Position numbers and translations under genes: made by a program. Source: Salinilacihabitans rarus (GTDB lineage Archaea > Halobacteriota > Halobacteria > Halobacteriales > Natrialbaceae). Taken from it: a stretch of 64,000 bases of DNA. The stretch is taken from positions 1,116,001 through 1,180,000 of the forward strand of contig NZ_CP100762.1 in assembly GCF_024296665.1 (NCBI RefSeq), written 5' to 3'. Below the pieces are notes generated by a model. It was not told the DNA's origin and made no database searches. It was given only the letters and a program-made list of their open reading frames with translations. This document shows positions 1 to 64,000 of the stretch, one piece after another. Positions within the stretch are counted from its first letter, which is position 1. Each line of letters starts with the position of its first letter.

Positions 1-987
1 GGTGCCGAGCCGGGCCGAGCCCTCGACGACCGAGAGACCGGCGGGCACGCCGTCGACGAACCGCAGGTCCGGCAGGAACGAGTCGCCCTCGTTTGTCACC
101 GTCACGGTCACGTCGACCTCCTCGCCGGGTTCGGGCGCGTCGTCGCTCACCGTCCGCTCGACGGCGAGCCGCGGCGTCGGCGCCGACCCCGCCCGCGCGA
201 AGCCGGCGTAGCCGACGCCGACGACGCCGGCGAGGACGACGGCCGCGGACTCGGCGGCGGCGCCGACGCCGACCGCCAGCAGCGCGACGACGCCGATGCC
301 GGTCCAGTGAGCCGTCGAGCGCTCGCGGCGCAGGTCGACGCCGTCGAGGCGGACGCTCGCCGTCCGCGGCGCGACGTCGTCGCCGTCCTCGGGGTCGTAT
401 CGCGGGAGCCGCTCCGGACTGCGCCGCTCGCCGAACCCGCCGTAGCCGATGGCGGCGACGGCGGCGGCGGTGCGCCGGACGCCCAGCCGGAACGCGGTGC
501 TGCGGTCGAGCGCGGCGGCGATCCGGTAGCGGAGGGGGCGGGGCGAGGCCTCCACGTCGGGGGAGAGGAACGCCGCGGCCCGCTCGTCGCTCGTCCACGT
601 TCCCTCCTCGACCCGCCGGTGGGCCTCCTCGTCGGAGAGCCCCTCGAACCGCGTGAGGACGGCGACGGCGGCCGCCCGCAGCCCGTCGGTGATCCGCCGA
701 CTCGTGGCCGAAAAGCCCGCGCTGCCGGGGTCGAACTGCTCGACGGCGGCCGAGAGGCTGGTGCCCGGCGTCGGCGCGCGGCCCCGGCGCTCGGGGTCCG
801 GCGTCTCGGCGCGCTCGCGGACGCCGCGCCGGCCGAGCGCCGCGCTCGACCCGGCGACGATCGCGGTCAGGCCGACGAGGATCAGGGTCGAGTCGGCGAA
901 GTTCAGCGACGCGTACCCCGCGAGGTGGACGATCCCGAGCACGAACGCGGCGACGCCGAGCGCCAGCGGGACGGGGCGGCGGGTCAC
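1..987 (-). CDS. DUF7269-like/DUF58 fusion membrane protein (partial, C-terminus beyond window)
   Basis: Reading from GTG at 987 the frame stays open for 329 codons to the window edge, so the C-terminus is missing. Residues 7-50 form two hydrophobic segments, and residues 90-190 are a soluble region resembling haloarchaeal DUF7269 proteins. A second hydrophobic pair lies at about 230-264. From about 275 a beta-rich segment begins (PRLAVERTV, then VTVTVTNEGD), typical of the start of DUF58 proteins. DUF58 proteins usually belong to MoxR/DUF58/DUF4129 membrane clusters of unclear function, often with a von Willebrand-like domain. The start overlaps the stop of the upstream DUF4129 gene (GTGA), so the two are co-transcribed and probably translationally coupled. 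In genomes I remember, DUF7269 and DUF58 are separate genes; here I see no stop between them. Confidence 0.75.
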   Translation of the reverse strand, partial: MTRRPVPLALGVAAFVLGIVHLAGYASLNFADSTLILVGLTAIVAGSSAALGRRGVRERAETPDPERRGRAPTPGTSLSAAVEQFDPGSAGFSATSRRITDGLRAAAVAVLTRFEGLSDEEAHRRVEEGTWTSDERAAAFLSPDVEASPRPLRYRIAAALDRSTAFRLGVRRTAAAVAAIGYGGFGERRSPERLPRYDPEDGDDVAPRTASVRLDGVDLRRERSTAHWTGIGVVALLAVGVGAAAESAAVVLAGVVGVGYAGFARAGSAPTPRLAVERTVSDDAPEPGEEVDVTVTVTNEGDSFLPDLRFVDGVPAGLSVVEGSARLGT

Positions 988-1925
988 CGGCGCTCACCCC
1001 CGCCGCCGGTCGCGTCCTCGCCGGCGTCGGCGTACTCGGCCTCGATCCGTTCGAGCACCGACACGGCCCGGGCCTCCATCTCGGCGGTCGTCTCCTCGTG
1101 GCCGTAGCGTACGTCCTCGAACAGGCGAGTAAGTTCTTCTACGTGCCCGCGCGCGAGGCCCGCGTCGACGGCCGCCGCCGCGAACTCGCCGGGCGTGCTC
1201 GTCTCGGGTCGGTCGACGTCGAGGAGGTCGGTCATCTCCCGCCACGCGCGGTAGACCTCGTTGTCGACGTCGGCGGCGCCGTCGATCCGGTCGGCCGCCC
1301 GGCCCGCCGCGGCGCCGACGGCGGCGACACCGGGGTCGGATTCGGACTCCGCGTCGCGGGCCGCGGAGACGAGGCCGTCGTCGTCGGCGTCGCGGCCGCT
1401 CAACAGGAGCGCGCCGACGAAGACCGCGGCGACCGCGGCGACGACCGTCAGCAGCGGGCCGAACGGCACGCGCTCGGCCTCGGCGTCGCCGGAGCCGGGG
1501 AGTCCGGGGTCGTCGGCCTCGTCGTCGAGGCCGGGTTCGATCGGCTCCGAGGTGTCGTCGAGGCCGGCGGCGGGAAAGAGGGTGATGGCGTAGACGACCG
1601 CCAGAACGACGAGCGCGAGCAGGCAGCCGAGCGCGATGGCCCTGACGGCCTCGCGGCGGTGGACGATCAGGTACCAGGCGAGCGCGATCGCTCCGAGGAT
1701 GGCGACGGCGTAGACGAGGTACTCCAGGAACGCGGGGAACTCGATCGGCACCGGCTCCTCCGGCGGCGGCGGTCGGGCGGGCACGCCGCCGGCCCCTTCG
1801 CCGCCGCCGCTGCCGCCGGAGCCGCCGGGGCTGACCGGGGAGTCGATCGTGGCCGCGGCCAGCGCGAGCGCGACGATCCCGAGCAGCGCCGCGGCGAGCC
1901 GCGTGAGGAGGTCGTTGCGGGACAC
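984..1925 (-). CDS. DUF4129 domain membrane protein
   Basis: A 313-residue membrane protein. An N-terminal hydrophobic segment (residues 5-25) is followed by a Gly/Ser-rich linker, three more hydrophobic segments and a soluble C-terminal domain of about 90 residues. That domain contains EVYRAWREMTDLLDV and TPGEFAAAAVDAGL, matching DUF4129, and ends in RYGHEETTAEMEARAVSVLERI. I chose GTG at 1925 because it begins just before the first hydrophobic segment; a longer in-frame start at 1970 would add 15 non-conserved residues. In archaea and bacteria DUF4129 proteins sit next to DUF58 and MoxR genes, and here the DUF7269/DUF58 gene follows with a 4-bp overlap. Function is unknown; a role in envelope or exported-protein maturation is only inferred from family context. 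Confidence 0.8.
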   Translation of the reverse strand: MSRNDLLTRLAAALLGIVALALAAATIDSPVSPGGSGGSGGGEGAGGVPARPPPPEEPVPIEFPAFLEYLVYAVAILGAIALAWYLIVHRREAVRAIALGCLLALVVLAVVYAITLFPAAGLDDTSEPIEPGLDDEADDPGLPGSGDAEAERVPFGPLLTVVAAVAAVFVGALLLSGRDADDDGLVSAARDAESESDPGVAAVGAAAGRAADRIDGAADVDNEVYRAWREMTDLLDVDRPETSTPGEFAAAAVDAGLARGHVEELTRLFEDVRYGHEETTAEMEARAVSVLERIEAEYADAGEDATGGGGERR

Positions 1926-2093
1926 CTGTCGGTTCCCGTTATCCCGCCGACACCAATAAGGTACCGTCATCGACGCCGACGGACCGACCGATGGCGACTT
2001 TCGTTGCGCTTAAGTACCCCACGCGGGTACGTTTGGGTGCGATCGATGTAGGGGATCCGTCCCCGAGTCCGCGAGGGCGACGATAGACGCGGT

Positions 2094-2177
2094 GTCGTGG
2101 TAGCCAAGCAGGCCCAAGGCGCATGGTTGCTAACCATGTGGCGTCAAGCCTCCGGGGTTCGAATCCCCGCCACGACG
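2094..2177 (+). tRNA. tRNA-Ser (anticodon GCU)
   Basis: The acceptor stem GTCGTGG (2094-2100) pairs with CCACGAC (2170-2176), with discriminator base G2177. The anticodon arm CATGG-TTGCTAA-CCATG places GCT at 2129-2131, which reads AGC and AGU serine codons. The long variable arm (type II tRNA) and the T-loop GGTTCGAATCC are present. No intron and no encoded CCA are seen. Confidence 0.97.
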
Positions 2178-2189
2178 TCGACTACACTG

Positions 2190-2206
2190 CTGGCGTTTTC
2201 CGCCAG
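2190..2206. other. Short hairpin between tRNA-Ser and rps13
   Basis: CTGGCG (2190-2195), a five-base loop TTTTC, then CGCCAG (2201-2206) form a perfect 6-bp stem 13 bases after the tRNA. It could be a processing or attenuation signal between tRNA-Ser and the ribosomal operon, or chance. It is supported only by symmetry. Confidence 0.3.
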
Positions 2207-2247
2207 ACGTTCGCACCGCTCGCAGACCAGACACACGTACACGACAC

Positions 2248-2754
2248 ATGAGCGAGGAAGAACCGCAAGAACCGGAGGGCGAAGAAGACCTGCAGTACTT
2301 CGTCCGAATCGGGCAGACCGACCTCGACGGTACCAAGACCGTCGAGCGCTCGCTCTCGGAGATGAACGGGATCGGTCGCCGGACCGCCCGGATCATCGCC
2401 GAGGAAGCGGGCGTCGACCGGACGGCGACGTTCGGTGCGCTCGATCAGGAACAGATCGACGAGGTCGTCGAGCTCGTGGAGAACTACGCCGACGAGGTAC
2501 CCGAGTGGCTCACCAACCGCCGCCGGGACTTCTACACCGGCGGGACCACCCACGAGATCGGCAACGACCTCCAGTTGACCCGACAGCACGACATCAACCG
2601 CATGAAGATGATCGACGCCTACCGTGGGGTCCGACACAAACGCGGCCAGAAGGTCCGCGGCCAGCGGACCAAGTCCACCGGCCGGTCGGAGGGCACCATC
2701 GGGGTCAACGTCGAAGAGATTCGGGAAGAAGAAGAAGCGGAGGGTGGTGAATAA
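2248..2754 (+). CDS. rps13: 30S ribosomal protein S13
   Basis: 168 residues, the archaeal S13 (uS13) of the small-subunit head, which contacts the initiator tRNA region and the bridge to the 50S subunit. It has the conserved YFVRIGQTDLDGTKTVE start, the GIGRRTARIIAEEAGVD helix-hairpin region and the basic tail RGVRHKRGQKVRGQRTKST. The acidic C-terminal extension ending in EEEEAEGGE is typical of halophiles. It is the first gene of the S13-S4-S11-RpoD block, and its stop codon overlaps the rps4 start (TAATG), indicating translational coupling. Confidence 0.97.
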   Translation: MSEEEPQEPEGEEDLQYFVRIGQTDLDGTKTVERSLSEMNGIGRRTARIIAEEAGVDRTATFGALDQEQIDEVVELVENYADEVPEWLTNRRRDFYTGGTTHEIGNDLQLTRQHDINRMKMIDAYRGVRHKRGQKVRGQRTKSTGRSEGTIGVNVEEIREEEEAEGGE

Positions 2755-3275
2755 TGGCACTCGGAACGAAGACCAAACAGTACGAGACGCCGAACCACCC
2801 CTATCAGGGTGAGCGCATCGCCAGCGAGCACTCGCTGCTCGACCGCTACGGCCTGAAGAACAAAGAGGAGCTCTGGCGCGCCCAGTCCGAACTGCGCTCG
2901 TACCGCCGCGAGGCCCGCGAACTGCTCGGGCAGGTCCAGGGCGACGAGACCGTTCGACGCCGCGCCGACGAGTTCCTCGGCCGGCTCAAGCGCGTCGGCG
3001 TCCTCGACGAGGAGGACGAACTCGGCGACGTCCTCTCGCTCGAAATCGAGGACGTCCTCGAACGTCGCCTCCAGACGGTCGCCTACCGCAAGGGGCTGGC
3101 GAACACGCCCCAGCAGGCCCGTCAGTTCATCACCCACGGCCACGTCGTCGTCGGCGACCGGCGCCACCGAGTGCCCTCGTACGTCGTCGACGTCGACGAG
3201 GAGGGCCTCGTCGAGTTCGACGAGAACAGCCCGCTCGCGGACGAACTCCACCCCGAGCGCGCGGAGGGTCAGTAA
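2754..3275 (+). CDS. rps4: 30S ribosomal protein S4
   Basis: 173 residues, archaeal S4 (uS4), a primary 16S rRNA-binding assembly protein. An N-terminal archaeal region starting MALGTKTKQYETPNHPYQGE is followed by the S4 RNA-binding domain (about residues 102-150) with RRLQTVAYRKGLANTPQQAR and HGHVVVGDRRHRVPSY. The archaeal form lacks the Zn-binding N-terminus of some bacterial S4 proteins. The start overlaps the rps13 stop by one base and rps11 begins three bases after its stop, consistent with one operon. Confidence 0.97.
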   Translation: MALGTKTKQYETPNHPYQGERIASEHSLLDRYGLKNKEELWRAQSELRSYRREARELLGQVQGDETVRRRADEFLGRLKRVGVLDEEDELGDVLSLEIEDVLERRLQTVAYRKGLANTPQQARQFITHGHVVVGDRRHRVPSYVVDVDEEGLVEFDENSPLADELHPERAEGQ

Positions 3276-3278
3276 ACC

Positions 3279-3668
3279 ATGAGCCAGGACGACGATAAGT
3301 GGGGGATCGCCCACGTGCACGCATCGTTCAACAACACCATCATGACCGTGACCGACCTCACGGGCGCGGAGACGATCGCCAAGTCCTCCGGCGGGACGGC
3401 GGTCAAGCAGAACCGCGACGAGGCGTCGCCGTACGCGGCCATGCAGATGGCCGAGTCCGTCGCCGAGGAGGTCAAGGCCGCCGGAATCACGGGCCTGCAC
3501 GTCCGCGTGCGCGGCCCGGGCGGCAACCTCCAGAAGTCCCCCGGCCCCGGCGCGCAGGCGACGATCCGCGCGCTGGCCCGGTCGGGCATCGAGATTGGCC
3601 GCATCGAGGACGTGACGCCGATCCCGCACGACGGATCGCGCGCCCCGAAGGGCAAGGGCGGATACTAG
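3279..3668 (+). CDS. rps11: 30S ribosomal protein S11
   Basis: 129 residues, archaeal S11 (uS11) of the 30S platform near the Shine-Dalgarno-binding region. Diagnostic segments are [39 protein letters not shown] and the C-terminal [13 protein letters not shown], which carries the conserved basic tail. It lies between rps4 and rpoD with gaps of 3 and 4 bases, the standard archaeal order in which RNA polymerase subunit D is embedded in a ribosomal operon. Confidence 0.97.
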
Positions 3669-3672
3669 AGCC

Positions 3673-4422
3673 ATGTCAGGAGAGTACGACGTCGAGTTCG
3701 TCGAACGCGAGGACCGCAAGGCGCGGTTTCTCGTCCGCGGCGTGACGCCGGCGTTCGCCAACGGCATCCGGCGGGCGATGATCGCCGACGTGCCGACGAT
3801 GGCGATCGACACCGTCCGGTTCGTCGAGAACTCGTCGGTCATGTTCGACGAGCAACTCGCACTGCGGCTCGGGCTCGTCCCGCTGACGACCCCGCCGGAG
3901 GGCGAGTTCGGCGAGGACGACGTCGTCACGCTCTCGATCGACGTCGAAGGGCCCGCCACCGCCTACTCGGGCGACCTCGAGACGAGCGACGACCTCGTCC
4001 GGCCGGCCGACGAGAACGTCCCGATCATCGAACTCAAGGACGGCCAGCGCCTCGAAGCCGAGGCCGACGCCGTCATCGACTACGGTCGGGACCACGCCAA
4101 ACACCAGGGCGGCGTCGCGGTCGGCTACCGCCACCTCCAGCGCGTGGCGGTCGGCGCCGACCTCCCCGAGTTCGAGGACCAGGAACGCCGGATCGTCCGC
4201 GGCGTGATCGAGGCGGACGGCGAACTCGTTCCGACGAGCGAGTTCGACCACGACCTCTCGAAGCGCTACCCCGGCAAGGAGGTCACCGTCGAGGACGTGC
4301 CGAACGCCTTCGTCTTCCACGTCGAGACGGACGGCTCGTTCACCGTCGAGGAACTCGTCACGCGCGCGATCGACTCGATCGAGGCGCGCGCGGCAGAACT
4401 CGAAGAGGCAGTACAGCTGTAA
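3673..4422 (+). CDS. rpoD: DNA-directed RNA polymerase subunit D
   Basis: 249 residues, the archaeal homologue of bacterial alpha and eukaryotic Rpb3/AC40. It dimerises with subunit L (Rpb11-like) to nucleate polymerase assembly. The N-terminal signature [19 protein letters not shown] is intact. The middle domain, which in some archaea holds one or two [4Fe-4S] clusters, has no cysteine here; the whole protein lacks cysteine, so no cluster can be bound. The C-terminal dimerisation region ([13 protein letters not shown] onward) ends in an acidic helix. It is the last protein gene before tRNA-Leu. Confidence 0.96.
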
Positions 4423-4545
4423 CGATGATCCGACGCCCCACCCCACGAACGGCCGACGCCGGCGCCGCGAGCGACGAGACCGGCGGGCGGTCGTTCACGC
4501 GAATCGAAAGGGGTTTTACGGGGCGGCGGATAGACGGAAGTGCGA

Positions 4546-4630
4546 GCAGGGATAGCCAAGTCTGGCCAACGGCGCAGCGTTCAGGGCGCTGTCTCGTAGG
4601 AGTCCGCAGGTTCAAATCCTGCTCCCTGCA
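4546..4630 (+). tRNA. tRNA-Leu (anticodon CAG)
   Basis: The acceptor stem GCAGGGA (4546-4552) pairs with TCCCTGC (4623-4629), discriminator A4630. The anticodon loop TTCAGGG sits between CAGCG and CGCTG, placing CAG at 4582-4584, which reads CUG. The long variable arm and T-loop GGTTCAAATCC fit a class II tRNA-Leu. No intron and no encoded CCA. A T-rich promoter-like element (GGTTTTACG, about 4511-4519) lies some 30 bases upstream. Confidence 0.97.
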
Positions 4631-4645
4631 TCACTTCTCCCGCGC

Positions 4646-4664
4646 GACTGTCACCGCGACAGTC
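4646..4664. other. Inverted repeat between tRNA-Leu and rpl18e
   Basis: GACTGTC (4646-4652), spacer ACCGC, GACAGTC (4658-4664): a perfect 7-bp stem starting 16 bases after the tRNA and ending 18 bases before the GGAGGA Shine-Dalgarno-like sequence (4683-4688) of rpl18e. If the tRNA and the ribosomal operon share a transcript, this is the likely processing junction or a leader structure. Function is inferred. Confidence 0.35.
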
Positions 4665-4693
4665 CGCACTCCCGCAGATTCCGGAGGAAACCA

Positions 4694-5047
4694 ATGAGTA
4701 CCAAGACCAACCCGAGGCTCAACGATCTCATCGCCGAGCTGAAGTCGACGTCCCGCGAGACGGACGCCGACGTCTGGCGTGACATCGCGGATCGCCTCGA
4801 GAAGCCCCGGTCCAGTCACGCGGAGGTGAATCTGGGGCGGATCGAACGATACGCACGCGAAGACGAGACCGTCGTCGTCCCCGGCAAAGTGCTGGGGTCG
4901 GGCGCACTCCAGAAGAACGTCACCGTCGCCGCCGTCGACTTCTCCTCGTCGGCGGAGACGAAGATCGACCAGGTCGGCGAGACCGTACCGCTCGAGCGAC
5001 TGCTCGAAGAGAACCCCGAAGGCTCCGACGTCCGGGTGATCGCATGA
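4694..5047 (+). CDS. rpl18e: 50S ribosomal protein L18e
   Basis: 117 residues, the archaeal/eukaryotic-type L18e (eL18) of the large subunit. Signatures: [20 protein letters not shown] at the start, then [13 protein letters not shown] and [14 protein letters not shown] clear GGAGGA (4683-4688) six bases before ATG supports this start, which is unusual here because many genes in the window look leaderless. The stop overlaps the rpl13 start (ATGA). Confidence 0.96.
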
Positions 5048-5496
5048 ACGCGAACACGGCCGAATTCGACCCCGACGTCGTCGTCGACGCCCGCGACTGC
5101 ATCATGGGACGCGTCGCCAGCGAGGTCGCCCAGCGCGTCCTCGACGGCGAGCGCGTCGCCGTCGTCAACGCCGAGGACGCCGTCATCACCGGCGACAGGA
5201 ACGACGTCTTCGGCACCTACCGCAAGCGCGCGCAACTGGGCTCCGATCAGGGGCCGGCCTACCCCAAGCGCCCGGACACCATCTTCAAGCGCGCCGTCCG
5301 CGGCATGCTGCCGTACAAGAAGGCTCGCGGCCGCGAGGCGTTCTCGAACGTCCGCGTCTACGTGGGCAACCCCTACGAGGACGACGACCACGAGGCGGCG
5401 GTCCTCGAGGACACGTCGCTGGATCGGCTCTCGAACATCCGCTTCGTCCACCTGCACGAAGTGAGCGAACAACTCGGTGCTAACGTCACATGGTAA
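5044..5496 (+). CDS. rpl13: 50S ribosomal protein L13
   Basis: 150 residues, archaeal L13 (uL13), an early-assembly 23S rRNA-binding protein. Conserved blocks: [36 protein letters not shown], and [20 protein letters not shown], which carries the family signature. It overlaps rpl18e by 4 bases upstream and rps9 by 7 bases downstream, so L18e-L13-S9 are coupled in the order usual for archaea. Confidence 0.96.
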
Positions 5497-5888
5497 CGAA
5501 CACGAGCGGCAAGAAGAAGACCGCCGTCGCGCGAGCGACGGTACACGACGGCGAGGGTCGCGTGCGAATCAACTCCCAGCCGGTCGAACTCGTCGAGCCC
5601 GAGATGGCGCGGCTGAAGATGCTCGAACCGTTCCGCATCGCCGGCGAGGACCTCCGCAGCGGGATCGACGTCGACGTCCGCGTCGACGGCGGCGGCATCA
5701 GCGGTCAGGCCGACGCCGTCCGCACCGCCATCGCGCGGGGCATCGTCCAGCACACCAACGACGCCGAACTCCGGGACGCCTACATGGAGTTCGACCGCTC
5801 GCTGCTGGTCAACGACGTCCGCCAGTCCGAGCCCAAGAAGTGGGGCGGTCCCGGCGCCCGGGCCCGCTACCAGAAGTCCTACCGCTAA
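5490..5888 (+). CDS. rps9: 30S ribosomal protein S9
   Basis: 132 residues, archaeal S9 (uS9), whose C-terminal basic tail reaches the P-site tRNA. The signature [20 protein letters not shown] and the extreme C-terminal KSYR are both present. The start overlaps the rpl13 coding end by 7 bases. rpoN follows 12 bases after the stop. Confidence 0.96.
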
Positions 5889-5900
5889 GGTGATCCACCC

Positions 5901-6095
5901 ATGATGATTCCGGTCCGGTGTTTCACATGCGGCAACGTCGTCGGTGAACACTGGGAAGAGTTCGACGCGCGCGCAAACGAGGGCGACGAGGACCCCCAGG
6001 AGGTCCTCGACGACCTCGGGGTCGAGCGCTACTGCTGTCGACGGATGCTCGTCAGCCACACCGACCTCGTCGACGTCGTCTCACCCTATCAGTAA
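5901..6095 (+). CDS. rpoN: DNA-directed RNA polymerase subunit N
   Basis: 64 residues, the archaeal Rpb10 homologue that helps anchor the D/L platform in RNA polymerase. The zinc-binding pattern is complete: CFTCGN near the N-terminus (Cys7, Cys10) and the adjacent pair YCCRRM (about Cys45-Cys46). Length matches the family. Its stop codon TAA shares a base with the rpoK start (TAATG). This is unrelated to bacterial sigma-54, which has the same gene symbol. Confidence 0.96.
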
Positions 6096-6274
6096 TGCAG
6101 GGACAGCGATACAACCGATACGAGAAAGCGCGAATCCTCGGCGCGAGAGCGCTGCAGGTGTCGTACGGCGCGCCGGTGTTGATTGAGACGGACCAGACGG
6201 AGCCGATCCTGATCGCCGCCGAGGAGTACGACGCGGGGGCGCTCCCGTTTACCGTCAAGCGAGGAAACGAATGA
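6095..6274 (+). CDS. rpoK: DNA-directed RNA polymerase subunit K
   Basis: A 59-residue ORF, easily missed because of its length. It encodes the archaeal homologue of Rpb6/omega, which wraps the catalytic subunit's C-terminal region and stabilises the enzyme. It starts [20 protein letters not shown] and has the conserved SYGAPVLI, then [19 protein letters not shown]. It overlaps rpoN by one base at its start and eno by four bases (ATGA) at its end, the usual haloarchaeal order rpoN-rpoK-eno-rps2. Confidence 0.96.
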
Positions 6275-7476
6275 CACTCATCACCGACGTCCGACTCAGG
6301 GAGGTACTGGACTCGCGGGGCAACCCGACGGTCGAAGCCGACGTGCTCACCGAGAGCGGCGGCTTCGGCCGGGCGGCGGCGCCCTCGGGCGCCAGCACCG
6401 GCGAGTACGAAGCGATCGAACGCCCGGCCAACGAGGCAATCGCGGCGGCGCGCGAACACGCCGTCCCCCGCCTCGTCGGCGAGGCCTACGCCGGCAACCA
6501 GCGGGAGGTAGACGCCATCCTGCGGGCGGCCGACGGCACCGACGACTTCTCGGAGATCGGTGCCAACAGCGCGGTCGCCATCTCGATGGCCGCGGCGAAA
6601 GCCGGCGCCGACGTGCTGGGCGCGCCGCTGTTCCAGCACCTCGGCGGCACCTTCCGCGGCGAGACGTTCCCGACGCCGCTCGGGAACGTCATCGGCGGCG
6701 GCGAGCACGCCGCCGACGCGACCGACATCCAGGAGTTCCTCTCCGCACCGGTCGGCGCCCCGAGCGTCGCCGACGCGGTGTTCGCGAACGCGGCCGTCCA
6801 CGCCGAGGTCGCGGACCTGCTCGACGAGCGGGGCCACCCCAGCGGCAAGGGCGACGAGGGCGCGTGGGCGCCGTCGATCGACGACGCCGAGGCGTTCGAG
6901 ATCGTCGAGGAGGCGACCTCGACGGTCGCCGAGGACGTCGGTTTCGAGATCGGATTCGGCCTCGACGTCGCCGCCGCGGAACTGTACGACGACGACGCCG
7001 AGGTCTACGAGTACGGCGACACGACCCGCGACGGGGACGAGCAGATCGACTACGTCGCCGACCTCGTCGACGACTACGACCTCGTCTACGTCGAGGACCC
7101 CCTCGACGAGAACGACTACGACGGCTTCGCCGAACTCACCGACCGCGTCGGCGACCGGACGCTCGTCTGCGGCGACGACCTGTTCGTCACGAACACCGAG
7201 CGCCTCGCGGAGGGGATCGACCGCGGCGCGGCCAACAGCATCCTGATCAAGCCGAACCAGATCGGGACGCTCACGGACGCCTTCGACGCGATCGAACTCG
7301 CCCGCGAGAACGGCTACGAGTCGATCGTCTCCCACCGGTCGGGAGAGACCGAGGACGCGACGATCGCACACCTCGCCGTCGCGACGGGCGTTCCGTTCAT
7401 CAAGACGGGCGCCGTCGGCGGCGAGCGAACCGCCAAGCTCAACGAGCTCATCAGAATCGAAGACGACGCGACATGA
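6271..7476 (+). CDS. eno: Enolase (phosphopyruvate hydratase)
   Basis: 401 residues, interconverting 2-phosphoglycerate and phosphoenolpyruvate in the cytoplasm. The N-terminal domain has [14 protein letters not shown] and [11 protein letters not shown]. The TIM-barrel domain has Mg-binding acidic residues ([14 protein letters not shown]), the catalytic lysine in [14 protein letters not shown] (about residue 326) and [14 protein letters not shown]. Length is normal for archaeal enolases. It is embedded between rpoK and rps2 with 4-bp overlaps on both sides, an arrangement common in archaea. Confidence 0.96.
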
Positions 7477-8252
7477 CCGACAACGACGCACAACAGGAGG
7501 GGCTCGACGCCGCCGAGGAGGAGATCGACGAGGAGCCGGCCGAAGGGGCCGGCCCCGCCGCCGAACCCGCCGAGGACGTCGAGCCGGTAGACGAACAGCC
7601 CGCCGAGGACGACGCCGAGGAGGACGAAGACGCCGGCCCCACGCTCGACGACGACGTCATGAGCGACGAGGAGGCCGACCTGCTGATCCCCGTCGAGGAC
7701 TACCTCGGCGCGGGCGTCCACATCGGCACCCAGCAGAAGACCGCGGACATGGAGCGGTTCATCCACCGCGTCCGCACCGACGGCCTCTACGTGCTCGACG
7801 TCTCGAAGACCGACGGGCGCATCCGCACGGCCGCGGACTTCCTCGCGAACTACGCGCCCGAGCAGATCCTCGTCACGTCGAGCCGTCAGTACGGGCGGTT
7901 CCCGGCCGAGAAGTTCGCCGAGGCCGTCGGCGCCCGCGCCCGCACGGGCCGGTTCATCCCCGGGACGCTCACGAACCCGAAGTACGACGGCTACATCGAA
8001 CCCGACGTGGTCGTCGTCACGGACCCGATCGGCGACGCCCAGGCCGTCAAGGAGGCGATCACGGTCGGCATCCCCGTGATCGCGATGTGTGACTCGAACA
8101 ACCAGACCAGCAACGTCGACCTCGTCGTCCCGACGAACAACAAGGGTCGCAAGGCCCTCTCGGTCGTCTACTGGCTGCTCGCCAACGAGACCCTCGACCG
8201 CCGCGGCGCCGAACCCGCCTACGCGCTCGAGGACTTCGAGAGCGTCGTATAA
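7473..8252 (+). CDS. rps2: 30S ribosomal protein S2
   Basis: 259 residues, archaeal S2 (uS2) on the 30S back side. About 60 N-terminal residues are an extremely Asp/Glu-rich extension, as usual in haloarchaea; the folded domain begins at [17 protein letters not shown]. Other signatures are [33 protein letters not shown] and the typical [20 protein letters not shown]. The start at 7473 overlaps the eno stop (ATGA). The frame is open further upstream, but that part is antisense-like Arg-rich sequence and was excluded. Confidence 0.95.
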
Positions 8253-8399
8253 GCCGCGATTTCGAGTTTCGCTCGCCGTCGGAGGCCGTTTTCGAACCCG
8301 GGAGCCGCCGCGCCAGTCGCCAGTCCCGCCCAGCAAGTTACCGAAACGTGTTCGTAATCCGGACTGTTCTCGGATCGAGCGGGTGCGGCGAGAAGACAG

Positions 8400-8407
8400 T
8401 TATTAAT
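8400..8407 (+). promoter_or_regulatory. TATA-like box of mvk
   Basis: TTATTAAT centred 27 bases before the mvk ATG at 8431. In haloarchaea this spacing places transcription start at or next to the start codon, so mvk is probably leaderless and transcribed separately from rps2. Confidence 0.5.
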
Positions 8408-8430
8408 CGTCGTCGGACGAACGGCCGGGC

Positions 8431-9417
8431 ATGACTCTCTCGAGCGCTCCCGGCAAGGTGTACCTGTTCGGGGAGCACGCGGTCGTCTACGGCGAACCCG
8501 CGGTCCCCTGTGCCATCGAGCGGCGGGCCCGCGTCGAGGTCACCCGACGCGACGACGGCAAACTCCGCGTCCACGCCGAGGACCTCAGCCTCGACGGCTT
8601 CACGGTCGAGTACGGCGGCGGGACCGACGACCGACCGGACGTCGACGTCCCGGGGCCGCTGGTCGCGGCGGCGATGGGGTACGTCGACGGCGCGATCGAT
8701 CAGGTCCGCGAGGTCACCGGCGAGGACGAGGTCGGCTTCGACGTGACCATCGAGAGCGACATCCCGCTCGGCGCGGGACTGGGGTCGTCGGCGGCGGTCG
8801 TCGTCGCGGCCATCGACGCGGCGACGCGCGAACTCGGCGTCACCCTCGACCCCGACGAGATCGCCGAGCGGGCGTTCCGCACCGAGTACGAGGTCCAGGA
8901 CGGGCAGGCCTCGCGGGCGGACACGTTCTGCTCGGCGACCGGCGGCGCGGTCCGCGTCGAGGGCGACGACCGCCGGTCGATCGAGGCCCCCGACCTGCCC
9001 ATCGTCGTCGGCTTCGACGGCGGCGCGGGCGAGACGGGCGAACTCGTCGCGGGCGTGCGCGCGCTGCGCGAGGAGTACGACTTCGCCGCGAACACGGTCG
9101 CGGCCGTCGGCGACGTCGTCCGCAACGGCGAGGCGGCCCTCGTCGACGGCGACCTCGCGGAACTGGGCCGGCTGATGGACTTCAACCACGGCCTGCTGTC
9201 GGCGCTGGGGGTCTCCTCGCGGTCGCTCGACGCGATGGTGTGGGCCGCCCGCGAGGCCGGCGCCTACGGCGCGAAGCTGACCGGCGCGGGCGGGGGCGGC
9301 TGCATCGTCGCGCTGGACCCGACCGACGCGACCGAGACCGCACTCTCCTTTACGCCGGCCTGCGAGGAGGCGTTCCGCGCCGAACTCGCCGAGGAGGGGG
9401 TGAAGCGGCTCGAATGA
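8431..9417 (+). CDS. mvk: Mevalonate kinase
   Basis: 328 residues, GHMP kinase family. It phosphorylates mevalonate to 5-phosphomevalonate in the pathway to archaeal lipid isoprenoids. Motif 1 is SAPGKVYLFGEHAVVYGEPA at the very N-terminus; the ATP-binding motif 2, PLGAGLGSSAAVVV, is near residue 111; motif 3 is KLTGAGGGGCIVAL near the C-terminus. The stop overlaps the start of the isopentenyl phosphate kinase gene (ATGA), so the two are one transcription unit in the archaeal alternative mevalonate route. Confidence 0.95.
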   Translation: MTLSSAPGKVYLFGEHAVVYGEPAVPCAIERRARVEVTRRDDGKLRVHAEDLSLDGFTVEYGGGTDDRPDVDVPGPLVAAAMGYVDGAIDQVREVTGEDEVGFDVTIESDIPLGAGLGSSAAVVVAAIDAATRELGVTLDPDEIAERAFRTEYEVQDGQASRADTFCSATGGAVRVEGDDRRSIEAPDLPIVVGFDGGAGETGELVAGVRALREEYDFAANTVAAVGDVVRNGEAALVDGDLAELGRLMDFNHGLLSALGVSSRSLDAMVWAAREAGAYGAKLTGAGGGGCIVALDPTDATETALSFTPACEEAFRAELAEEGVKRLE

Positions 9418-10169
9418 TCGTCCTGAAACTCGGCGGCAGCGTGATCACCGACAAGGACCGCGCGGAGACCCTCGACGGCGAGGCACTCGACCGGGCCGCG
9501 GACGCGGTGGCCGCGGCGTTCGACGGCGCGACCGACGACGCCCTCGTCGACGGCCTCGCGCTCGTCCACGGCGGCGGCAGCTTCGGCCACGTCAACGCCA
9601 GCGAGTACGGCGTGAGTACGACGGCGGGGACCCACGACCCCGGCGGCGTCCACGCGATCCACGGCGCGATGACGACGCTCAACCGGTTCGTCCTGCAACG
9701 TTTGCTCGACCGCGGCGTGCCGGCGGTGCCGGTCCACCCGTTCTCGGCGGCCCACCGCGACGCCGACGGCGACCTCCACCTGCCGACCGGGCAGGTCGAG
9801 ACGCTGCTCGGCGAGGGGTTCGTCCCGGTCCTCCACGGCGACCTCGTCGCCCACGCCGGCGAGGGAACGACCGTCGTCAGCGGCGACGAACTGGTCGCCG
9901 ACCTCGCGACGGCGCTGGGGGCCGACCGGGTCGGTCTCTGCTCGACGGTCCCGGGCGTGCTCGACGGCGACGACGAGGTCGTCGAGCACGTCGCGGCCTA
10001 CGGGGACGTCGAGGACGCGCTGGGAGCGAGCGAGTCGACCGACGTCACCGGCGGGATGGCCGCGAAGGTCCGCGCGCTGCTCGACCTCGACGCCGAGGCG
10101 TCGATCTTCGGCCTCGACGCGCTCGGGGCGTTCCTCGCCGGCGCGGACGTCGGGACGACGATCGAGTGA
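9414..10169 (+). CDS. ipk: Isopentenyl phosphate kinase
   Basis: 251 residues, amino-acid-kinase fold. It phosphorylates isopentenyl phosphate to isopentenyl diphosphate in the modified mevalonate pathway. The N-terminus MIVLKLGGSVITDK carries the phosphate-binding Lys and Gly residues. VHGGGSFGHVNASEYG (from about residue 53) contains the His that distinguishes this enzyme from other amino-acid kinases. VVSGDELVADLATALGADR and DVTGGMAAKV follow. It is coupled to mvk by a 4-bp overlap. The rnj and idsA genes that commonly follow in haloarchaea are absent here. Confidence 0.93.
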   Translation: MIVLKLGGSVITDKDRAETLDGEALDRAADAVAAAFDGATDDALVDGLALVHGGGSFGHVNASEYGVSTTAGTHDPGGVHAIHGAMTTLNRFVLQRLLDRGVPAVPVHPFSAAHRDADGDLHLPTGQVETLLGEGFVPVLHGDLVAHAGEGTTVVSGDELVADLATALGADRVGLCSTVPGVLDGDDEVVEHVAAYGDVEDALGASESTDVTGGMAAKVRALLDLDAEASIFGLDALGAFLAGADVGTTIE

Positions 10170-10218
10170 GCCGGGCCCCCTGTCGGTTTCAAGTCGCCCG
10201 CCGTGGGAGTCCGGAGCG

Positions 10219-11013
10219 ATGACGGGGGACGGAGCAATCGAAATCGTACCGAGCGTGCACTTCTCGGCGACCCACCGCCGACGGGTCCGCGACGCGATCC
10301 GCGACGCCGACCCCGACCTCGTGGCGGTCGAACTCGACGAGCGCCGCTTCGAGCGCCTCGAACGGGGTCGGAACCCGAACCGCCGGTCGCGGCTCGTCCC
10401 GGACGAACCCGCGAGGGGGACCGAACTCCCGCCGACGACCACGATCACCTACGAGACGCTCCGGGCGATCCAGCGGGCGGTCGTGCGCCTCTCCGGGCTC
10501 GATCCCGGACGGACCGACATGGAGGTCGCCGTCGGGACCGCGGCGGAACTCGGCGTCGACGTCGCGCTGATCGACGATCCGATCGAGGAGACCGTCGCGG
10601 CGCTCTCGCGGCGGGTGGGGCCCGAGACGCTGCCGAAACTGGTCTTCCGGTCGGCGACAATAACGCCCCAGCAGCGGCTCGATCAGCTTCGCGTGTTGAC
10701 GCTCCCGTTCGAGGAGGTCAAGGAGGGCGCCGACGTCCGCCCGGCGGTCGACGGGCTCCGCCATCTCCTCCCCGAGGTCGCGGAGGTGCTGATCGACCGG
10801 CGCGACCGGGCGATGGCCGAACGTCTCCACGCGATCCGACGCCGGGGGCTCGACGCGGTCGCCGTGATCGGGGCGGGCCACCACGACGGCGTCCGGGCGG
10901 CGCTGGCCGACCTCGACGCGCGGGACGCGGCGCCGACGGTCGACGTCCCCGTCAGGCGGCCGGGACGCGAGGTCACGCGCATCCCGATCGACGAACCGTC
11001 GTCGGCGGAGTGA
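10219..11013 (+). CDS. TraB-domain protein, soluble form
   Basis: 264 residues resembling the TraB/PrgY family (TIKI/ChaN-like fold). It has the N-terminal IVPSVHFSATHRRRV and the following DLVAVELDERRFERL, matching the H...ELDxxR motif, and a later AVIGAGHHDGV matching the family's GxxH element. Many archaeal TraB proteins carry a C-terminal block of membrane segments; this one ends after the soluble domain with no hydrophobic stretch. The biochemical role of archaeal members is not known to me. It lies 49 bases after ipk on the same strand, where RNase J and GGPP synthase genes might be expected. Confidence 0.65.
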   Translation: MTGDGAIEIVPSVHFSATHRRRVRDAIRDADPDLVAVELDERRFERLERGRNPNRRSRLVPDEPARGTELPPTTTITYETLRAIQRAVVRLSGLDPGRTDMEVAVGTAAELGVDVALIDDPIEETVAALSRRVGPETLPKLVFRSATITPQQRLDQLRVLTLPFEEVKEGADVRPAVDGLRHLLPEVAEVLIDRRDRAMAERLHAIRRRGLDAVAVIGAGHHDGVRAALADLDARDAAPTVDVPVRRPGREVTRIPIDEPSSAE

Positions 11014-11024
11014 GCAGACGGCCG

Positions 11025-11936
11025 TCAGAACGTCGCGACGACCTCGTGGATACAGCCGTCCTCGCGGTAGTAGTCGCCGTGGCTCGGCACGTAGGCGACG
11101 TTGTGGTCGGTGTAGTTCGAGGGCGGAGTGCCGTCGCAACCGGCGTTGCCGACGGCCTCTCCCCACTCGGCGGTGCCGTAAGCCCAGTTGAGCACGTCGT
11201 CGTCTTCCATCCAGAAGTTGTCCGCGTGGCCGACGGCGGCCTCGATGTCCCCGCCGTAGGACCCCTCCATCGAGACGGACTCGTCGTCGGCGGCCCCGCC
11301 GAGGAGCGAGAGGGAGGCGACGTCGTCGTAGCGTCCCCAGTGAGCGAGATTCTGCAGCGCCATCAGGGCGACGCGCGCGCCCAGCGAGTGGGCGACGTAG
11401 CGGACGGCGACGCCGGGGTTGGCCGCCTTGTAGTCGCGCGTGAACGCCGCCAGTTTCGCGCCGTTTCGCTCGGCGATTTCCGTCGCGTCGTACCAGTCGA
11501 AGTCGGCGTCCCACGAGTAGCCGATCACCGGTTCGGCGTACCCCTCCGCGGCGAACGTCCCCGCCGCCTCGTCGAACGTACACAGCGCGCCCTCGGTGTC
11601 GTTGTTCCAGCCGTGGACGAACACGAGCAACTCGTCCCCGGCGGCGACGTGGACGCCGGGGACGCCGTCGCCGGCGTAGCCGTAGTTCGTCGCGTCGTTG
11701 CCGTCGGTGATGTAGACGCTGCCGTACCACGTCGTGTCGAAGTGCCCTCGCGTGGTCACCCGCGGGAACGACGTCGGCGGGTTCTCACAGTCCTCCTTCT
11801 TGCCGGCGCTGGCGGTCGACGCGCCGGCGAGTGCCGCCCCACCGACGAGGCCCGACGCGGCGAGGCCGCGGAGGAGTCGCCGTCGGGACGCGGTCGGTTC
11901 GCTGTCGGTGCCGGTCGACGTGGTATGTCGAACCAT
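11025..11936 (-). CDS. Tat-exported alpha/beta hydrolase (lipase/esterase-like)
   Basis: 303 residues. The N-terminus has a Tat signal: SRRRLLRG, then a hydrophobic stretch ending in ASTASAG. The mature part has VFVHGWNND (oxyanion-hole strand) and RYVAHSLGARVALMAL, in which HSLGA carries the nucleophile Ser. A likely catalytic His lies in the last 40 residues (DHNVAYVPSHGD or CIHEVV). Substrate unknown; a secreted lipase or esterase is inferred. I chose ATG at 11936 rather than the in-frame ATG at 11951 because a good TATA-like box at 11958-11965 lies only 25 bases upstream of 11936, and would be too close to 11951. Confidence 0.75.
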   Translation of the reverse strand: MVRHTTSTGTDSEPTASRRRLLRGLAASGLVGGAALAGASTASAGKKEDCENPPTSFPRVTTRGHFDTTWYGSVYITDGNDATNYGYAGDGVPGVHVAAGDELLVFVHGWNNDTEGALCTFDEAAGTFAAEGYAEPVIGYSWDADFDWYDATEIAERNGAKLAAFTRDYKAANPGVAVRYVAHSLGARVALMALQNLAHWGRYDDVASLSLLGGAADDESVSMEGSYGGDIEAAVGHADNFWMEDDDVLNWAYGTAEWGEAVGNAGCDGTPPSNYTDHNVAYVPSHGDYYREDGCIHEVVATF

Positions 11937-11957
11937 GACGGTAATGACCAACGATTA

Positions 11958-11965
11958 CTATTTAT
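11958..11965 (-). promoter_or_regulatory. TATA-like box of the exported hydrolase gene
   Basis: On the minus strand the sequence reads ATAAATAG, centred about 25 bases upstream of ATG 11936. This predicts a leaderless transcript and decides the start codon of that gene. Confidence 0.5.
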
Positions 11966-12052
11966 TCTTCGGGACGTTCACGGGGACTGAAATCGACGCG
12001 AACGGTGCCGCCTCGGGAACCCTCTTGGCCGTCGCGACCGAAACGGGGTCGT

Positions 12053-13081
12053 ATGCCGACGACGGAGGAGGACGGATCTCGGGGTCCCGACGCCCGAGTC
12101 GACGACGAACCGGCCGCCGACGACGCGTTCGGTGCCCTCGGCCACGAGGCCCGGACGCGGATCCTCGAAGCGATGCTCGACCGCGCCGGCGGCGACGGAC
12201 CGTCGCGGATGACCTTCTCGGAACTGTTCGAGGCGACCGACCTCGAGACGACCGCGGGGTTTGCCTACCACCTCGACGAACTCGTCGGCGTCTACCTCCG
12301 GAAGGTCGACGACGAGGCGGGCGACGACGGCGACCGGCGGACCGACGCGGGGTACGAGTTCACCTACGCGGGACGAAAGATCGCCCGTGCCATCGCGGCC
12401 GGTTCGTACACCCGCAGCGTCGACCGGCCGCCGATCGAACTCGACGATCCGTGTCCGCTCTGCGCGACGACGGGGGGAGACGGGACGGGGACGCTCGAAG
12501 CCCGGTCGCGCGACAACGTCGTCACCGTCTCGTGTCGGGACTGCGAGCGGCCGATCCTCGAACTCCAGTTCCCGCCCTCGGGGCTCGCGTCCCACGGCGA
12601 CGGGCTTCCGGACGCCTTCGACCGCCACCACCGCTACCGCGTCGCGCTCGCCGCCGACGGCGTCTGTCCCGAGTGCGGCGGGGTCGTCGACGCGGCCCTC
12701 GACTCCCCGCCCGAGGCCCTCGCCGACTCGCTGCCGCCGGAACTGCGCGAGCACGTGCAGGCCGAGCTATCGTGCGGGACCTGCGGCTTCGAACTCCGCT
12801 GTCCGGTCACGCTCGCCGTCCTCGAACACCCTGCGGTGATCTCGTTCTACGACGACCACGGCGAGAACGTCAGGGAGCGGCCGCTCTGGAACGTCGGGGC
12901 CGAGTGGACCGAGACGGTCCTCTCGGCCGATCCGGCGTGCGTGCGCGTCGTGACGGAACTCGACGGGGAGACGCTCGCGCTCTACCTCGACGGCTCGCTG
13001 CGGGTCGTCGACGTCCAGCGATCCGCGCCGGCCGAACGGTCGTCGGCGGTCGAGCCGACGGCCGACGGGACGACCGCCTGA
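12053..13081 (+). CDS. ArsR-like winged-helix regulator with zinc-ribbon domain
   Basis: 342 residues. Residues 20-120 form a winged helix-turn-helix beginning AFGALGHEARTRILEAML, with a wing region YEFTYAGRKIARAI. Residues 130 onward contain cysteine pairs (CPLC, then CRDC; CPEC, then CGTCGFELRCP) that look like two zinc ribbons. This architecture is common in haloarchaeal regulators of the DUF7347/DUF7351 type; the regulated genes are unknown. ATG 12053 was chosen because it lies just before the acidic linker; the open frame upstream to 12005 is poorly supported. It is convergent with the proteasome genes downstream. Confidence 0.7.
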   Translation: MPTTEEDGSRGPDARVDDEPAADDAFGALGHEARTRILEAMLDRAGGDGPSRMTFSELFEATDLETTAGFAYHLDELVGVYLRKVDDEAGDDGDRRTDAGYEFTYAGRKIARAIAAGSYTRSVDRPPIELDDPCPLCATTGGDGTGTLEARSRDNVVTVSCRDCERPILELQFPPSGLASHGDGLPDAFDRHHRYRVALAADGVCPECGGVVDAALDSPPEALADSLPPELREHVQAELSCGTCGFELRCPVTLAVLEHPAVISFYDDHGENVRERPLWNVGAEWTETVLSADPACVRVVTELDGETLALYLDGSLRVVDVQRSAPAERSSAVEPTADGTTA

Positions 13082-13103
13082 GGCCGTCGGCGGGCGCCGA
13101 ACC

Positions 13104-13844
13104 TCAGCCGGCCAGTCGCGCCGCGAGGTCGTCGTCCGCCATCGCGGTCGTCCCCCCGTCGTCCGCGAGCACCCGGACGTCGACGTCCGCCGGCGCGAGA
13201 GGCTCCGCGGCGGTCGAGGCGAGCGCCTCCAGCGCGAGGTCGACGCCCTCGTCGAGGGCGGCGGGCGGGTCGTCGCCGACGCGGTCTTCGAGGAGGCCCC
13301 GGAGGTCGCCGGCGCCGTCGCCGATCGCCGTCGCCCGCCACCCGTAGGGGGCGCCGCTGGGGTCGACCTCGAACGGGCCGGCCGCGTCGCGGGCGTCGCC
13401 GTCCGGCGCTGGATCGACGCCCGCGACGAGCAGGGCCGCCCCGTACGGCCGGGCGCCGCCCGACTGCGTGTGCTCCTGGACGTGATCGGCGACGGCCGTC
13501 GCCAGCGGTTCGACCCCGATCGGCTCGCCGTAGCGCAGTCGGTGGCGCTGTCCGGCGCGGCGGGCGACGTCGACCAACCGTCTGGCGTCGGCCGCGTGGC
13601 CCGCGGAGGCGACGGCGACGTGATCGTCGACGGCGTGGATCTTCTCGACGGACCCGGCTTCGAGCAGGGGCGAGCGCAGGCGCTTTCGCGCCGCGAGCAC
13701 GACCCCCTCGCCGGTGCGGATCCCGACGCTCGGCGACCCGCGCTCGACGGCCTGCCGGGCGTACTCGACCTGGTAGAGCCGGCCGTCCGGCGAGAAGATC
13801 GTGTGGCCGCGGTCGTAGGCCTGCTGGCGGGCGTTCCCGTCCAT
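13104..13844 (-). CDS. psmA: Proteasome subunit alpha (paralogue)
   Basis: 246 residues, an alpha-type 20S proteasome subunit that forms the outer gate rings. The N-terminal alpha signature YDRGHTIFSPDGRLYQVEYA is intact, followed by KRLRSPLLEAGSVEKIHAVDDH, typical of the family. The C-terminal third is Asp/Ala-rich and divergent. It begins immediately after the stop codon of the beta-subunit gene (zero spacing), so both are co-expressed. Haloarchaea usually encode more than one alpha subunit at scattered loci; a tightly linked beta-alpha pair suggests an alternative 20S particle. That it is a second copy is an inference, because the rest of the genome is not visible. Confidence 0.88.
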   Translation of the reverse strand: MDGNARQQAYDRGHTIFSPDGRLYQVEYARQAVERGSPSVGIRTGEGVVLAARKRLRSPLLEAGSVEKIHAVDDHVAVASAGHAADARRLVDVARRAGQRHRLRYGEPIGVEPLATAVADHVQEHTQSGGARPYGAALLVAGVDPAPDGDARDAAGPFEVDPSGAPYGWRATAIGDGAGDLRGLLEDRVGDDPPAALDEGVDLALEALASTAAEPLAPADVDVRVLADDGGTTAMADDDLAARLAG

Positions 13845-14573
13845 CTACGCCACCTCCTCGCCGGCGACGAACTCGGCGACCGACCCGTACCGATCGAGGT
13901 CGAAGGCCGCGTCGCCGGTCTCGGGGGCCGCCCGGATCGTCGCGACGGTCGCCCCGTCGCCGCTGGCCGCGTCGCGCTCGGTCGCGCTCTCGACCGCGCG
14001 GGCGGCGACGTCCCGGAGCGCCGCGACGTCGCGATCCTCGCGGTAGTCTCCCTCCAGCGCGCCGTAGGCGAGTTGCATCCCGCTCCCGCCGGCGGCGTAC
14101 GGCGCCGCCATCACCCCGCCGCCGCGGTCCACCGTGAAGACCGCCGACGCGCCGTCCGGGTCGACGCCGCCGATCAGGAGTTCGAGGACGGGGAACGCGC
14201 CGCTCCGGACCAGCCCGCCCGCGACGGTCGCGAGCGCCTCGACGGTCGGCTCGCGCCCGTGTTCGAGTTCGTACAGCCGCGCCTCGCTTCGAAGCCGGCG
14301 GACGAACGCCTGCGCGTCCGCGACGCCGCCGGCGAAGGCGACCGCCGCGCGCTCGCCGATCGGTTCGACCTTCCGCATCTCCCGGTTCGCGACGAACCGG
14401 CCGCCGAGGCTCGCCCGCGCGTCCGCCGCGAGGACGACCCCGTCGGTCCCCCGCAGGGCGACCGTCGTCGTTCCAGTCTTCACGACGCCCGAACGTTCGG
14501 TTCCGCGACCCGCCCGTCCGTCGCGCGGGCGCTCGGCCGTCCGGTCGGTTCCCGTCGGATCTCGGTCGATCAT
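13845..14573 (-). CDS. psmB: Proteasome subunit beta (paralogue)
   Basis: 242 residues, the catalytic 20S proteasome subunit. A propeptide of about 34 residues ends at VVKTG; autocleavage would expose Thr35 of TTTVALRG as the N-terminal nucleophile. VVLAADARASLGG supplies the conserved Asp, and the lysine of REMRKVEPIGE fits the catalytic Lys, shifted by one inserted residue relative to the sequence I remember for Haloferax. SGMQLAYGALE and the acidic C-terminus complete the fold. The gene directly precedes psmA. A TATA-like CATATTTTAG inside an inverted repeat lies about 45 bases upstream. Confidence 0.9.
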   Translation of the reverse strand: MIDRDPTGTDRTAERPRDGRAGRGTERSGVVKTGTTTVALRGTDGVVLAADARASLGGRFVANREMRKVEPIGERAAVAFAGGVADAQAFVRRLRSEARLYELEHGREPTVEALATVAGGLVRSGAFPVLELLIGGVDPDGASAVFTVDRGGGVMAAPYAAGGSGMQLAYGALEGDYREDRDVAALRDVAARAVESATERDAASGDGATVATIRAAPETGDAAFDLDRYGSVAEFVAGEEVA

Positions 14574-14609
14574 CGCCCGAGGGAAGGCGGCGCCCGGGAA
14601 TAAGTGATA

Positions 14610-14627
14610 GCTAAAATATGCTTTAGC
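14610..14627. promoter_or_regulatory. Inverted repeat overlapping the proteasome operon promoter
   Basis: GCTAAA (14610-14615), ATATGC, TTTAGC (14622-14627): perfect 6-bp arms around an AT-rich centre that reads GCATAT on the minus strand. It lies 37-54 bases upstream of the psmB start and overlaps the best TATA candidate. It could be an operator; a terminator for the upstream M24 peptidase gene is less likely, since that gene (14677-15807, minus) ends 50 bases away without a T-tract. Confidence 0.4.
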
Positions 14628-14676
14628 CGACGGGGCGTACGAACTCCGAGGGAGGTCCGGCGGGCGACGGACGACC

Positions 14677-15807
14677 TCACTCGGCCCGCCAGCCCCGTGG
14701 CGAGTCGTTCAGCCGCTCGCAGCCGTCCTCGGTGACGGCGACGAGGTCCTCGATCCTGACGCCGAACTCGCTTGCGAGGTAGATTCCCGGCTCGACGCTG
14801 AACACCATGCCCGGTTCGAGTTCCCGGTCCTCGTCCGCGACGACGTACGGCGGTTCGTGGACTTCGAGGCCGACGCCGTGGCCGGTGCGGTGGACGAACG
14901 CGTCGCCGTAGCCGGCCTCCTCGATGACCTCGCGGGCGACGCGGTCGATCTCGCCGACCGGGACGCCGGGTTCGACCGCGCGGACGGCGGCGGCCTGGGC
15001 CTCGGCGACGACCTCGTGGACGCGCTCGTACTCCGCGGGCGGGTCGCCGTCGAAGACGACGGTTCGGGTCTGGTCGCCGGGGTAGCGCGCGGTCCCCGAG
15101 TCGAGGTCGGCCCCGACGAACGCGCCGAAGTCGAGGACGACGGGGTCGCCTGCTTCGATCTCGCGGTCGCCCGGGTGGTGGTGCGGGCGCGCGCCGTTCG
15201 GCCCGGCGGCGACGATCGTCTCGAAGGCGGGGTCGCCGCCGCCGTACGCCGACAGCAGGCGCTCGATCTCGGCGGCCAGTTCCGCCTCCGTGGTCCCGAC
15301 CACGTCCGCGCCGCGCGCGCGGATCTCCCGCGAGACGCGGTCGGCGAGTTCGCCCGCCCGCCGGAGCGCGTCGAGTTCGACCTCGTCCTTGCGGAGGCGC
15401 AGGTCGGCGAGGACCTCGCTCGCGAGGCCGAACTCCGCGTCGGGTAGCACCCGCCGCAGGTCCTGGGTGAACAGCGCCCACATCCGGTCGTCGACGAGGA
15501 CGCGGCCGCCGGCGAGGTCGCGGTCCGCGACGACGGCCGCCAGCGCGTCGACGGGGTCGTCGCCGTCCTCCCAGAGGCGGAGGTCCTCGACGGGGGTCTC
15601 GGCGAGTTGCTCGCCGTACATCGCGGGCGCGACGAACGCCGGCGCCCCCTCGCGCGGGACGACCAGCAGCAGGTGCCGTTCGGACGGGGACTCCTCGAAG
15701 CCGGTGACGTAGGTGAGGTTCGGGCTCGGGAAGCAGACGACCGCGTCGGCCACGCCGTCGAGCCGTCGCCGACACGCCGCGAGTCGCTGCTGGAACGGAT
15801 CGTGCAT
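14677..15807 (-). CDS. M24 family metallopeptidase (Xaa-Pro dipeptidase/aminopeptidase-like)
   Basis: 376 residues. An N-terminal creatinase-like domain (residues 1-130, with SPNLTYVTGFEESPSERHLL) is followed by the pita-bread catalytic domain. All five expected dimetal ligands are visible: Asp in PVVLDFGAFVG, Asp in YPGDQTRTVVF, His in HRTGHGVGLEVHE, Glu in FSVEPGIYL and Glu in GVRIEDLV. These features fit prolidase or aminopeptidase P; which substrate is cleaved cannot be told. It acts in the cytoplasm, plausibly finishing peptides released by the neighbouring proteasome, though that link is inferred from proximity. Confidence 0.88.
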   Translation of the reverse strand: MHDPFQQRLAACRRRLDGVADAVVCFPSPNLTYVTGFEESPSERHLLLVVPREGAPAFVAPAMYGEQLAETPVEDLRLWEDGDDPVDALAAVVADRDLAGGRVLVDDRMWALFTQDLRRVLPDAEFGLASEVLADLRLRKDEVELDALRRAGELADRVSREIRARGADVVGTTEAELAAEIERLLSAYGGGDPAFETIVAAGPNGARPHHHPGDREIEAGDPVVLDFGAFVGADLDSGTARYPGDQTRTVVFDGDPPAEYERVHEVVAEAQAAAVRAVEPGVPVGEIDRVAREVIEEAGYGDAFVHRTGHGVGLEVHEPPYVVADEDRELEPGMVFSVEPGIYLASEFGVRIEDLVAVTEDGCERLNDSPRGWRAE

Positions 15808-16002
15808 GGTCGGCGTTCGTCCGCGTCCGAAAAGAACGTTCCCGACCCGGGCCGCGCCGCGGCTCTCGGGCGCCTATCGTGTGATATCGTGGCACAGGGC
15901 GCCCGTACGGTCCGATTTGCCTGAACGGTACGTGGGGTGATTAGAGCCCCCTGCGTGCGCAAGCGGCGAAGGAACTTGCCGAGAGGCTGTGCCTTCGGTC
16001 GA

Positions 16003-17625
16003 ATGCGTTTCACGGAGGAGCGATCGTCGTCGACGGAGTGGCGCGGCACGGAAACGCGATACGAAGAACGCGATCGGGGCCGGGAGGCCGATCCGGGCGG
16101 GGACGGCCCCGAGTCGCTGATCGTCGTCTCGAACCGACAGCCGTACCGACACGAGTACGCGGACGGGGAGACCGCCGGTGGCGGCGAGGACGGCGAGGCC
16201 GACGAGAAGCGAATCGTCGTCGACGAGCCGACGGGCGGGCTGACCGCCGGGCTCGACCCCGTGCTCTGTGAGACAAACGGGACGTGGATCGCGTGGGGCG
16301 ACGGCGACGCCGACCGCGACGTCGTCGACGAGGACGACTGCGTGGCCGTCCCGCCCGGCGACGGGGAGTACACGCTCCGGCGGATCTGGCTCTCGGAGTC
16401 GGTCGTCGAGGGCTACTACTACGGGTTCAGCAACCGCGTCCTCTGGCCGCTCTGTCACGGCTTCCCCGACCTGATCGAACACCGGGCCGGCGACCTCGAA
16501 CGCTACCGGCGGGCCAACGGCCGGTTCGCCGACGCCGTCGCCGAACACGCGTCGCCCGACGACGCGGTCTGGCTCCAGGACTACCACCTCGGGTTCGCGC
16601 CGGCGATGATCCGCGAGTCGGTCCCCGCCTCGACGACCGTCGCGCAGTTCTGGCACATCCCGTGGCCGTCGCCGACGACGTTCCGGGGGTGTCCGGCGGC
16701 GGTGGAACTGCTCCGGGGCCTGCTCGGCAACGACCTGCTCGGGTTCCACGTCGACCGCTACGTCGAGGCGTTCCTCGACTGCGTCGACCGCTTCCTCCCC
16801 GAAGCGAACGTCGACCCCGGCCGGGGGACCGTCCGCTACCGCGACCACGAGACGCGGGTCGTCTCGACGCCGATGGGCGTCGACGCGGCCGCCCACGACC
16901 GCCAGTCGCGCGCGGTCGACCCGTCGCGGTGGGAGGCGATCCGCGAGCGCTACGACGTGCCCGCGGACACCGCGGTCGGCCTCGGGGTCGACCGCCTCGA
17001 CTACACCAAGGGCATCCCCGAGCGGCTGGCGGCGATCGAGCGGCTCTTCGAGCGCTACCCGGACTGGCGCGGCCGCTTCACGTTCCTCCAGAAGGCGACC
17101 CCCAGCCGGACGGACGTGCCCGCCTACCGGCGGCTTGGCGAGCACGTCCGCGCCGAGGTCGACCGCATCAACGACCGGTTCGCGACCGACGACTGGCGGC
17201 CGATCGTCTACACGGAAGACCACCTCCCCCGCGAGGAACTGTGCGCGCTCTACCGCCGCGCGGACGTGATGGTCGTCAGCCCGCTGTGTGACGGGATGAA
17301 CCTCGTCGCCCAGGAGTTCGCCGCCGCGAGCGTCGACGGCGACGGGGCCCTCGTGCTGAGCGAGCGCGTCGGCGCCTCCGACACCCTCGGCGAGTTCGCC
17401 TACACCGTCGACCCGACCGCGATCGACCCCTTCGCCGAGACCGTCGCCGACGCGCTCGCGGCGTCCGAACCCGAGCGCCGTCGCCGGATGCGCGGGCTCA
17501 GAGAGCGGGTCTTCGAGTTCGACCTCGGGTGGTGGATGGATCGCCAGTTCGACCACATCCGCCGGATCCACGCCGGGGAGCGCGCGGGCGTCGACGACGC
17601 CGGCCACACGTCGCCCTCGGTGTGA
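16003..17625 (+). CDS. otsA: Alpha,alpha-trehalose-phosphate synthase (UDP-forming)
   Basis: 540 residues, GT20 glycosyltransferase joining a nucleotide-sugar glucose to glucose-6-phosphate. Signatures: SLIVVSNRQPYRHEY at the start of the fold, the glycine-rich loop PTGGLTAGLDPVL, DAVWLQDYHLGFAP, QFWHIPWPSPTTFRG, and the sugar-binding LGVDRLDYTKGIPERL. VSPLCDGMNLVAQEFAAAS closes the active site. About 35 acidic N-terminal residues precede the domain. ATG 16003 was preferred over 15937, whose extra 22 residues are Arg-rich and unlike the family. otsB follows after 3 bases, so the pair makes trehalose, an osmolyte and stress protectant. Confidence 0.92.
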   Translation: MRFTEERSSSTEWRGTETRYEERDRGREADPGGDGPESLIVVSNRQPYRHEYADGETAGGGEDGEADEKRIVVDEPTGGLTAGLDPVLCETNGTWIAWGDGDADRDVVDEDDCVAVPPGDGEYTLRRIWLSESVVEGYYYGFSNRVLWPLCHGFPDLIEHRAGDLERYRRANGRFADAVAEHASPDDAVWLQDYHLGFAPAMIRESVPASTTVAQFWHIPWPSPTTFRGCPAAVELLRGLLGNDLLGFHVDRYVEAFLDCVDRFLPEANVDPGRGTVRYRDHETRVVSTPMGVDAAAHDRQSRAVDPSRWEAIRERYDVPADTAVGLGVDRLDYTKGIPERLAAIERLFERYPDWRGRFTFLQKATPSRTDVPAYRRLGEHVRAEVDRINDRFATDDWRPIVYTEDHLPREELCALYRRADVMVVSPLCDGMNLVAQEFAAASVDGDGALVLSERVGASDTLGEFAYTVDPTAIDPFAETVADALAASEPERRRRMRGLRERVFEFDLGWWMDRQFDHIRRIHAGERAGVDDAGHTSPSV

Positions 17626-17628
17626 CCG

Positions 17629-18471
17629 ATGACGGAGACCCGCCCCGACCCCGTCGACGAGCGTCTGCCGCGGTTGCGCGCGGCGCTTCGCGACGCCGAC
17701 GAACTGCTGGTCTGTCTCGACTTCGACGGGACGCTCGCGCCCATCGTCGCGGACCCCGACGACGCGGCGACGACGCCCGCGACCGGGGCGGCCCTCCGGA
17801 CGCTGGACGCGACGCCGGACGTCACGACGGCGGTCGTCACCGGCCGGAGTCTGGCCGACGTCCGCTGGCGCGTCGACCCGCCGGACGTGTACGCCGGCAA
17901 CCACGGCCTCGAACTCGCGCGGGAGGCCGCCGGATCGGTCGCGGTCCACCCCGTCGCGAGAAAGCGCGCCTCGCGCGTCGAGAAGGTCTGTGCGGCGCTG
18001 GGGCTCGCGCTGGACCCGATCCCGGGCTGCCGGGTCGAGAACAAGCGCCTGACCGGGACGGTCCACCTGCGGTCGGTCCCCCGGGCGGCGCGCCCGGCGG
18101 CCCGACGGCTGACCCGGCGCGTGCTCGACCGACTGGACGACGACTCGCTGTCGCTGTCGGCCGGGAAGGCGATCCTCGAAGTTCGCCCCGACGTACCGTG
18201 GGGGAAGGGGGACGCGGTCGACCTGCTCGCGTCCTCGCACCCGGGCGACCCGCTCGTGGCGTACGTCGGCGACGACGTCACCGACGAGTCGGCGTTCCGG
18301 GCCGTCGAACCGGAGGGGATCGGCGTCCACGTCGGCGACGGCCCGTCGGTCGCCTCCTGCCGGGTCGACTCGCCGGCCGCGGTCGCCTCGCTGTTGCACT
18401 GGATCGCGAGCGTCTTCGCCGCCGACGAACCGGTCGGCGAGGGCGCCGTCGTGCCCGCGAGTCTGCGGTGA
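17629..18471 (+). CDS. otsB: Trehalose-6-phosphate phosphatase
   Basis: 280 residues, HAD-superfamily phosphatase that removes phosphate from trehalose-6-phosphate. HAD motif I is CLDFDGTLAPIV with both Asp residues; motif II lies in AVVTGRSLADVRWRV; GNHGLE is typical of OtsB; motif III/IV is YVGDDVTDESAFRAV. The C-terminal cap region includes RVENKRLTGTVHLR, as in the family. It is three bases downstream of otsA and surely co-transcribed. Confidence 0.92.
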   Translation: MTETRPDPVDERLPRLRAALRDADELLVCLDFDGTLAPIVADPDDAATTPATGAALRTLDATPDVTTAVVTGRSLADVRWRVDPPDVYAGNHGLELAREAAGSVAVHPVARKRASRVEKVCAALGLALDPIPGCRVENKRLTGTVHLRSVPRAARPAARRLTRRVLDRLDDDSLSLSAGKAILEVRPDVPWGKGDAVDLLASSHPGDPLVAYVGDDVTDESAFRAVEPEGIGVHVGDGPSVASCRVDSPAAVASLLHWIASVFAADEPVGEGAVVPASLR

Positions 18472-18524
18472 GTCGGCCGCGGCCTCGGCGACGCGTCGAA
18501 AGGGGAAAGGAGAACGATGGGGCT

Positions 18525-18561
18525 GCCCGGACCCCTCCGGGGGGAGAGAGCGGGTCCGGGC
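18525..18561. terminator. Strong hairpin downstream of otsB
   Basis: GCCCGGACCC (18525-18534) and GGGTCCGGGC (18552-18561) are perfect 10-bp arms with a 17-base G-rich loop, starting 53 bases after the otsB stop. No T-tract follows directly, so intrinsic termination of the usual archaeal type is not shown; it may instead stabilise the otsAB mRNA 3' end. Confidence 0.4.
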
Positions 18562-18667
18562 GAGGGGGGACGCCCGCGCGACGACGATCGGGATCGGGTA
18601 CCTGATAGCCACGCGACGGGCGGACGTCCGCACCCAGTCGGGACGACTCACCGGGGCCACTTAGTAG

Positions 18668-18680
18668 TTTCTATTAGAAA
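18668..18680. promoter_or_regulatory. AT-rich palindrome upstream of the PhiH1-like regulator gene
   Basis: TTTCTA-T-TAGAAA is a perfect palindrome in an otherwise G+C-rich intergenic region of 290 bases (18472-18761). It lies about 50-60 bases upstream of a TATA-like GGATATACG (18728-18736), which is itself about 30 bases before the GTG at 18762. It is a candidate operator, perhaps autoregulatory. CGATATCG at 18689-18696 is a second short palindrome. Confidence 0.35.
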
Positions 18681-18761
18681 TAGCACACCGATATCGGCGG
18701 CTCGGGGCCGAAAGAATTAGTTACCACTGGATATACGTTGACACTACGAGAGTGACCGACA

Positions 18762-19112
18762 GTGAAACTCCGTCAACCGACTGACTTCCTCATCCTCGAA
18801 TCCCTCGAGGACAAGGGGCGAAACGTAGCGACGAACCTCGCAGCCCACACGGGCAAGAGCCGAAAGAACATCAACACGCGCCTGCCGGTGCTCGAGGACT
18901 ACGGCCTCGTGCGCAAGATCGGGCCGGCCGAGCGCTCGGGCCTCTACGAGATCACCTCGCTCGGAAAGGCCGCGCTGGTCTACCGCGACCAGTACGACGA
19001 GGTCGACGACTTCGAGGCGCTCATCGAGGGGCCAAACGCCGGCGGAGCCGAGAACGGCGACGCGCAGGCGAATTTCGCCCGCGGCGAGGACGAATCGTCC
19101 GACGAGGAGTAA
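18762..19112 (+). CDS. PhiH1-repressor-like winged-helix transcriptional regulator
   Basis: 116 residues starting at GTG: residues 5-75 form a winged helix (DFLILESLEDKGRNVATNLA, then SRKNINTRLPVLEDYGLV and SGLYEITSLGKAAL). This matches the haloarchaeal family named after the repressor of halophage PhiH1. The C-terminal 40 residues are acidic and unstructured, ending DESSDEE. In chromosomes such proteins are ordinary small regulators as well as phage repressors, and no phage gene lies nearby. The GTG start fits the TATA-like element 30 bases upstream; there is no earlier in-frame start because a TGA lies just upstream. Confidence 0.75.
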   Translation: MKLRQPTDFLILESLEDKGRNVATNLAAHTGKSRKNINTRLPVLEDYGLVRKIGPAERSGLYEITSLGKAALVYRDQYDEVDDFEALIEGPNAGGAENGDAQANFARGEDESSDEE

Positions 19113-19163
19113 CCGCTCGTCGAACCGCCGCGTCTCGCGAGTGTCCGCGAGTGATCGCTTTCT

Positions 19164-19895
19164 TCACGGCGTCAGTCCGCCGCTGTACCGTTCGAGGTGC
19201 CGCCGCGCACAGGCCGAGAATTCCAGCGAGAGCGCCCGCTCGCCGTCGAGCGGCGGGTAGACGTCACCGCAGGTAGAGCGGTCGCGCTCGTAGTCGGGGT
19301 CCCACGCGTAGGCGCTGAGCATCGGCGTCGCGACGACGGCGCCGTCGCGCCGGTAGGCGACGCCGTGGCCGTGCCGGAGGCCGAGGGCGTGGCCGACCTC
19401 GTGGACGAGCACCTGGATCGCCCTGTTCGGGTCGTCGTACGGGAGGACGATCCGCTCCGGGTCGGCCGGGTCGAGGGCGTCGACGTGGCGCGCGCCCCCG
19501 ACGGAGGCGACGTGGGGCACCCCGTACCCCGTCGGGGCGGTGGAGATCTGGCCGTCGGTCACGAGCAGGTTGACGTCGCTCGCGGGACGGACGCCCCCGC
19601 CCGCGACGCCCGCGGCGACCCGGGCCGGCCACTCGCCCCCGCGGGTCACCGCGGCGCCGTCCTCGGTCGAGACGTCGACGACGCCGCCGTAGGAGAGGTC
19701 GAGCGACGGCGCCGCGAGGTCGAACGCCAGTCGGAGGTACTCGCCGACCCGGGCGGCGACGGAGTCGTAGGTCGCCGCGCGCTCGGAGAGCCAGTACCGT
19801 ATCTCGAGGCGGTCGACCGGGTCGCGGGTCGCGTACCCGAGCGTCCCGAGCGACGCCAGCGTCCCCGCCGCCCCGAGCAGCGTCCGTCGCTTCAC
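19164..19895 (-). CDS. Exported zinc metalloprotease of metzincin type
   Basis: 243 residues from GTG 19895. The N-terminus MKRRTLLGAAGTLASLGTLG looks like a Tat or Sec signal with a twin arginine. The catalytic zinc site is VLVHEVGHALGLRHGHG, matching HExxHxxGxxH exactly (around residues 165-175). Downstream, PMLSAYAWDP may serve as the Met-turn of metzincins. The single Cys pair (RSTCGDVY, FSACARRH) could form a disulfide, as in an extracellular protein. The substrate is unknown. It is convergent with the regulator gene at 18762. Confidence 0.75.
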   Translation of the reverse strand: MKRRTLLGAAGTLASLGTLGYATRDPVDRLEIRYWLSERAATYDSVAARVGEYLRLAFDLAAPSLDLSYGGVVDVSTEDGAAVTRGGEWPARVAAGVAGGGVRPASDVNLLVTDGQISTAPTGYGVPHVASVGGARHVDALDPADPERIVLPYDDPNRAIQVLVHEVGHALGLRHGHGVAYRRDGAVVATPMLSAYAWDPDYERDRSTCGDVYPPLDGERALSLEFSACARRHLERYSGGLTP

Positions 19896-19976
19896 GCGCG
19901 GGTGTTCCGATCCCGGCCGCGAGAACCTCCCCCTTCACAGTGACAGTCTTTATATCGAATGAATCGACGCGGACAC

Positions 19977-20243
19977 TCACGGGGCCGACCGCCGGGTGTC
20001 GACGGCGCGCGCGACGCGGCCCGCCGCGCGGACCTCGACCCACTCCGGGAGCGCCTCCAGAGTCGTCGGCACGAGCATCACCAGCGTCCCGTCGTCGGTC
20101 GCGACGAGCCTGCGGCCCGTCCCGCGCTCCCTGAGACACGGCCGCCACTCGCCGGCGTCGAGTTTCCGCTGGACCTGCCAGTCGGTGTAGTAGCGGCCGT
20201 CCGATCCCTCGTACACCGGGCCGACGTCCGTCACCACGGGCAT
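19977..20243 (-). CDS. Conserved-looking small hypothetical protein
   Basis: 88 residues from ATG 20243 (MPVVTDVGPVYEGSDGRYYT onward); not recognised. It has an aromatic N-terminal segment with TDWQVQRKLDAGEW, a beta-rich middle (RRLVATDDGTLVMLVPTTLE) and a basic tail. There is no signal peptide or membrane segment. The open frame extends to 20345, but the extra residues are Gly/Arg-rich and look non-coding. It lies between the metalloprotease and the hut regulator on the same strand. Confidence 0.5.
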   Translation of the reverse strand: MPVVTDVGPVYEGSDGRYYTDWQVQRKLDAGEWRPCLRERGTGRRLVATDDGTLVMLVPTTLEALPEWVEVRAAGRVARAVDTRRSAP

Positions 20244-20420
20244 CCCCCCGCCCGTCGGTCGCCGGCCCCGTCGACGTCTGTTCCCACCATCGCAGACCCT
20301 ACTCGCCGGGTGCCCGCCGGCACCCTTCGGGCCTCGGGTTAACATGCCCGCGATTTATCCGCGTTCGTGACTGTCGCGTCGCCGTGAACGGCTCCTCGGG
20401 CCGACGGTCAGGCGAGGCGA

Positions 20421-21071
20421 TCAGTACAGGTACGAGACCATCGACGTGATCAACTTCCGTTCGGCCCGGCGGAGGTGGTCCTCCGCGGTCCGCCGGCTGA
20501 CGCCCAGTTCGTCGGCCAGTTCCCGCGTCGTGGTCCCGCGTGGGAGGTCGTAGTAGCCGCGCTCGACCGCCAGCGAGAGGGCGGCCCGCTGTCGCCCCGT
20601 CAGCGTCGGCACCACGTCGTCGAGGGTCAAAAGCGGCGAGGAGTGAGAGGGCGCGCCGACCTCGCGTTTGGTCCGGACGTCGATTTCGAAGCCGTCGGCG
20701 ACCAGGTCGCGGTAGAGGTCGGTGAGGCTCCGCGAGTCGAGCGCGAGCACGCGACAGTGCTTCGCGCCGTCCTCGTACCACAGCGGCGGCAGGAGGAGGC
20801 AGTTGTGCGACTCGAGGTACCGCTCGATGTACGTCGTCTCGTGGCGCTTGAGACACGAACTCGTGATGACGATCGCTTCCCCGTCCCCGCGGAGTTGATC
20901 CTCGATCCCGATGTCCGCGCGGATCCGCGAGAGCAGGGGATCGATCGCCGAACCGGCGACGTACAGCAGGTCCGAGTGGTCGTTACACCAGAGTTCGATC
21001 CGGCAGTCCGTGCCGGCGGTCGGCTGGGTGTAGGCGCTCGAATCGGAGACGGTGAACGTGGCCTCGTACAC
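20421..21071 (-). CDS. Bat-type HTH transcriptional regulator, probable hut regulator
   Basis: 216 residues. The C-terminal 55 residues are an HTH_10 (bacterio-opsin-activator type) domain: [20 protein letters not shown], then [20 protein letters not shown]. The N-terminal 150 residues (beginning [17 protein letters not shown], with [17 protein letters not shown]) are a likely ligand-sensing domain of this haloarchaeal family. The start is GTG 21071, 28 bases from a strong TATA-like palindrome at 21094-21106, indicating a leaderless mRNA; no ATG exists nearby and the long upstream open frame is antisense to hutU. It is divergent from hutU with 87 bases between, so control of histidine utilisation is a reasonable inference. 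Confidence 0.75.
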
Positions 21072-21093
21072 GTGGTACCAGTTCCCACCCGAC

Positions 21094-21106
21094 GGTTTAT
21101 AAAACC
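21094..21106. promoter_or_regulatory. Palindromic TATA element between the regulator and hutU
   Basis: GGTTT-ATA-AAACC is a perfect inverted repeat with a TATA-like core on both strands. It is correctly spaced (about 28 bases) for the leaderless regulator gene on the minus strand. On the plus strand it is about 58 bases before the hutU ATG, which would give a leader of about 30 bases. It may be a shared promoter core and/or the binding site of the regulator. Confidence 0.5.
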
Positions 21107-21158
21107 CTTTCCGAATGGAACGCTCCCGGTATTGCCCCTTCGCGAAGTTGTGACACGC

Positions 21159-22945
<1,787 letters not shown>

Positions 22946-22949
<4 letters not shown>

Positions 22950-23896
22950 CCGCCTTCGCGGAGCCGCCGCGCTGGGAGCGCCCGTCGAGCGACCCGAACG
23001 ACGAGACGTTCGGCGACGTCGTCGCGGCGGCGACGCTCGAAACGGCCGCCGCGTACGACGCCGTCCTCGTCGGCGAACCCTACGACGGCGCGGTGATCGG
23101 CCGTCGCGGCGCGCGCGAGGGGCCGGCCGCGATCCGCGAGGCGCTCGCGGGGACGAAGACCCACCACTTCGACGCCGGGCCGGTCGCGGCCGTCGGCGAC
23201 CTCGGCGACGTCGCGCTCCTCGCTTCCGACGCCGACGGGGAGTCGTCCGCCTCGGTCGCGGACCTCCAGCGGCGGCTCCGGGAGACGACCGCCGCGGTCC
23301 ACGACGCCGACGCCCTCCCCGTCTTCCTCGGCGGCGACAACTCCCTGACCTACGCGAACGTCGCCCCGCTGCTCGAACGGGGTACCGTCGGCGTCGTCAA
23401 CCTCGACGCCCACCTCGACGTCCGCGAGGTCCGCGAGGACGCCACGAGCGGAACGCCGTACCGCCAGCTCCTCGACGACGGCCTCGCGGCCTACGCCTGC
23501 GTCGGCGCGCGCCACTTCGAGACCTCGGAGGCGTACCACGGGTTCGTCCGCGACCGGGGCGGCGAAGTCGTCACCGCCGAGGAGGTCGGCGCGGACCCGG
23601 TCGAGGCGGCCCGACTCGCGCTCGACGCGATGGACGACGCCGAGTCGGTCTACGTCAGCCTCGACTGCGACGTGCTGGACGCGAGCGCCGCGCCGGGGGT
23701 CAGCGCCCCGACGCCGGGCGGGGTCTCCACGCGGGAACTGTACCGGCTCCTGCGGGTGCTCGCGGGCGACGACCGACTCGCCGGCTTCGAGGTCGTCGAG
23801 TGTGCCCCGCCGCTGGACCGCGACGGACTGACGGTCGACGCGGCCGCCCGCGCGGTCGCGCACGTCCTCGCGGGCGCGACGGGGGTGAGCCGATGA
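22946..23896 (+). CDS. hutG: Formimidoylglutamase, arginase family
   Basis: 316 residues, ureohydrolase fold. It hydrolyses N-formimidoyl-L-glutamate to glutamate and formamide, the last hut step. Metal-binding motifs are [11 protein letters not shown] (DAHxD) and [14 protein letters not shown] (DxD). The first motif, which in most ureohydrolases is GGDHS, reads GGDNS here (Asn at residue 132). The start GTG 22946 overlaps the hutU stop, and the end overlaps hutI (ATGA). Identity rests on operon position plus fold; the missing His is discussed as a finding. Confidence 0.9.
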
Positions 23897-25161
23897 GCGA
23901 CGCGGGCGGCGGCGGGACGACCGTCGTCCACGGCGCCGCGGAACTGGTCGTCGGCCCCCGCGACGGGACGCCGGGCGACGGACGCCCGCTCGACGTGGTC
24001 GAGGACGGCGCGTTCGCCGCCGTCGACGGCGAGGTGGTCGCCGTCGGACCGACCGCGGCAGTGACCCGCGAGTACCCGCCGGAGAACGCCGACGCGGCCG
24101 TCGACGCGAGCGGCCGGGCCGTCGTCCCCGGCTTCGTCGACCCGCACACCCACGCCGTCTTCGCGGGCGACCGCTCGGACGAGTTCGCGGCCAAGTTGCG
24201 GGGGAAAAGCTACCGGGAGATCCTCGCCGAGGGCGGCGGCATCCTCCGGACGGTGCGCGCGACGCGGGCGGCAAGCGACGACGCGCTGGTCGAGAACCTG
24301 CGCGGGCGCCTCGACGCGATGCTCGCCCGCGGGACGACCACGGTCGAGGTGAAGTCGGGCTACGGCCTCGAGACGGAGACGGAGTTGCGCCTGCTCGACG
24401 CCATCGACCGCGCGAACGACGAGCACCCGGTCGACGTCGTGGCGACGTTCCTCGGGGCACACGCGGTACCGGAGGGCCGCGACCCGGACGACTACGTCGA
24501 CGAGGTCGTCGAGGAACAGCTACCGGCCGTGGCCGACCGAGGGGTCGCCGAGTTCTGCGACGCCTTCTGCGAGGAGGGGGCCTTCGACGTCGCCCAGTCC
24601 CGGCGGGTGCTCGAAGCCGGCCGCGAGCGCGGCCTCGCGCCGAAGGTCCACGCCGAGGAACTCTCGCACCTCGGCGGGACGAAACTCGCCGCCGAGGTGG
24701 GCGCGACGAGCGCGGACCACCTCCTGTACGCCACCGACGAGGACGTCGCGGCGCTGGTCGAGGCGGGGACGGTCCCCGTGTTACTGCCCGGTACCGCCTT
24801 CGGCCTCGGCGCCGACTACGCCGACGCGCGGGCGTTCCTCGACGCGGGCGCCTCGCCGGCGCTCGCGACGGACTTCAACCCCAACTGCCACTCGCTCGAT
24901 ATGGGCTTCGTCCAGACGCTCGCCTGCGTCGAGATGGGGCTGACGCCGGCGGAGTCGCTGCGCTCGGCGACGCGAAACGCCGCGCTCGCGCTCGGCCGCG
25001 ACGACGGCACCGGGACGCTGCGACCGGGCGCGCCCGCCGACGCGCTCGTGCTCGACGCGCCCTCGTACGCCCACGTCGCCTACCGGTTCGACACGTCGGC
25101 CGTGGAGACGGTCCTCAAGGGCGGGCGACCGGTCGTCGAGGGCGGGGAGGTGCTCGCGTGA
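23893..25161 (+). CDS. hutI: Imidazolonepropionase
   Basis: 422 residues, amidohydrolase superfamily. It opens the imidazolone ring to give formimidoylglutamate, third hut step. The metal site [20 protein letters not shown], the substrate-binding [58 protein letters not shown] and [11 protein letters not shown] all match the family. ATG 23893 overlaps the hutG stop by 4 bases; the end overlaps the hutH GTG start, so the four genes are fully coupled. Confidence 0.95.
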
Positions 25162-26753
25162 CCGTCGAACTCGACGGCGAGACGCTGACGCCCGACGAGG
25201 TCGTCGCGGTCGCCCGCGAGGACGAGCGGGTCGCCCTGACCGACGACGCCCGCGAGCGGATCCGCGCGTCGCGCGAGCGCGTCGTGGACGTCGTCGAGAG
25301 CGGCGAACCGGTCTACGGGCTGAACACCGGCTTCGGCGACCTCGTCGACCAGCGCATCCCGCCCGAGCGGATCGAACAGTTACAGACGAACCTCGTGCGC
25401 AGCCACGCCGCCGGGGCCGGCCGGGAACTGGCCCGCGAGGAGGTGCGGGCGATGATGGTCACCCGGATCAACGCCCTCGCGAAGGGCTACTCGGGGGTTC
25501 GCGAGGTCGTCGTCGACCACCTCGTCGCGATGTGCAACGCGGGCGTCCACCCCGTCGTCAAGTCCCGCGGGAGCCTCGGCGCCAGCGGCGACCTCGCCCC
25601 GCTTGCGCACATGTCGCTCGTCCTGCTCGGCGAGGGCGAGGCCGACGTCGACGACGGGCCCGACGCGACCCGCCGACTCCCCGGCGACGAGGCCCTCGCG
25701 GCGGCCGGCCTCGACCCGCTGTCGCTCGCGCCGAAGGAGGGGCTCGCGCTCGTCAACGGGACGCAGTTGACCGTCGGGGTGGCGGCGCTGGCGGTCGTCG
25801 ACGCCGAACGGCTCGTCCGAACGGCGGACCTCGCCGGCGCGTTCACCACCGAGGTCGCCCTCGGGACGACCGCGAGTTCCGACCCGGCGATCCACGACGT
25901 CCGGCCCCACGACGGCCAGCGCGAGAGCGCGGCGCGGGTCCGGCGGGTCACCGCCGGGAGCGAGGTCGTCGAGGCCCACCGCAACTGCGACCGGGTGCAG
26001 GACGCCTACTCGCTGCGCTGTCTCCCGCAGGTCCACGGCGCCGTCCGTGACGCCGTCGCACACCTCCGGGCGGCCGTCGAGGTCGAACTCAACAGCGCGA
26101 CGGACAACCCGCTGGTCTTCCCCGCCGACCGCGTCGACGACCGCGCCTCGGGGACCGACCGCGCGGCCGTGCTCTCGGGCGGGAACTTCCACGGCGCGCC
26201 GCTTGCGCTGCGCCTCGAGTACCTCCGGCTGGCGCTGGTCGACCTCGCGGCCGTCTCCGAGCGCCGGATCGACCGCCTGCTGAACCCGAACCTCCAGGAG
26301 GCACACCTGCCGCCGTTTCTCGCGCCCGACAGCGGCGTCCAGTCGGGGTACATGATCGCCCAGTACACGGCCGCCGCGTTGCTCAACGAGATGCGCGCGC
26401 TCGGCGCGGCGTCGACGGACAACACGCCCGTCAGCGGCGGCCAGGAGGATCACGTGAGCATGAGCGCGGGGTCGGCGACGAACCTCCGGCGCGCGCTCGC
26501 GAACGCGCGGACGGTCGTCGCGACGGAACTCGTCTGCGCCGCCCAGGCCGCGGAGTTCGTCGACGACGCCTTCGACGCCGACGGGCCGCTCGCCCTCGGC
26601 GCGGGGACCGGCGCCGCCTACGACCTGATCCGGCAGGTCGTCCCCCCGCTCTCGACCGACCGGCCCGTCCACGCCGACGTCGAGGCAGTCGAGTCGCTGC
26701 TCGACCGCGGCCTGTTCGAGGAGGCGGTCGCGGAGGCCCTCGGCGACGCGTAG
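25158..26753 (+). CDS. hutH: Histidine ammonia-lyase
   Basis: 531 residues, deaminates histidine to urocanate, first hut step. The self-cyclising triad that makes the MIO cofactor is Ala142-Ser143-Gly144 in RGSLGASGDLAPLAHMSLVL. YGLNTGFGDLVDQRIPPE near the N-terminus supplies the active-site Tyr loop. Further family blocks are VEVELNSATDNPLVF and SVQSGYMIAQYTA-like DSGVQSGYMIAQYTAAALL. The GTG start overlaps hutI. A gene order of U-G-I-H means the first enzyme is encoded last. Confidence 0.95.
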   Translation: MTVELDGETLTPDEVVAVAREDERVALTDDARERIRASRERVVDVVESGEPVYGLNTGFGDLVDQRIPPERIEQLQTNLVRSHAAGAGRELAREEVRAMMVTRINALAKGYSGVREVVVDHLVAMCNAGVHPVVKSRGSLGASGDLAPLAHMSLVLLGEGEADVDDGPDATRRLPGDEALAAAGLDPLSLAPKEGLALVNGTQLTVGVAALAVVDAERLVRTADLAGAFTTEVALGTTASSDPAIHDVRPHDGQRESAARVRRVTAGSEVVEAHRNCDRVQDAYSLRCLPQVHGAVRDAVAHLRAAVEVELNSATDNPLVFPADRVDDRASGTDRAAVLSGGNFHGAPLALRLEYLRLALVDLAAVSERRIDRLLNPNLQEAHLPPFLAPDSGVQSGYMIAQYTAAALLNEMRALGAASTDNTPVSGGQEDHVSMSAGSATNLRRALANARTVVATELVCAAQAAEFVDDAFDADGPLALGAGTGAAYDLIRQVVPPLSTDRPVHADVEAVESLLDRGLFEEAVAEALGDA

Positions 26754-27001
26754 CGGCCCGGGCGGCGCCGCCGAGCGCCCCGGCTGTCGGGTAACGTTAT
26801 GCCGCTCGAATTCGTACCCCCGGACGCCTTCGACGTACGGAGGCGACCGGTCGCGAGGGAAGAGACCATTCGAGTCACGACCACCTACCGCCCCTCGCAC
26901 CCGGTTCGGCGGCGGCGGGCGCCGACGCGGCAGGCCGTACGCGCGCGGATGGTACAACCGTGGTGGCTAATCGTTTAGCGTCGCGGCCGTCGACCCCGTG
27001 C

Positions 27002-28975
27002 TCACGCCGACGTGCCGCCGCCCTCCTCGAAGAACTCGGAGAGCAACTCCCGGAGCCCCTTGCGGAGGTGCTGGTGCATCGTCGGCGGCGAGATGTCCAT
27101 CGCGTCGGCGACGTCCTCGCCGGTGCTGCCGCGGGGCCAGTCGAAGTAGCCGCCGTAGTACGCGAGTCGGAGCGCCGTCAACTGGCGGTCCGTGAGCCGA
27201 TCGAGGATGCGCTCCCGGCGCTCGGCGGCGGTGTGGACCGGCCGGTCGACCTCGCGTCTGGCGACGAGTTCGGTGCGCTCGTAGATCCCTCGCAGCGCCT
27301 CGACGATGCTTCGCACCTCGGCGTCGCGGGGGACTTCGATCAGCAACTGCCCGACGCCGTCCTCGACGGTGACGTCGCGGATCGTCGCGCCGTGGTTCGC
27401 GAGGATCCGGACGCCGGACTCGTGGAGCCTGATCTCGACGGTACAGCGGCGCTCGCCGTCGTGGATGAGTCGACACTCGTCGACCGACTCGTGGGCGTTC
27501 GCCTCCGCGAGCACTGCCTCCCCGTCGATGCCGTCGATCGTGATGTACTGGTAGGTCTTCCCGCGGGCGGTCGTCCCCGCCCACTCGAGCAGGCACCGGC
27601 AGTCGTACTCCGCGGAGAGGTCGAACGAGAACGAGTCGCCGCCGTCGATCCGTAACTCGAGTTCGACCACCGAACTCGCGAACAGCAGGCGACGGTTCTT
27701 CACGGCGTTGATCGCGAAGCCGATGGTCTCCCCGAGGACGCGGAACGCCTCTCGTTCGCGGGCGCCGAAGGCGTCGTCGCGGCTGGCAAGCACCGCGAGG
27801 ACGCCGTAGACCGTCCCGTCGTGGTCGATCGGGACGGCGAGTCCGGACCTGACGTCGTGTTCGCGGGCGGCCTCCCGGAGGCGCTCGTCCATCGGCTCCT
27901 TGCGGTGGAGCCGGTTGTTGGTCTGGATCGTTCCGGTCCTGATCGCCCGCAGCGACGGCCGCTCGTAGTCGACCGACAGCCCCTCGACCGCGTCGAGGAA
28001 CGACTCGGCGGCCCCGGCGCCGGTCCGGTAGGAGACCGCGCCGTCGCCGACCGCCTCGCCGATCCACGAGCCGATGTAGAGGTCCGACTCGACGAGTTGC
28101 TCGCAGACGTTGCGCTCGATGGCCGACCGGGTGGGCGCCTCGACCAGCGTCTCGATCACCCGCCGGACGACCGCGTTGATCCGGTCGAGGGTTTCGAGGT
28201 GGTCGCGCCGCCGGCGCAGCGACCGCTCGCGCTCGACGCGTTCGGTGACGTCCCGCGCCAGCCACACGACCGCGCGCCGGTCCCCGATGGGTCGGTCGAT
28301 CGGGACGACCCGCGCCTCGAACTGCCGGTCGCCGTCGGTCGTCGCCGTCTCGTACTCGACGGTCTGGACCTCGCCGGTCTCCAGCGCCCGGTCGAGACAG
28401 TCCCGGAGGTCCGCCGCGACGTCCGCCGGGAAGGCGTCCTCCAGCCGACGGCCGACGAGGTCGTCGGCGGAGACGCTGTAGAGGTCGGCCGACTCCGGGC
28501 GAACCTTCACGTCGAGGTACGTCCCCTCCTCGTCGAGGACGAACGCCTCGTCCGGGAGGGCGTTCGCCAGCACGCGGTGGAGGGGGTCGCGGTCGACCGC
28601 CTCGGCGGGGTCGTCCGCGCAAATGGCCTCGCGGACCGTCTCGGCGGGGTCGTCGTCGACCGCCGGCGAGGCGTACGCCGCCGCGCCGTGGCGGAGCGCG
28701 ACCGCGGCGAGCGCCTCGTTGCCCGCCGGCGGGGCGACGGCCGCGGGCGTCCCGGGCGCGTACTCGTCGACCGCCGCCAGCAGGTCGGCCGCCCGCTCCG
28801 GGCTCTCGACTGCCAGAACGACCCCGTCCGGGTCGCCGTCGGACAGCCGATCCGGGAGGGCAGACGGCGCGACGACCTCGACGACGGTCGACTCGTCCCG
28901 AAGTCGGTCCGGTAACGAGCGATTTCGCTCCCGCGTTGCGACGAGGACGGTATCGGTCCGGCGCTCGGATGCCAT
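27002..28975 (-). CDS. Bat-like sensor regulator (receiver-like/PAS/GAF/HTH_10)
   Basis: 657 residues. Residues 1-120 look like a degenerate receiver-type module (TVLVATRERNRSLPDRL onward). A PAS domain (about 135-255) contains DEAFVLDEEGTYLDV and ends RAVVWLARDVTERVERERSL. A GAF domain follows (about 285-430, with SGLAVPIDHDGTVYGVLAV), then the Bat-associated domain (about 440-590) and a C-terminal HTH_10 with LTDRQLTALRLAYYGGYFDWP and DVADAMDISPPTMHQHL. This is the architecture of bacterio-opsin activator-like proteins, which sense signals directly and bind DNA; no histidine kinase domain is present. The target is unknown. It is divergent from the epimerase gene at 29166. Confidence 0.88.
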   Translation of the reverse strand: MASERRTDTVLVATRERNRSLPDRLRDESTVVEVVAPSALPDRLSDGDPDGVVLAVESPERAADLLAAVDEYAPGTPAAVAPPAGNEALAAVALRHGAAAYASPAVDDDPAETVREAICADDPAEAVDRDPLHRVLANALPDEAFVLDEEGTYLDVKVRPESADLYSVSADDLVGRRLEDAFPADVAADLRDCLDRALETGEVQTVEYETATTDGDRQFEARVVPIDRPIGDRRAVVWLARDVTERVERERSLRRRRDHLETLDRINAVVRRVIETLVEAPTRSAIERNVCEQLVESDLYIGSWIGEAVGDGAVSYRTGAGAAESFLDAVEGLSVDYERPSLRAIRTGTIQTNNRLHRKEPMDERLREAAREHDVRSGLAVPIDHDGTVYGVLAVLASRDDAFGAREREAFRVLGETIGFAINAVKNRRLLFASSVVELELRIDGGDSFSFDLSAEYDCRCLLEWAGTTARGKTYQYITIDGIDGEAVLAEANAHESVDECRLIHDGERRCTVEIRLHESGVRILANHGATIRDVTVEDGVGQLLIEVPRDAEVRSIVEALRGIYERTELVARREVDRPVHTAAERRERILDRLTDRQLTALRLAYYGGYFDWPRGSTGEDVADAMDISPPTMHQHLRKGLRELLSEFFEEGGGTSA

Positions 28976-29123
28976 GTGCTGGTCGCGGATCCCGACGGTG
29001 CGTCGGTCCGTGTCGTTGCGTCGTCACAACCGGGGGCGGGGACAAAAGTCTGGCCATCTACCACCGGACGATCACGTTCCCGTCCCCGGCGTAACGTTCG
29101 CGTACTCGTGACAGTACGTGATC

Positions 29124-29133
29124 ATAATAAAAT
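29124..29133 (+). promoter_or_regulatory. TATA-like element of the epimerase gene
   Basis: ATAATAAAAT lies 22-27 bases before an in-frame GTG at 29151 and about 37 bases before ATG 29166. It supports transcription toward the epimerase and leaves the choice between the two starts open. Confidence 0.4.
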
Positions 29134-29165
29134 CGTTCTAATAACCCGACGTGGACGTGCCGGCC

Positions 29166-30083
29166 ATGGAGGGAGAGCGGATCCTCGTCACCGGCGGCGC
29201 CGGGTTCATCGGGTCGAACCTGACGAACCGCCTCGCCGCCGACAACGAGGTGGTCGCGCTCGACGACGGCTACCTCGGTACGGCAGAGAACCTCGACGAC
29301 CGGGCGACGTTCGTCGAGCGCAGCGTCCTCGACGACGACCTCCCGACCGACGTCGACGTCGTCTTCCACCTCGCCGCGCTCTCCTCGTACCGAATGCACG
29401 AGGAGGAGCCTCGCCGCGGCGCCCGGGTGAACGTGGAGGGGTTCGTCAACGTCGTCGAACAGGCCCGGCGCGACGGCTGTGAGACGGTCGTCTACGCCTC
29501 GACGTCGTCGATCTACGGGGACCGGACCGCTCCCGCACCCGAACTGCTCGACGTGACCGCCAACACCGGCTACGAGGCGTCGAAACTCGCCCGCGAGCGC
29601 TACGCCGAGTACTTCTCGAACCACTACGACCTGTGCCTCGCGGGGATGCGCCTCTTCTCGGTCTACCAGGGGTACCACGGCGCGGAGAGCCACAAGGACG
29701 AGTACGCGAACGTGATCGCGCAGTTCGCCGACGACGTCGCCCACGGCCGCTCGCCGGAGATCTACGGCGACGGGAGCCAGACGCGCGACTTCACCCACGT
29801 CGAGGACGTCGTCTCCGGGCTGGAACTGGCCGCCGAGTGCCGGCTAGACGGCGTCTACAACCTCGGGACGGGCGAATCCCACTCGTTCGACGAGGTCGTC
29901 GACCGGATCAACGCCGAACTCGGAACGGACGTCGACCCCGAGTACGTCGGGAACCCCATCCCCGCGGACGTCTACGTCCACGACACCTGCGCGGACCCGA
30001 TGCGGCTTCGCGCGGCGACCGGCTGGGAGCCCGAGGTCGACTTCGAGGAGGGCGTCCGGCGCGTCTGCGAGCCGTACCGCTGA
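29166..30083 (+). CDS. NAD-dependent epimerase/dehydratase (extended SDR)
   Basis: 305 residues. The Rossmann motif RILVTGGAGFIGSNLTNRLA binds NAD(P). LDDGYLGTAENLDD and VDVVFHLAALSSYRMHEEEP follow. The catalytic YxxxK is in NTGYEASKLARERYAEYF, with the preceding Ser in VYASTSSIYGDR. This is the pattern of nucleotide-sugar epimerases and dehydratases such as UDP-glucose 4-epimerase. Substrate cannot be assigned. ATG 29166 gives the tightest N-terminus; an in-frame GTG at 29151 is equally possible from promoter spacing. No glycosyltransferase lies nearby, so pathway context is missing. Confidence 0.85.
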   Translation: MEGERILVTGGAGFIGSNLTNRLAADNEVVALDDGYLGTAENLDDRATFVERSVLDDDLPTDVDVVFHLAALSSYRMHEEEPRRGARVNVEGFVNVVEQARRDGCETVVYASTSSIYGDRTAPAPELLDVTANTGYEASKLARERYAEYFSNHYDLCLAGMRLFSVYQGYHGAESHKDEYANVIAQFADDVAHGRSPEIYGDGSQTRDFTHVEDVVSGLELAAECRLDGVYNLGTGESHSFDEVVDRINAELGTDVDPEYVGNPIPADVYVHDTCADPMRLRAATGWEPEVDFEEGVRRVCEPYR

Positions 30084-30141
30084 GCCGCGGTCGACGCGCG
30101 CCGGCCCCGCTTTGATTAGCCCGCCGCCCGAACGCGACCCC

Positions 30142-30972
30142 GTGAGAACGAACGCCACGACGGGGACCGTCGTCGCGGGCGGCGCCGAGGTCCCGGCGCT
30201 CGGGTTCGGCACCGCGCGTACGACCGGCGAGGAGTGTCGGCGGGCGGTCGAGGCCGCGCTCGACGCGGGCTACCGCCACGTCGACACCGCGACGATGTAC
30301 GACAACGAGGCCGCCGTCGGCGAGGCGCTGGCGGAGAGCGACGTCCCCCGGGAGGAGGTCTTCGTCGTCACGAAGGTTCACCCGGACGACGCCGCCTACG
30401 ACGACGCCGTCGAGTCGGCCCGCGGGAGCCGCGACCGACTCGGCCTCGACCGGATCGACCTGCTGTTGCTCCACGCACCGAGCGACGTCGCCCCGCTCGC
30501 GGAGACGATCGAGGCGATGAACGACCTGCAGGCCGACGACGTCGTCGACCACGTCGGCGTCAGCAACTTCTCGGTCGCGCAACTCGATGAGGCGGTCGAC
30601 CGCTCCGAGACGCCGATCGTGACGAATCAGGTGCGCTATCACCCCTACGAGCACCGCCACGACCTGCTGTCCTACTGCGTCGAGAACGAGGTCCTGCTGA
30701 CCGCGCACACGCCGCTGGCGGAGGGGGCCGTCGTCGGCGACGAACGGCTGGACGCGATCGGCGAGCCCCACGGCAAGTCCGCCCCGCAGGTGGCGCTGCG
30801 GTGGCTGCTCCAGCAGCCGTACGTGGCCGCGATCCCGAAGGCCGCCAGCCGCGCCCACGCCGAGGAGAACCTCGACGTCTTCGACTTCGAACTCTCCGAC
30901 GAGGAGATGCAGGCGGTGTTCGAAATCGGCGGCGGCCTCCCGGAGGACCTCGCGGCGACGCTGGGGCTGTGA
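30142..30972 (+). CDS. Aldo/keto reductase
   Basis: 276 residues, (beta/alpha)8 NAD(P)H-dependent oxidoreductase. The catalytic tetrad is complete: Asp and Tyr in YRHVDTATMYDNEAAVGEAL, Lys in VFVVTKVHPDD, His in LLLLHAPSDVAPL. GVSNFSVAQLDEA and the coenzyme-binding AIPKAASRAHAEENL follow. It resembles the AKR family that reduces aldehydes, methylglyoxal or 2,5-diketo-gluconate; the actual substrate is unknown. The GTG at 30142 is chosen because a TATA-like TTTGATTAG (30111-30119) sits 27 bases upstream; the more distant TTG at 30112 would lie inside that box. Confidence 0.88.
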   Translation: MRTNATTGTVVAGGAEVPALGFGTARTTGEECRRAVEAALDAGYRHVDTATMYDNEAAVGEALAESDVPREEVFVVTKVHPDDAAYDDAVESARGSRDRLGLDRIDLLLLHAPSDVAPLAETIEAMNDLQADDVVDHVGVSNFSVAQLDEAVDRSETPIVTNQVRYHPYEHRHDLLSYCVENEVLLTAHTPLAEGAVVGDERLDAIGEPHGKSAPQVALRWLLQQPYVAAIPKAASRAHAEENLDVFDFELSDEEMQAVFEIGGGLPEDLAATLGL

Positions 30973-30973
30973 C

Positions 30974-31378
30974 TCACCGCGAGCGCGGCCGGCCGCGGGC
31001 GCCGCCGAGGCCGCGACTCGCGTACGCCGAGACCGCGAGGGCGAGGGCGATCCCGACGACGACCGCCGTCGAGAGCCGCGAGCGAACCGGCGGGACGGCG
31101 TACCGGACGGCAAGCAGGGCGACGACTCCGTAGCCGAACGCGGCCGCGGCGTCGACGAGCCGTCGCGCCCGGCCGCCCCCGCTCCCGTCCCCGTTCTCGC
31201 CCGACGCGACCGACAGCGCGACGACCGTCGCGACGCCGCCCGCGACGAGGCCGGCCGGCAGGCCGACCAGCAGCGAGAACGCGATCCGGCCCGCCAGCGC
31301 CTCGGTGACGGCGGCGGCGACGACGAGGAAGGCGGCCAGTCCCGTCCCGACCGCGGCGACGACGGGGCGGGCGCTCAT
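30974..31378 (-). CDS. Small four-helix integral membrane protein, unknown
   Basis: 134 residues with four hydrophobic segments: about 5-27, 32-55, 75-95 and 103-122. A polar Gly/Asp-rich loop (SGENGDGSGGG) lies between the second and third. No motif is recognised. It is convergent with the aldo/keto reductase, only one base apart. It resembles the many small haloarchaeal membrane proteins of unknown function. Confidence 0.6.
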   Translation of the reverse strand: MSARPVVAAVGTGLAAFLVVAAAVTEALAGRIAFSLLVGLPAGLVAGGVATVVALSVASGENGDGSGGGRARRLVDAAAAFGYGVVALLAVRYAVPPVRSRLSTAVVVGIALALAVSAYASRGLGGARGRPRSR

Positions 31379-31418
31379 CGCGTCGCCCCGTCGGCCGGGG
31401 TCCCGGTGGCCCGCGACA

Positions 31419-31733
31419 TCACTCCAGACGGACGGCGGTCCCGTAGGCGAGCACCTCGGCGCCGCCGTCGGTGACCTGCGAGGTCTCGAGGCGGACGTTG
31501 ACGACCGCGTCGGCGCCCATCCGCTCGGCGTCCTCCTCCATGCGGGTGATGGCCTCGTCGCGGGCCTTCGTGAGGAGTTCGGAGTAGGCCTTCAGTTCGC
31601 CGCCGAAGACGTTACGGATGCCCTGGGTGATGTCGCGGCCGACGTTTCGCGCCTCGACGGTGTTACCGCGGGCGACGCCCAGCACCTCGACGACCTCGCC
31701 GTTCGGGACGGTTTCGGTGTTCGCGATCTGCAT
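31419..31733 (-). CDS. YbjQ/UPF0145 family protein
   Basis: 104 residues covering the whole family (also known as DUF74, putative heavy-metal-binding). Typical blocks: NGEVVEVLGVARGNTVEARN, GRDITQGIRNVFGGELKAYS, LLTKARDEAITRMEEDAERM and GADAVVNVRLETSQV. YbjQ proteins form pentamers; the function is not established. ATG 31733 begins directly at the conserved MQIANTETV. It is divergent from the methylmalonyl-CoA epimerase gene. Confidence 0.88.
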   Translation of the reverse strand: MQIANTETVPNGEVVEVLGVARGNTVEARNVGRDITQGIRNVFGGELKAYSELLTKARDEAITRMEEDAERMGADAVVNVRLETSQVTDGGAEVLAYGTAVRLE

Positions 31734-31786
31734 ACCCGGTCCGTTCTCACGGGGAGAGCATACGCTTTGCCCCGGGCCCGACCGAC

Positions 31787-31794
31787 AGTATAAC
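31787..31794 (+). promoter_or_regulatory. TATA-like box of the methylmalonyl-CoA epimerase gene
   Basis: AGTATAAC is centred about 30 bases before ATG 31821, indicating a nearly leaderless transcript. Confidence 0.4.
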
Positions 31795-31820
31795 GCCCCC
31801 GGCGCGCGCAGGTCGACCCG

Positions 31821-32204
31821 ATGCGATTCGACCACGCCGGCATCGCGACCGACGACGCGACCGCCCTCGCGGCGCTGTTCTCGGACCTGTTCGACGCCGA
31901 GGTCGTCCACGAGGAGGAGTTCGACGGCATGGCCGTCGTCTTCCTCGACCTCGGGAACGGCTACTTCGAACTGCTCGAACCGCTCGCGGGCGGCACGATC
32001 GCCGACTACCTCGACCGCCACGGGCCGGGAATCCACCACCTCGCCGTCGAGACCGACGACGCCGCCGCGGCCCTGGAGACGGCGCGGGACCTCGGGATCG
32101 AACCGATCGACGACGAACCGCGGCCGGGCGCGTGGGGCCACACCGTCGCCTTCCTGCACCCGCGGGACACCGGCGGCGTGTTACTCGAATTCGTCGAACA
32201 CTGA
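31821..32204 (+). CDS. mce: Methylmalonyl-CoA epimerase
   Basis: 127 residues, vicinal-oxygen-chelate fold. It interconverts the (R) and (S) forms of methylmalonyl-CoA, linking propionyl-CoA to succinyl-CoA. Metal-site residues fit: His in MRFDHAGIATDDA, Glu in GNGYFELLEPLAGG, His in GPGIHHLAVETDDA, and Glu in the C-terminal GVLLEFVEH. GAWGHTVAFLHPRDTGG is also family-specific. Methylmalonyl-CoA mutase, often adjacent in other genomes, is not in this window. Another VOC function is possible but less likely. Confidence 0.85.
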   Translation: MRFDHAGIATDDATALAALFSDLFDAEVVHEEEFDGMAVVFLDLGNGYFELLEPLAGGTIADYLDRHGPGIHHLAVETDDAAAALETARDLGIEPIDDEPRPGAWGHTVAFLHPRDTGGVLLEFVEH

Positions 32205-32210
32205 CACCCG

Positions 32211-33092
32211 TCACTCGCCGACGTCGAACGATCCGACGTCGACGAGGTCGCCGTCCCGGTCGTGGCGGACGTCGACGCGCCCCGGCGGCCCGTCCGCGAG
32301 GTCGACCCGCGCCTCGTAGTCGACTTCGCCGAGGCACTCGACGCAGGCCTCGGCCGCGCTCTCGCCGACCGCGACGACGACCTCGAGGACCTCGCCGTCC
32401 GGGTCGGCGGCGACGCACGTCGGGAGGACGACGTGACACGGCGTCGGCGTTCCGATCGTTCCCTCGACGACGACCGACCCGTCCTCGACGGCGACGTCCG
32501 CGCGCTCGACCGCCTCGTCGCTCGCGCAGGCCTCGTCGAGGCGGTCGAACGCGACGTCTTCGACCGGCGTCTCCCCCCGGACCGTCCGCGAGGCGGTTTC
32601 GATTCCGTCCTCGTCGACGGTCACGGCCGTCCGCGAGAGGCGGTCCCAGCCGCCGGAGCCGTCGACCCGCGTCCGGGTCCGCGACCCGTCGCTCTCGACG
32701 GCGACGTCGGCGTCGTCGCCGAACGCCAGCACCTCGAGGTACGCCCCCGCCGGGAGGTCGACCGTCTCGTCGAGCGTCTCCGGACCCGAGGCGACGTCGA
32801 CCGCGACCGCGACCGTCTCGTCGGTCGCGTTCCGGACCCAGACCTCGCTCGGGCGGGCGGCCTCGTCGTCCCCGGTCGTCCCGACGAGGAACCGGTCGAA
32901 CGGTTCGTCGGACGCCCAGTCGGGCCGCCCGGCGCGACAGGGCGACTCCTCGTCGCCCGCGTCGTCCCCGTCGTCGCTCGAGAGGGCTCCGTCGAGGGCG
33001 GTCCGGTCGACTGCCGCGGCGCCCAGTCCGCCGGCGGCGGCCACGGCCGCCCCCGCGGCACCGACGCGGACGAGCACGTCGCGTCGCTTCAT
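32211..33092 (-). CDS. Tat-exported cysteine-containing protein, unknown
   Basis: 293 residues. The signal peptide is MKRRDVLVRVGAAGAAVAAA (twin Arg followed by a hydrophobic Ala/Gly core), then an acidic linker. The mature part is beta-rich and has paired cysteines (SPCRAG, EACASD, TPCHVVLPTCVAADP, EACVECLGE), suggesting disulfides outside the cell. It resembles a recurrent haloarchaeal secreted family without assigned function. There is no enzymatic motif. It lies convergent with mce and in the same direction as the hydrolase at 33129-33983. Confidence 0.6.
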   Translation of the reverse strand: MKRRDVLVRVGAAGAAVAAAGGLGAAAVDRTALDGALSSDDGDDAGDEESPCRAGRPDWASDEPFDRFLVGTTGDDEAARPSEVWVRNATDETVAVAVDVASGPETLDETVDLPAGAYLEVLAFGDDADVAVESDGSRTRTRVDGSGGWDRLSRTAVTVDEDGIETASRTVRGETPVEDVAFDRLDEACASDEAVERADVAVEDGSVVVEGTIGTPTPCHVVLPTCVAADPDGEVLEVVVAVGESAAEACVECLGEVDYEARVDLADGPPGRVDVRHDRDGDLVDVGSFDVGE

Positions 33093-33128
33093 GGGCGGTC
33101 GAACGACACCCGTCCGTAAACCCCTTTT

Positions 33129-33983
33129 TCAGTCGGTACTGACCGTATCGGCCGGTGATACGGCGACGGCCGCCGGCGACGCTCCGGTGCGCTCGCGGGT
33201 GCCGACGCGGTCGTCGAACCACTCGACGGTCGCCTCGACGACCCGCGCCCGCGCCTCCCCGTCGTCGATCGCGGGCGGGTCGTCGCCGCGCTGGTCGCCG
33301 TAGGCGCCGAACTGGGCGTGGTTCATCCCCTCGACCTCGACGACCGTCGCGTCCGACCCGAGCAGGTCGCGGTTCGCACGTTCGGTCGCCGCGTCGATGA
33401 CGCCGTCGGCGCCGCCCTGCACCGAGAGGACTGCGAGCCCGGTCCCCCGGAGGTCGTCGCCGTCGTCGCAGTAGGCCGCGAACAGGACGACGCCGTCGAC
33501 GCGGCCGGGATCGTCGGCGGCGTACCGGCAGGCCATCGCCCCGCCGAGCGAGTGACCGCCGACGACCCACCGGTCGACGTCGGGGTGGGCGGCCGCGACG
33601 TCGGCCGCCGCGTCGGCGTCCAGAACCGCGAGGTCGAGGGGCATCTTCGGGATCACCACGAGGACGTCGCGCTCGGCGGCGAGGTCGGCCAGCGTCGGCG
33701 CGTAGGCGGCGGGGCGCACCCGGGCGCCGGGGTAGAAGACGAGGCCGACGGTCTCGTCGGTCACCTCGCCCCCGCGGACGATCACGTCGTCATCGACGCG
33801 CTCGACGGTGACGTCCTCGCGCGCGTCGAGGCGGTCGAGCGCCGCCGGATCGGCGCGGTAGGTCGTCCCGAGGAAGACGGCCGCGCCGAGCGCGGCCGCG
33901 ACGACGAGGAGGGCGACGAGGACGAGCGCGACCGTCCGCCTCCGGCCGCGAACGGCCTCGAACGCCGCTGCGACGCGGCCCAC
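33129..33983 (-). CDS. Membrane-anchored alpha/beta hydrolase
   Basis: 284 residues. One transmembrane anchor at about 17-39 precedes the catalytic domain. The nucleophile elbow is WVVGGHSLGGAMACRYA (GHSLG). The conserved strand before it reads VDGVVLFAAYCDDGDDL and a candidate His is in EGMNHAQFGAYGDQRGDDPP. The pattern fits the hydrolase_5/dienelactone-hydrolase group. The N-in anchor would place the enzyme outside, but topology is inferred. It starts 3 bases downstream of the flavin oxidoreductase gene (33987-34625) and is probably co-transcribed with it. Confidence 0.75.
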   Translation of the reverse strand: MGRVAAAFEAVRGRRRTVALVLVALLVVAAALGAAVFLGTTYRADPAALDRLDAREDVTVERVDDDVIVRGGEVTDETVGLVFYPGARVRPAAYAPTLADLAAERDVLVVIPKMPLDLAVLDADAAADVAAAHPDVDRWVVGGHSLGGAMACRYAADDPGRVDGVVLFAAYCDDGDDLRGTGLAVLSVQGGADGVIDAATERANRDLLGSDATVVEVEGMNHAQFGAYGDQRGDDPPAIDDGEARARVVEATVEWFDDRVGTRERTGASPAAVAVSPADTVSTD

Positions 33984-33986
33984 GGC

Positions 33987-34625
33987 TCACCCGAAGTTCT
34001 CGATCTGCGCGTCGTTGGGGTCGCCCCCGGCGGCCTCGATGGCGTCGGCGACCCGGCCGACGAACGGCGCGAAGCCGAAGACGTAGAACTGGCCGTCGCC
34101 GAGGTGGGACTCGACGGCGTCGGCGAGGCGGCCGCCGCCGCCGTCGTCGATGATCGTCACGGTCGCGCCGGCGTCCGCGAGGGCGTCGAGGCGGTCGACG
34201 TGGGCCGGCGAGAGGTCCTCGTAGACCACCGCCGCCTCGTGGCCGGCCTCGTGGGCCGCCTCGGCGATGGCGACCGCGGGGCCGACGCCGGGCCCGCCCG
34301 CGACCGCGACGACGTCCCGGTCGCCCTCGTAGGCGATCCGGCCGTACGGCCCCTCGACCCGGATCGTCTCGCCGCCTTCGAGTTCCGCGAGCCACGGCGA
34401 GAGGTCGCCCTCGAGGTCGACGCCGACGGTGAGTTCGAACGTCCCCTCGACGTCGGGCGAGGAGATGGTGTAGTGGCGGGCGATCTCCTCGTCCTCGGGG
34501 GCCGCCTTCAGCAGGACGAACTGCCCCGGCAGCGCGTCGAACCCCTCCGGCGTGGCGAGTTCGAGCGCGACGGTGTCCGGCCCCACGTCGCGAACGTCCT
34601 CGACGGTGACTTCGGTTTCGTCCAT
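33987..34625 (-). CDS. FNR-type flavin/NAD(P) oxidoreductase
   Basis: 212 residues in the ferredoxin-NADP reductase fold. The FAD-binding beta barrel has LPGQFVLLKAA and the flavin motif ARHYTISSPDVEGTFEL (RxYT/S). The NAD(P) domain has VVAVAGGPGVGPAVAIAEAA and FYVFGFAPFVGRVADAI. It is shorter than full FNR (about 250-300). No iron-sulfur domain is fused, so the electron partner is unknown; korAB, which makes reduced ferredoxin, lies divergently upstream. ATG 34625 was chosen at the start of similarity (MDETEVTVEDVRDVG). Confidence 0.8.
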   Translation of the reverse strand: MDETEVTVEDVRDVGPDTVALELATPEGFDALPGQFVLLKAAPEDEEIARHYTISSPDVEGTFELTVGVDLEGDLSPWLAELEGGETIRVEGPYGRIAYEGDRDVVAVAGGPGVGPAVAIAEAAHEAGHEAAVVYEDLSPAHVDRLDALADAGATVTIIDDGGGGRLADAVESHLGDGQFYVFGFAPFVGRVADAIEAAGGDPNDAQIENFG

Positions 34626-34755
34626 GTCGGAGCGGTTGTTCCGGGGGGCTGAAAGGCGTTCCCATCCCTCATCGGGCGGGCGCCGACTGTCGAAATTATT
34701 CACTACAATCCGGGTAACTATTGGGGGAAATCGCGGGAGGGTGGGCTTTCAGAAG

Positions 34756-34764
34756 TCTTTTGAT
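34756..34764 (+). promoter_or_regulatory. TATA-like box of korAB
   Basis: TCTTTTGAT is centred about 30 bases before the korA ATG at 34791 in the divergent intergenic region 34626-34790. A GTTAGG just before the ATG could act as a weak Shine-Dalgarno sequence. Confidence 0.35.
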
Positions 34765-34790
34765 CGCCCCCGGGCAAGGTCCGTTAGGAC

Positions 34791-36545
34791 ATGACAGAGG
34801 ACCTCAACTGGGCGATTGGAGGCGAAGCCGGCGACGGCATCGACTCCACGGGGAAGATCTTCGCCCAGGCACTCTCGCGGGCCGGACGGCACGTCTTCAC
34901 GTCGAAAGACTTCGCGTCGCGAATCCGCGGCGGCTACACCGCCTACAAGATCCGCACCTCCGTCGACCGCGTCCAGAGCGTCGTCGATCGGCTCGACATC
35001 CTGGTCGCGCTCACCCAGCGGACCATCGACGAGAACCTCGACGAGTTACACGAGGGAAGCGCCATCATCTACGACGGCGAGCGCTCCTGGGAGGCCGAGA
35101 TTCCCGAGGAGGCGACCGGCGTCGACGTGCCGCTGAAGTCACTCGCCGAGGAGGCCGGCGGCGCGATCATGCGCAACACGGTCGCACTCGGGGCCGCCTG
35201 CGAGATCACCGGCTTCGACGTCGAGTACCTCGACGAGTCCCTCGAGAAGCGCTTCGGCGGCAAGGGCTCGAAGATCGTCGAGAACAACAAGGAAGCGGCG
35301 CGTCTCGGTCAGGAGCACGTTCAGGAGAACTACGACCTGGACCACCTCGGATACGATCTCGAGACGACCGACGAGGACTACGTCCTGCTCAACGGCAACG
35401 AGGCGATCGGGATGGGGGCGATCGCCGCCGGCTGTCGGTTCTACGCCGGCTATCCGATCACGCCCGCGACCTCGATCATGGAGTACCTGACGGGCCGGAT
35501 CGACGACTACGGCGGCCACGTCGTCCAGGCCGAAGACGAGCTATCGGCGGTCAACATGGCCCTCGGGGGCGCCCGCGCGGGCGCCCGGTCGATGACGGCC
35601 ACCTCCGGTCCGGGCATCGACCTCATGACCGAGACGTTCGGCCTCGTCGCGACCAGCGAGACGCCGCTGGTCATCGCCGACGTGATGCGGTCGGGTCCCT
35701 CGACGGGGATGCCCACCAAGCAGGAGCAAGGCGACCTGAACATGACGCTGTACGGCGGCCACGGCGAGGTGCCGCGGTTCGTCGTCACGCCGACGTCGAT
35801 CGCCGAGTGCTTCTGGAAGACGATCGAGGCGTTCAACCTCGCCGAGAAGTACCAGACGCCGGTCTTCCTCGTCTCCGACCTCGCGCTGTCGGTGACCGAG
35901 CAGACGTTCCGGCCCGAGACGTTCGACATGGACGCCGTCGAGATCGACCGCGGCAAGATCGTCGACGAAGACGAGGTCGAGGAGTGGCTCGACGGGCAGG
36001 GCCGCTTCCGCGCCCACGCCGCCACCGAGGACGGAGTCAGCCCGCGTGCGCTCCCCGGAACGACCGACGCCGCGCACATGAGCACGGGCCTCGAACACGA
36101 CGAACTCGGCCGACGGACCGAGGACACCGACACCCGCGTCGAACAGGTCGACAAGCGAAACCGCAAGGTCGAGACCGCGAAGGAACGCGAGGACTGGGAC
36201 TACCGCGAGTTCGGCGACCCCGACGCCGACACCCTCGTGATCACCTGGGGCTCGAACGAGGGCGCGCTCGTCGAGGCCCTCGACTACCTCGAAGCGGAGG
36301 GCGTCGACGTCCGCGTGATCTCGGTGCCGTACGTCTTCCCCCGGCCGGACCTGAGCGAGGAGATCGACGCCGCCGAGGACGTGATCGTCGTCGAGTGTAA
36401 CGCGACCGGTCAGTTCGCGGACTTGCTCGAACACGACACGCTCACCCGCGTCAAGCGCATCAACAAGTACACCGGCGTCCGCTTCAAGGCGGACGAACTC
36501 GCCGCGGAGATTCAGGCGAAACTCGAAGCGGAGGTTCCAGCATGA
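34791..36545 (+). CDS. korA: 2-oxoacid:ferredoxin oxidoreductase subunit alpha (gamma-alpha fusion)
   Basis: 584 residues. Residues 1-190 are the gamma domain (AIGGEAGDGIDSTGKIFAQA, SRIRGGYTAYKIRTS). The alpha domain begins near 195 with LLNGNEAIGMGAIAAGCRFY and the family motif GYPITPATSIMEYL, then MTATSGPGIDLMTETFGL. The C-terminal third holds the transketolase-C-like domain (TLVITWGSNEGALVEALDYL). With KorB it oxidatively decarboxylates a 2-oxoacid to acyl-CoA, reducing ferredoxin, which replaces NAD-linked dehydrogenase complexes in haloarchaea. I favour 2-oxoglutarate because the sequence resembles haloarchaeal KorA, but pyruvate cannot be excluded. It overlaps korB by 4 bases. Confidence 0.9.
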   Translation: MTEDLNWAIGGEAGDGIDSTGKIFAQALSRAGRHVFTSKDFASRIRGGYTAYKIRTSVDRVQSVVDRLDILVALTQRTIDENLDELHEGSAIIYDGERSWEAEIPEEATGVDVPLKSLAEEAGGAIMRNTVALGAACEITGFDVEYLDESLEKRFGGKGSKIVENNKEAARLGQEHVQENYDLDHLGYDLETTDEDYVLLNGNEAIGMGAIAAGCRFYAGYPITPATSIMEYLTGRIDDYGGHVVQAEDELSAVNMALGGARAGARSMTATSGPGIDLMTETFGLVATSETPLVIADVMRSGPSTGMPTKQEQGDLNMTLYGGHGEVPRFVVTPTSIAECFWKTIEAFNLAEKYQTPVFLVSDLALSVTEQTFRPETFDMDAVEIDRGKIVDEDEVEEWLDGQGRFRAHAATEDGVSPRALPGTTDAAHMSTGLEHDELGRRTEDTDTRVEQVDKRNRKVETAKEREDWDYREFGDPDADTLVITWGSNEGALVEALDYLEAEGVDVRVISVPYVFPRPDLSEEIDAAEDVIVVECNATGQFADLLEHDTLTRVKRINKYTGVRFKADELAAEIQAKLEAEVPA

Positions 36546-37405
36546 GTTCAGAGGTTCGATTCACCGACTTCAAGTCCGACAAACAGCCCACGTGGTGTCC
36601 CGGCTGCGGCGACTTCGGGACGATGAACGGCATGATGAAGGCGCTCGCCGAGACCGGCAACGACCCCGACAACACGTTCGTGGTCGCCGGCATCGGCTGT
36701 TCCGGCAAGATCGGGACGTACATGCACAGCTACGCCCTCCACGGGGTCCACGGCCGTGCGCTCCCGGTCGGCACCGGCGTGAAGATGGCCCGGCCCGACC
36801 TCGAGGTCATGGTCGCCGGCGGCGACGGCGACGGCTACTCCATCGGCGCCGGCCACTTCGTCCACGCCGTCCGCCGGAACGTCGACATGACCTACGTCGT
36901 CATGGACAACCGCATCTACGGGCTGACGAAGGGGCAGGCCTCGCCGACCAGCCGCGAGGACTTCGAGACGTCGACGACCCCCGAGGGGCCGAAACAGCCG
37001 CCGGTCAACCCCCACGCGCTCGCGCTCGCCGCCGGCGCGACGTTCATCGCCCAGTCGTTCTCCTCGGACGCGCTGCGCCACCAGGAGATCATCCAGCAGG
37101 CGATCGAACACGACGGCTTCGGCTTCGTGGACGTCTACTCGCCCTGTGTCACGTTCAACGACGTCGACACCTACGACTACTTCCGTGACACCTTGGTCGA
37201 CCTGCAAGACGAGGGCCACGACCCGACCGACTACGACGCCGCCAAGGAGGTCATCCTCGACTCCGAGAAGGAGTATCAGGGCGTCATCTACAAGGACGAG
37301 AACTCGGTGCCGTACCACGAACTCCACGGCGTCACCGAGGACATGTCCGAGATCCCCGAGGGCGCTCCCGAGGACGCCACGGACCTCGTCCGCGAGTTCT
37401 ACTGA
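36542..37405 (+). CDS. korB: 2-oxoacid:ferredoxin oxidoreductase subunit beta
   Basis: 287 residues, the TPP- and [4Fe-4S]-binding subunit. Cluster ligands are visible in TWCPGCGDFG, AGIGCSGKIG and YSPCVTFND (four Cys). The TPP-binding region is VAGGDGDGYSIGAGHFVHAV, followed by DMTYVVMDNRIYGLTKGQAS, which supplies the GDG...N pattern. It partners KorA and is coupled to it through an ATGA overlap. No ferredoxin-like delta subunit is encoded nearby, which is normal for haloarchaea. Confidence 0.92.
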   Translation: MSSEVRFTDFKSDKQPTWCPGCGDFGTMNGMMKALAETGNDPDNTFVVAGIGCSGKIGTYMHSYALHGVHGRALPVGTGVKMARPDLEVMVAGGDGDGYSIGAGHFVHAVRRNVDMTYVVMDNRIYGLTKGQASPTSREDFETSTTPEGPKQPPVNPHALALAAGATFIAQSFSSDALRHQEIIQQAIEHDGFGFVDVYSPCVTFNDVDTYDYFRDTLVDLQDEGHDPTDYDAAKEVILDSEKEYQGVIYKDENSVPYHELHGVTEDMSEIPEGAPEDATDLVREFY

Positions 37406-37417
37406 CCGCCGGCGCCC

Positions 37418-37756
37418 TCAGCGGAGGACCGGCGCCGCCGGGTCGACCTCCGAACACCGAACGGAGAGGTCGTCGACGCGGTCGGCCAGTTTCTCGATCT
37501 GGTCCCGGTACCGTGCGTCCAGCGCCACCAGCCCGTGTGCCGACCGGGTCTCGATCCGCAGCGTGACCTCGAAGGGGTCGTCGTCGCCCCGCGAGAGTTC
37601 GATCTCGGCGACGTCGTCGATTTCGAGGGAGTCGAGGACCCACTCGTACAGCCACGCCTCGTGGCTCGTGCGGTCCTCGGAGGTGACGTAGTCGATCACG
37701 TAGCAGAACGGCTCGGAGGTCGCTTCCTGCCGGTCGAGCGATCGCTCCTGGTTCAT
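37418..37756 (-). CDS. Hypothetical protein, 112 residues
   Basis: Not recognised. It is an acidic soluble protein with an aromatic N-terminal part (EPFCYVIDYV, HEAWLYEWVLDSL), a beta segment (PFEVTLRIETRSAHG) and a C-terminal helix (RYRDQIEKLADRVDDL). There is no membrane segment or known motif. It is convergent with korB, 12 bases apart, and its ATG at 37756 is divergent from the PHP gene. Codon use and acidity match its neighbours, so it is likely a real native gene. Confidence 0.6.
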   Translation of the reverse strand: MNQERSLDRQEATSEPFCYVIDYVTSEDRTSHEAWLYEWVLDSLEIDDVAEIELSRGDDDPFEVTLRIETRSAHGLVALDARYRDQIEKLADRVDDLSVRCSEVDPAAPVLR

Positions 37757-37878
37757 ACACGACTAGAGGACGACGACGTCGAAGAACCGTTTCCTCGATA
37801 CTACAGCGGTTTTTACGTGCGCTGTGGTACGATCGTCGAACGCGAGTCGGCGCCGACGGCGGGTCCGTCGGGCGGACG

Positions 37879-37886
37879 TTTTAGTA
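37879..37886 (+). promoter_or_regulatory. TATA-like box of the PHP-domain gene
   Basis: TTTTAGTA is centred 26 bases before GTG 37908. It supports a leaderless start there rather than at the earlier in-frame codon 37824. Confidence 0.45.
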
Positions 37887-37907
37887 CGCGGACGACGACT
37901 CCCCGCA

Positions 37908-38687
37908 GTGGCGCTCACCGCCGACTACCACGCACACTCGAACTACTCCGACGGGCGGCCGCTCCCGTCGATGATCGCGGCCGCCGAGCGGGCCGGTCTG
38001 GAGGCGATCGGGTTCACCGACCACTGCAACGTCTCCCCGCGCGAGCCGCTCCGGCTGTCGAAACGCGAGTTCGGGTTCAACCTCGACCTGACCTACGAGC
38101 GCCGCCGGGAGGCGCTCGAAACGCTGGGCGAGCGGTTCGCGGTGACGGTCCACGACGGGGTCGAACTCGACTACGACCCGCGCGACGAGGACGCCATCGC
38201 GACGTTCCTCGCGGACGCCGACTTCGAGTACGCCGTCGGGAGCGTCCACGCCCTCGACGGAACGACGATTTTCGACGAGGGCCACTTCACGGCGAAGTCG
38301 GAACGCGAGGTCGAGGCGCTCGTCGACGAGTACTACGAGCGGCTGGTCGCGCTGATCGAGTCCGAACTGTTCGAGGTGGTCGGCCACGTCGACGCCCTCG
38401 AACGCACGCCGTCGCTGCGGGGATACACGACCGCCGACCACCGCGTGGCGGTCGCGGACGCCCTCGCGACCTCGTCTACCCTCCCGGAGATCAACGCCGG
38501 CGCGATCGGTGGCTACGGCGAGTTCCACCCCGCGCCGACGTTCCTCGACGCCCTCGTCGAGCGCGGCCTCCGGTTCGTCCCCGGCACCGACTCCCACCGA
38601 CCCGGAGAGATCGACGAGCGCGCGGCCGCGCTCGAAGACCGGTTCGCGGCGGCCGGAGTCGAACCGGCGACGCCGTTCGACGGCTGA
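37908..38687 (+). CDS. PHP-domain phosphoesterase (histidinol-phosphatase-like)
   Basis: 259 residues of PHP fold. Metal-binding motifs: DYHAHSNYSDGRPLPSMI (HxH plus SDG), GFTDHCNVSPREPLRL, VTVHDGVELDYDP (the GVE motif), VGSVHALDGTTIFDEG, FEVVGHVDAL and the C-terminal FVPGTDSHRPGEI. These match PHP-type histidinol-phosphate phosphatases, which could complete histidine biosynthesis in haloarchaea; a general phosphoesterase is the alternative. The GTG start begins just before the first metal motif and fits the TATA box; the longer frame adds only Arg-rich residues. Confidence 0.8.
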   Translation: MALTADYHAHSNYSDGRPLPSMIAAAERAGLEAIGFTDHCNVSPREPLRLSKREFGFNLDLTYERRREALETLGERFAVTVHDGVELDYDPRDEDAIATFLADADFEYAVGSVHALDGTTIFDEGHFTAKSEREVEALVDEYYERLVALIESELFEVVGHVDALERTPSLRGYTTADHRVAVADALATSSTLPEINAGAIGGYGEFHPAPTFLDALVERGLRFVPGTDSHRPGEIDERAAALEDRFAAAGVEPATPFDG

Positions 38688-38691
38688 CGGG

Positions 38692-39354
38692 TCAGTCCCG
38701 CGGGGCCGGGTGCTCGACCGACGCCATCAGCGTCTCGACCTGCTCGGTCTCGTCGGACAACAGCTCCGGATAGGTGCCGACGAGTACGATCAGGTCGTCC
38801 TCGTGGCCGAACGCCGCCACCGCGAGGACGAGTTCGACGACCTGTCCGTCGACCTCCGCCTCGGCGAGGAGCCGGTCGACCGAGCGGGACTCCCCGAGGA
38901 TCGACACGTCGACCGTCCCGTCGTGACGGACGTCGCGGAGTTCGCCGAACTCGCCGGCGAAGTCGTCGGCGAACGCGTCGACCAGTTCCTGGCTGTCGAG
39001 GTCGTCGAGCGGGTTGACCGACGAGCCGAACAGTTCCATCGCCGGGACCGATATCGCGGCGAACGACGCCGCCTCGACCGACCGTCCCTGGATCTCGACC
39101 GTTTTCACGTAGAGGCCCAGCCAGAACGTGGCGTGGACCTCGCGCTCGACGCCGACGTCGACCGTCTCCTCGAACGACTCCGATCGGACCTCGACCTCCT
39201 CGTAGCCGGTCTCGGCGAGTGCCTCGTCGGTCGGCAGCGCCGGGTCCGCCTGGAACTCGAACGGGGCCTCGCCGAACGCGGCGTCGAGACACCCCGCCGA
39301 GAACGCGAGCGCGCCCGTCGCACCGGCCGCCAGAAAAGACCTGCGGGAATTCAT
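38692..39354 (-). CDS. DUF6517 family lipoprotein
   Basis: 220 residues. MNSRRSFLAAGATGALAFSA followed by GC is a Tat signal with a lipobox, so the protein is probably a lipid-anchored extracellular protein. The mature part shows the haloarchaeal DUF6517 pattern: ALAETGYEEVEV, EREVHATFWLGLYVKTV, AAISVPAMELFGSSVNPLDD and VLVGTYPELLSDE. Function unknown. ATG 39354 is preferred over 39366; a TATA-like element at 39381-39390 lies about 30 bases upstream. Confidence 0.8.
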   Translation of the reverse strand: MNSRRSFLAAGATGALAFSAGCLDAAFGEAPFEFQADPALPTDEALAETGYEEVEVRSESFEETVDVGVEREVHATFWLGLYVKTVEIQGRSVEAASFAAISVPAMELFGSSVNPLDDLDSQELVDAFADDFAGEFGELRDVRHDGTVDVSILGESRSVDRLLAEAEVDGQVVELVLAVAAFGHEDDLIVLVGTYPELLSDETEQVETLMASVEHPAPRD

Positions 39355-39450
39355 TACACGGCACATTCGGCGGAGTGAACATATTCTTTTCGGCCTTGGA
39401 ACATACGATTAGAATACTGTCACGTCGAACGACCGGACGACCGGACACCA

Positions 39451-39460
39451 AGAGTTATCG
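39451..39460 (+). promoter_or_regulatory. TATA-like box of the aminotransferase gene
   Basis: AGAGTTATCG is centred about 27 bases before ATG 39484, suggesting a leaderless transcript. Confidence 0.35.
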
Positions 39461-39483
39461 GGATCGCCCCCGCCCCTTGGGGT

Positions 39484-40605
39484 ATGACACGGTTTGCCGA
39501 CCGGGTAGAACAGGTGTCGATCAGCGGCATCCGCGAGGTGTTCGAGGCCGCAGGCGAGGACGCGATCAACCTCGGTCTCGGCCAGCCGGACTTTCCGACC
39601 CCCGAACACGTCCGGCGTGCGGCCGCCGAAGCCATCGAGGCCGGCGAGGCGGACGCCTACACCTCGAACAAGGGGACGCGGGACCTCCGCGAGGCCGTCT
39701 CGGCGACGTACGACCGCGACTACGGCCTCGCGGTCGACCCGGCCGACGTCATCGTCACCGCCGGCGGGAGCGAGGCGCTGCACCTCGCGCTCGAGGCCCA
39801 CGTCGACCCCGGCGAGGAGGTGATCGTCCCCGACCCCGGCTTCGTCTCCTACGACGCCCTCACCCGGATCGCGGGCGGAACGCCGCGGCCGGTCGGCCTC
39901 CGGGAGGACCTCACGCTCGATCCGGCGGCGGTCGAGGACGCGATCACCGACGAGACGGCGGCGTTCGTCGTCAACAGCCCCGCGAACCCGACTGGCGCGG
40001 TCCAGTCCGAGGCCGACGTGCGCGAGTTCGCCCGCATCGCCGACGAACACGACGTGCTCTGTCTCTCCGACGAGGTGTACGAGCACATCGTCTTCGAGGG
40101 CGAGCACCGCTCGCCGGCGGAGTTCGCCGAGACGGACAACGTGGTCGTCGTCAGCGCCTGCTCGAAGACCTACTCGATGACCGGCTGGCGGGTCGGCTGG
40201 GTGATCGGTTCGACCCGCCGGATCGAGCGGATGCTCCGGGTCCACCAGTACTGTCAGGCCTGTGCCTCCGCGCCCGCCCAGTACGCCGCCGAGGCCGCCC
40301 TCTCGGGCCCGCAGGACCGCGTCGACGAGATGGTCGCGGCCTTCGAGGAGCGCCGCGACGTCGTCGTCGATGGCCTGACCGACGCCGGCCTCGACGTGCC
40401 GATCCCCCACGGCGCGTTCTACGCCATGCCCGCGGTGCCGGAGGGGTGGTGCGACGAGGTGCTCTCGCGGGGCGTCGTGGTCGTCCCCGGCGAGGCCTTC
40501 GGCGCCAACGGCGAGGGGTACGCCCGCCTCTCGTACGCGGCCGGCATGGAGGAGTTGAAGGAGGCTCTCGAGATCATCGACGACGCGACGCGGGCCGTGC
40601 GGTAG
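39484..40605 (+). CDS. Class I/II pyridoxal-phosphate aminotransferase (aspartate aminotransferase-like)
   Basis: 373 residues, fold type I. NLGLGQPDFPTPEHVRRAA at the N-terminus, AYTSNKGTRDLREAV, NSPANPTGAV (the Asn pairing with PLP), SDEVYEHIVFEGEH (Asp binding the pyridine N) and VVSACSKTYSMTGWRVGWVI with the Schiff-base Lys are all present. A C-terminal Arg that binds the substrate carboxylate is in GYARLSYAAG. It is the 1-gamma-type aspartate or broad amino-acid aminotransferase; exact substrate not assignable. It stands alone, flanked by the divergent DUF6517 gene and the DUF5789 gene. Confidence 0.9.
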   Translation: MTRFADRVEQVSISGIREVFEAAGEDAINLGLGQPDFPTPEHVRRAAAEAIEAGEADAYTSNKGTRDLREAVSATYDRDYGLAVDPADVIVTAGGSEALHLALEAHVDPGEEVIVPDPGFVSYDALTRIAGGTPRPVGLREDLTLDPAAVEDAITDETAAFVVNSPANPTGAVQSEADVREFARIADEHDVLCLSDEVYEHIVFEGEHRSPAEFAETDNVVVVSACSKTYSMTGWRVGWVIGSTRRIERMLRVHQYCQACASAPAQYAAEAALSGPQDRVDEMVAAFEERRDVVVDGLTDAGLDVPIPHGAFYAMPAVPEGWCDEVLSRGVVVVPGEAFGANGEGYARLSYAAGMEELKEALEIIDDATRAVR

Positions 40606-40688
40606 CCCGCCGACCTGTCGCCTGCGGCGACGAAGATCCACCCCCAGCGGTATGTACCCGGGTGTGGTAGGGACCGGGCGACCGAGCC

Positions 40689-41015
40689 ATGACCGACCGA
40701 CACTCCGCCGACGACCGCGAACTGGGAATCGAGTTCGGCGACCTGCGAGCGGCCCTCGAAGATCCGACGTACCCCGCGACGAGCGAGGAACTCGTCGAGA
40801 GTTGCGGCGACTGCACGATCGAACTCCCGGGCGGCGAGGAGACGTTCGGCGACCTGCTCGCGGTGCTCCCCGAGGAGACCTACGAGTCCCCGGGCGAGGC
40901 CCGTCGGGCGCTTTTCAACGCGGTCGACAGCAGGGCCATCGGCCGAAAGTACTACTCCGACCGCACGCCCCCGGCGAACGGGGAGCGACGCGAAGACGAC
41001 CCCGTCTCGTTCTGA
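40689..41015 (+). CDS. DUF5789 family protein
   Basis: 108 residues of a small haloarchaeal family. Typical segments are LGIEFGDLRAALEDPTYPAT, IELPGGEETFGDLLAVLPEE and the C-terminal ARRALFNAVDSRAIGRKYYS. It is soluble, acidic and without catalytic motif. Function unknown. It is in the same direction as the aminotransferase, with an 83-base gap. Confidence 0.8.
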   Translation: MTDRHSADDRELGIEFGDLRAALEDPTYPATSEELVESCGDCTIELPGGEETFGDLLAVLPEETYESPGEARRALFNAVDSRAIGRKYYSDRTPPANGERREDDPVSF

Positions 41016-41037
41016 CCGCCGGTCTTCGGGCCGGCTC

Positions 41038-41316
41038 TCACTCCGCGAGGATCTCCTCGCAGAGCCCGCGGGCCGCCTCGACGTGCGCATCGGCCGCCTC
41101 GTGGCCCGTCCCCTCGGCTTCGGCGAGCAGGCGTGTGACCTGTCGCACCCGCTTTCGCGTCGTCGCCGCGTCGAGATCGCCCGTCGCGGCGTCGCGGGCG
41201 ACCGCCTCGGCCTCGCCGAGCCAGCGGTTCGCCCGCGGGTCGATCGGCAGCGACGCCGTCGCCTCCAGGTGGTCGTGGAGGTCGCGAACCCGCTCGTCGA
41301 GCGCGTCGTCGGTCAC
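41038..41316 (-). CDS. Small helical haloarchaeal protein (DUF7117-like)
   Basis: 92 residues from GTG 41316: a mostly helical acidic protein with DERVRDLHDHLEATASLPID, ANRWLGEAEAVARDAA and AADAHVEAARGLCEEIL. I recall this pattern as DUF7117, but cannot verify it. The open frame continues upstream to 41628, which would run antisense into the FAD-oxidase gene, so the GTG is preferred. It is convergent with the DUF5789 gene and divergent from the FAD oxidase gene (41402). Confidence 0.6.
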   Translation of the reverse strand: MTDDALDERVRDLHDHLEATASLPIDPRANRWLGEAEAVARDAATGDLDAATTRKRVRQVTRLLAEAEGTGHEAADAHVEAARGLCEEILAE

Positions 41317-41401
41317 GCGGGACCGTACGGTCGCGGGTGCCGTGACCGTTGGGGTGCCGGACGCCGGAACGCTTGTTACTGACGGTGCTAGACGGTGTCT
41401 C

Positions 41402-42796
41402 ATGACACACGACTGCGCGTTCCTCGCGGACCTCCCCCTCGGGGACGACCAGGTGTCGTTCGACGAGGGGCGCCGGGAGGCGCACGCGGCCGACTGGGGC
41501 GCACAGCAACGCGGCGGGGCGCGGACGCCGGACGCGGTGGTCTGGCCCGAGTCGACCGACGACGTCGCGGCCGTCCTCGCGGCCGCGACCGACCGGGACG
41601 TCCCCGTGACGCCGTACGCCGCCGGCACGGGTCTGGAAGCGAACGCCGTCCCCGCTCGCGGGGGGATCAGCCTCGACCTGACCCGGATGGACGACGTGCG
41701 CGACTACCGGCCCGAGGACTTCCAGATCGACGTCGGGCCGGGGATCATCGGCTCGGCCGTCGACGAGTACGTCGCCGACGACGGCCTCTTCTTCCCGCCG
41801 CTGCCCTCCTCGGGGGACATCTCGACGGTCGGCGGGATGATCGCCACCGACGCGAGCGGGATGAAGACCGTCAGGTACGGCGAGGTGCGCGACTGGGTGT
41901 TGCGCCTCGAAGTCGTCCTCGCCGACGGCACCGTGATCGAGACGGGGTCGCGGGCGCCGAAGACCTCGAGCGGCTACAACCTGACCGACCTGTTCGTCGG
42001 CAGCGAGGGCACCCTCGGCGTCGTCACCGAGGCGACGCTCGAACTCGCGGGCCGGCCGGAGCAGGTCCGCGGGGGGAGAGCCATCTTCGAGACGCTCGAC
42101 GACGCGACCGCGGCGGTCTCCGACGCCGTCCGGACGGGCGTCGACGTGGCGACGATCGAACTCGTCGACGGCCTGAGCGCGCGGATGGCCAACCGCTACC
42201 TCGGGACGGACCTGCCGGACGCGCCGATGGTCTTCTTCGAGTTCCACGCCGAACACGGGGTCGAGGAGGAAATCGACCTCTGCCGGACGCTCTTCGAGGC
42301 CCACGACGTCGCCCGCTTCGAGGTGGCGGCCGCCGACGACGGAATGGATCGCCTCTGGAAGGCCCGCCGGGAACTGGCCTACGCCGTCGCGTCCTACGAC
42401 CCCGACCTCGAACCGATCCACCCCGGCGACGTGACGGTGCCGATCAGTGCTTATCCCGAAATCGTCCGCGAGACCAAGCGTATCGCCGACGAGCACGACC
42501 TGCTCGCGCCCTGCTTCGGCCACGCCGGCGACGGCAACCTCCACTACACCGTCCTCGTCGACCGCGACGACCCCGAGCACGTCGAACTGGGCGAGGCGGT
42601 CTACGAGCGGGTCGTCGAACGCGCCCTCGACCTCGGCGGCACCGCCACCGGCGAGCACGGCATCGGCGCGGGCAAGCGGAAGTACGTAGAGCGCGAGCAC
42701 GGCGCGGGCGCCGTCGAGGCGATGCGCGCGGTAAAGCGGGCGCTCGACCCGACGGAGACGCTGAATCCGGGGAAGATCTTCCCCGAGGGAGAGTAG
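41402..42796 (+). CDS. FAD-linked oxidase (glycolate oxidase GlcD / D-lactate dehydrogenase-like)
   Basis: 464 residues. The FAD-binding_4 domain (about 38-180) has VVWPESTDDVAAVLAAA, VTPYAAGTGLEANAVP, PPLPSSGDISTVGGMIATDA and LFVGSEGTLGVVTEATLELA. The FAD-oxidase_C domain follows, with CFGHAGDGNLHYTVLVD and TATGEHGIGAGKRKYVERE. These are the signatures of the GlcD/D-lactate dehydrogenase group that oxidises 2-hydroxyacids in the cytoplasm or at the membrane. No iron-sulfur partner (GlcF-like) is adjacent. The earlier open frame from 40652 crosses the DUF5789 gene and is not used. Confidence 0.88.
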   Translation: MTHDCAFLADLPLGDDQVSFDEGRREAHAADWGAQQRGGARTPDAVVWPESTDDVAAVLAAATDRDVPVTPYAAGTGLEANAVPARGGISLDLTRMDDVRDYRPEDFQIDVGPGIIGSAVDEYVADDGLFFPPLPSSGDISTVGGMIATDASGMKTVRYGEVRDWVLRLEVVLADGTVIETGSRAPKTSSGYNLTDLFVGSEGTLGVVTEATLELAGRPEQVRGGRAIFETLDDATAAVSDAVRTGVDVATIELVDGLSARMANRYLGTDLPDAPMVFFEFHAEHGVEEEIDLCRTLFEAHDVARFEVAAADDGMDRLWKARRELAYAVASYDPDLEPIHPGDVTVPISAYPEIVRETKRIADEHDLLAPCFGHAGDGNLHYTVLVDRDDPEHVELGEAVYERVVERALDLGGTATGEHGIGAGKRKYVEREHGAGAVEAMRAVKRALDPTETLNPGKIFPEGE

Positions 42797-42797
42797 G

Positions 42798-44123
42798 TTA
42801 CAGCAGGCGCTCGACCGTCGCGAGGGCGTTCGTCCGTCCGAAGCCGGAATCGGAGTCGCTCCCGCCGTCGGTCCCTTCCGCGCCGGCCGCGATAGCGCGC
42901 TCGACCTGCCGGGCGTTCGCCCCGGGTTCGAGTTCGCGCACGAGCGCGGCGAGGCCGGTCACCTGCGGCGCGGCCATCGAGGTCCCCATGAGCCAGCCGT
43001 ACGCGTGGCCGTCGATCGTCGTGTCGACGTAGGGACCGGAGAGGAGCCCCTCGTCCGGCACCGTCGAGAACACCGCGTTGAGCGGCCACGGACGCTCGAC
43101 CGCGTCGGGGCCGGCGACGATCGTCTTCTCGACCGTCTCGTAGCCGCCGCCGGGCGCCGCGACGTCGATCTCGTTCGTCCCGTAGTTCGAGTAGAACGTC
43201 CGCTCGTCGTCCGGCGTGGACGCCCCGATCGACACCACGCCGGCGAGGCTGTTCGGCAGCGTGAACAGCCCGCCCTGCTGGAGGTTCGCGTCGGAGTTCC
43301 CCGCGGAACCGACCAGCAGCGTCCCCGCCGCCGTGGCGGTCTGTGCGACCGACTCCATCAGCCGACGGTACTGGTAGGCGTTGAACTCGGGCGGGATCGG
43401 CGAGGTGCCGATGCTCATGTTCGCGGCGTCGGCGCCGACGTCGGCGGCGTACTCGATCCCGGCGAGGACGTCGCCCCACGTGCCCGTGTCGGGGCCGAGG
43501 ATGCGAACCGAGACGACCGTCGCACCCGGCGCGGTGCCGAGCATCCCGACCTCGCCGGTCGCGGCGGCGGTTCCGGCGACGTGGGTGCCGTGATAGCCGG
43601 AGTCGCCGGTGTGTTCGGCCGGCCGTCCGTCGATCATCGTGGCGCTCGCGTCGACGTCGACGTTCAGGTCCGGATGCGAGTCGTCGACCCCCGTGTCGAG
43701 GACCGCGATCGTTCGGCCGGCGCCCGTGGCGTGCTCGTGGGCCTCGCGTACCTCCTGTACCTGCTTGTCCCAGAGGAGTTCGTCGTAGACCTCGTCGACG
43801 TCGGTCCCGTCGGCCTCGGCGGGCGACGCCTCGACCTCGGGCGTCACGAGTTCGACGTCGAGGTCCGGCACCGCCGTCGAGACCCCGCTGATCGCCCCGA
43901 GGTCCGCGGCCGCGTCCGCGGAACCGGCGACGAGCAGTACGTTACCTCCCGCGAGCGCGTTCAGCACCTCGAAGCCGGCGGCCTCGATCCGGGCGGCGGC
44001 GTCGTCGGTCGCGCCGACGACGTACCGCGCCCGGCCGTCGCTCGCCGACGCCGGTCCGGTAAACGCCAGCGTGGCGCTCGCAGCACCGATTCCCCTCAGT
44101 ACGGAGCGTCTGTTCAGATTCAT
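42798..44123 (-). CDS. Tat-exported subtilisin-like serine protease (halolysin-type)
   Basis: 441 residues. The signal peptide MNLNRRSVLRGIGAASATLA carries the twin Arg of Tat substrates. An I9-like propeptide spans about 32-95. The catalytic Asp143 is in IAVLDTGVDDSHPDL, His178 in SGYHGTHVAGTAAAT, the oxyanion Asn in LLVGSAGNSDANL and the Ser in GWLMGTSMAAPQVTG (near residue 390). The arrangement matches extracellular subtilases of haloarchaea, but the C-terminal extension seen in classical halolysins is absent. The coding end nearly meets that of the FAD oxidase (convergent). A long palindrome abuts the start codon. Confidence 0.92.
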   Translation of the reverse strand: MNLNRRSVLRGIGAASATLAFTGPASASDGRARYVVGATDDAAARIEAAGFEVLNALAGGNVLLVAGSADAAADLGAISGVSTAVPDLDVELVTPEVEASPAEADGTDVDEVYDELLWDKQVQEVREAHEHATGAGRTIAVLDTGVDDSHPDLNVDVDASATMIDGRPAEHTGDSGYHGTHVAGTAAATGEVGMLGTAPGATVVSVRILGPDTGTWGDVLAGIEYAADVGADAANMSIGTSPIPPEFNAYQYRRLMESVAQTATAAGTLLVGSAGNSDANLQQGGLFTLPNSLAGVVSIGASTPDDERTFYSNYGTNEIDVAAPGGGYETVEKTIVAGPDAVERPWPLNAVFSTVPDEGLLSGPYVDTTIDGHAYGWLMGTSMAAPQVTGLAALVRELEPGANARQVERAIAAGAEGTDGGSDSDSGFGRTNALATVERLL

Positions 44124-44155
44124 GGTAGTCTAACCCGCGTGACGGGTTAGCTACC
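44124..44155. promoter_or_regulatory. 32-bp palindrome directly upstream of the subtilase start codon
   Basis: On the plus strand GGTAG, T, CTAACCCG, CGTGA, CGGGTTAG, CTACC: two 13-base arms, perfectly complementary except for one unpaired T, around a 5-base centre. It begins at the base adjacent to the ATG (44121-44123). The TATA-like element at 44171-44180 predicts transcription starting around 44150, within the right arm, so the mRNA would contain only part of it; a DNA operator is more likely than an RNA hairpin. Confidence 0.55.
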
Positions 44156-44170
44156 GATACTGTAATGACC

Positions 44171-44180
44171 CCGTAAATAA
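44171..44180 (-). promoter_or_regulatory. TATA-like box of the subtilase gene
   Basis: On the minus strand TTATTTACGG, about 50 bases before the ATG at 44123. It places the transcription start inside or at the edge of the palindrome at 44124-44155. Confidence 0.45.
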
Positions 44181-44283
44181 CGTGGCGTTTCGACAATCGA
44201 CGGGCGATACGCCAACATTCATAATGGTTGGTGATGGTCACCGCCCGCGACCGCCCGTAACCGGCGGCGAGCGGACCGCGGCG

Positions 44284-45999
44284 TCAGTCGTGGACCAGTA
44301 CGTCGAGCACCGTCGGGCCGTCGGCGTCGAGCGCCCGTTCGAGCGCCGGGCCGATCCCCGACGGCTCGTCGACCAGTTCGGCGTCGGCGCCGTGGCTCTC
44401 GGCGTTCGCGACGACGTCGACCGGGGGTTCGAAGTCCGTGCCGACGAACTCGTGGCCCTCGATCTCGACGCCGAGGAGGTCCGCGGCGTTCTCCTTCAGG
44501 ATGCGGTAGTTGCGGTTGTCCACGACGACGACGGTGAGGTCGACGTCGTAGCGCGCGGCCGAGTAGATCGCCTGCGGGTAGTAGAGGTACGAGCCGTCGC
44601 CGACGTAGCCGATCACGTCCCGGGGGTCGTCGCGGTCGTTCTCGGCGATGGCGGCGCCGACGGCGGCCGGCAGCCCGTAGCCGAGGCCGCCGCCCTTGTT
44701 CGAGAGCAGCCCCTCGGGTTCGAACGGCCGGCGAGTCAGCAGCGCGTACCGCGCGGTGACGCCCTCGTCGACGACGTAGGCGTCGGGGGCGACCTCGTTC
44801 ATCGCGTCGACCAGTTCGGCCTTCGACGCCCGCGGGTCGTCGGTGTCGCTCTCGCCCATCGCCCGCACCGTCCCGTCGAGGGCCTCTTTCGTCGCGTGAA
44901 CGGTTTCGAGGCGGCTCTCGCGGGACTCCGCGTCGAGGCGGTCGGCGACGCGCGCGGCGAGGGCGGCCATCGCCTCGCCCGGATCGGCGAGCACCGCGGC
45001 GTCGGCGGGCTGGTTCTTCCCGAGTTCCCACGCGTCGTCTCCGACGTGGATGCACGTCGTGTTCGATCCCACCAGCGGTTCGTCGTGGGCGACGAGCGTC
45101 GTGTTCGTCGAGGTGCCGACGAAAAGCAGCGTGTCCGACGACATGAGCGTCGACGCCATCGCCTCGTCCGGCGGGATCGGCGAGAGCCACGCCTCGTGCG
45201 AGCGGGGGAAGTTCACCTCGCTCGCCATGATCTCCTCGTGGACGCGCAGTCCGGCCGCCTCCGCGAGGTCGACCGCGGCCTCGACGGCCTCGGTCCCGGC
45301 GCGGGCGACGCCGTCGCCCAGCACCATGGCGGGGCCGTCGGCCTCGACCAGCAGGTCCGCCGCGCGGTCGAGCGCCGACGGATCGCCCGCGCCCGCGGTA
45401 GGGATCGGCCCCAGTCGTTCGGGTTCGGCGTCGGTCTCGGCGGTCGTCACGTCGAGCGGGAGCGCGAGGAAGACCGGGCCGGTCGGCGGCGTCAGCGCGA
45501 CCCGGAACGCCCGCCGGAGCATCGCTGGCAGCGCCTCGACGTCCAGAACCTCCGCGCTCCACTTCGTGAACGGCTCGGCGAGGTCGACGACGTCGCCCGA
45601 GAGGATCGGCTCCTCGTGGCGGAAGTCGGTGCGGTGGTTCCCGGTCGTCACGACCAGCGGCGCCCCGGCGACCATCGCGCCGTAGAGGTTGCCCAGCCCG
45701 TGGGCCAGCCCCGGCGCGAGGTGGAGGTTGACGACGCCGACGGGGTTGTGCGCGGTCGGGTCGCCGTCGCCGCCCAGCGCCCCCGCCTCGACCGCGCGGT
45801 AGCGGCGGGTGCTCGCGTAGCCGGCGGCCATCCCGACCGCGACGTCCTCGTGGAGCGCCAGCCGGTAGTCGACGTCGCTCCCGCCGAGTGCCTCCGTGAT
45901 CGGCAACTCGGTCGTCCCGGGGTTGCCGAAGACGTACTCGACGCCGTAGGATTCGAGCGCCTCGACGAACAGGTCCGCGCCCGTACGTTGGGATTCCAT
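44284..45999 (-). CDS. Thiamine-pyrophosphate enzyme (acetolactate synthase/benzoylformate decarboxylase-like)
   Basis: 571 residues with the three TPP-enzyme domains. The N-terminal PYR domain has VEYVFGNPGTTELPITEAL and the catalytic Glu region LHEDVAVGMAAGYAS. The central domain holds ADLLVEADGPAMVLGDGVA. The C-terminal PP domain has LLSNKGGGLGYGLPAAVGAA and VIGYVGDGSYLYYPQAIYSA with VVVDNRNYRILKEN (GDG...N). Decarboxylase or carboligase chemistry on a 2-oxoacid is expected. It is not in an ilv cluster and no small regulatory subunit follows, so it is probably not the biosynthetic acetolactate synthase. ATG 45999 was chosen at the conserved start. Divergent from the UbiA gene. Confidence 0.82.
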   Translation of the reverse strand: MESQRTGADLFVEALESYGVEYVFGNPGTTELPITEALGGSDVDYRLALHEDVAVGMAAGYASTRRYRAVEAGALGGDGDPTAHNPVGVVNLHLAPGLAHGLGNLYGAMVAGAPLVVTTGNHRTDFRHEEPILSGDVVDLAEPFTKWSAEVLDVEALPAMLRRAFRVALTPPTGPVFLALPLDVTTAETDAEPERLGPIPTAGAGDPSALDRAADLLVEADGPAMVLGDGVARAGTEAVEAAVDLAEAAGLRVHEEIMASEVNFPRSHEAWLSPIPPDEAMASTLMSSDTLLFVGTSTNTTLVAHDEPLVGSNTTCIHVGDDAWELGKNQPADAAVLADPGEAMAALAARVADRLDAESRESRLETVHATKEALDGTVRAMGESDTDDPRASKAELVDAMNEVAPDAYVVDEGVTARYALLTRRPFEPEGLLSNKGGGLGYGLPAAVGAAIAENDRDDPRDVIGYVGDGSYLYYPQAIYSAARYDVDLTVVVVDNRNYRILKENAADLLGVEIEGHEFVGTDFEPPVDVVANAESHGADAELVDEPSGIGPALERALDADGPTVLDVLVHD

Positions 46000-46070
46000 G
46001 GCGCGTCGTGCGTTCCCGCGGGACAAGAATCTGTGGCCGGAGACCGCCCGCGCTCGGTTGCGCCCCGCAG

Positions 46071-46078
46071 TATTATAC
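46071..46078 (+). promoter_or_regulatory. TATA-like box of the UbiA-family gene
   Basis: TATTATAC is centred about 27 bases before ATG 46102, suggesting a leaderless transcript. Confidence 0.5.
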
Positions 46079-46101
46079 CTCGGTTCGTGGACACGCGAGG
46101 T

Positions 46102-46962
46102 ATGGCCCTCGCGCGTCACGGGACCGGAATCGGGGCGACGCTGCGCGCGTACGCCTCGCAGGTCCACCCCGTGTTCATGACGCCGCCGCTGGCCGCCTCC
46201 CTGTTCGGCGCGGTCCTCGCCCGCGCGGTCGACCCCGGGGTCGCGGCGGTCCACGTCGCGGCCATCTTCGCCGCGGTCTACACCGCCCACCTCAAGGACG
46301 GCTACGTCGACTTCTACGTCCGCGACGAGGACGAGGACCACCCCCTCACCGCCCGGGGGTGTCGTGCGGGCCTCGCGGCCTCGACGGCGACCGTCGCCGT
46401 CTGCTGTGTCCTCCTGTTCGCGCTCGTCGACGCCGTCGCCGTCGCGCTCGTCCTCCCGACGTGGCTGATCGCCTACCACCACGCCCCGCAACTCGACACG
46501 AACCCGGTGACGGCGACGACGGGCTACCCCGCGGGCATCGCGCTGGCGATCCTCGGCGGCTTCTACGTTCAGGCCGGCGCGCTCGCGGCCGTCCCGGTCG
46601 GCTTCGCCGCCGTCTTCCTCGTCTTGCTCTCGGGCGTGAAGGTGATCGACGACGCCCAGGACTACGTCTACGACCGCTCGATCCGCAAGCGGACGGTCGC
46701 GGTGAGCGTCGGCCCCGCCCGGGCCCACGCGGTCGCCTACGGCCTCATGCTGACCGCGCTGTTCGCCGTCGTCGCGCTCGCCGTCGGCCGCGTCTTCCCG
46801 CCGACGACGGTGCTGGCGGCGCTGGCGTTCGCGGCCGTCGCCGCCGTCGCCCGTCGAGCCGATCCCGAGATCGCGACGATGCTGCTCGTCCGGGGATCGT
46901 ACGTCTTCCTCGCCGTCCTCGTCGCCGCCGTCTGGTTCGAACCGCTCGCCGGGGTCGTCTGA
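46102..46962 (+). CDS. UbiA-family prenyltransferase
   Basis: 286 residues with about eight hydrophobic segments. The first Asp-rich motif region is HLKDGYVDFYVRDEDEDHPL and the second is GVKVIDDAQDYVYDRSIRKR, in the positions where UbiA enzymes bind Mg-diphosphate of the prenyl donor. The first motif is non-canonical (KD replacing the usual ND). Haloarchaea use such enzymes for lipid ether synthesis, menaquinone, heme and bacterioruberin; this sequence cannot be assigned to one. It acts in the cytoplasmic membrane. No carotenoid or quinone genes are adjacent. Confidence 0.8.
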   Translation: MALARHGTGIGATLRAYASQVHPVFMTPPLAASLFGAVLARAVDPGVAAVHVAAIFAAVYTAHLKDGYVDFYVRDEDEDHPLTARGCRAGLAASTATVAVCCVLLFALVDAVAVALVLPTWLIAYHHAPQLDTNPVTATTGYPAGIALAILGGFYVQAGALAAVPVGFAAVFLVLLSGVKVIDDAQDYVYDRSIRKRTVAVSVGPARAHAVAYGLMLTALFAVVALAVGRVFPPTTVLAALAFAAVAAVARRADPEIATMLLVRGSYVFLAVLVAAVWFEPLAGVV

Positions 46963-47025
46963 CCCGCCGGCGCGACCCGGCAGACTCGCCAGTCGGCGCC
47001 GCGGTGGCGTCGTCGAAAGGAGCGC

Positions 47026-47403
47026 TCAGTCGAGGTCGAGGTTCCGAAGCTCCTCGAGTTCCTCGGTCTGTCGGAACTGGTCGAGCAGGGACTCGACGTC
47101 CGAGAACCCCGCCGCCACGACGACGTCGCCGCTGCGCAGGTCGTACTCGACGATGCCGTAGTCGGCGAGCCGCGGGAGGTGGTTGTGGACCATCGAGACG
47201 TACACGAGCTGTCTGGCCTCCTCGTCGACGGCCGCGACCGGCACCCCACGTTCCCAGGCCGCGATCTGTGGTACGAGGGCGTCGAGGTTCGCGTGGCTCT
47301 CGCCGCGCCCGGCCAGCAGATACAGCAGGAACCGCCGCTGTGGCTCCGCGAGCAGGGTACAGGCGGCATCCATCCGCTCGGCGTGCCCGACTGACCGTTG
47401 CAT
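47026..47403 (-). CDS. DUF7344 winged-helix protein
   Basis: 125 residues. The haloarchaeal DUF7344 fold is clear: ERMDAACTLLAEPQRRFLLY, then DALVPQIAAWERGVP, YVSMVHNHLPRLADYGIVEY and SGDVVVAAG. These are small putative transcription regulators with a winged helix. ATG 47403 was chosen; the open frame extends further upstream but loses similarity. Two other DUF7344 genes lie in this window (48499 and 53834). Confidence 0.8.
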   Translation of the reverse strand: MQRSVGHAERMDAACTLLAEPQRRFLLYLLAGRGESHANLDALVPQIAAWERGVPVAAVDEEARQLVYVSMVHNHLPRLADYGIVEYDLRSGDVVVAAGFSDVESLLDQFRQTEELEELRNLDLD

Positions 47404-47557
47404 ACCTGAGGAGAGGTCACGGGGAGTATTAGGGGCTGGTGCCAAAACAGATAGGGCCGCAACACTCGTTTTCGAGGCGTACAGGTGGGAGAAACGAACG
47501 ATCAAGGTTTCCGACATCGTCGCGAAATCGCGGTCCGATAGCCGCCGCGACCCGGCC

Positions 47558-47977
47558 TCACTCCGACGGGTAGCACTCCAGCGCGCGACACCGGCCGACC
47601 CACTCTTCGAGGTACGTCTCGTGGCTCACGACCCGGCCCGCGAACGCCATCGGGTCCGTCACGCCCGCGTCGAGACACCAGTCGACGCACCGCGCGTACA
47701 CCGCGGCGGCGTCGACGTCCGTCTCGACGGTCGCGCGGAGCGCGTCGGCGCCACAGCAGGTCGCGACGAACGCCCGCGTGTGGCCGTCGATTGAGACGTA
47801 CGGGGCGTCGACGCCGAGGTCGTCGATCGGCAACTCGTCGGCCGGGACGACCGAGACGGGGTCGTACTCGGGGTCGTCGGCGTCGAACCACGCGAGGACG
47901 CCGCGCAGTTTCTCGGCGCTGAGCAGCAACTGGCTGGGCTGGCAGTCGGCGACGGGGATGGTGACCGGTCGGGTCAT
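47558..47977 (-). CDS. ParB-like N-terminal-domain protein, unknown
   Basis: 139 residues. IPVADCQPSQLLLSAEKLRG, then SVVPADELPIDDL and VSIDGHTRAFVATCCGADAL resemble the ParB/Srx-like fold (a DGHTR element replaces the usual DGxHR). The C-terminal 60 residues are helical with several cysteines (YARCVDWCLDAG, GRCRALECYPSE). No DNA-binding helix-turn-helix follows, so it is not a partition protein. In databases similar haloarchaeal proteins have been loosely labelled; I would not trust a specific function. Confidence 0.55.
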   Translation of the reverse strand: MTRPVTIPVADCQPSQLLLSAEKLRGVLAWFDADDPEYDPVSVVPADELPIDDLGVDAPYVSIDGHTRAFVATCCGADALRATVETDVDAAAVYARCVDWCLDAGVTDPMAFAGRVVSHETYLEEWVGRCRALECYPSE

Positions 47978-48152
47978 CGCTCGTTACGGACGGGGCGTCG
48001 AGACGTTCGTCGGACGGGACAAAAACGCTGGGTGTTCCGTGGCGACGGCGCGCGTGCGGCCGAGTGCACACCCGTTCGGTCGGCGCGGGCGAGTCGAGGG
48101 CGCGATCGGTCAGTATGCCAACGGATATGACGGAGCACGCGTATGGTCGGAC

Positions 48153-48371
48153 GTGATCGACGAGATGCGGTCGAGTCCGCTGTTCAGCGGTCAACGGTTG
48201 GTCGCGACCGTCGGCCTCGCGTTCGCCATCTCCCTCGTGGACGTGCGCTTCGTCAACCTCGCGGGGATCGAGACGGTCGCGGATCTGTTGGGCCGGACGG
48301 TCGTCCACGGACTGGGTTTCTACCTCGGTTTCACCGTCGCGGCGCTGTTCGACGCGGAGTGGCCCCTGTAA
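48153..48371 (+). CDS. Small membrane protein, unknown
   Basis: 72 residues from GTG 48153, or 68 from ATG 48165. Two hydrophobic segments (RLVATVGLAFAISLV and LLGRTVVHGLGFYLGFTVAA) suggest an inner-membrane hairpin. No motif is recognised. Surrounding intergenic DNA is ordinary. The longer open frame from 47778 is the antisense shadow of the ParB-like gene. Confidence 0.5.
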   Translation: MIDEMRSSPLFSGQRLVATVGLAFAISLVDVRFVNLAGIETVADLLGRTVVHGLGFYLGFTVAALFDAEWPL

Positions 48372-48498
48372 GTAGCGTGCGACCCGATCTCGGTCACGCC
48401 GCCTCCAGTCACTCGATTAATCACTACAGCGACGGAGCGTGAAAATGTTCACGACTTAAGAGAATGGGTAGCTAAATACGGGTAATGAGGAGCACCAA

Positions 48499-48780
48499 AT
48501 GAATGACAAGATGTTTACTGCGTTGGCCCACGCGCAGCGACGCCAATTCTTATTCGACCTGTTAGACCACAACCCGCAAGAGACCTCGGGGCCATCTCCC
48601 AGTCCGCGGGGGGACGCCACACGGGACGAGGAACTGGTCAGTAAACATCACGTTCACCTCCCCAAACTGGCCGATTACGGCTACATCGAGTGGGACCGAG
48701 ACGCTGGCCTCGTAACGAAAGGGCCGCAGTTCGACGAGATCCGGCCTCTTCTCGAGTTTCTGGATGGCCGCCGGGACTGA
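48499..48780 (+). CDS. DUF7344 winged-helix protein (small)
   Basis: 93 residues: MFTALAHAQRRQFLFDLLDH, then LVSKHHVHLPKLADYGYIEW and LVTKGPQFDEIRPLLEFL, the minimal DUF7344 winged helix. A strong GAGGAGC (48487-48493) lies 5 bases before the ATG, so this gene is probably translated by a Shine-Dalgarno mechanism from a transcript with a leader. G+C is lower than in its neighbours. Confidence 0.75.
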   Translation: MNDKMFTALAHAQRRQFLFDLLDHNPQETSGPSPSPRGDATRDEELVSKHHVHLPKLADYGYIEWDRDAGLVTKGPQFDEIRPLLEFLDGRRD

Positions 48781-49094
48781 TCTCCCGCGGTAGATCGGCG
48801 TCGAGAACCGGCTTTTCTCTCCCGTAGACCGGCGAAGCGCGCTCACAGTTCTCGCGTCGCGACGCGGCCGCCGCGTAGTAAATGGCATGCCCCATCGTGG
48901 TTGGGCCGTAATGGGACACGCCACCCTAACGAACCCGCCGGAGATTGAAATAGTTTGTGTGATGATCCGAGTGAAAAATTTTCGCGGGGAGACCGCTGAC
49001 GGTCCGGAGCGGCCTGACACTGGCGAAACAGGAACCTTTTCCCGTTCACGGGCTATAGCACTCACGTTCGGATCGCCGGACGCGTGGTTGGGCC
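48781..49094. other. Intergenic region upstream of the TrmB-like gene
   Basis: 314 bases without a credible gene. It holds the palindrome GAAAA-A-TTTTC near 48974-48984, an imperfect CCCGT-TC-ACGGG repeat near 49041, and a TATA-like GGCTATAGC about 40 bases before the ATG at 49095. These may be control sites of the TrmB-like regulator. Otherwise nothing is seen. Confidence 0.4.
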
Positions 49095-49913
49095 ATGACA
49101 CAGGATACGACTACCAGCGAGGCGGTGAGTCTGCTGCAAGAACTCGGGCTGCAAGAGTACGAATCGCGGTGCTTTCTGGCGTTGACACAGCTTCCAAGCG
49201 GGACGGCAAAGGAGATCCACGAAATCTCGGAGGTCCCGCGGACGCGGGTGTACGACGCCATCCGGGTGCTGGAGTCACAGGGGCTGGTCGAGGTCCAGCA
49301 CTCGAGCCCACAGCAGTACCGCGCGGTCAGTATCGGCGAGGCGACTCGCACGCTCCGCCAGAAGTACTCCGATCGGATCGATACGCTCGAAACGCATCTC
49401 GAGGCGATCGAACACCGCGAAGTCGAGTCGGACAACGACCGGGTTCAGGAAGTGTGGTCGCTGGCCGGCAACGACGCGATCGACTCCCGGACGTTCGACC
49501 TGATCGACGGCGCGGACTCGGAGATCGCACTGCTCGTCGTGGACGAATCGCTCCTGTCGGAGCCGCTCTTCGAGAGCCTCCACGACGCCGTGGAACGGGA
49601 GCTCTCGATCGTTCTCGGCGGCCAGACGAAGCAGATCACGTCCCGGCTGGGGACGGAGCTCCCGAACATCACCACGTTCGAGACCGGATTGGACTGGCTC
49701 ACGGGGCCGTGGTCCGATCACGAAGTGGCGATCAGCCGGATTCTGCTCGTCGACAAGGCGACGCTGTTGATCGGATCGTACTACCCGGACAGCAACGACA
49801 GCGCGGGGAAAGAACGGGCGGTCTACGCTACGGGCCTCGAAAACGGAGTCGTCGTCCTCCTTCGCCGACTGATCTCGTCGGGGTTGGCACCCGCCAGCGA
49901 TCCGGGCAAGTGA
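49095..49913 (+). CDS. TrmB-family transcriptional regulator
   Basis: 272 residues. The N-terminal winged helix is typical of TrmB: LLQELGLQEYESRCFLALTQ, GTAKEIHEISEVPRTRVYDA and RVLESQGLVEVQHSSPQQYR. A coiled-coil segment follows (DRIDTLETHLEAIEHREVES). The C-terminal 150 residues form the PLD-like sensor domain (SRTFDLIDGADSEIALLVVD; RILLVDKATLLIGSYYPD). TrmB proteins sense sugars or other ligands and control transport or central metabolism; no target gene is next to it, so it may act elsewhere. Base composition is less G+C-rich than the core. Confidence 0.85.
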   Translation: MTQDTTTSEAVSLLQELGLQEYESRCFLALTQLPSGTAKEIHEISEVPRTRVYDAIRVLESQGLVEVQHSSPQQYRAVSIGEATRTLRQKYSDRIDTLETHLEAIEHREVESDNDRVQEVWSLAGNDAIDSRTFDLIDGADSEIALLVVDESLLSEPLFESLHDAVERELSIVLGGQTKQITSRLGTELPNITTFETGLDWLTGPWSDHEVAISRILLVDKATLLIGSYYPDSNDSAGKERAVYATGLENGVVVLLRRLISSGLAPASDPGK

Positions 49914-50039
49914 GCGTCGGGCAGTCCTCGGCGTTCGCCCGGCGGCGACCGTCACGATTCCATCGATCACGACCCAGCGCGGCCTCCGGATGCTGTCACA
50001 CGGCGTCTCGGTCGCGGTCGCCGCCGACCGAGTCGGCTC

Positions 50040-50654
50040 TCATCGGGTGGACGGCCACCGCGTTGCGGGATACGACTGGGTGCCGCCGTGGCTGTTGCGA
50101 GCGACGAGTTCGACGGTCGCCGATCGCCTCCCCTCCCGTTGCTCGCTCGACTCCTCGTAGTACAGCACGGTGAGATCGAGACACGCGCGGAGGAGTTCGT
50201 TCGCGCCGAACCGGTGGCGGTCGCTACTCGGTCCCACCTCCGCGGGCGGCTCCGACCGGAGGTGGTGCTGGTAGAACAGCAGGCCGCCGGGTCGCAGCGC
50301 CGCCTTGATGTCGTCCAGTCGGTCGAGCGTCCGGAAGAAACTGATCGTCACCAGGTCGTACCGCCCCTCCGGATAGTCGAACTGCGTCGCGTCGGCCTGT
50401 ATCGGGTCGATCCGGTCGTCGACGCCTCGCTCTTCGGCGGTCTCGGTGGCGATGCGGAGCCCCTCGATGGACCGGTCGAGCGCGTCCACCTCGTATCCCT
50501 GCTCGGCGAGGAAGACCGCGTTCCGTCCCGTGCCGCAGGCGACGTCGAGCGCTCGTCCGCCGGCCGCCTCGTCGACGTACGCACGCAACACCGGGGAGGG
50601 GTCGGGATCGGTCGGATACTCGCCGGTGCGGAACCGCTCGTCCCACGTGGTCAT
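50040..50654 (-). CDS. Class I SAM-dependent methyltransferase (TehB-like)
   Basis: 204 residues. MTTWDERFRTGEYPTDPDPS at the start, motif I GRALDVACGTGRNAVFLAEQ, the acidic residue in GYEVDALDRSI, then IQADATQFDYPEGRYDLVTI and ALRPGGLLFYQHHLRSE. This fits TehB/methyltransferase-11 type enzymes acting on small molecules; substrate unknown. ATG 50654 is chosen at the conserved N-terminus. The preceding open frame adds only non-conserved residues. Confidence 0.82.
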   Translation of the reverse strand: MTTWDERFRTGEYPTDPDPSPVLRAYVDEAAGGRALDVACGTGRNAVFLAEQGYEVDALDRSIEGLRIATETAEERGVDDRIDPIQADATQFDYPEGRYDLVTISFFRTLDRLDDIKAALRPGGLLFYQHHLRSEPPAEVGPSSDRHRFGANELLRACLDLTVLYYEESSEQREGRRSATVELVARNSHGGTQSYPATRWPSTR

Positions 50655-50982
50655 ACGTCCACGATGGGGCTCCACCTCCGTCAATGCGTCCCCGAGTCCC
50701 GTCCCGAACCCGACGACCGCCCGCGGGCACCCACGGCTATCGTACCGACCAGGTCCGCCCGGATCAGCTACGCCGCGATCAGTCCGGCCTCGATCTTCCC
50801 GTGGATGGCGACCGTCGGTGTGATGCGCTCGCTCGGCCTCTCGGCGTTCGCCGCGTATCTGCCGTACGGATTCGTACTCGCCGTCGAACGCGTCGCCTGC
50901 GGGCAGTAGTCGGAGACGACGTGTGACGGGTTCGGACACCTACTGAACCGAACTTTATGAACGCGGCCGCGTTCGTAGTCGT
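50655..50982. other. Intergenic region between methyltransferase and SDR genes
   Basis: 328 bases. A plus-strand open frame from ATG 50664 to 50909 encodes 81 residues whose last 50 contain a hydrophobic part (MATVGVMRSLGLSAFAAYLP, then YGFVLAVERVACGQ). It begins 9 bases from the divergent methyltransferase ATG and has no promoter-like sequence, so it may be a small membrane-protein gene or its remnant. The TATA box of the SDR gene (ACTTTATG, 50952-50959) is at the right end. Confidence 0.3.
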
Positions 50983-51687
50983 ATGGCCGATACGAACGTC
51001 GCGATCGTGACGGCGGCGGGACGCGGTATCGGGGCGGCCTGTGCCCGGCGACTGAGCGAGGACGGATACACGCCGGTTCTGCTGTCGCGGTCGGGCAGCG
51101 CCGTCGAGGTCGCGACCGACCTCGGCGGGGACGGGTTCGAAGGCTCGGTGACCGACCCCGAGGACCTGGCCGCCCTCGTCGAGACGACGTACGAACGCTA
51201 CGGGCGCATCGACGCCGTGGTGAACAACACGGGTCACCCGGCGACCGGCGACCTCCTCGAAATCTCCGACGAGGAGTGGCACGAGGGGTTGGACCTCGTG
51301 CTGTTGAACGCCGTCCGGATGGCCCGCCTCGTCACGCCCATCATGGAAGAACAGGGCCACGGGTCGATCGTGAACATCTCCACGTTCTCGGCGTTCGAAC
51401 CGTCCGGCGAGTTTCCCGTCTCGTCGGTGCTTCGGGCCGGACTCGGGAGTTTCACCAAACTCTACGCGGATCGGTACGCGGCGAGCGGAATCCGGATGAA
51501 CACGGTCCAGCCCGGATTCGTCGACAGTTACGACGTAGACGAGGAAACGAGGGAGCGAATCCCGATGGGACGGCCGGCACGAACCGCGGAGATCGCGGAC
51601 GCGGTCGCGTACCTGCTCTCGCCCGCTTCGAGCTACGTCACCGGACAGAACGTCCGCGTCGACGGGGGGCTCACCGAGTCCGTGTAG
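50983..51687 (+). CDS. Atypical short-chain dehydrogenase/reductase-fold protein
   Basis: 234 residues with a classical SDR Rossmann fold: [20 protein letters not shown] (TGxxxGxG-like, with A for the first G), [18 protein letters not shown] (NNxG), and ending [20 protein letters not shown] with [13 protein letters not shown]. The catalytic region reads [20 protein letters not shown] then [14 protein letters not shown]: aligned to FabG-type enzymes, the Ser, Tyr and Lys positions are Thr134, Ser147 and Arg151. I recall similar atypical SDRs in bacteria. It may bind cofactor without normal SDR catalysis. A TATA-like element 26 bases before the ATG suggests a leaderless mRNA. Confidence 0.8.
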
Positions 51688-51711
51688 ACGCCGCAGGCTC
51701 GCCCAGTAACG

Positions 51712-51738
51712 TCAGTTCGTGCTCACGATCTTGATCAC
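51712..51738. repeat. 27-bp direct repeat, left copy (displaced ychF 3' end)
   Basis: A perfect 27-base match to 52523-52549, beginning TCAGTTCGTGCTCACG. It equals the complement of the last eight codons plus the stop codon of ychF, but here there is no ychF gene: it is an orphan copy 24 bases after the SDR stop. Bases on both sides differ between the two copies, so the match is exactly 27. Confidence 0.9.
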
Positions 51739-51747
51739 TACTTCTGA

Positions 51748-51764
51748 GTGCACACAGTGTACAC
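51748..51764. promoter_or_regulatory. Putative operator upstream of doc
   Basis: GTGCACACAGTGTACAC, an imperfect palindrome containing GTGTACAC, is followed at 51769-51776 by a TATA-like GGATAAAT. It lies about 80 bases before the doc ATG. Toxin-antitoxin operons are usually autoregulated through such palindromes; this role is inferred. Confidence 0.4.
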
Positions 51765-51840
51765 AACGGATAAATTCAGACAAAATCCGTGGACTGCAAT
51801 AGCAAGGATTACCTCGGATGCAGTCTGATCGAACGAACGA

Positions 51841-52335
51841 ATGGCAGACTCGTTCTGGTATCCGTCAGTGGGCGACATTCTCGCCATCCACGACGACATC
51901 GTATCAGAGTATTCTGACACGCACGCTGGCGTCCAGAATCGTGGCGATATCGAGTTTGCCCTGAACTACATCGAGAGTGGGAGTTTCGGAACGGTACCCG
52001 AGACGATCCACGAAAAAGCGTTTCACCTCATCCGGCTGTTGGTGGCAAACCACCCGTTCGTCGACGCAAACAAGCGTAAGCGTACTGCACTCAACACGAC
52101 GGTCGTGTTCTACGTTCTCAACGGGTATCGGTTCGCGTACGACAACGAAATCAGGACGATCCTCAAGCAGTTCGGCACCGATCAGGCAACCGTCGACGAA
52201 ACGGAAACTCTCGAATACCTTCGGTCTCACACCGAAGAAATCGACCTCCCAGGCGAGATTGAACAGTGGCGCGACGACCTCATCCAATACGGACTGAACG
52301 AACTGACCGACGGCTCGTCTAACCCGAACGGTTAA
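51841..52335 (+). CDS. doc: Death-on-curing (Doc/Fic) family toxin
   Basis: 164 residues with the Doc version of the Fic active site, HPFVDANKR at residues 71-79 (HxFxDANKR; His71, Asp75, Asn77, Lys78, Arg79). The N-terminal FWYPSVGDILAIHDDIVSEY and NRGDIEFALNYIE, which carries the conserved Asp-Ile region, fit family length (about 125-165). P1 Doc phosphorylates EF-Tu and arrests translation, and is neutralised by Phd, normally encoded upstream. No upstream antitoxin gene exists here: only 102 bases separate the left repeat from the ATG. A 46-residue ORF follows. Composition marks recent transfer. Confidence 0.85.
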   Translation: MADSFWYPSVGDILAIHDDIVSEYSDTHAGVQNRGDIEFALNYIESGSFGTVPETIHEKAFHLIRLLVANHPFVDANKRKRTALNTTVVFYVLNGYRFAYDNEIRTILKQFGTDQATVDETETLEYLRSHTEEIDLPGEIEQWRDDLIQYGLNELTDGSSNPNG

Positions 52336-52360
52336 CCGCAGTCGGGACAATACGACAAAT

Positions 52361-52501
52361 ATGGCGACCGAGGAAGGTTCTGAGTCCGGGTCTCCGCTCG
52401 ACGAAGTGATGGACGACATCCGACGGGAACTCGTCCAGCGGGTAGCAGCGGCTGACCGGGACGCGAATCGAGATATCTACGACGCGCTCGAAAACGAGTA
52501 A
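52361..52501 (+). CDS. 46-residue acidic helical ORF, candidate antitoxin
   Basis: ATG 52361 to TAA 52501, too short for most gene callers. The peptide is MATEEGSESGSPLDEVMDDI, continuing RRELVQRVAAADRDANRD and ending IYDALENE: a disordered acidic start and one long amphipathic helix. It begins 25 bases after the doc stop in the same direction and is inside the repeat-bounded cassette. The size, charge and position would suit an antitoxin or a small accessory peptide, but the order toxin-then-antitoxin is the reverse of phd-doc. No family was recognised. A perfect palindrome CGGTTAACCG (52329-52338) spans the doc stop just upstream. Confidence 0.5.
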   Translation: MATEEGSESGSPLDEVMDDIRRELVQRVAAADRDANRDIYDALENE

Positions 52502-52522
52502 CGCGCTCTAATTCCGGCTGTA

Positions 52523-52549
52523 TCAGTTCGTGCTCACGATCTTGATCAC
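52523..52549. repeat. 27-bp direct repeat, right copy (3' end of ychF)
   Basis: Identical to 51712-51738. It covers the ychF stop codon (TGA, read as TCA at 52523-52525) and the codons of the last eight residues, VIKIVSTN. This is the functional copy restoring the gene. Confidence 0.9.
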
Positions 52550-53701
52550 GTCGCCCTCGTCGAGTTCGTAGCCCTCGGCGACCTCCCGGTTCGACTTCGC
52601 GTCGACGGCGTGGAGGTAGCCGTCGCCGATGTCGGAGTGGACCGCGTAGGCGAGGTCGACCGGCGTCGACCCCGCGGGCAGCAGGAAGGCGTCGGGGAGG
52701 ACGTTGCCGCTGCCGTCGGACCACTTCGAGGCGTCCTCGACGGGGTAGGCCGTCAGGTGTGCGAGCAGGTCGTAGACCGCGTAGTTCAGCGCGGCCTGGA
52801 CGCCGGTGCCGTCCCAGCGTTCCATCGTCTCCGCGAGCGCCGAGAGCGCCCCGCGCTGGGCGTCGCTGACGTCGCCGGTGATCTCGACGGTCGCGTCGCC
52901 CGGATCGTAGTCGACGAGGCCGTTCTCGGCGGCCCGCCGGAGCGCGAGTTCGCCCTCCGCGGTCGTCGGGACCACGGGCTTGTCGAGGTCGAGGAGGCGC
53001 TCGACGTTCTCCTCGGGGGCGACGTCGATCTTGTTGGCGGCGACGACGATCGGTTTCGTCCGCCGGCGTACCTCGCGGGCGAGCACCTCGCGGTCCGCGT
53101 CGGTCCACTGGATGGGGTCGTCGGGGTACTCGAGGCCGCGCAGCGTCGCCGCCACGTCCGCGGGGGAGGCGCCGAAGCCGGTCAGCATGTCCGCGAGCGC
53201 GTCGTCCAGATCGAACTCCGGCGAGCGGGACTTGCGCTCGACGGACTCCCAGTTGCGCTCGACGATGCCCGCGAGCCACATGTCCATCTCCTCCTCGACG
53301 AAGTCGACGTCCTCGATCGGGTCGTGTTCGCCGGCCTCGACCGGTTCGCCCTTCTCGTTCGTCGCGCCGGAGGCGTCGATGACGTTGATTATCGCGTCCG
53401 CGTTCGTCAGTTCGTCGAGGAACTGGTTGCCCAGTCCCTTCCCCTCGTGGGCGCCGGGCACCAGCCCCGCGACGTCGAGCAGTTCGATCGGGACGTACCG
53501 CTTGCCGTCCCGACAGTGCTCGGAGTTACACCGCTCGTCGCGTTCGAGACAGGGACACTCCGTGCGGGCGTGGCTCACCCCCCGGTTGGCGTCGATGGTG
53601 GTGAACGGGTAGTTGGCGACGTCCACCTCGGCCATCGTCGCCGCAGTGTAGAAGGTGGACTTGCCGGCGTTTGGCTTGCCGGCAAGCGCGATCGAGAGCA
53701 T
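52523..53701 (-). CDS. ychF: YchF/OLA1-type translation-associated GTPase (archaeal)
   Basis: 392 residues. The Obg-family P-loop is MLSIALAGKPNAGKSTFYTA; switch II lies in LLDVAGLVPGAHEGKGLGNQ (with G2 residues in YPFTTIDANRG); the nucleotide-specificity motif is VVAANKID. The C-terminal TGS domain runs from about residue 310 and ends DEGDVIKIVSTN. A zinc-like insert (CPCLERDERCNSEHCRDGKR) between strands is typical of the archaeal subgroup. The protein likely binds ribosomes. ATG 53701 begins at the P-loop; the upstream frame is not conserved. Its last 27 bases are the integration site of the cassette. Confidence 0.92.
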   Translation of the reverse strand: MLSIALAGKPNAGKSTFYTAATMAEVDVANYPFTTIDANRGVSHARTECPCLERDERCNSEHCRDGKRYVPIELLDVAGLVPGAHEGKGLGNQFLDELTNADAIINVIDASGATNEKGEPVEAGEHDPIEDVDFVEEEMDMWLAGIVERNWESVERKSRSPEFDLDDALADMLTGFGASPADVAATLRGLEYPDDPIQWTDADREVLAREVRRRTKPIVVAANKIDVAPEENVERLLDLDKPVVPTTAEGELALRRAAENGLVDYDPGDATVEITGDVSDAQRGALSALAETMERWDGTGVQAALNYAVYDLLAHLTAYPVEDASKWSDGSGNVLPDAFLLPAGSTPVDLAYAVHSDIGDGYLHAVDAKSNREVAEGYELDEGDVIKIVSTN

Positions 53702-53833
53702 GAGTCCCCGTAGCGTCGGTCGAAAAAACTGTCTTTCGGTTCCGCGAACCCGGCGCCCGGATACCACGATACTTAGGCGGTGGCCTCATGCCCGCGGGCC
53801 GCCTCCCGGACGGTAACCGGTACCAAACAAACC

Positions 53834-54541
53834 ATGAGCGCGAATTCCCACGTTTCGCCCCCACAGACGATCTTCGACGCGCTCGCGAACGGCCGCCGGC
53901 GGGCCCTGCTCTCGCTCCTCCGGGAGGTCGACGAGCCGATCCACGTCTCCCGCCTCGCGACCGCCATCGCCTGCCGCGAGGCGCCGACCGCACCGGACGA
54001 CGCGCTCGACGCCCGCATCGAGGAGGTACTCACCAGCCTCCGGCACGTCCACGTGCCGCGGCTCCGCGAGGCCGGCCTGCTCGCGTACGACCGACGACGC
54101 GACACCGTCCGCCGGCGGTCGACCCGCTCGCGGACCGAGGACCGCCTCGTCGCCCACGCCACCGCCGGCGACGGCCGCCACGACGCGCTGCTCGACGCGA
54201 TCGCACACCCGCGTCGTCGCGCCGTGCTGTCGGCGCTCGCGGACCGCACCGACCCCCTCCCGCGGGCCGACCTCGCGGCGCTCGTCGCCGCCCGCACGTC
54301 GGGGCGTGACCCCGACGCGGTCGCACCCGCCGACCGCGAGGCCGTCCTCGTCTCGCTACACCACGTCCACCTCCCGAAGCTCTCGGAGGTCGGCCTCGTC
54401 GCCGTTGACGGCGACCGGGTGCGGCTCTCGGGGGAGGCCCCGGTCGACGCCGCGTGTTTTCGGGCCGTCTGCGAGGTGATCGGCGTCGACCCGGCCGCGT
54501 TCGGACTCGGTCGCGACGTCGTCTCGGCGCCCGGAAACTGA
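53834..54541 (+). CDS. Tandem DUF7344 winged-helix protein
   Basis: 235 residues consisting of two DUF7344 domains in series. Domain 1 (about 9-95): IFDALANGRRRALLSLLREV, then SLRHVHVPRLREAGLLAYDR. Domain 2 (about 112-215): ALLDAIAHPRRRAVLSALAD, then VSLHHVHLPKLSEVGLVAVD. The two repeats share the HVHxPxLxExGL signature, so the gene arose by internal duplication. It would present two winged helices in one chain. The start ATG 53834 follows poor upstream sequence. Convergent with the GNAT gene. Confidence 0.78.
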   Translation: MSANSHVSPPQTIFDALANGRRRALLSLLREVDEPIHVSRLATAIACREAPTAPDDALDARIEEVLTSLRHVHVPRLREAGLLAYDRRRDTVRRRSTRSRTEDRLVAHATAGDGRHDALLDAIAHPRRRAVLSALADRTDPLPRADLAALVAARTSGRDPDAVAPADREAVLVSLHHVHLPKLSEVGLVAVDGDRVRLSGEAPVDAACFRAVCEVIGVDPAAFGLGRDVVSAPGN

Positions 54542-54622
54542 GAGGCCCCACCGAAGGCGCGAGCGACGACCCGAAAGGCCAGCTACCGGGGGAGTACGAG
54601 GAACTGTTCGAACTCGCCGGAC

Positions 54623-55354
54623 TCAGAGTTCGAGCGCCATCATCACTTCGTCGACGTACTCGCCGTCGATCTTGTAGTGGTCCTCGCGGACCGCCTCGAT
54701 CTCCCAGCCGTGGCCTTCGAGGAAGCCGATCGCGTCCTCGTTCGTCGACGGGACGCTGTTGTAGACCTTCTCGTAGCCGTGCGAGCCGGCCCATCCGAGC
54801 CCGCGCGAGAGCAGGTGCGAGCCGATGCCGTAGCCGCGGTACTCATCTAGGACCCCGACGGTGAGTTCGGCGGTGTGGCTCAGTTTGTCGAGTTCGGGCG
54901 CGTTGAGGTGGACCCAGCCGACGACCTCGTCCTCGACGGTCGCGACGAAGAACACCCGCGACTCGATCTCGTTGTGTCGCAACAGCGCGTCCTGGTGGTC
55001 GACCTCGTCGGCGACGCTCTCGGCGACGATGTACCGCCGCTCCTCGGCGACCCGCCGGATCGCGCCGACGATGCCCGTCAGGTCCTCCTGACGGGCCGGC
55101 CGGATGTGGAACGCGACGTCGTCGCTGCGGTACTCCTCCGCCGCGCCGCCGTCGAGCGTGACACGGAGGGTCCCGCCCTCGGTGTCGATGCGGCCGTCGC
55201 GTTTGAGGATCGCCACGTGGTGGCGAAAACCCCCCGGATCGAGCCGTAACCGGTCGCGGACCTCCTCGGGGTCGACGGCCCCGTGTCGCTCGACGTACTC
55301 GTAGATCCGTCTGCGATCCTCGTGGCCGAACTCGAGTTCCTCGCCGAACATCAT
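54623..55354 (-). CDS. GNAT acetyltransferase with N-terminal winged helix
   Basis: 243 residues. Residues 1-75 look like a winged helix (DRRRIYEYVERHGAVDPEEV, FRHHVAILKRDGRIDTE). The GNAT domain (about 82-235) has FHIRPARQEDLTGIVGAIRR, VVGWVHLNAPELDKLSHTAE and the acetyl-CoA binding loop DEYRGYGIGSHLLSRGL (RxxGxG). NEDAIGFLEGHGWEIEAVRE closes the fold. This fusion is widespread in haloarchaea; it may be an acetyltransferase that binds DNA or is autoregulated. ATG 55354 fits a TATA box at 55377-55384; ATG 55351 is nearly equivalent. Confidence 0.85.
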   Translation of the reverse strand: MMFGEELEFGHEDRRRIYEYVERHGAVDPEEVRDRLRLDPGGFRHHVAILKRDGRIDTEGGTLRVTLDGGAAEEYRSDDVAFHIRPARQEDLTGIVGAIRRVAEERRYIVAESVADEVDHQDALLRHNEIESRVFFVATVEDEVVGWVHLNAPELDKLSHTAELTVGVLDEYRGYGIGSHLLSRGLGWAGSHGYEKVYNSVPSTNEDAIGFLEGHGWEIEAVREDHYKIDGEYVDEVMMALEL

Positions 55355-55376
55355 GGCACGTCATAACGCGCCACAG

Positions 55377-55384
55377 TATATAAT
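55377..55384 (-). promoter_or_regulatory. TATA-like box of the GNAT gene
   Basis: On the minus strand ATTATATAC is centred about 26 bases before ATG 55354. This is the best TATA box in the window and predicts a leaderless transcript. Confidence 0.55.
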
Positions 55385-55507
55385 GGTTGTTCGTGTCCGA
55401 CCCGCCGGGCATAATGGACCCACAGGTGAACCCGGGGCGGTTTCGGCCGCCGCGCTAACTTCCGGATACGCGAGTCCCCGCGTGCCGGCCCGCGACTCGC
55501 GCCAGCC

Positions 55508-55954
55508 ATGATCGGAACGAACGTGTTCGTCGCCGCGCTCGCCCTCCCCCTCGTCGTCGCGCTCGGCACGCTCGCCCACGAGGGCGCCCACGCGCTCGTG
55601 CTCCGGGTCGGCGGCGTCGCCTACGACGTCGCCTACCTGCCCGGCCGGGCCGAGGGCACCGTCGCCGCGCTGGCGAGGCGCCCGTGGGCGGCCGTCCGCC
55701 CCCGCCCCACCGGGCGGGAACCGCCGTGGGTCGTCCGACTGGCCGCGCTCGCGCCGCTGGCGCTCGCCGTTCCGATCTTCGGGGCCGGCGCGGCAGGCCT
55801 GCTGCCGGCCGACCGGCCCGTCGCGGCCGCGGTCGCCATCGGCTGGCTCGCCTGCGCGATTCCGAGCCCGCGGGACTTCTCTGTCGCCTTCCACGCCGGC
55901 AGACTCCTCGACGAGGCCCGCGGGGCGGCGGTCCGCACATCCCGCGCCGATTGA
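55508..55954 (+). CDS. Membrane protein with HExxH motif (M50-like)
   Basis: 148 residues. A first hydrophobic segment (FVAALALPLVVALGTLAHEG) ends in the zinc-protease signature HEGAH (about residues 24-28), with two or three more hydrophobic segments (VVRLAALAPLALAVPIFGAG; VAAAVAIGWLACAIPSPRDF). A C-terminal SPRDF suits the NxxPxxxxD-like third metal-ligand region of intramembrane metalloproteases, but only the Pro and Asp are seen. It could be a small site-2-protease-like enzyme or a permuted, inactive relative. Convergent with the fix operon. Confidence 0.6.
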   Translation: MIGTNVFVAALALPLVVALGTLAHEGAHALVLRVGGVAYDVAYLPGRAEGTVAALARRPWAAVRPRPTGREPPWVVRLAALAPLALAVPIFGAGAAGLLPADRPVAAAVAIGWLACAIPSPRDFSVAFHAGRLLDEARGAAVRTSRAD

Positions 55955-55987
55955 CGGTCGTCGCACGGACCGCCACCCCGGAGAACG

Positions 55988-56347
55988 TCACGTCCGCGCC
56001 GGCACGCCCGTCAGCAACTGGCCGACGTCGTGGACGTTCCGGGTCTCGAGGAGGAGTTCCGCGGCCTCGCGGACGGTGAACTCGGCGTCGAGGTCGACGC
56101 CGTGGCAGGCCGCGTAACACTCGAACCAGGCGTTCATCGCGCGTTCGAGCGCGCGCAGTTCCGCCGGCGAGAAGCGGGTCATCCGCCCGCCGGTGCGGCC
56201 CTCGACGTAGAGCCAGATGGCCCGGCCCGCGCCCTCGCGGAGGTACTCGGTCGCCCGGTCGGGCGAGGCCGCGTCGGGGTCGACCGCCGCGCGCTCGCGC
56301 TCGGCGCGGCGTTCGAGGGCGGCGATCCGGGGGCCGTACCGGCTCAC
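55988..56347 (-). CDS. Hypothetical protein at the end of the fix/etf operon
   Basis: 119 residues from GTG 56347, starting 7 bases downstream of the fixCX stop, so probably the fourth gene of the operon. It is mostly helical: RIAALERRAERERAAVDPDA, then EYLREGAGRAIWLYVEGRTG, FSPAELRALERAMNAWFECY and TVREAAELLLETRNVHDVGQ. Two cysteines (FECYAACHG) lie close together. No homology recognised. By context it may assist or regulate the electron-transfer complex. The longer open frame (to 56434) runs into fixCX. Confidence 0.6.
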   Translation of the reverse strand: MSRYGPRIAALERRAERERAAVDPDAASPDRATEYLREGAGRAIWLYVEGRTGGRMTRFSPAELRALERAMNAWFECYAACHGVDLDAEFTVREAAELLLETRNVHDVGQLLTGVPART

Positions 56348-56354
56348 CGCGGTC

Positions 56355-58031
56355 TCACCCCTGGCGGAACTCGACGCCCTTGCCGCCGCGGGGGTGTTCC
56401 CACTCGGTGTCGGCGACGATGGCGCAGGTCCCACACTCGACGCAGGGCTGGGTGTCGAGGCTGACGAGCGTCTCCTCGTCGCCGTTGGTCTCGACGGTCT
56501 CGGCGCGGTAGCAGCCGCCGCCGAAGTCCTCGGCGCTGACGGGACAGGCGTAGACCGCCGCCCCGCTGGCCTCGAAGGACTCGTCGCGCAGTCGGATGTG
56601 CGGGTTGCCGACGTCGGTGTCGTAGGTGAGGTCGCCGATGCGCTCCTCGAGACTCGGCGGTTCGACGTCGTTCTCCCAGTGGACGGTCCGGCCGCGTTCC
56701 TCGCCGAGGATCGACGGGATGGTGACGTAGCCGGTGCGGGTGTCGGGCAGCATCGACACGAGGAACGGCGAGTTGTACGCCCGCCGGAGCAGACGGTCGG
56801 CGACCGCGTTGCCCACCGCGAGGCGGCCGACCGACGAGTCGAGGACGGTCTCGACGACGTTCGTCACGGCGTCGCGCTCGCCGACGGCGCTCGCGAGGTC
56901 GTACCGTCGGGGACGGAGTTTGGCCATCGTCCCCGACTTCCCGAGCATCTCGGCGTACTTGCGGCCCGCCGCGGACGGACCGGGGTTGTCGCGGGTGGCG
57001 GCGAACGCGTCGGCCGCGAGCGCGCCCGCCGTGACGGCGTGGTTCATTCCCTTGATGATCGGCCCCTGGGCCTGCATCTGGCCGCCGGCGTCGCCGACGA
57101 GCACCAGTCGGTCGCGGTAGGGCTCGCGGTGGGCGACCTTCTTCGAGTCCGGCACCAGTTTGGCTCCGTACTCCAGTTCGTCGTACTCGTCGCCGAGCCA
57201 CTGTGCCATCAGCGGGTGGGTCAGCAGCGCGTCGAGCAGTTCGTGGGGTTCCGCGCGCTCCTCGACGAGGCTGTCGAGGTGGAAGACGGTCCCGATCGAG
57301 AGCGTGTCGGCGTTGGTGTAGAGGAAGCCGCCGCCGCGGACGTCCTCGAAGAGGTCGCCCGAGAACAGGTGGGCGACGCCCTCGTCGTCGCCGACCGCGA
57401 ACCGGTCTTCGATCGTCTCGGGGTCCATCTCGACGACCGCCTTGACCCCCTGGAACCACTCGTCGGGCTCCTCCCAGTCCATCAGCCCCGCGTCGCGGGC
57501 GAGTTCGGAGTTGACGCCGTCGGCGGCGACGATCAGGTCCGCCCGGATCGGGTCGAGTTCGTCGCAGGTGACGCCGACGATCTCGCCGTTCTCCCGCAGG
57601 AGGCCGTTGACCCGAACGTCCGTCAGGACGCCCCCGCCCGTCTCGCTCGTCTTCTCGTGGACGCGCTCTTCGAGCCACGCGTCCATCTCCCGGCGCAAGA
57701 CGGCGTCGCACCACTCGGTGTCGTGCTCGTGGAGGTCGGTCAGGTCGTAGGTTCTGACCTTCTCGCCCGCGACGTTGTGGATGTAGTAGTCCGTCACGGG
57801 CCGCTCGGCGGCCTCCTCGCGGAAGCCGTCGAAGAGGTCGTCGATCGTGTACGGCGCGGACTCCTCGGCGTAGATCAGCCCGCCGGAGACGTTCTTCGAC
57901 CCGGCCTCGACGCCCCGTTCGAGCACGAGCGTCTCGACGCCGTGGTCGGCCAGCCGCGCCGCCGCGGCCGCCCCGCCGGGGCCACAGCCGACGACGACCG
58001 CCTCGAAGTGCTCGTAGCCGTCGGCCGCCAT
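56355..58031 (-). CDS. fixC: FixC-FixX fusion: flavoprotein-quinone oxidoreductase with ferredoxin-like domain
   Basis: 558 residues. The FAD-binding FixC/ETF-QO part (1 to about 450) has VVVGCGPGGAAAAARLADHG at the N-terminus, ADLIVAADGVNSELARDAGL, and RLVLVGDAGGQMQAQGPIIK followed by GMNHAVTAGALAAD. The last 65 residues are a FixX-type ferredoxin: ACPVSAEDFGGGC, then QPCVECGTCAIVADTEW and EHPRGGKGV; Cys496, Cys530, Cys533 and Cys536 are candidate ligands. It accepts electrons from the Etf subunits encoded just upstream and passes them to quinone and ferredoxin. The start overlaps the etfA stop (TGATG). Confidence 0.92.
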   Translation of the reverse strand: MAADGYEHFEAVVVGCGPGGAAAAARLADHGVETLVLERGVEAGSKNVSGGLIYAEESAPYTIDDLFDGFREEAAERPVTDYYIHNVAGEKVRTYDLTDLHEHDTEWCDAVLRREMDAWLEERVHEKTSETGGGVLTDVRVNGLLRENGEIVGVTCDELDPIRADLIVAADGVNSELARDAGLMDWEEPDEWFQGVKAVVEMDPETIEDRFAVGDDEGVAHLFSGDLFEDVRGGGFLYTNADTLSIGTVFHLDSLVEERAEPHELLDALLTHPLMAQWLGDEYDELEYGAKLVPDSKKVAHREPYRDRLVLVGDAGGQMQAQGPIIKGMNHAVTAGALAADAFAATRDNPGPSAAGRKYAEMLGKSGTMAKLRPRRYDLASAVGERDAVTNVVETVLDSSVGRLAVGNAVADRLLRRAYNSPFLVSMLPDTRTGYVTIPSILGEERGRTVHWENDVEPPSLEERIGDLTYDTDVGNPHIRLRDESFEASGAAVYACPVSAEDFGGGCYRAETVETNGDEETLVSLDTQPCVECGTCAIVADTEWEHPRGGKGVEFRQG

Positions 58032-59572
58032 CAGTCGTCACCTCCGGTGGCGACGGCTTCGATGTCCAGTTCGTCCGACTCGATCGCCCGGGTCAGCCGG
58101 GGCAACACCTCGAAGAGGTCGCCCTCGACGAAGTAGTCCGAGAAGTCCCGGATGCGCGCGTCGGGGTCGGTGTTGATCGCGACGATGGTGTCGGACTCGT
58201 CCATCCCGACCTTGTGCTGGACGGCACCGGAGACGCCCGCGGCGACGTAGAGGTCGGGGGCGACGACCTGTCCGGTCTCGCCGATCTGGCGCTCCTCGCG
58301 GGTGTACCCCTCGACGTGGCCCTCGAACTGGTACGAGGAGGTGACGATGCCGCGGGTGATCCCGAGCGCGGCGTCGTCGAAGGCGTCGACGAGGTCGAGG
58401 CCGAGTTCGATCCCTTCCGTCGGGTCGCGGCCGATGCCCCGGCCGAGGCAGACGACCACCTCGTGGCCCGTGAGGTCGACGCCCGCCTCGAGCCGGTCGT
58501 GCTCGGTGATCTCGACGCGGAACCAGTCGTCCTCCAGTTCCATGTCGTGCTCGACGACCAGCCCCTCGCGGTCGGGGTCCGGTTCGGGGACGTCGAACGT
58601 CCCCGGGATGACGGAAGCTCCCTGCGGGTGGAAGTCCCGGTCGGGGTTGTCCAGACAGAGGATCGTCGAGTACTCGAACCCCGAGAAGTCCGGCCGCTTC
58701 ATGTGCAAGACCTTCTCGAAGGTCTTCTTGACGCCGGGTTCGCCCGTCTTCACGGGATTCGAGACCTCCTCGTTCTCGATGAACAGGTCCGAACAGTCCG
58801 AAGCGAGCCCGGAGTCCAGTTCCGCCTGCACCTTCGCCGAGAGGTCCCGGCCGTTGTTCGTCGCCGGGAACAGGACGTAGCGGGGCTCGTCGTAGTCCCG
58901 CCAGTCGGTGCTCTCGATCGCCCCCTGCCCGCGGGCCATGTGCGCCGAAATCTCCGTGTAGGGCTTGTGGAGGAACCGCTCCAGCCGCGGGTCGTCGTGG
59001 TAGACCGCGACGTCGGCGCCGTAGGCGAGACACTCCTCGGCGAGGTCCTCGCAGTCGTCGCCCATCAGGAACGCGACGACGTCCTCCTCGTCGCCGTAGT
59101 CCTCGGCGTACCCGTCCATCAGTTCGCGGGCCTTCCCGAGCATCTCCTTCGAGACGTCGAGCAGTTCGCCCGCCTGGGTCTCACAGAACACCCACATGTC
59201 CTCGTAGTGGCCGCCCTCGAGCGCGCGGACGTGGCGCTTGTCGCGGGTGGGGTGGGAGAGCCCGTCGTCTTCCTCTTCGGGCGCTTCCTCGGCCTCGGCG
59301 TCCGCATCTTCGACCTCCTCGCCTTCGGCCTCCTCGCCCACGTCCTCTTTCGTCTCCTCGTACTCGCCTTCCGTCTCGGTTCCTTCCTCGACGCCCTCGC
59401 TCTCGGCCGCCTGGTCGAGCGCGTCGAGGCGCCGGTTGATCGCCTCGCGGGCCGTCTTGCGGTCCTTGCCGGCGCGTTCGGCTTCGAGGATCGAGTTCAG
59501 TTCGTCGGCGTCGTCGATCGTCTCCAGTTCCTCCGTGAGTTCGTCGACCGTGTGTTCCTCCGGATCCACCAT
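58031..59572 (-). CDS. etfA: Electron transfer flavoprotein subunit alpha (FixB-type)
   Basis: 513 residues, longer than the usual 310-400. Residues 1-50 form a helical module (VDELTEELETIDDADELNSI, then REAINRRLDALDQ) and 50-110 an Asp/Glu-rich linker. The alpha domain starts near 115 (HVRALEGGHYEDMWVFCETQ). The FAD-binding C-terminal part has VVCLGRGIGRDPTEGIELGL, ERQIGETGQVVAPDLYVAAG, VSGAVQHKVGMDESDTIVAI and NTDPDARIRDFSDYFVEGDL. I use ATG 59572, one base after the etfB stop; GTG 59581 would overlap etfB. Confidence 0.9.
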   Translation of the reverse strand: MVDPEEHTVDELTEELETIDDADELNSILEAERAGKDRKTAREAINRRLDALDQAAESEGVEEGTETEGEYEETKEDVGEEAEGEEVEDADAEAEEAPEEEDDGLSHPTRDKRHVRALEGGHYEDMWVFCETQAGELLDVSKEMLGKARELMDGYAEDYGDEEDVVAFLMGDDCEDLAEECLAYGADVAVYHDDPRLERFLHKPYTEISAHMARGQGAIESTDWRDYDEPRYVLFPATNNGRDLSAKVQAELDSGLASDCSDLFIENEEVSNPVKTGEPGVKKTFEKVLHMKRPDFSGFEYSTILCLDNPDRDFHPQGASVIPGTFDVPEPDPDREGLVVEHDMELEDDWFRVEITEHDRLEAGVDLTGHEVVVCLGRGIGRDPTEGIELGLDLVDAFDDAALGITRGIVTSSYQFEGHVEGYTREERQIGETGQVVAPDLYVAAGVSGAVQHKVGMDESDTIVAINTDPDARIRDFSDYFVEGDLFEVLPRLTRAIESDELDIEAVATGGDD

Positions 59573-59573
59573 C

Positions 59574-60437
59574 TCAGTCACCTCCCGCGAACGCGTGCAT
59601 CTCTTCGAGTACCTCGTTCATCCCCTCGGTGTCGTCGGGGTCGACCATCGTGGCCTCGCGCTCCGAGGGCGCCTTCGGGATCGGGTCGACCGACGAGACG
59701 ATCGTCGGCGACCCGTCCAGCCCGACGTAGTCGGGGTCGAGGTTCATGTCCTCGTGGTCCCACGTCGTCAGGTGCTCGTCGTGTGCTGCCGCCCGCCGCT
59801 CGGTCTCGGCGCGTAGCCGCTTGTGGGTCAGGCGGTGTTCGGCCCGCCGGTAGGTCGGCTCGAACTCGGGGTCCGCGATGACCATACAGGGCAGCGGCGC
59901 CTCGACCGTCTCGATCTCGTCGATATCGCCCTCGACGAGCCGCTTCGCCCGCAGGACGCGCTCGTCGGGGTCGATGTCCAGCGCGAGGACGTGGGTGACG
60001 ATCGGCCACTCCAGCCCCCAGCAGGTCTGGGGGCCGGTGTGGCCCGTCTCCCCGTCGGCGGTCTTGAACCCCGCGAAGATCAGGTCGACCTCGGCGACCT
60101 CCGCCTCGTACTTCTCGACGGCCGAACAGAGCGTGATCGCCGTCGCCCACGTGTCCGAGGCGGCGAGTTCGCGGTCCGAGAGCAGGTAGCTGTCGTCGAG
60201 GTAGACCGACTCCATCGACTCCTGCAGCACCTCCGCGTACCCCGGCGGCCCCATGCTCATCCCGCTGACGTGGCCGCCGTGGCGCACCTTCGTCTGGAGT
60301 GCCGCCTCCAGTGCGAACCTGTCGTTCGGGTTCATCACCGTCGGCGTCTTCCCTCGCTCCAGGTGGCCGTCCTCGTCGAACGAGACCGCCCCCTCGGAGA
60401 AGTCGGGGACGCCCTTGGTCAGTACGACCGATCGCAT
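59574..60437 (-). CDS. etfB: Electron transfer flavoprotein subunit beta (FixA-type)
   Basis: 287 residues. MRSVVLTKGVPDFSEGAVSF, then MNPNDRFALEAALQTKVRHG, VSGMSMGPPGYAEVLQESME, DRELAASDTWATAITLCSAV, LIFAGFKTADGETGHTGPQT and PCMVIADPEFEPTYRRAEHR are typical of EtfB/FixA. The GETGHTGPQ segment fits the nucleotide-binding loop of bifurcating FixA, which suggests NADH-dependent electron bifurcation, though I cannot confirm it. ATG 60437 is confirmed by a strong Shine-Dalgarno sequence. First gene of the operon etfB-etfA-fixCX-unknown. Confidence 0.9.
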   Translation of the reverse strand: MRSVVLTKGVPDFSEGAVSFDEDGHLERGKTPTVMNPNDRFALEAALQTKVRHGGHVSGMSMGPPGYAEVLQESMESVYLDDSYLLSDRELAASDTWATAITLCSAVEKYEAEVAEVDLIFAGFKTADGETGHTGPQTCWGLEWPIVTHVLALDIDPDERVLRAKRLVEGDIDEIETVEAPLPCMVIADPEFEPTYRRAEHRLTHKRLRAETERRAAAHDEHLTTWDHEDMNLDPDYVGLDGSPTIVSSVDPIPKAPSEREATMVDPDDTEGMNEVLEEMHAFAGGD

Positions 60438-60447
60438 ACCTCCCTCC
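60438..60447 (-). promoter_or_regulatory. Strong Shine-Dalgarno sequence of etfB
   Basis: GGAGGGAGGT immediately precedes the etfB ATG on the minus strand. A TATA-like CTTAATAG at 60503-60510 lies 66-73 bases upstream, so the transcript has a leader of about 40 bases, unlike the leaderless genes around it. Confidence 0.6.
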
Positions 60448-60546
60448 GGGTGCGTGATGTGATTGCGTGTGACATTCTCGTCTCTCCCTATCGCAACTAT
60501 CGCTATTAAGGATGTGGGTAAAAATCGCCGGCGGCCGGCCGGGCGC

Positions 60547-61407
60547 TCACTCGGGGTCGCGCTCGGTCGTCCGCATCGTGACCTCGCCGGCGGCCCGGAT
60601 GGTGCCGTCGACCTCGGCGCCGGGACCCAGTTCGAGGTCGGCACAGGAGATGTCCCCGATGATGCGCGTGTCCGCGCCGACGACGACCGAGCCCTCGCGG
60701 GTCGTCAGGTCGCCGTGGATGCGGGCCCCCTCGCCGACGACGACGTCCTCGCGGGCGCGGAGGCTGCCGAAGACGTTGCAGTCGGCGCCCACGTCGATCG
60801 TCTCCGCGCGGACGTTGCCGTGTAGCCGACAGCCGTCGCCGATCCGCGCCGGGGTCGAGACCCGCCAGGCGTCGTCGCTGACGGTCGCGTTGCGCGGGAT
60901 CACGAGCGGTTCGGCGTCGACCTCGGACTCCGCGCCCTCGTCGACCACCTGCGAGAGCAACCGCTGGGCGGCGTCCTCCTCGCCGATCAACAGGAGGTGC
61001 TTGAGGTAGACGAACAGGAAGACGATCGTCGGCATCGGGTTGCGGATGACGATCCAGCCGTTGGCCTCGAACCCTTCCTCGACCTCGACGTCGTCGCCGA
61101 TGTCGAGGTCGCCGGCGACCTTGAGTTCGCCGCCGACGCGGACGCGCTCGCCGAGGTAGGCGTCCTCGCCGACCAGCACGTTGTCGGCGACCTCACACCA
61201 CATGTCGAGTCGACAGTCGCCGTCGGCCTCGATGCTGCCGTCGAAGCGGGCGCCCTCGCCGGCGAGGACGTTCCGCCCGCGGACGCCGAACTCGACCGTC
61301 GCGCGGCCGCCGACGAAGACGTCGCCGTCGGTCACGAGGTCGCGCTCCTCGGCTTTCGTTCCCGCGGGCACGACGAGTTCGTCGAGGGGGTCCCTGCTAA
61401 ACGCCAC
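60547..61407 (-). CDS. Bactofilin-like polymer-forming protein
   Basis: 286 residues from GTG 61407. Two right-handed beta-helix-like regions with repeated G/V/A spacing (about 20-115 and 175-275; e.g. VFVGGRATVEFGVRGRNVLA and VVVGEGARIHGDLTTREGSV) are separated by a hydrophobic segment at 123-142 (NPMPTIVFLFVYLKHLLLIG) and a short acidic helix. This is the repeat pattern of DUF583/bactofilins, reported in haloarchaea as cell-shape proteins (halofilins); I cannot say which subtype. The hydrophobic patch may insert into the membrane. TATA box TTTATTACC (61431-61440) is 28 bases upstream of GTG. Confidence 0.7.
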   Translation of the reverse strand: MAFSRDPLDELVVPAGTKAEERDLVTDGDVFVGGRATVEFGVRGRNVLAGEGARFDGSIEADGDCRLDMWCEVADNVLVGEDAYLGERVRVGGELKVAGDLDIGDDVEVEEGFEANGWIVIRNPMPTIVFLFVYLKHLLLIGEEDAAQRLLSQVVDEGAESEVDAEPLVIPRNATVSDDAWRVSTPARIGDGCRLHGNVRAETIDVGADCNVFGSLRAREDVVVGEGARIHGDLTTREGSVVVGADTRIIGDISCADLELGPGAEVDGTIRAAGEVTMRTTERDPE

Positions 61408-61430
61408 ACTCCGAGACAAAACAGGGCACT

Positions 61431-61440
61431 GGTAATAAAC
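61431..61440 (-). promoter_or_regulatory. TATA-like box of the bactofilin-like gene
   Basis: On the minus strand GTTTATTACC, centred about 28 bases before GTG 61407. It supports the GTG start and a leaderless mRNA. Confidence 0.45.
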
Positions 61441-61526
61441 CTCGCGCGGCGTCAGACGGGCGGCTGACGGCGGCCCGGCCGGTGCCGTTCGCATCACTTT
61501 TCAATCGCCGAGGTGTCCGAACCGGT

Positions 61527-61724
61527 ATGACCACGCTCGCGTTCGACGAGGACGGCGTCGACGTCGTCTACGAGGGCACGGAGTTTCGCCTCGAACGGAA
61601 ACTGATCGAGGAGGCGACGGGGAAGTCCTACCACGACGTCACCGACCACGAGGTGCTGAAGATCGTCGCTCCCCAGCCCGACCTGCGCGGCGAGCCGCGT
61701 CGGGTGGGCGACATTCTGGACTGA
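61527..61724 (+). CDS. DUF5800 family protein
   Basis: 65 residues matching a small conserved haloarchaeal family: MTTLAFDEDGVDVVYEGTEF, RLERKLIEEATGKSYHDVTD and HEVLKIV, ending GEPRRVGDILD. It is soluble and acidic; function unknown. ATG 61527 is supported by a T-rich element (CACTTTTCAATCG, near 61494-61506) about 27 bases upstream. It is divergent from the bactofilin-like gene and convergent with the VOC gene. Confidence 0.8.
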   Translation: MTTLAFDEDGVDVVYEGTEFRLERKLIEEATGKSYHDVTDHEVLKIVAPQPDLRGEPRRVGDILD

Positions 61725-61728
61725 GCCG

Positions 61729-62151
61729 TCACGGCGTCTCGGGATCGAACGGCCGCGACGCGCCGCCCCAGCGCTCGTCGCCGGTCGCGCGCGTGTCGAG
61801 GTAGACCTCGACGCCGTTGCCGTCGGGGTCGTCGAAGTACAGCGCCTCGCTGATGTCGTGGTCGACCGCCGTGACGGGGACGCCGTCGGCCCGGAGCCGC
61901 CGGTAGGTCGACCGGAGCGCCGCCGCGTCCTCGACCTCGAAGGCGACGTGGTAGAGCCCCGCGCTCCCGGGCGGGGCCGGCGTCGCGTCCCGGACCTCCC
62001 GGAGCGCGAGGTCGTGGTGGGCCTCGCCCCACGAGAGGAACGCGAAGCGATCGACGCGCTCCCTGACGTCGAGGTCGAGGTACGTCTCGTAGAAGTCGAC
62101 GGCGCGGTCGAGGTCCGACACGGTGAGGTGGACGTGGCCGAGAGCGGGCAT
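61729..62151 (-). CDS. VOC-family (glyoxalase/dioxygenase fold) protein
   Basis: 140 residues. LGHVHLTVSDLDRAVDFYET (metal His), FAFLSWGEAHHDLALREVRD, AGLYHVAFEVEDAAALRSTY (second His) and ALYFDDPDGNGVEVYLDTR (metal Glu) follow the catechol-2,3-dioxygenase-like pattern of paired beta-alpha-beta modules. The D/G-rich DPDGN element is typical of glyoxalase-type enzymes. The substrate is not known. ATG 62151 was chosen at the conserved start. Confidence 0.82.
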   Translation of the reverse strand: MPALGHVHLTVSDLDRAVDFYETYLDLDVRERVDRFAFLSWGEAHHDLALREVRDATPAPPGSAGLYHVAFEVEDAAALRSTYRRLRADGVPVTAVDHDISEALYFDDPDGNGVEVYLDTRATGDERWGGASRPFDPETP

Positions 62152-62229
62152 ACCACAACGGTGGTCCCGCCCCGGCAAAAGCGACGCGCCCGGACGAGCG
62201 CGCCGGCGACTCGCGCGGCGGAGCCGTCG

Positions 62230-62760
62230 TCAGCCGCCGTCGTCGCCGTAGCGGTCGGCGGCCGACTCGAAGCCCATCTCGTCGAGTTCGCGCCCGCGGC
62301 GCTCCTCGAGGGCGGCGACCGCCTCCGGGTCGGGGGCGACGTCGTCGGTGATCCGCGCCCACGAGTCGTGGACCTTGGCGTGACACCACCGGCAGAGGTA
62401 GACCGTGATCTCGTGGCCGAGGGTCTCGCCGTCGCTCGCGTACGAGAGGTGGTGTTCCTCGAGCAGCGGGCGCTCGTCCGAGTGGCCCATCCGGCGTTCT
62501 TCGAGGCCACAGCGGACGCACTCGCGGTCGCGGTTGCGCGAGCGAAAGTGCGGGCAGTCGGCCCACTCCCAGTCGGAGTCGGGGTCGACGACCGGACACG
62601 CGTAGTCGTCGGCGGCGCGCTCGCGGGCGAACGCGGGGTCGTGGCCGTAGTGATCGAACGCGTACCGGCACCGGCCCTCGCCGGTGAGGTGGTCGCAGAC
62701 CCCGGCGAACTCGTAGGGGTCGTCGACGCCCACCGGGGTGCCGCGGGGCGTCTTCTCCAT
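62230..62760 (-). CDS. HNH-like zinc-binding protein (DUF7097-type)
   Basis: 176 residues. VCDHLTGEGRCRYAFDHYGH at the N-terminus and two Cys-rich modules: CPVVDP with ADCPHF, then RECVRCGLEERRMGH, LEEHHLSYASDGETLGHEIT and LCRWCHAKVHDSW. The latter resembles an HNH fold (CxxC...HH...CxxCH), so a nuclease or zinc-structural role is possible. I recall it as haloarchaeal DUF7097. It starts MEKTPRGTPVGVDDPYEFAG. The longer open frame upstream is antisense sequence. Confidence 0.7.
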   Translation of the reverse strand: MEKTPRGTPVGVDDPYEFAGVCDHLTGEGRCRYAFDHYGHDPAFARERAADDYACPVVDPDSDWEWADCPHFRSRNRDRECVRCGLEERRMGHSDERPLLEEHHLSYASDGETLGHEITVYLCRWCHAKVHDSWARITDDVAPDPEAVAALEERRGRELDEMGFESAADRYGDDGG

Positions 62761-62816
62761 GTTCGACGGGGAAAGGTTAGACGGGTTCGGATTTGAATCC
62801 ACCGTCGGCGCTCGAC

Positions 62817-64000
62817 TCACTCCCGCAGGCCGAGCACCCGGGCGACGGTCGCGAACCCCGTCCGCGGCCCCTCGGTCGCCCGCCTGTACCCCCGCCAGAG
62901 GGCCGGCGCGGCCGCCCCGGGATGGGGCAGGCCGAGGCGCCAGTGGAGGGCGTCCTGTCGCCGCGCGGGTTCGAACGCCCGCGGCAGGTCGAACTCCCAC
63001 AGCCCCGGTGCCGCCGAGGGGTGGCCCTCCCGTTCGAGGATCGCGGTGACGGCCCGCCGCGCCGCCTCGCTGGCCGCCTCCATGCTCGCGAGGTCGGTGT
63101 GCGTGTGGACGTAGTCGGCGGCGACGGCGAGGTTCGGGACGGCGACGTCCGCCGGCGGCCGGTACTGCAGGGTGCCGACGGTGTTGACCAGCAGGGGCTC
63201 GCGGTTGGTCAGCCGACCCGCCGCCTCGTCGTACGCCAGCGCGGGGTCGACGAACCACTCGAGCAGGTTCTCGTCCGCGAGCGCCGCGTCCGCCGGGCCG
63301 CCGTCGAGGTGGGCTTTCAGTTGCGCCCAGACCTCGGCGGCGAGTTCCTCGCGGGTGCACTCGCGGGCGGGTTTCTCGTAGACGATTCCGGGCCGGTCCC
63401 ACTCGGAAATGATGACCGAGAGGACGCCGCCGACGGCGCCGTCGCCGTCGTAGCGGTCGAACTCCTCCCAGAACTGCCGCTGGGAGATCGAGGTCAGCGC
63501 CCACGGCGAGTCGTAGTAGACGCCGTGGCCCTCCACCGTCGGGACGTCCTCGGCGAGGTAGAACTGGACGCCGTTCATCCACGCGGTGTCGATCCGGTCG
63601 AGGTCGGCGAGCGAGGGGGCGGTGGCCGCGATCTCGGGCGTGACGAGGCGGCGCGCAGCCTCGACGGGGACCGCGAGGACGTAGTAGTCGGACTCGACGC
63701 GTTCCTCGCGGCCGCCGCGCTCGACGCGGACGCCCGAGACGCGCCCCTCGCGCTCGTCGAACTCGACGGCCGTCACGGTCGCGTTCGCGTGCAGCGTCGC
63801 GCCGAGGCGTTCGACGTGGGCGACCCAGGGGTCGATCCAGGCGTCGTTGGTCGGCCCGTTGAGCAGGCGGTCGGCGTGGACCGAGTCGTCGAACAGTCCG
63901 CGGAGCATCTGGAGGTAGATCCGTCCGATGGTGCGGGTGCTTGCCACCTCGGGGCGCATCGCGACCAGCGACTGGGTGACCCCGTAGGCGAGGAACTTCC
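62817..64000 (-). CDS. FAD-dependent amine-oxidase/HpnE-like oxidoreductase (partial, N-terminus beyond window)
   Basis: The frame is open to the window edge (394 codons plus two bases), so the N-terminal FAD-binding motif is missing. Visible parts: AYGVTQSLVAMRPEV, RIYLQMLRGLFDDSV, GPTNDAWIDPWVAHVERLG (where the substrate domain meets the FAD domain), YVLAVPVEAARRLV, VPNLAVAADYVHTHTDLASM (the C-terminal FAD motif, with D and HT) and EAASEAARRAVTAI. This is the family of phytoene-desaturase-like/hydroxysqualene-dehydroxylase-like (HpnE) enzymes. The ATG at 63959 is probably internal, because the upstream codons resemble the family. Confidence 0.75.
   Translation of the reverse strand, partial: KFLAYGVTQSLVAMRPEVASTRTIGRIYLQMLRGLFDDSVHADRLLNGPTNDAWIDPWVAHVERLGATLHANATVTAVEFDEREGRVSGVRVERGGREERVESDYYVLAVPVEAARRLVTPEIAATAPSLADLDRIDTAWMNGVQFYLAEDVPTVEGHGVYYDSPWALTSISQRQFWEEFDRYDGDGAVGGVLSVIISEWDRPGIVYEKPARECTREELAAEVWAQLKAHLDGGPADAALADENLLEWFVDPALAYDEAAGRLTNREPLLVNTVGTLQYRPPADVAVPNLAVAADYVHTHTDLASMEAASEAARRAVTAILEREGHPSAAPGLWEFDLPRAFEPARRQDALHWRLGLPHPGAAAPALWRGYRRATEGPRTGFATVARVLGLRE

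Follow-up and report, generated by a model that had tools for sequence, protein, structure and literature searches.

Does the palindrome that precedes an exported subtilase gene in a haloarchaeal genome act as DNA, by binding a regulator, or as RNA, by folding at the front of the message? Among the secreted proteases of haloarchaea, the best-studied enzyme is SptA, whose known control elements act on transcription. If many related genes do hold a leader hairpin at a favoured spacing from the ATG, it would add a post-transcriptional layer to this control. In addition, the related leaders would offer naturally occurring variants, ranging from about -5 to -20 kcal/mol, in which stem stability could be compared with initiation on leaders that lack a Shine-Dalgarno sequence. 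The locus resides in a 64-kb window, by which we mean the whole stretch of DNA that was analysed, and the genome that hosts this window is a single contig of 3.62 Mb.

Sequence and genomic context of the palindrome

The plus strand at 44124-44155, read directly, is GGTAG-T-CTAACCCG-CGTGA-CGGGTTAG-CTACC, a 32-bp palindrome composed of 13 pairs, one unpaired base and a 5-base centre. The CAT at 44121-44123 is the ATG of a minus-strand gene, and the palindrome abuts this start codon. The original prediction had described 13-base arms with one unpaired T and a 5-base centre touching an ATG, and every coordinate that it gave is correct. The features of the locus are as follows.

44124..44155, minus strand: whole imperfect palindrome or hairpin; the sense sequence is GGTAGCTAACCCGTCACGCGGGTTAGACTACC, then directly ATG
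44130..44150, minus strand: inner helix of 8 bp (CTAACCCG/CGGGTTAG) with a 5-nt centre; from the sequence, the fold of the trimmed leader and its uniqueness in the genome
44151..44155, minus strand: 5ʹ outer arm, GGTAG in the sense strand, whose partner is CTACC at 44124-44128; from the sequence and TATA spacing
44124..44128, minus strand: 3ʹ outer arm, CTACC, adjoining the start codon; from the sequence
44129, minus strand: single unpaired base between the inner and outer helices, A on the sense strand and T on the plus strand; from the sequence and fold
44174..44180, minus strand: TATA-like element TTATTTA, with its centre about 54 nt before the ATG; from the sequence and a TATA scan of relatives
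42798..44123, minus strand: subtilase (S8) gene, 441 aa, with twin-arginine signal MNLNRRSVLRGIGAASATLAFTGPASA; Pfam PF00082, E 9e-44
44284..45987, minus strand: gene for a thiamine-diphosphate enzyme (benzoylformate decarboxylase/acetolactate synthase-like); Pfam, with NCBIfam below cut-off

The subtilase protein contains a full Peptidase_S8 domain, its nearest solved relatives are subtilisins, and position 44123 is the most upstream in-frame start of its gene. This domain and the twin-arginine signal bear out the proposal that the gene encodes an exported subtilase, with the Tat system as the route. The stop codons of the subtilase gene and of a convergent gene for an FAD-linked oxidase (plus strand, ending at 42796) are one base apart (42796-42798). 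Elsewhere in the window, two DUF7344 proteins are encoded at 47026-47517 and 48499-48780, less than 1.8 kb apart, and a TrmB-like regulator gene occupies 49095-49913.

The thiamine-diphosphate enzyme gene is co-oriented with the subtilase gene and ends 160 bp before its start, and an inverted repeat downstream of such a gene might serve as its transcription terminator. However, the repeat lies about 130-160 bp past the stop codon of the upstream gene and downstream of the TATA element, and we consider this function extremely improbable. An intrinsic terminator was rejected, as the hairpin is followed by ATGAATCTG and not by a run of U residues.

Predicted RNA fold and transcription start

As RNA, the 32 nt of the palindrome fold with a predicted free energy of -20.6 kcal/mol (z -6.2), a value that none of 200 shuffled sequences reached. 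When the leader is trimmed to the inner helix and a single-stranded 3ʹ spacer, ACUACC, the predicted value is -13.2 kcal/mol. No Shine-Dalgarno-like GGAGG is visible within these 32 nt. Searches with the Rfam 15 covariance models returned nothing relevant, the sole sub-threshold match being located elsewhere and on the other strand.

Archaeal transcription usually starts about 25 bp from the TATA element. For a TATA centre at 54 nt, this distance predicts a transcription start near 44150-44153. Such a message would contain the whole of the inner 8-bp helix, whereas the outer GGTAG arm may lie upstream of the start. The TATA box had originally been placed at 44171-44180, which agrees with the TTATTTA element to within a few bases, and the start had been placed within the right arm, in or near which the TATA position also puts it. 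A start upstream of the whole repeat had been named as the outcome that would indicate an RNA hairpin instead of an operator. The predicted start does not quite fit this description, because it falls at or just inside the outer arm, but it would leave the inner helix within the mRNA. The locus has the arrangement expected of a haloarchaeal regulatory 5ʹ-UTR stem-loop, namely a stable sense-strand stem-loop between the promoter and the start codon.

Rarity of the palindrome in the host genome

Inverted repeats can arise in a G+C-rich genome by chance and have no function. This explanation gains some weight from a third-order Markov null, under which about 2.3 palindromes of the same score are expected per 64 kb, with four seen. 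The placement of the palindrome is more unusual. Genome-wide statistics were derived from a 464-kb sample of the host genome with simple gene calling, and among the 229 start regions with intergenic upstream sequence in this sample (mean folding z -0.06), the subtilase leader has the lowest folding z (-5.0). By stem score, one other first-start region equals the palindrome, and its start appears to have been miscalled within coding sequence. Scores of at least 11 were attained by 2 of 328 upstream and 0 of 338 coding control windows of 45 nt. The original claim that the repeat is far beyond chance is therefore overstated for the palindrome considered by itself, but its placement is indeed unusual. 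Chance is also disfavoured by a positional enrichment of hairpins in related leaders that persists without the cluster to which the host protein belongs, and by the similarity of the leader to one from another family (both described below). We judge a chance origin to be quite improbable.

A second palindrome that directly abuts a start codon was observed in the same genome. At L133, on the minus strand upstream of position 12290, the perfect palindrome ACGCGCCCGTACGGGCGCGT is joined directly to an ATG (MIVFVAGSTGVLGRR...).

Search for additional operator copies

The palindrome was originally proposed to be the binding site of a regulator dimer, with further arm-N5-arm sites in the genome defining a regulon. 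We searched with the exact core, with as many as three mismatches and with relaxed spacing, and one good site was recovered. The exact core CTAACCCG-N5-CGGGTTAG has a single copy in the 3.62-Mb genome, where the next best site carries two mismatches, and none of 124 other family genomes contains it. Two looser AACCCG-N7-CGGGTT sites occur elsewhere in the genome, and their 7-base centres give them a different spacing. No additional copies upstream of other genes were found in the host genome or in the 124 family genomes, and the regulon was rejected on the basis of this single-copy distribution.

A dedicated single-site regulator would not need further operator copies. Specifically, a dimeric regulator devoted to the subtilase gene might bind the palindrome over the transcription start and block the recruitment of RNA polymerase or initiation. 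The perfect 8-bp inner arms and the 5-bp centre at the predicted start are consistent with such a site. Like the operators of archaeal regulators, which are semi-palindromes downstream of TATA, the repeat is palindromic and near the predicted start. Moreover, archaeal regulators usually bind semi-palindromes, and the halolysin gene sptA has a negative semi-palindromic element just upstream of its start site (PMC6085418). Unlike these operators, however, the repeat is single-copy, and its sequence and spacing vary in relatives. No regulator gene adjoins the subtilase gene. Conserved half-sites at a fixed spacing were not found among the relatives, whose arms differ between genera and whose CCC/GGG spacing ranges from 5 to 7, although the position is kept. 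A dimer operator is expected to retain both sequence and spacing, and thus these unrelated palindromes argue against one. An operator is in our view unlikely, although the more general expectation that the palindrome is regulatory is probably right.

Hairpins in related subtilase leaders

Related subtilases were gathered from 61 genomes of relatives, 125 genomes of the family, 392 genomes of the order and a number of named genomes, and their start codons were assigned beside the twin-arginine motif. In many of the corresponding leaders, a small hairpin lies downstream of the TATA element and before the ATG. Its arms differ by genus, as in these examples.

g6: hairpin arms ATCCC/GGGAT and TCCC/GGGA
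g28: hairpin arms ACCCC/GGGGT
g33: hairpin arms CCTCG/CGAGG
g13 paralogues: hairpin arms GCGTGATGG/CCATCACGC

Other related subtilases have a short leader and no hairpin, and g3, the sister genus by protein (about 68% identical), mostly lacks one. When mapped onto the protein tree, hairpin presence is clustered (12 changes versus 17.5 when shuffled, with 1 of 500 shuffles as low), and it has been gained or lost repeatedly.

The position of these hairpins was evaluated by taking the best hairpin that ends at each distance from the ATG in 67 non-redundant leaders, drawn from several families, and comparing it with those of dinucleotide shuffles. At a distance of 8-11 nt, the hairpins average -2.62 kcal/mol, versus -1.36 kcal/mol in shuffled leaders (z -5.5; 0 of 504 shuffles). 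Distances of 4-7 nt (z -1.8) and 12-15 nt (z -0.9) are near background, and a raised value is also observed at 0-3 nt (z -4.0). The peak at 8-11 nt persists when 13 protein clusters (60% identity) are weighted equally (z -3.6; 0 of 150) and when the cluster containing the host protein is omitted (z -3.4; 0 of 150). No such excess is present in the 228 other start regions of the host genome. The excess of hairpins in related leaders is therefore specific to position. Folding at p ≤0.05 was found for 14 of 70 leaders, one of which is counted twice owing to two start choices, versus 4 for sequence further upstream.

The promoters of these genes are shifted in a corresponding manner. Among the 20 leaders whose hairpin reaches -5 kcal/mol or lower, the median position of the TATA centre is 51.5 nt upstream of the ATG, versus 38 nt in the 41 leaders that have none (p 0.012), and the TATA elements of the hairpin leaders cluster at 47-54 nt. 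This difference indicates that the hairpin sits downstream of the promoter, and in most hairpin leaders it probably forms the 5ʹ end of the transcript. The exceptions are L117 and L118, in which the TATA element is too near for the 5ʹ arm to be transcribed. With a hairpin 8-11 nt before the ATG and a TATA element about 50 nt upstream, the layout would be better accounted for by a transcribed leader hairpin than by an operator.

The best alignment of the host leader is with the G317 leader, from another family, at a score of 35.5 versus a 99% null maximum of 29. The two subtilase proteins are about 48-51% identical. Common to both leaders are the loop CGTCAC(G/A)CG, an upstream TCGGTA and a downstream GACTAC, and the host stem exceeds that of G317 by 4 bases on one side and by 3-4 on the other. 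The combined loop and flank pattern was found in 4 of 392 genomes, where two occurrences are the host and G317 leaders themselves and two apparently lie in coding sequence.

Tests that might distinguish an RNA from a DNA role gave no significant signal. In a sequence-only alignment of 11 leaders, whose register is unreliable, covariation did not exceed that of shuffled alignments, and RNAalifold recovered no consensus pair from the same alignment. A wobble test on the stems with symmetric scoring counted 11 G-U versus 8 A-C pairs (p 0.32) and did not favour the sense strand, a result that is compatible with a DNA role as well. Likewise, the mean folding z over 70 leaders does not differ clearly between the sense (-0.62) and antisense (-0.56) strands. 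Because neither covariation nor wobble is significant, the argument for RNA rests on the position of the hairpins, the promoter shift and the change of arms at a kept position.

A candidate leader hairpin in the control of translation

The explanation that we tentatively prefer, at somewhat less than an even chance, is that the subtilase mRNA begins with a hairpin encoded by the palindrome, or has it only a few nucleotides from its 5ʹ end, and that this hairpin would hinder or tune translation initiation. From the predicted start, the message would open with the CUAACCCG/CGGGUUAG stem-loop, continue with a short spacer (the unpaired A and CUACC) and then reach the AUG. On a leader of this type, which lacks a Shine-Dalgarno sequence, a stem-loop that forms near the start codon in the cell could restrict or adjust the access of ribosomes, and synthesis of the secreted protease would be held down or made conditional. 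Ordinary translation may not tolerate a hairpin as stable as that of the host (-13 to -21 kcal/mol).

A precedent exists in Haloferax volcanii (Brenneis and Soppa 2009, PMC2636863). There, a 5ʹ-UTR stem-loop of the hp transcript, predicted at -7.4 kcal/mol, controls growth-phase-dependent translation and reportedly acts in cis. Stabilizing that stem-loop stopped translation, whereas destabilizing it resulted in constitutive high translation (PMC2636863). The subtilase element likewise is predicted to be a haloarchaeal 5ʹ-UTR stem-loop, and the trimmed leaders of two relatives fold at -5.8 and -7.6 kcal/mol, near the value for hp. Given that the native stem-loop of -7.4 kcal/mol regulates translation and that hairpins of the relatives are in its range, the host hairpin most probably serves to reduce ribosome access or make it conditional. 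The two systems differ in that another gene is involved, in that the subtilase hairpin is predicted at the very 5ʹ end and is found again in related genes at a favoured spacing from the ATG, and in that the host copy, whose role is putative, is far more stable. The element is best filed with the haloarchaeal 5ʹ-UTR stem-loops, with a putative function.

The same 5ʹ-terminal hairpin might instead act mainly by shielding the 5ʹ end from 5ʹ-to-3ʹ decay, which would prolong the life of the protease mRNA. This is the nearest alternative to translational control, and in both the host and several relatives the predicted start is located at the foot of the hairpin (TATA centre 47-54 nt and hairpin start about 21-28 nt before the ATG). 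Haloarchaeal UTR structures often stabilize mRNA, as for gvpA, although the gvpA stem-loop is 3ʹ of the gene (PMC4390858). Translation accounts more readily for the preferred gap of 8-11 nt to the ATG, and a role chiefly in mRNA stability appears doubtful to us.

Control of translation would also set the subtilase element apart from sptA of Natrinema sp. J7-2, whose semi-palindromic cis elements precede the start, being placed upstream of and over the BRE and over the WW motif (PMC6085418). Both genes encode exported haloarchaeal subtilases with inverted repeats at the promoter. However, the sptA elements act upstream of the transcription start, and its leader is 4 nt, with the ORF at +5 (PMC6085418), which leaves no room for a hairpin. 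The subtilase hairpin would therefore represent a different layer of control.

A broader version of translational control can be envisaged, in which subtilases across several haloarchaeal families retain the place and form of a 5ʹ-terminal leader hairpin even as its bases are replaced, and use it as a cis-acting switch (responding to salt, temperature or growth phase) that times protease translation. We offer this generalization as a speculation that is unlikely to hold in full.

Palindromic sequence was also encountered at subtilase paralogues of G121, G122 and G141. The palindrome GCGTGATGGTATACCATCACGC, imperfect in G141, has only one close copy in each of the G121 and G122 genomes, and the host genome contains no match to it better than 3 mismatches. 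At these paralogues (leaders L102, L103 and L104), a 24-bp palindrome, TGCGTGATGGTATACCATCACGCA, is located downstream of TATA and before the start, likewise with one close copy each in G121 and G122. It is perfect in G121, its 22-bp core is identical in G122, and the G141 version carries two changes that can still pair as G-U in the sense RNA.

What the first reader, a model, noticed from the sequence alone, without database searches (positions are those of the whole stretch)
51841..52501. Doc toxin without an upstream antitoxin; a 46-residue downstream ORF as the candidate partner
The Doc motif HPFVDANKR is complete, so an active toxin is expected and needs neutralising. Phd antitoxins normally precede doc, but only 102 bases separate the left repeat from the doc ATG. 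The only other ORF in the cassette is an acidic helical peptide encoded 25 bases after doc. This would be a reversed-order, very small antitoxin, or doc may be an orphan or have another function.
Basis: partly seen in the sequence, partly recalled or inferred. Interest (0 to 1): 0.7.

Follow-up and report, generated by a model that had tools for sequence, protein, structure and literature searches.

The report
Haloarchaeal Doc toxin, reversed small antitoxin
A salt-loving archaeon carries a toxin gene followed, instead of preceded, by a tiny unannotated antitoxin gene; the same pair recurs in all of the roughly 140 related loci examined, and in this particular genome the toxin's active site looks damaged while the antidote is intact.

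Summary
All 77 close haloarchaeal Doc homologues (392-genome sample) have the 46-aa ORF just downstream, 60 of them at the same 25-nt gap. All 61 more distant Doc records examined have a partner ending in the same [HRKN]xx[IV]YxxLxxE motif; controls were 0/48 for bacterial/viral Docs and 0.4% for random DNA. The ORF is under purifying selection (pN/pS 0.22; doc 0.24). In several genomes Doc and antitoxin are one polypeptide. Broken or lost docs often keep an intact antitoxin (28 loci); no intact doc lacks one. No Phd-family protein exists in the host genome or 40 relatives. The pair is one cassette type in arrays of short cassettes at the 3' end of ychF in Natrialbaceae. It is a new antitoxin variant of the known Phd-Doc/Fic kind: reversed order, no DNA-binding domain, not in Pfam, NCBIfam or PADLOC. 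Toxicity and neutralisation are untested.

The parts
51712..51738 (.). left copy of the 27-bp direct repeat (att-like core, duplicate of the ychF 3' end)
   Evidence: same core flanks cassettes in relatives
51745..51766 (.). cassette-borne arm TGAGTnnACACAnnGTACACAA, 33 nt after the start of the core in array cassettes
51801..51814 (+). promoter-like element AGCAAGGATTACCT, 40 nt before the doc ATG; conserved at 38-41 nt in most close loci though the flanks differ
   Evidence: reading it as BRE/TATA of a leaderless or short-leader transcript is inference
51841..52335 (+). doc toxin gene, 164 aa
   Evidence: predicted fold matches P1 Doc
52051..52077 (+). Fic/Doc motif HPFVDANKR (His71 to Arg79)
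52072..52083 (+). 6-nt tandem duplication AAGCGT-AAGCGT giving an extra Lys-Arg after the motif; unique to this copy
52361..52501 (+). 46-aa antitoxin ORF, C-terminal motif RDIYDALENE
52523..52549 (.). right copy of the repeat = 3' end of ychF
52523..53701 (-). ychF (YchF-related GTPase), whose 3' end is the insertion site
   Evidence: NF007171 573.7 bits vs cut-off 387; start taken at the conserved Met

Best explanation
doc and the 46-aa ORF form a reversed-order (toxin first) type II toxin-antitoxin pair belonging to a haloarchaeal family in which a very small helical protein takes the place of Phd. Shown: conserved pairing, protein-level selection, fixed layout, natural fusion of the two proteins, toxin decay with antitoxin retention, and no Phd. 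Inferred: both genes are transcribed from the element 40 nt before doc; the antitoxin's C-terminal helices ([HRKN]xx[IV]YxxLxxE) dock on Doc and keep it from modifying its target, by analogy with P1 Doc the translation elongation factor; without an N-terminal DNA-binding domain the antitoxin cannot autoregulate as Phd does. In this genome the toxin is probably impaired by the Lys-Arg duplication in the catalytic loop (about 0.6 likely), leaving an intact antitoxin beside a weakened toxin, a state that recurs in relatives.
For: Pairing: 77/77 close docs have the ORF downstream, 60 at the identical distance. 61/61 more distant doc records have a partner ending in the motif, 60/61 with the strict pattern, against 0/48 bacterial/viral Docs and 0.4% of random window stretches. 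Coding: pN/pS 0.22 for the ORF, 0.24 for doc; codon-position variability 0.10/0.07/0.39. Gap: length kept at 25 nt while its sequence varies. Fusions: 217-aa ORFs in L195 and L196 join a whole Doc to a whole antitoxin; 168-169-aa Docs in L116, L124 and L198 end in the motif, with no separate gene in the next 200 nt of L116 and L124 (L198 runs off its contig). Decay: intact doc means intact antitoxin in 50/50 loci; broken or absent doc has 28 intact and 9 damaged antitoxins (three 'damaged' calls explained in the report). Many ORFs that look solitary carry a doc 3' remnant just upstream. No Phd/YefM (PF02604) in the own genome or 40 relatives, while 8 of 14 control genomes rang. Structure: the Doc model matches P1 Doc (3dd7, TM 0.86 by target). 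In a read-through chain of a homologous pair (L139) the antitoxin helices have pLDDT 94-95 and the chain pTM 0.83, with only the artificial linker disordered. Insertion: 0 of 42 homologues have it.
Against: No experiment shows toxicity or neutralisation. The genomes are related, so counts are not independent events. AlphaFold accommodates the window insertion in an extended helix, so inactivation of this copy is inferred only.
Confidence: 0.86

Rival explanations
1. doc is an orphan, or a non-toxin Fic-type enzyme, and the small ORF is an unrelated or spurious passenger.
For: This copy has an insertion in the catalytic loop; the ORF has no database family; the cassette carries no other partner.
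Against: Universal pairing across different genomic sites, purifying selection, fusions and the one-sided decay pattern.
Confidence: 0.04
2. The small protein is not an antitoxin but an essential activator or subunit of a Doc-family enzyme with a housekeeping or defence role.
For: Strict co-occurrence and fusion fit any obligate complex.
Against: The partner outlives the enzyme: 28 loci keep an intact small ORF with doc broken or gone, and no locus shows the reverse. An activator would be expected to decay with its enzyme. The pair is patchily distributed (200 of 392 genomes) and lies on plasmids too.
Confidence: 0.08
3. A canonical Phd upstream, or a Phd elsewhere in the genome, neutralises this Doc, and the small ORF plays a secondary role.
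For: This is the usual Phd-Doc arrangement (established knowledge; no result here supports it).
Against: Only 102 nt lie between repeat and doc, filled by the att arm and a conserved promoter-like element. PF02604 has no match in the genome or 40 relatives with working positive controls.
Confidence: 0.02

Closest known systems
Phd-Doc of bacteriophage P1 (3dd7, 3k33) and Enterococcus faecalis (9vzc; PMC13034048)
   Same: Doc toxin of the Fic fold; fold search and sequence profile both rank Doc structures first. In known complexes a C-terminal helix of the antitoxin inserts into Doc (PMC13034048), which fits a purely helical small antitoxin.
   Different: The antitoxin lies downstream, is 46 aa with no N-terminal DNA-binding domain, and has no detectable similarity to Phd.
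Sulfolobales Phd-Doc, arCOG10132 (SiL_0730/SiL_0731, SMV1 gp44; PMC11065993)
   Same: Archaeal Doc neutralised by a small, non-classical protein; toxicity and rescue shown there by experiment.
   Different: That pair is convergent, not an operon; hhalign of A1 against gp44 gives probability 0.5%. No viral relatives of the haloarchaeal antitoxin were found.
Fic proteins with built-in or separate inhibitory helix (VbhT-VbhA, class III Fic)
   Same: Natural fusions put the inhibitory module at the C-terminus of the toxin, as in class III (own knowledge).
   Different: The inhibitory motif (S/T)xxxE(G/N) is absent from the window antitoxin (direct reading).
phd-doc gene cassettes of Vibrio superintegrons (Guerout 2013, cited in PMC11065993)
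   Same: A Doc module as one cassette of an array, a likely array stabiliser.
   Different: The arrays here sit at the ychF 3' end with a core-plus-arm site; no integrase was seen beside them in most genomes checked.

Membership tests
Doc toxin (TIGR01550 / PF02661) | profile score above the curated cut-off and Doc fold | tested here: met
Doc toxin (TIGR01550 / PF02661) | catalytic motif HxFx(D/E)(A/G)N(G/K)R | tested here: met
   HPFVDANKR, residues 71-79
Doc toxin (TIGR01550 / PF02661) | undisturbed catalytic loop-helix junction after the motif (needed for activity, not for family membership) | tested here: not met
   extra Lys-Arg in the window copy only; undisturbed in the homologues
Doc toxin (TIGR01550 / PF02661) | toxicity through modification of an elongation factor | not testable with these tools
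   needs expression and kinase assays
canonical Phd-Doc module | antitoxin of the Phd/YefM family (PF02604) | tested here: not met
   no match for the ORF; none in the genome or 40 relatives
canonical Phd-Doc module | antitoxin gene upstream of doc | tested here: not met
canonical Phd-Doc module | antitoxin with N-terminal DNA-binding domain | tested here: not met
   46 aa, no domain found; autoregulation itself not testable
canonical Phd-Doc module | C-terminal antitoxin helix bound to Doc | tested here: inconclusive
   confident docked model of a homologous pair, contacts not measurable
type II toxin-antitoxin module (general) | conserved two-gene unit of toxin and small partner protein | tested here: met
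type II toxin-antitoxin module (general) | antitoxin protein neutralises the toxin | not testable with these tools
   indirect support from fusions and decay pattern
arCOG10132 archaeal Phd-like antitoxins | sequence homology to SMV1 gp44 / SiL_0730 | tested here: not met
   hhalign probability 0.5%; only one member, gp44, compared
Fic class I/III inhibitor | (S/T)xxxE(G/N) inhibitory motif | tested here: not met
   absent from the window sequence by direct reading
integron | adjacent IntI integrase | tested here: not met
   nearest PF00589 match in the own genome is more than 400 kb away
integron | attC sites with their characteristic folding | not tested
   the repeat is the ychF 3' end plus an arm; folding was not compared with attC

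The most novel reading that the evidence does not exclude
The Doc-antitoxin pair is one cassette type of an archaeal gene-cassette system independent of IntI: short, mostly single-gene units (191-1487 bp; HIT, cupin, GNAT, hydrolase, lipoprotein and small membrane proteins) are added one after another at the 3' end of ychF by a recombinase acting in trans on a 27-bp core plus 22-bp arm, and the toxin-antitoxin cassette stabilises the array as in superintegrons.
Probability: 0.45. Interest if true: 0.85.

Novelty: new variant of a known kind. Interest (0 to 1): 0.6.

Why it matters
Doc-like proteins were found in about half of the haloarchaeal genomes sampled and are annotated as 'death-on-curing toxin', yet their antitoxin is unnamed or not annotated at all. 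This identifies a family-wide antitoxin of about 46 residues with a short motif and natural fusions that make the neutralising contact directly testable. It also supplies the partner that any functional study of these toxins needs.

Tried and rejected
Orphan doc: rejected by pairing data. Upstream or trans-acting Phd: none. Homology to the Sulfolobales/SMV1 antitoxin: none. Antitoxin in phages or viral contigs: none; viral Docs found are 26-38% identical and lack the motif partner. Structures related to the antitoxin by sequence: only chance hits. Structure of the natural fusion L196: three alignments (A3-A5) were misaligned by MAFFT and not used; the colinear A6 was used instead. Literature: no paper in the library holds 'haloarchaea', 'death-on-curing' and 'toxin-antitoxin' together, and no relevant paper joins haloarchaea with ychF.

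Full report
What is there. doc occupies 51841-52335 (+) and encodes 164 aa with HPFVDANKR at residues 71-79; the 46-aa ORF is 52361-52501, 25 nt after the doc stop; a perfect 27-bp repeat lies at 51712-51738 and 52523-52549. The right copy is the 3' end of ychF (52523-53701, minus strand), so the cassette is inserted at the end of that gene and the left copy duplicates its last 27 nt. Doc scores above the curated cut-offs of TIGR01550 and PF02661, and its predicted structure (mean pLDDT 84, pTM 0.79) matches P1 Doc (3dd7, 3k33; TM-score 0.85-0.86 by target).

The small ORF is a real, selected gene. A genome-contig scan and a 392-genome search of the order gave doc homologues in 200 genomes. 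A profile of the ORF (A1) was then searched in the same genomes. Putting the two lists together, all 77 close docs (52% identity or more) have the ORF on the same strand directly downstream, or in a few cases joined to it, 60 of them at exactly the same distance. The 25-nt gap keeps its length although its sequence varies. Among 24 loci the ORF has pN/pS 0.22 and column variability 0.10/0.07/0.39 at codon positions 1/2/3, like doc (0.24). These loci lie in different flanking sequence, so common ancestry of one site does not explain the pairing.

More distant Docs have the same kind of partner. I examined 61 records of Docs 47-68% identical (one is very close to the main group and two cover one genome, so they are not all independent). 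Every one is followed by, or fused to, an ORF ending in [HRKN]xx[IVLMF][YFW]xx[LP], for example RRHAEIYAALENE, DEHEEIYDELATE and RDEHRDIYDALADE. A stricter pattern is met in 60 of 61, against 0 of 48 bacterial/viral Docs and 0.4% of random 420-nt window stretches.

Fusions. In L195 and L196 a whole Doc and a whole antitoxin form one 217-aa ORF. In L116, L124 and L198 a compact 168-169-aa Doc ends in the antitoxin motif; no further antitoxin follows in L116 and L124, and L198 ends at its contig edge. L197 is a degraded fusion. Gene fusion argues for direct interaction.

Decay is one-sided. Over deduplicated loci with a detectable antitoxin, intact doc goes with intact antitoxin in 47 cases. Three more were scored 'damaged' by the script but are artefacts: L027 has the longer 68-aa form, L197 is the fusion, and L199 starts one codon later. 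With doc broken or absent the antitoxin is intact in 28 and damaged in 9. doc is about 3.5 times longer, so more hits on doc are expected by size alone; even so, 0 of 28 one-sided losses on the antitoxin side has a probability of about 0.001 (0.78^28, my arithmetic, treating loci as independent, which they are not). Many apparently solitary ORFs carry a 3' remnant of doc just upstream.

No Phd. PF02604 finds nothing in the window's genome or 40 relatives although 8 of 14 control genomes ring. The 102 nt before doc hold the att arm and a conserved promoter-like element (AGCAAGGATTAC), 38-41 nt before the ATG in most close loci.

This copy of the toxin. In the alignment of 43 Docs (A2) only the window sequence has two extra residues, Lys-Arg, directly after HPFVDANKR, from a 6-nt tandem duplication AAGCGTAAGCGT at 52072-52083. 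The insertion lies where the motif loop runs into the following helix; block pLDDT drops to 77 there. I infer probable impairment, not proof. Other ychF-site docs have stop codons or truncations with the antitoxin intact, so a weakened toxin beside a sound antitoxin would not be unusual.

Mechanism. For a homologous pair (L139) doc and antitoxin are in one frame, and reading the two stops as residues gave a chain with 25 further alignment rows, 22 of them joined in the same way and three natural compact fusions (A6). AlphaFold gave pTM 0.83, antitoxin helices at pLDDT 94-95 and a disordered linker. In the E. faecalis complex the Phd C-terminal helix inserts into Doc without covering the motif (PMC13034048), while in Sulfolobales an Asp of the antitoxin is modelled on Lys81/Arg82 of the motif (PMC11065993). 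Either mode could apply here.

Comparison. The antitoxin is not Phd (order, size, family), does not match the arCOG10132 member SMV1 gp44 (gp44 taken as the 44th annotated CDS of the record), and lacks the (S/T)xxxE(G/N) Fic inhibitory motif. Makarova et al. 2009 (PMC2701414) list AbrB, Phd and YhfG partners for Fic/Doc and found no archaea-specific system; a small gene in a conserved pair with a known toxin was their own criterion for a new antitoxin. I found no paper describing this pair. Plasmid records label the ORF 'hypothetical protein' or leave it out. I therefore call it a new variant of a known kind.

Context. In Natrialbaceae the pair is often one of several units at the ychF 3' end. 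Forty units of 191-1487 bp were measured; most start with the 27-bp core followed at +33 by TGAGTnnACACAnnGTACACAA, and most carry one small gene. The extended site occurs in 30 of 125 family genomes. Integrase-family genes are far from the array in most of nine genomes checked, about 11 and 15 kb away in two. How the units move is open.

Noticed in passing
window 51712-52549; L091-L106, L207-L213: Arrays of short, mostly single-gene cassettes at the 3' end of ychF, most starting with a 27-bp core and a 22-bp arm at +33; cargo includes HIT, cupin, GNAT, alpha/beta hydrolase, lipoproteins, small membrane proteins and Doc-antitoxin. No integrase beside most arrays.
   Followed up: partly
L205 (G252:C1:1541500-1546000), core at 2289 in the oriented locus: Core plus arm site with no ychF within the 4.5-kb locus; the ychF of that genome is about 180 kb away (L206) with its core on the other strand, possibly an inversion through the array.
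   Followed up: no
L037, L024, L155, L159, L162, L171, L172: Antitoxin ORFs without a usable doc at or near ychF, some beside a second complete pair; they could act as anti-addiction genes.
   Followed up: partly
L092 4503-4694 (oriented locus): A 191-bp unit between two identical cores that holds only the promoter-like region and the first codons of doc: a deletion remnant or duplicated end.
   Followed up: no
L195 (217-aa fused ORF): The fused Doc has HPSVDANKR, with Ser in place of the motif Phe, so this fused toxin may be inactive while L196 keeps HPFVDANKR.
   Followed up: no
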